Assembly (NCBI GenBank): GCA_900554555.1
Contig: USIC01000049.1
Span: 1-6,500 of the forward strand
Reading direction: 5' to 3'
DNA: 6,500 bases
Source of the DNA: an uncultured Solobacterium sp.
GTDB lineage: Bacteria; Bacillota_I; Bacilli_A; Erysipelotrichales; Erysipelotrichaceae
In this document: in pieces, positions 1 to 6,500 of the stretch
Numbering within the stretch: position 1 is the first letter of the stretch
Layout of the letters: every line of letters starts with the position of its first letter
Program-made: the position numbers and the translations under genes
Notes under the pieces: model-generated
The model's input: only the letters and a program-made list of their open reading frames with translations
The model's database searches: none
Told to the model about the DNA's origin: nothing

Positions 1-21
1 TACATTTAACTTGTTGTTCAT
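1..21 (-). CDS. Start of a leftward gene, cut by the window edge
   Basis: On the minus strand an ATG at 21-19 opens a frame reading MNNKLNV up to the window edge. It is preceded by AAAAGGAGA (complement of 31-39), with 10 nt between AGGAG and the ATG. An in-frame TAA (27-25) lies just upstream, so this ATG is the first start available in its frame. A plausible promoter lies further upstream (73-101). Only seven codons are visible, so no product can be named. Another minus-strand frame with a coding-like composition starts at ATG 70, but it has no ribosome site and is judged less likely. The gene is divergent from the AraC-type regulator at 157, which makes it a possible target of that regulator (inference). 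Confidence 0.45.
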
Positions 22-72
22 AATTTATAATCTCCTTTTCAATATTTTCTACAGCCTCCTCAGCTGACATTG

Positions 73-101
73 ATAGTATATAATCAAATGTATGTGTACA
101 A
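73..101 (-). promoter_or_regulatory. Candidate promoter of the leftward gene
   Basis: Read on the minus strand, TTGTAC (101-96) and TACTAT (78-73) are separated by 17 bp and resemble -35 and -10 boxes (3/6 and 4/6 matches to consensus). The predicted transcript would begin near 66 and give a leader of about 45 nt carrying the AGGAG site before the ATG at 21. The region is very AT-rich, so chance matches are likely. Confidence 0.3.
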
Positions 102-147
102 TAGTATTATTAATCCACAAAATAGTATAATATTATCAATATAGGAG
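100..147 (+). promoter_or_regulatory. Promoter and ribosome site of the AraC-family gene, with 21-bp-spaced direct repeats
   Basis: A perfect -10 box TATAAT lies at 126-131 and a ribosome site AGGAG at 143-147, 9 nt before the ATG at 157. No good -35 box is present at 16-18 bp spacing, as often seen at promoters that need an activator. AATAGTAT occurs twice, at 100-107 and 121-128, exactly 21 bp apart (two helical turns), and the second copy overlaps the -10 box. A third ATAGTAT lies at 73-79. Direct half-sites on one face of the helix are typical of AraC-family operators, so autoregulation is a reasonable inference. Confidence 0.45.
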
Positions 148-156
148 AATATTCAT

Positions 157-1008
157 ATGAATCAAGAACTTCCACTCGTAATTGAAAAAGAAAATTTTGA
201 TACCCATAAACAAGATGAATTAGCACATTGGCACAATTCATTTGAATTGATTGAAGTTGTAGAAGGAAAGTTCTTCTGCAATGTGGATGGGTCAGAATTC
301 CTAATTAATAAAGGTAACATTTGTATTATCAACCGTGGTAGGTTACATCATATCTACACAGAAGACCATAATGCATTCAAGTGTAGAAAGAAAACCATCA
401 TTTTCAATCCAGATTATTTTATTAAAGATGAAAATATTTACGAGAAATATATACTTCCATTACTTGAAAAGGATGCTTTTGCGCATATCCAATTTAATAT
501 CAAGAAAGGAATTGGCTTGGATATTAATGCTCTCATGAAAGAAATTGAAGCACTAGAAGATGAAAAACCAATTGGATATGAACTCGAGGAGTATTCCTTA
601 ATATATAAAGTAATTCGCTATTTATATCTAGCATATCAATCAAGTAAACAAAGTATTCACACAGCATATGACGCAAATGTTCAAATTCAAAGAAATATGA
701 CTAGCTTTATCCACGAACATTTTGGTTCAAAGATCGGTTTAGAAGATATTGCGGAAGCTGGACAAGTCAGCAAGAGTACATGTATTCGTTTATTCCACAA
801 GTACACTGGCAAGTCTCCTATTGACTTTTTAAATAATTATCGTTTACAGATGAGTGCCGAAAAGTTAGTCACAACTTCCGAACAAATCACAGAGATTGCC
901 TATGCTTGTGGGTTTGGTCAGCCTAGCTACTTCAACCGTCTATTCTTAAAAGAATATAACATGACACCAAACCAATATCGTAAGCAACATGCACGCATGA
1001 ATAGTTAA
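157..1008 (+). CDS. AraC/XylS-family transcriptional regulator with N-terminal cupin domain
   Basis: This is a cytoplasmic DNA-binding regulator of 283 residues, the usual length for cupin-type AraC proteins. The N-terminal half (about 20-90) is an AraC-type cupin sensor: HWHNSFE at 24-30 supplies the characteristic H-x-H pattern followed by Glu30, and H64-H65 lie on the matching later strand. Residues about 100-165 form a helical linker. The C-terminal domain (about 176-277) holds two helix-turn-helix units, one around 194-214 (LEDIAEAGQVSKSTCIRLF) and one around 243-265. The family signature spans 252-275 (GFGQPSYFNRLF, then PNQYR). The start is set by AGGAG at 143-147. The ligand cannot be read from the sequence; this domain type often senses sugars or other small metabolites. 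The gene lies 94 bp upstream of the kinase in the same direction with no terminator between, so read-through is possible. Its nearest divergent partner is the leftward gene at 21, which may be its true target. Confidence 0.93.
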   Translation: MNQELPLVIEKENFDTHKQDELAHWHNSFELIEVVEGKFFCNVDGSEFLINKGNICIINRGRLHHIYTEDHNAFKCRKKTIIFNPDYFIKDENIYEKYILPLLEKDAFAHIQFNIKKGIGLDINALMKEIEALEDEKPIGYELEEYSLIYKVIRYLYLAYQSSKQSIHTAYDANVQIQRNMTSFIHEHFGSKIGLEDIAEAGQVSKSTCIRLFHKYTGKSPIDFLNNYRLQMSAEKLVTTSEQITEIAYACGFGQPSYFNRLFLKEYNMTPNQYRKQHARMNS

Positions 1009-1015
1009 ATAATAT

Positions 1016-1049
1016 ATCTGGTTATATGATTTTCTATCAATCTGGTAAT
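1016..1049 (+). promoter_or_regulatory. Candidate MocR operator upstream of the kinase: direct repeat ATCTGGTTAT / ATCTGGTAAT
   Basis: ATCTGGTTAT (1016-1025) and ATCTGGTAAT (1040-1049) match at 9 of 10 positions and are 24 bp apart start to start. They end just upstream of the expected -35 position for the -10 box at 1071-1076. The same core, CTGGKWAT, occurs as an inverted pair at 3061-3082 between the MocR regulator and the transporter gene. Direct repeats just upstream of a promoter are a usual MocR-family site layout and often mean activation. Assignment to the regulator encoded at 1971-3044 is an inference from motif sharing and context. Confidence 0.5.
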
Positions 1050-1068
1050 TTTCTCTTTTCTAGTATCT

Positions 1069-1095
1069 TCTATAATGAGGATTATAGACTAGGAG
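1069..1095 (+). promoter_or_regulatory. -10 region, 8-bp inverted repeat and ribosome site of the kinase gene
   Basis: A perfect -10 box TATAAT lies at 1071-1076, inside a perfect inverted repeat: TCTATAAT (1069-1076), loop GAGG, ATTATAGA (1081-1088). No clear -35 box is seen at 15-18 bp spacing; the best is TTTTCT at 1049-1054. The ribosome site AGGAG (1091-1095) is 7 nt from the ATG at 1103. A perfect -10 box with a weak -35 box and upstream direct repeats suggests an activated promoter. Confidence 0.5.
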
Positions 1096-1102
1096 ATTTC
1101 TC

Positions 1103-1948
1103 ATGAAGAAAATTGTGACAATGCAGGATATATCCTGTGTAGGAAAATGCTCATTAACAGTTGCTTTACCTGTACTATCCGCGATGGGTATTGAAACTGC
1201 TGTAATTCCAACTGCTGTACTTTCAACACATACCATGTTCAAAGGTTTTACCTTTCATGATTTAACCAGTGAAGTAAATCCAATACTCGCTCACTGGCAA
1301 AAAGAAGGTTTTACATTCGATGGAATCTATACAGGATATCTTGGTTCCTTCGAACAAATCGATCTTGCAAAAAAGATATTTGAAGAGTTTGGAACCCATG
1401 CCCTACGAATTGTAGATCCATGCATGGCAGATAATGGAAAACTATACACAGGATTCGATATTCCATTTACTAAGAAGATGCGTGATTTGTGCGCCATCGC
1501 AGACATCATTGTACCAAACCTCACAGAAGCTTCCTTCTTATTAGATATTCCATATCAGGAAAAGTATGATGAAGAATACATCAAGCATGTGTTACGTCAA
1601 TTAACAGACCTTGGTTGTCATACCGCAATTATCACAGGTGTAACATTTGAACCAGGCCGTATCGGTGCGTATGCATATGAAAAGGATACAGATACATACA
1701 CGACATACTTTAACGAAGAAGAACCACAGCACTTCCACGGCACAGGTGATATTTGGGCAAGTACATTCAGCGGTGGTCTCTTACAAGGTTTATCCCTACT
1801 ACAAGCAATGACACTTGCCTGCGATTACGTGAAAGAATCCATCCATAAAACACTGGCAGAAGAAAACCACAATATCTATGGTGTTAACTTCGAACAAGCA
1901 ATGCCATTCCTAATTACATCATTACAGAAATACAAAAAGGAACACTAG
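1103..1948 (+). CDS. pdxK: Pyridoxal/pyridoxine/pyridoxamine kinase (PdxK/PdxY type, ribokinase fold)
   Basis: This cytoplasmic enzyme uses ATP to phosphorylate the 5'-hydroxyl of vitamin B6 vitamers, the committed step of B6 salvage. It has 281 residues, normal for this family. The N-terminus carries the substrate-side strand (MQDISCVGKCSL, about 7-18) of the PdxK/PdxY group. VDPCMADNGKLY (104-115) matches the family's DPVMGDNGKLY segment. PNLTEA (138-143) is the conserved PNxxEA block near the nucleotide site. HGTGDIWASTFSGG (212-225) is the ribokinase anion-hole motif, with Asp216 as the expected catalytic base. The start is supported by AGGAG 7 nt upstream. Its stop codon lies inside the terminator hairpin shared with the convergent MocR gene. 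The nearby MocR regulator and ECF S component support a B6 rather than a hydroxymethylpyrimidine role. The exact vitamer preference cannot be read, so the choice between pdxK and pdxY is uncertain. Confidence 0.92.
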   Translation: MKKIVTMQDISCVGKCSLTVALPVLSAMGIETAVIPTAVLSTHTMFKGFTFHDLTSEVNPILAHWQKEGFTFDGIYTGYLGSFEQIDLAKKIFEEFGTHALRIVDPCMADNGKLYTGFDIPFTKKMRDLCAIADIIVPNLTEASFLLDIPYQEKYDEEYIKHVLRQLTDLGCHTAIITGVTFEPGRIGAYAYEKDTDTYTTYFNEEEPQHFHGTGDIWASTFSGGLLQGLSLLQAMTLACDYVKESIHKTLAEENHNIYGVNFEQAMPFLITSLQKYKKEH

Positions 1949-1958
1949 TTCCTTTTTT
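1934..1958. terminator. Bidirectional terminator between the kinase and MocR genes
   Basis: AAAAAGGAAC (1934-1943) and GTTCCTTTTT (1948-1957) form a perfect 10-bp stem with a 4-nt loop ACTA. Six T residues (1953-1958) follow on the plus strand, and the A run gives a matching T run on the minus strand. The kinase stop TAG (1946-1948) lies in the loop and at the foot of the hairpin. The MocR gene stops at 1971, only 13 bp away, so this single structure can serve both converging transcripts. Confidence 0.88.
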
Positions 1959-1970
1959 CATGCATGCATA

Positions 1971-3044
1971 TCATTTTCTCATTTTCTTTCTCACACGATT
2001 GATGTGTCTTTCAAAGCTTCCGTTCTGTATTAACTCTGCAACAATATACTGCATGAGTGTTGAAACTGTATTGGAGCGAAAAGAGATTCTGTCTTGAAAC
2101 TCCTTTAGGTTTTTCTTCGGTAATATCATATATCCAATACGAACTGATGGTGCAATTGTATTGGAGAAAGTATTTAGATAGATTACTTGTTCATCATCTA
2201 AAGCATATAGTGTTTCTCTACCATTCATCCCTAAGGTATATTCAGAATCATAATCATCTTCTACTATCCATGCATGATTTTCCTTTGCCCAGTGGATATA
2301 TTGTTTTCTCTTGTTGATATCTGTAGTACTACCTGATGGATAACTGTGATATGGCGTCACATGTAATACATCCGCATGATTCTTTTGTAGTTCTGAATTT
2401 AAAATACCATTCTTACCAAGTTTCATGTGTATAAGTTTTACATTCTCTGCTTTATACATGAGTGAGATTTTTTCGTATGATGGATTTTCAATCGCATATA
2501 CCTTATAACGTCCAATCATACTCACTAGAATTCCATAAAAGTATTCTGAGCCAGAACCAATAATAATCTGTTCTGGGTCCACATAGATTCCACGAACACG
2601 TGCTAAGTATGACGCAATCGTTTTACGAAGATACAGCAAACCATTCCATGGCGGCTTTGTTAGTAATACATCCTGTCGCATACTTAATACTTTCCGTGCA
2701 GCCATCGCAAATACATTGGAAGAAAACAGTTTATCATTTGTAATCTGTATTTCTGGTAAGATTTCGATACTACTATCTTCTTTGGCACTAAAAAAATCTT
2801 TTTCAAGATAGCTTACGTAGTATCCACTCCTCATTCGAGAAGTGATATATCCTTCTGATGCTAGTAGTTCATATGCATGTGCGACTGTAATCACACTGAC
2901 ATTTTCTTTATCAGCCAAGATACGTTTTGAAGGTAGCTTATCCCCTGTTTGATATATTCCATGAATAATATCATTACGAATCTTTAGGTAGAGATCCATG
3001 TATGCTTTGGTTGTATTGTTCATATTCCATTCCAATCTGGTCAT
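1971..3044 (-). CDS. MocR/PdxR-type GntR-family regulator, C-terminally shortened and lacking the PLP lysine
   Basis: MocR proteins join a GntR winged-helix domain to a PLP-binding aminotransferase-like domain; PdxR members use PLP to sense B6 status. The winged helix is present (about 16-78): LPSKRILA at 37-44, VSVITVAHAYELLASEGYI at 49-67, then the wing RMRSGYYVS. The aminotransferase-like part begins near 110 and keeps PPWNG (131-135), GSGSEYFYG (163-171), TPYHSYPSG (230-238), VEDDYDSEY (261-269; expected PLP contacts Asp263 and Tyr265) and Arg302. Two features are abnormal. The family's FSKT reads FSNT, so the Schiff-base lysine is Asn295 (codon AAT at 2162-2160). The protein also ends at 357 residues, just after FERHINRVRK, where relatives continue for roughly 100 residues; the terminator follows immediately, leaving no room for a remnant. 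The 3044 start lies only 5 nt from a perfect -10 box, so Met8 at 3023 may be the real start. DNA binding looks intact; PLP sensing is doubtful. It is divergent from the transporter gene and convergent with the kinase. Confidence 0.9.
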   Translation of the reverse strand: MTRLEWNMNNTTKAYMDLYLKIRNDIIHGIYQTGDKLPSKRILADKENVSVITVAHAYELLASEGYITSRMRSGYYVSYLEKDFFSAKEDSSIEILPEIQITNDKLFSSNVFAMAARKVLSMRQDVLLTKPPWNGLLYLRKTIASYLARVRGIYVDPEQIIIGSGSEYFYGILVSMIGRYKVYAIENPSYEKISLMYKAENVKLIHMKLGKNGILNSELQKNHADVLHVTPYHSYPSGSTTDINKRKQYIHWAKENHAWIVEDDYDSEYTLGMNGRETLYALDDEQVIYLNTFSNTIAPSVRIGYMILPKKNLKEFQDRISFRSNTVSTLMQYIVAELIQNGSFERHINRVRKKMRK

Positions 3045-3048
3045 ATAA

Positions 3049-3057
3049 ATTATAACA
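3049..3057 (-). promoter_or_regulatory. Extended -10 promoter element of the MocR gene
   Basis: On the minus strand TGTTATAAT (3057-3049) is a perfect -10 box with the TGn extension, which can compensate for a poor -35 box; the best candidate, TTATCT at 3078-3073, lies inside the palindrome at 3059-3084. The -10 box ends only 4 bases before the first ATG of the MocR frame (3044-3042). Transcription would therefore begin at about that ATG, implying either leaderless translation or initiation at Met8 (3023), which has only a weak GGAATGGA element before it. Confidence 0.5.
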
Positions 3058-3058
3058 T

Positions 3059-3084
3059 TTCTGGGTATATACAGATAACCAGAA
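3059..3084. promoter_or_regulatory. Palindromic candidate operator between the divergent MocR and transporter genes
   Basis: TTCTGG (3059-3064) and CCAGAA (3079-3084) are perfect inverted arms. Across the whole 26 bp, 10 of 13 symmetric positions pair, giving half-sites TTCTGGGTAT and, on the minus strand, TTCTGGTTAT. The palindrome covers the -35 positions of both divergent promoters: TATACA at 3068-3073 for the transporter, and the region upstream of the extended -10 for the regulator. Binding here could control both genes at once. The half-site matches the direct repeats upstream of the kinase gene (1016-1049). Confidence 0.6.
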
Positions 3085-3114
3085 TCTATTTAAAATATAC
3101 ACATATTTTGGAGG
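3068..3114 (+). promoter_or_regulatory. Promoter and ribosome site of the ECF S-component gene
   Basis: TATACA (3068-3073, 4/6 match to a -35 box) and TAAAAT (3091-3096, 5/6 match to a -10 box) are separated by 17 bp. The ribosome site GGAGG (3110-3114) is strong but only 4 nt from the ATG at 3119. The -35 box lies in the centre of the palindrome, so a bound protein would compete with polymerase here unless it acts by remodelling the promoter. Confidence 0.5.
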
Positions 3115-3118
3115 TTTT

Positions 3119-3607
3119 ATGAATATTTCAGTTAAAAGATTTACTTTAATCGCAATGTTACTAGCGATGACGATAGTTTTATCTTCATTCAGTATCCCGG
3201 TACCAGGTGGGCATCTATATTTCAATGACTTAGTCATTGTGGCTGCTGCACTCATGTTAAACCCTGTCGAGGCTTTCCTCGTTGGTGGTCTTGGTGCATT
3301 CCTTGGTGACTTATTCTTCTATCCAACACCAATGTTTGTTTCCCTTGTTACTCATGGTCTACAGGCAATCGTAATTTCCTTATTAATATCCAAGAAGGAA
3401 AATCCAACTTTAAAAGATTATATTTTTGCGGTAACTGTAGGTGCAATTATCATGGTTGTGGGATATACAATAGGACGTGCATTCATCTATGCAAATCCAC
3501 AAACTGCAATGCTCAAGCTACCATTCCAGATTGTACAAGCTAGTTTCGGAGCAATCATGGCAGTTATCTTGCATACACGCTTACCACTCAAAAGATTTCT
3601 AAAATAA
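3119..3607 (+). CDS. ECF transporter S component, probably for vitamin B6 (PdxU-like)
   Basis: This small integral membrane protein of 162 residues is the usual size for an ECF substrate-binding S component. About six hydrophobic segments are visible: 7-24, 33-50, 52-67, 73-91, 101-121 and 133-153. The PGGHLYFNDLVIVAAALMLNPVEAFLVGGLGAFLGD stretch (30-64, given here by its ends and Gly/Asp pattern) and the positively charged C-terminus are typical of the vitamin S-component superfamily. S components bind one vitamin and need a shared EcfA/EcfA'/EcfT module; none of these is in the window, so it presumably uses a module encoded elsewhere. B6 specificity is inferred from the divergent MocR regulator, the nearby kinase and the shared operator motif; relatives take thiamine precursors, riboflavin or other compounds. 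The start is fixed by GGAGG at 3110-3114. The gene is monocistronic, followed by a terminator. Confidence 0.82.
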   Translation: MNISVKRFTLIAMLLAMTIVLSSFSIPVPGGHLYFNDLVIVAAALMLNPVEAFLVGGLGAFLGDLFFYPTPMFVSLVTHGLQAIVISLLISKKENPTLKDYIFAVTVGAIIMVVGYTIGRAFIYANPQTAMLKLPFQIVQASFGAIMAVILHTRLPLKRFLK

Positions 3608-3670
3608 ATAGTTTCACATATTCTCCACTTTAACTCTTAACTTACCCTGTTTTTGATAACAATAGCCAAT

Positions 3671-3725
3671 AAAAAGGATGACTATATCGGAATGTCATTA
3701 TCGACACTCTGTAGTCATCCTTTTT
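3671..3725. terminator. Bidirectional terminator with a perfect 14-bp stem
   Basis: AAAAAGGATGACTA (3671-3684) pairs perfectly with TAGTCATCCTTTTT (3712-3725). The 27-nt loop can form a small inner hairpin, TGTC (3693-3696) with GACA (3703-3706). T-rich sequence follows on the plus strand, and the A run gives T residues on the minus strand. It lies between the converging transporter gene (stop at 3607) and the surface-protein gene (stop at 3773) and should end both transcripts. The remaining bases of this 165-bp gap (3608-3670 and 3726-3772) hold nothing else convincing. Confidence 0.88.
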
Positions 3726-3772
3726 CTCTTTTCTAAACTAGCAATCTTTAAAATACAGTTAGTTTAAATCAT

Positions 3773-6500
3773 TTATTCTTCTTCTTTTTTCTTTTTCTTT
3801 CCTACTAGATAAATTACATATCCTCCAGATACAGCTAGGACAGTTCCACCGGCAACAAGAAGAGGATTGATACCACTTTCCTTTTCTTCACTATTTCCAG
3901 AAGTATTTTCTGAAGTAGACTGCTTATTCTCTTGCTCCTTAGAATCTTTCTTAGAATCCTTAGGCTTATCTTCTTTATTCTTTGAATCCTTATTCTTTTT
4001 GTCAGATTCCTTAGTAGACTGATTTGGGTTCTTTTGTTTATCTTGATTATCTAAATACTCAAGATTAGCAAGAATAGCCTTAAATCCTTCTTTTGCCTTA
4101 TTCAATAAATAGATGTTATTTGCAACAACTTGTGAATCATTTTCTAAGTCTGCTTTCGTGCCATTCAACTGATTCAACTGGTTAAGAATTACATTTAATT
4201 TATTCATCAATACGTTGTACTCAGCTTCATGCTGACCAAGAGTATTTATTGTTGCATAATCACTTGAACTACGTGCATTATAATCTGCTCTAAATGACGC
4301 TAACTTTCCATTCTCTACATTTGCAACACTAGATTTTGTTGCTAATGTTGCATTAGCAGCTGTTAAGTTATTTCTATGTGCAGCAATATCAGCATCATAG
4401 ATTGTTGGATCCAATGTTGGTAGTTCGTTATTGATCTGATTTACTCTGTTGTTGATATTCTTTTGGCTATCTAGTAATTGTTTAGCTTGTTCAACCAGCT
4501 TCTTCTGATCTTCAACTAATTGAGCTTGATTATTTACAAGTGTTTCTTTGGCAGCTTTATCTGCTTCAGCAGAAGTAATAGCATTCTGCTTATTTGTAAC
4601 TTCAAATGCCTTAGTTGCAATTTCACCATTCTTGGCATTAATCTTGCTCTGAACATCTGCTAATTTAGCTGCATTATCAGCCAAATCTGCAATAACCTTA
4701 TTTAGTTCTGCTTGTTTTGCATTCTTATCACTTACAAGAGCATTCTTTTCAGCTGTTAATTGATTAAACTTCTTGTTTGTTTCATTAAATTGTTCTAATG
4801 CCTGCTTAGCATTTGTTAATGCACTATTCTTTGTAGCAAGATTGCTCTCTAATGTGCTAATCTGTGTTGCTAACTGTTGTGCTTCTGTAGTAGCATTAGC
4901 AGCCATTTGTTCTAACTGGGCTAACTTCTGTTCAGCTTCAGTCTTCTTCTGAACTGCTGCTGTCTTATTTGTGTTTGCAGTTTGAATAGCGTTTGCTGCA
5001 TTATCAATCTTTGCTTGTTCAGCAGCGATTGTCTTTGTGACTTCTTCAATAGCCTTATTGATATTTGCTAATTTTTGTTCAGCCTGTACCTTTTCTGCCT
5101 TCTTAGCTGCAATTGCTGCTTTAGCATTATTCAATTCTGTTTGTAACTGTTGTGGAACAACCTTATTTACCCAGTTAGTAGCAATTTCACGGAAACGTTC
5201 CTCTGTGTAATAACCATTCTCTTCAGTCATGAATGCTTTCATCTTAGCTTCATCATTTACACCTACAGGTGGATATAGAGGAATTGCATGATTCTTATCA
5301 CTATAAGCATATGATGTGTTTGCCTGTCCTAAAATCTCAAGTCCTACACCAGAATAGAATGAAGGAACACCATCCTTACCTACATCTTGACGTTGGTTAG
5401 CGCCTGTCTTAATAAACATATAAGGGGATATTGCATATAACTTACCAAACTGGTCAGAGAACCACTTGTAATGACCACCGTTGGATGCCTTCTCATCATC
5501 CCACCAACCTTTCATAGATTCCTTTTCGTATGATGTGTCTGCTCCAAACAAAGATTCCTTGCCTGTTGCTGTAAATAGGTTATCAGCACCGTTTACATAG
5601 TCATGATACCAGTAGTTATTAGCGCCGATAGCAACCGCAATAGCTTCCGTTAACATACTACGTACATCAACCTTAACTGGTTCTAAACCTGCTGCCTTAC
5701 GACGGTTATTAAGTTCTGTAACAGTATTTACCATACGCATTAAGTTATCCTTAGCCGATGTTAATACTGTTTCATCACCATTCAGCCACTCACGAACTGT
5801 CTTAACTTGGTTGTAATCCTTACTATTTTGAACGACCATTTTAATTGGTGTATTCATTACGAACTCAAGGTATTCATCCCAAGTCTGAGGTTGTGTTGCT
5901 GATGCATTCAATGTACCAGTCTTTAATGTTGGAATTGAACCACCGTTAGCCTTTAAGAAGTTTAAGAATGAAGAGTTATCTGTTGCTTGAGCAATCTTAT
6001 CTTCTACTTCCTTCTGCTTAGCTTCAAGTGTTGCTAATTCCTGTGTCTTAGTATCTAATGAATTCTGAATATTTGTCTTTTCAGATTCCTTCTCATTCTT
6101 TGTTTGCTCTGCTGCTAACTTAGCCTGCTCCGCATTTGTCTTAGCTTGTGTCTGTTCTGCTATCGTATTATCTAATGCGGAGATCTGATTCACTAAACTA
6201 GCTACTTCATCTTTCTTTGTCTGAATCTGTGTTTTTAATTCAGGCGAAGTAATTTCTGCTAAACGAGTACGTTTTGCTTCTAAATCTTGTTCGATTGTAG
6301 AGATTTCACTTGTGATACTTGCTACATTCTGTTCTAGAGTCTGCTTCTGAGCTGTAAGAGTTGCTTCGTTTACACCTAAAGCATCAATTTCTGCCTGCTT
6401 ATTAGTAATAGCTTGTGTCACATCAGCAATCTGATTATCAAGAGTGTTCTTCTCTTCTGTCTTAGCTGTTCCTGTTGCTTCTGTTTGAGACTTGCTATCT
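3773..6500 (-). CDS. Large coiled-coil surface stalk protein with a central CAP-like domain, N-terminus outside the window
   Basis: The frame stays open to the window edge, so 908 residues are visible (counted from the first whole codon at 6499) and the signal peptide must lie beyond it. A GTG at 6421 is internal to the frame and not a credible start. Visible order: Ser/Thr/Glu-rich start (1-20); coiled coil rich in Gln, Lys, Ala and Asn (about 20-176); CAP/SCP-like globular region (about 228-395), with NRRKAAGL (265-272), YHDY (298-301), DNLF (306-309), WWDDE (332-336) and GGHYKW (341-346); second coiled coil (about 450-700); further helical region (to about 815); Lys/Ser/Glu-rich linker (about 816-876); one hydrophobic helix (877-900); KKKKKEEE tail. 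No LPXTG motif is present, so it looks membrane-anchored with its stalk crossing the wall. The helix-CAP-helix layout resembles PrgA/SEC10 surface-exclusion proteins. A role in adhesion or in blocking cell or mating contact is inference; no conjugation genes are in view. Confidence 0.85.
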   Translation of the reverse strand, partial: DSKSQTEATGTAKTEEKNTLDNQIADVTQAITNKQAEIDALGVNEATLTAQKQTLEQNVASITSEISTIEQDLEAKRTRLAEITSPELKTQIQTKKDEVASLVNQISALDNTIAEQTQAKTNAEQAKLAAEQTKNEKESEKTNIQNSLDTKTQELATLEAKQKEVEDKIAQATDNSSFLNFLKANGGSIPTLKTGTLNASATQPQTWDEYLEFVMNTPIKMVVQNSKDYNQVKTVREWLNGDETVLTSAKDNLMRMVNTVTELNNRRKAAGLEPVKVDVRSMLTEAIAVAIGANNYWYHDYVNGADNLFTATGKESLFGADTSYEKESMKGWWDDEKASNGGHYKWFSDQFGKLYAISPYMFIKTGANQRQDVGKDGVPSFYSGVGLEILGQANTSYAYSDKNHAIPLYPPVGVNDEAKMKAFMTEENGYYTEERFREIATNWVNKVVPQQLQTELNNAKAAIAAKKAEKVQAEQKLANINKAIEEVTKTIAAEQAKIDNAANAIQTANTNKTAAVQKKTEAEQKLAQLEQMAANATTEAQQLATQISTLESNLATKNSALTNAKQALEQFNETNKKFNQLTAEKNALVSDKNAKQAELNKVIADLADNAAKLADVQSKINAKNGEIATKAFEVTNKQNAITSAEADKAAKETLVNNQAQLVEDQKKLVEQAKQLLDSQKNINNRVNQINNELPTLDPTIYDADIAAHRNNLTAANATLATKSSVANVENGKLASFRADYNARSSSDYATINTLGQHEAEYNVLMNKLNVILNQLNQLNGTKADLENDSQVVANNIYLLNKAKEGFKAILANLEYLDNQDKQKNPNQSTKESDKKNKDSKNKEDKPKDSKKDSKEQENKQSTSENTSGNSEEKESGINPLLVAGGTVLAVSGGYVIYLVGKKKKKEEE

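Follow-up and report, generated by a model that had tools for sequence, protein, structure and literature searches.

The window, the 6,500-nucleotide stretch of DNA analysed here, encodes a naturally shortened MocR/PdxR-like regulator that lacks both the C-terminal small subdomain of its aminotransferase-like domain and the lysine to which PLP is normally bound as an internal aldimine. With evenly balanced confidence, we propose that it regulates vitamin B6 salvage as a shortened protein of the PdxR type, that it has no need of the aldimine and that it senses a phosphorylated B6 vitamer non-covalently. We hold a little more tentatively that it stands for a whole natural clade in which the small subdomain is gone, the aldimine lysine is often gone and a covalent PLP sensor has become a reversible ligand sensor. 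The gene and the codon in question are as follows.

1971..3023, minus strand: mocR, a short MocR/PdxR-like regulator of 350 aa, with a GntR-type wHTH and the large subdomain of a fold type I aminotransferase; the small subdomain is absent

2160..2162, minus strand: codon AAT of Asn288, at the position of the PLP Schiff-base lysine (GabR Lys312); the same residue is found in P0002, L032/L074 and L001

The mocR start at 3023 is preferred from alignment with relatives, and residue numbers follow this 350-aa form; the alternative start at 3044 would add seven residues and make Asn288 residue 295. Phe-Ser-Asn-Thr is encoded at the lysine block, with AAT at 2162-2160 on the minus strand, and phmmer sets Asn288 against GabR Lys312 and against the Schiff-base lysine of PdxR from Bacillus clausii (7pq9), which confirms the asparagine that a sequence-only reading of the window had placed at the PLP Schiff-base position. 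That reading had allowed for a sequencing error and had suggested an alignment of homologues as a check. An error is excluded, since Asn is also carried by three relatives: P0002 (97% identical to the window protein; a cluster of 1907 member sequences), L032/L074 (96%, by AAT; genome G164, on a 2.6 Mb contig) and L001 (71%, by AAC). All three share the missing small subdomain as well. The short mocR is under purifying selection, as indicated by a dN of 0.02 against a dS of 0.464 in the comparison with L074 (dN/dS ~0.04); the aminotransferase part alone gives a dN of 0.024 and a dS of 0.507, and dS is saturated in the comparison with L001.

The N-terminus contains a GntR-type wHTH (PF00392, 53 bits against a cut-off of 27), and the protein passes the PdxR model NF052282 with 366.5 bits (cut-off 320), as do 5/5 other short proteins scanned. 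The match stops at model position 359 of 448. The features that define a MocR are divided: the fold type I aminotransferase-like domain is present, the aldimine lysine is absent (Asn288), and the aminotransferase (AAT) domain is incomplete, the C-terminal small subdomain of ~100 residues being absent. Under the strict definition, which asks for a complete AAT domain and the aldimine lysine, the window protein is no classical MocR; its sequence, fold, neighbours and curated score mark it as a descendant of PdxR.

In the predicted structure of the window protein (mean pLDDT 88.7, with an alignment of 81 of 121 proteins), the large subdomain superposes on B. clausii PdxR at 2.0 A over 254 residues and on GabR at 1.7 A over 253 residues, and the structural alignment runs out at residues 371-373 of the PdxR and GabR chains. 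Because the window protein ends at about GabR residue 373, the equivalent of GabR Arg430 is lost. The whole-chain fit to the full-length PdxR and GabR chains, DNA-binding domain included, is ~12 A because the single-chain model sets the two domains differently. The possibility that the small subdomain is encoded further downstream was ruled out: 26 small subdomains from long relatives, used as queries at E up to 0.01, found no remnant in the 29 short loci (the window, L001 and L074-L100). As a positive control, 13/13 long loci were matched, each by 18-25 of the 26 queries, partly by their own sequences. The early stop is followed by a terminator-like structure.

1934..1957, minus strand: terminator-like hairpin, directly past the early stop, between the convergent mocR and pdxK

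Two terminator-like hairpins were found in the region against 1.0 expected, with folding z-scores of -4.0 and -5.0 on the two strands.

The two genes that flank mocR provide the linkage to B6 genes by which a PdxR is recognised, since both adjoin it and share repeats with it.

1103..1948, plus strand: pdxK, pyridoxamine kinase (NF005491, 306 bits against a cut-off of 231), convergent with mocR

3119..3607, plus strand: ECF transporter S component (PF07155, 101 bits against a cut-off of 27), divergent from mocR

The S component is putatively PdxU-like, by context only; its best NCBIfam match is a folate ECF family, below cut-off, and the family models name no substrate. In L074 both neighbours are kept, with ~1.7 kb separating mocR from pdxK; in L001 pdxK adjoins mocR, and an ECF relative was not found. 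Relatives of pdxK and/or the ECF gene lie near mocR in 13/29 short loci (the window, L001, L074, L076, L078, L084, L087-L089, L096 and L098-L100) and in 3/13 long loci, and position 288 in those 13 short loci is N, T, Q, R or K. No relative of the window's pdxK or ECF gene was found in the other 16/29 short loci, on stretches of 3-19 kb; a scan of ten neighbour genes, nine of which come from loci lacking a pdxK or ECF match, gave a mixed picture. The AraC-type regulator encoded at 157-1008 of the window lies upstream of pdxK, and relatives of both genes are side by side in L001 and L074. At 3773-6499, running off the window, a long coiled-coil-like protein is encoded, probably surface-anchored, with a C-terminal hydrophobic stretch and a lysine-rich tail; it has no Pfam match, and its NCBIfam matches, mostly SMC-like, are all below cut-off.

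Vitamin B6 salvage is the probable source of the cofactor in related genomes, because in 10 of them PdxS gave no match above cut-off (two weak matches fell below it; control 10/14 genomes) and PdxJ was absent (control 4/14 genomes). In an overlapping set, the short protein is the sole match over both domains in 10/10 genomes, most related genomes consisting of many contigs and possibly being incomplete; the other matches there are N-terminal (HTH) only, plus one weak aminotransferase match.

Operator-like repeats precede pdxK and also occupy the gap that separates mocR from the ECF gene.

1017..1045: direct repeat CCAGA-N19-CCAGA, in front of pdxK

3036..3064: direct repeat resembling an operator, TCTGG-N19-TCTGG (minus-strand reading CCAGA-N19-CCAGA), in the interval that separates mocR from the ECF gene

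3079..3083: CCAGA, inverted, as the third box of the mocR/ECF operator-like site

The CCAGA-N19-CCAGA pattern was picked by eye in the window and tested afterwards. It occurs twice, at two promoter regions, and 0/200 shuffles contained two copies; with one mismatch allowed, the window still gives two matches and 6/200 shuffles reach two. The 19-kb L074 locus has the pattern twice, at the same genes as the window, and the 11-kb L001 locus has none at up to 1 mismatch. Among CCAG pairs upstream of mocR, 24 bases is the commonest spacing up to 45 in the short loci (7/29) and the only one seen in the long loci (4/13), both being raw counts with near relatives included. A genome-wide repeat scan of G164 returned six matches, of which two fall at the sites by mocR and pdxK, against 0 in the reversed control; the other 12 genomes gave 8-49 matches against 1-12 in the control, among the matches listed. 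Among predicted MocR operators, a pair of direct boxes is described as common, whether or not an inverted box accompanies it, and apo-PdxR is reported to favour direct repeats and PLP-bound PdxR inverted ones (PMC5320631). A TATAAT at 1071-1076 follows closely on the pdxK repeat, and this placement of the repeat would suit activation; a consensus promoter scan gave no support (7 found against 13.8 expected), and this TATAAT is not in its list.

The window protein belongs to a group of short proteins. Among the best 120 of 7213 homologues, chosen by likeness to the window protein and with proteins of up to ~610 aa eligible, 119 are under 410 aa. An order-level search matched 54/196 genomes at E up to 1e-45, and 27 of the 54 have a short protein, as counted from frames and extracted proteins. 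In a FastTree analysis of 188 proteins, with position 288 left out of the alignment, the short proteins form one branch with a support of 100 once the chimera P0029 is set aside, and the shortening maps to that one branch; FastTree warned of long branches, mostly among the long proteins. P0029 (445 aa, from a metagenome) is 98-100% like L007 to about residue 270 and from there on nearest to long proteins. It was rejected as a second full-length state inside the short clade, being a chimera of assembly or a recombinant. HTH-only matches below 330 aa (L003-L005) and L002, a copy of L001, were dropped before alignment, and the long comparison set left out P0029 and 14 rows of an FSR/FSK clade. 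Near copies were kept (window/P0002/L032, L007/P0007 and L033/P0094), so that the counts given here are rows and not events; the short rows total 147 with P0051 and 146 without it.

Position 288 varies widely within this clade, with K in 97, R in 19, E in 11, Q in 8, N in 4, M in 4, T in 2 and H in 2 of the 147 sampled short rows. It requires 29 changes, which makes it a roughly middling column among the short rows (63% of columns need fewer). Among the short rows, the 66 positions conserved in the 26 long relatives have changed a median of 3 times, and position 288 ranks third of these, after 268 (46 changes) and 266 (44). Exchange between K and non-K accounts for at least 23 changes on the short part of the tree, and the well-supported branches alone force 12 changes for the group of short K rows. 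As 25/26 long relatives have K here (L013 has Ile), we infer that the direction was from lysine to other residues. The non-K states are not stray errors, since groups of rows share them (8 E, 4 N, 3 M, 3 R and 2 T). The lysine loss and the kept pocket of the sequence-only reading stand. The case is not isolated, since the clade varies at this position, and that reading overlooked three things: that the small subdomain is lost, that the neighbours are B6-salvage genes and that operator-like repeats are present.

Variation at the lysine position was also observed elsewhere. A second MocR clade from related genomes (L018-L031), full-length, has Arg for the lysine in 10/14 rows, and in 12/14 rows the position of GabR Tyr281 is taken by His; the ECF S component of the window was matched weakly in 8/14 of its loci, and L018 passes the PdxR cut-off over nearly its full length. 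The Ile-bearing L013 is a full-length PdxR-like protein (468 aa) whose tree neighbours are seven K-bearing relatives.

The other residues of the PLP pocket can be assigned from GabR, whose residue roles are given in Table 2 of PMC6917764.

2256..2258, minus strand: Asp256 (GabR Asp279, pyridine nitrogen); Asp in 147/147 short rows, 0 changes

2139..2141, minus strand: Arg295 (GabR Arg319, PLP phosphate); Arg in 147/147 short rows, 0 changes

2250..2252, minus strand: Tyr258 (GabR Tyr281, ring stacking); Tyr in 76 and Phe in 71 of 147

2475..2477, minus strand: Tyr183 (GabR Tyr205, ring stacking); Tyr in 143 and Phe in 4 of 147

2340..2342, minus strand: Tyr228 (GabR Phe250); aromatic in 145/147

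Asp256, Tyr258 and Arg295 are the Asp263, Tyr265 and Arg302 that had been listed as persisting, and they are indeed present. The 27 changes that position 228 shows in the short rows are, judging by its make-up, for the most part exchanges of Phe and Tyr. Part of the pocket is relaxed, because 266 and 268 change more than 288, and because position 226 (GabR His248), which is His in 26/26 long relatives, has 22 changes in the short rows. Other residues are specific to the clade: Ser227 and Tyr242 occur in all short rows and not in the long relatives, and Lys238 occurs in 145/147 short rows where 26/26 long relatives have Arg. From this sequence pattern, the pocket of the short proteins fits one that is maintained and modified rather than decaying. 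Lys185, at the GabR Arg207 position, is found in 128/147 short rows, more rarely in rows without Lys288 (37/50) than in rows with it (91/97). A search for a replacement lysine was negative, the sole position with a lysine frequency more than 0.2 higher in the non-Lys288 rows being 97 (0.32 vs 0.08).

In the short clade the lysine is dispensable and the residues that hold the ring and the phosphate are indispensable, which suggests that a phosphorylated vitamer is sensed non-covalently. Non-covalent PLP binding and ligand independence had both been raised from the sequence, and both are still live options. The main rival to non-covalent sensing is a ligand-blind regulator, a constitutive DNA-binding factor that binds no B6 vitamer, whose own level sets pdxK and transporter expression and whose pocket is conserved because folding or dimer contacts need its residues. 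A MocR that loses the lysine may lose the ligand with it, since EnuR Lys302His is reported to incorporate no PLP, to be still dimeric and to act as a constitutive repressor (PMC8739950); the small subdomain is gone, with it the Arg430 equivalent, and positions 288 and 226 vary freely. A ligand-free pocket would, however, be expected to drift, and the PLP-holding Asp256 and Arg295 are unchanged in all 147 short rows while positions 183, 228 and 258 are aromatic in 147, 145 and 147 of them, so that we regard ligand blindness as possible but rather unlikely. Non-covalent sensing is itself weakened by the relaxation of 226, 266 and 268 and by the 16/29 short loci without pdx neighbours, and L001, which has Asn but neither the CCAGA-N19-CCAGA repeat nor an ECF relative found, also counts against the reading.

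Re-purposing of the pocket, either for a different ligand or for B6 bound through another lysine (Lys185 or the clade-specific Lys238), seems improbable: the clade-specific Ser227, Tyr242 and Lys238 and the frequency of Lys185 speak for it, but Lys185 becomes rarer, not commoner, where Lys288 is missing, and the genes beside the window's mocR are still those of B6 salvage. Since active sites of the fold type I kind are close to where the subunits meet (PMC6677901), the lysine might be supplied in a mixed dimer by a full-length MocR partner in the same cell; no such MocR was found in 10/10 genomes, which contain only HTH matches and the one weak aminotransferase match in addition to the short protein, and we consider this very unlikely. 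Slighter still is the chance that mocR is a degenerate gene on its way out or a product of sequencing or assembly error. In its favour, the sensor domain has lost two key parts, but three relatives are in the same state, the dN/dS is ~0.04, a terminator-like hairpin directly follows the stop, and 119 of the best 120 of 7213 homologues are equally under 410 aa.

The regulator has kept its DNA-binding domain, the aminotransferase large subdomain and the ring- and phosphate-holding pocket residues, and has lost the small subdomain and the internal-aldimine lysine. According to the non-covalent sensing that we favour, it would most likely bind the direct CCAGA repeats before pdxK and between the mocR and ECF genes. 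PLP, PMP or PNP would be held non-covalently in the pocket, and the level of the phosphorylated B6 vitamer would set expression of pdxK and of the ECF gene, the presumed targets; the substrate of the ECF transporter would then be B6-related. If this is true, half an aminotransferase pocket senses phosphorylated B6 vitamers by non-covalent binding. The clade would also offer a natural experiment that parts sensing from aldimine chemistry, with K, R, E, Q, N, M, T and H relatives available for comparison, and it bears on the control of B6 uptake in bacteria seemingly without B6 synthesis.

No description of a short, lysine-variable MocR group was found in the literature searched: the texts covered, including PMC5320631, PMC6677901, PMC4944035 and PMC11619246, yielded no natural MocR that is short or without the lysine, and a term search of PMC5026710 returned no mention of one. 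In a survey of 1331 aminotransferase domains of MocR proteins, Asp279 and Lys312 are reported as conserved across all clusters (PMC6677901). In contrast to the universal Lys312 of that survey, the short clade keeps the Asp and swaps the lysine repeatedly after the loss of the small subdomain.

Of the known systems, B. clausii PdxR (7pq9, 7zla, 7zn5, 7zth and 7zpa) shares with the window protein the wHTH, the linker, the large subdomain and the Asp, Arg and aromatic residues of the pocket, and the window regulator is likened to it in targeting B6 genes; unlike the window protein, it has the lysine and a 478-residue chain with the small subdomain. The group A Streptococcus PdxR-PdxKU locus (PMC11619246), to go by the title of the paper, unites genes of the three kinds seen in the window. 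Bacillus subtilis GabR (4n0b, 5t4j, 5x03 and 8vxl) has the same architecture as far as residue 373, where the linking helix ends, and its Tyr205, Phe250, Asp279, Tyr281 and Arg319 all have equivalents in the window protein; in GabR, however, Lys312 forms the aldimine and Arg430 of the small subdomain holds the carboxylate of GABA (PMC6917764), and the window protein has neither. EnuR Lys302His resembles the window protein in being a MocR without the Schiff-base lysine, but it is an engineered and full-length protein (PMC8739950), whereas the window protein is natural and shortened.
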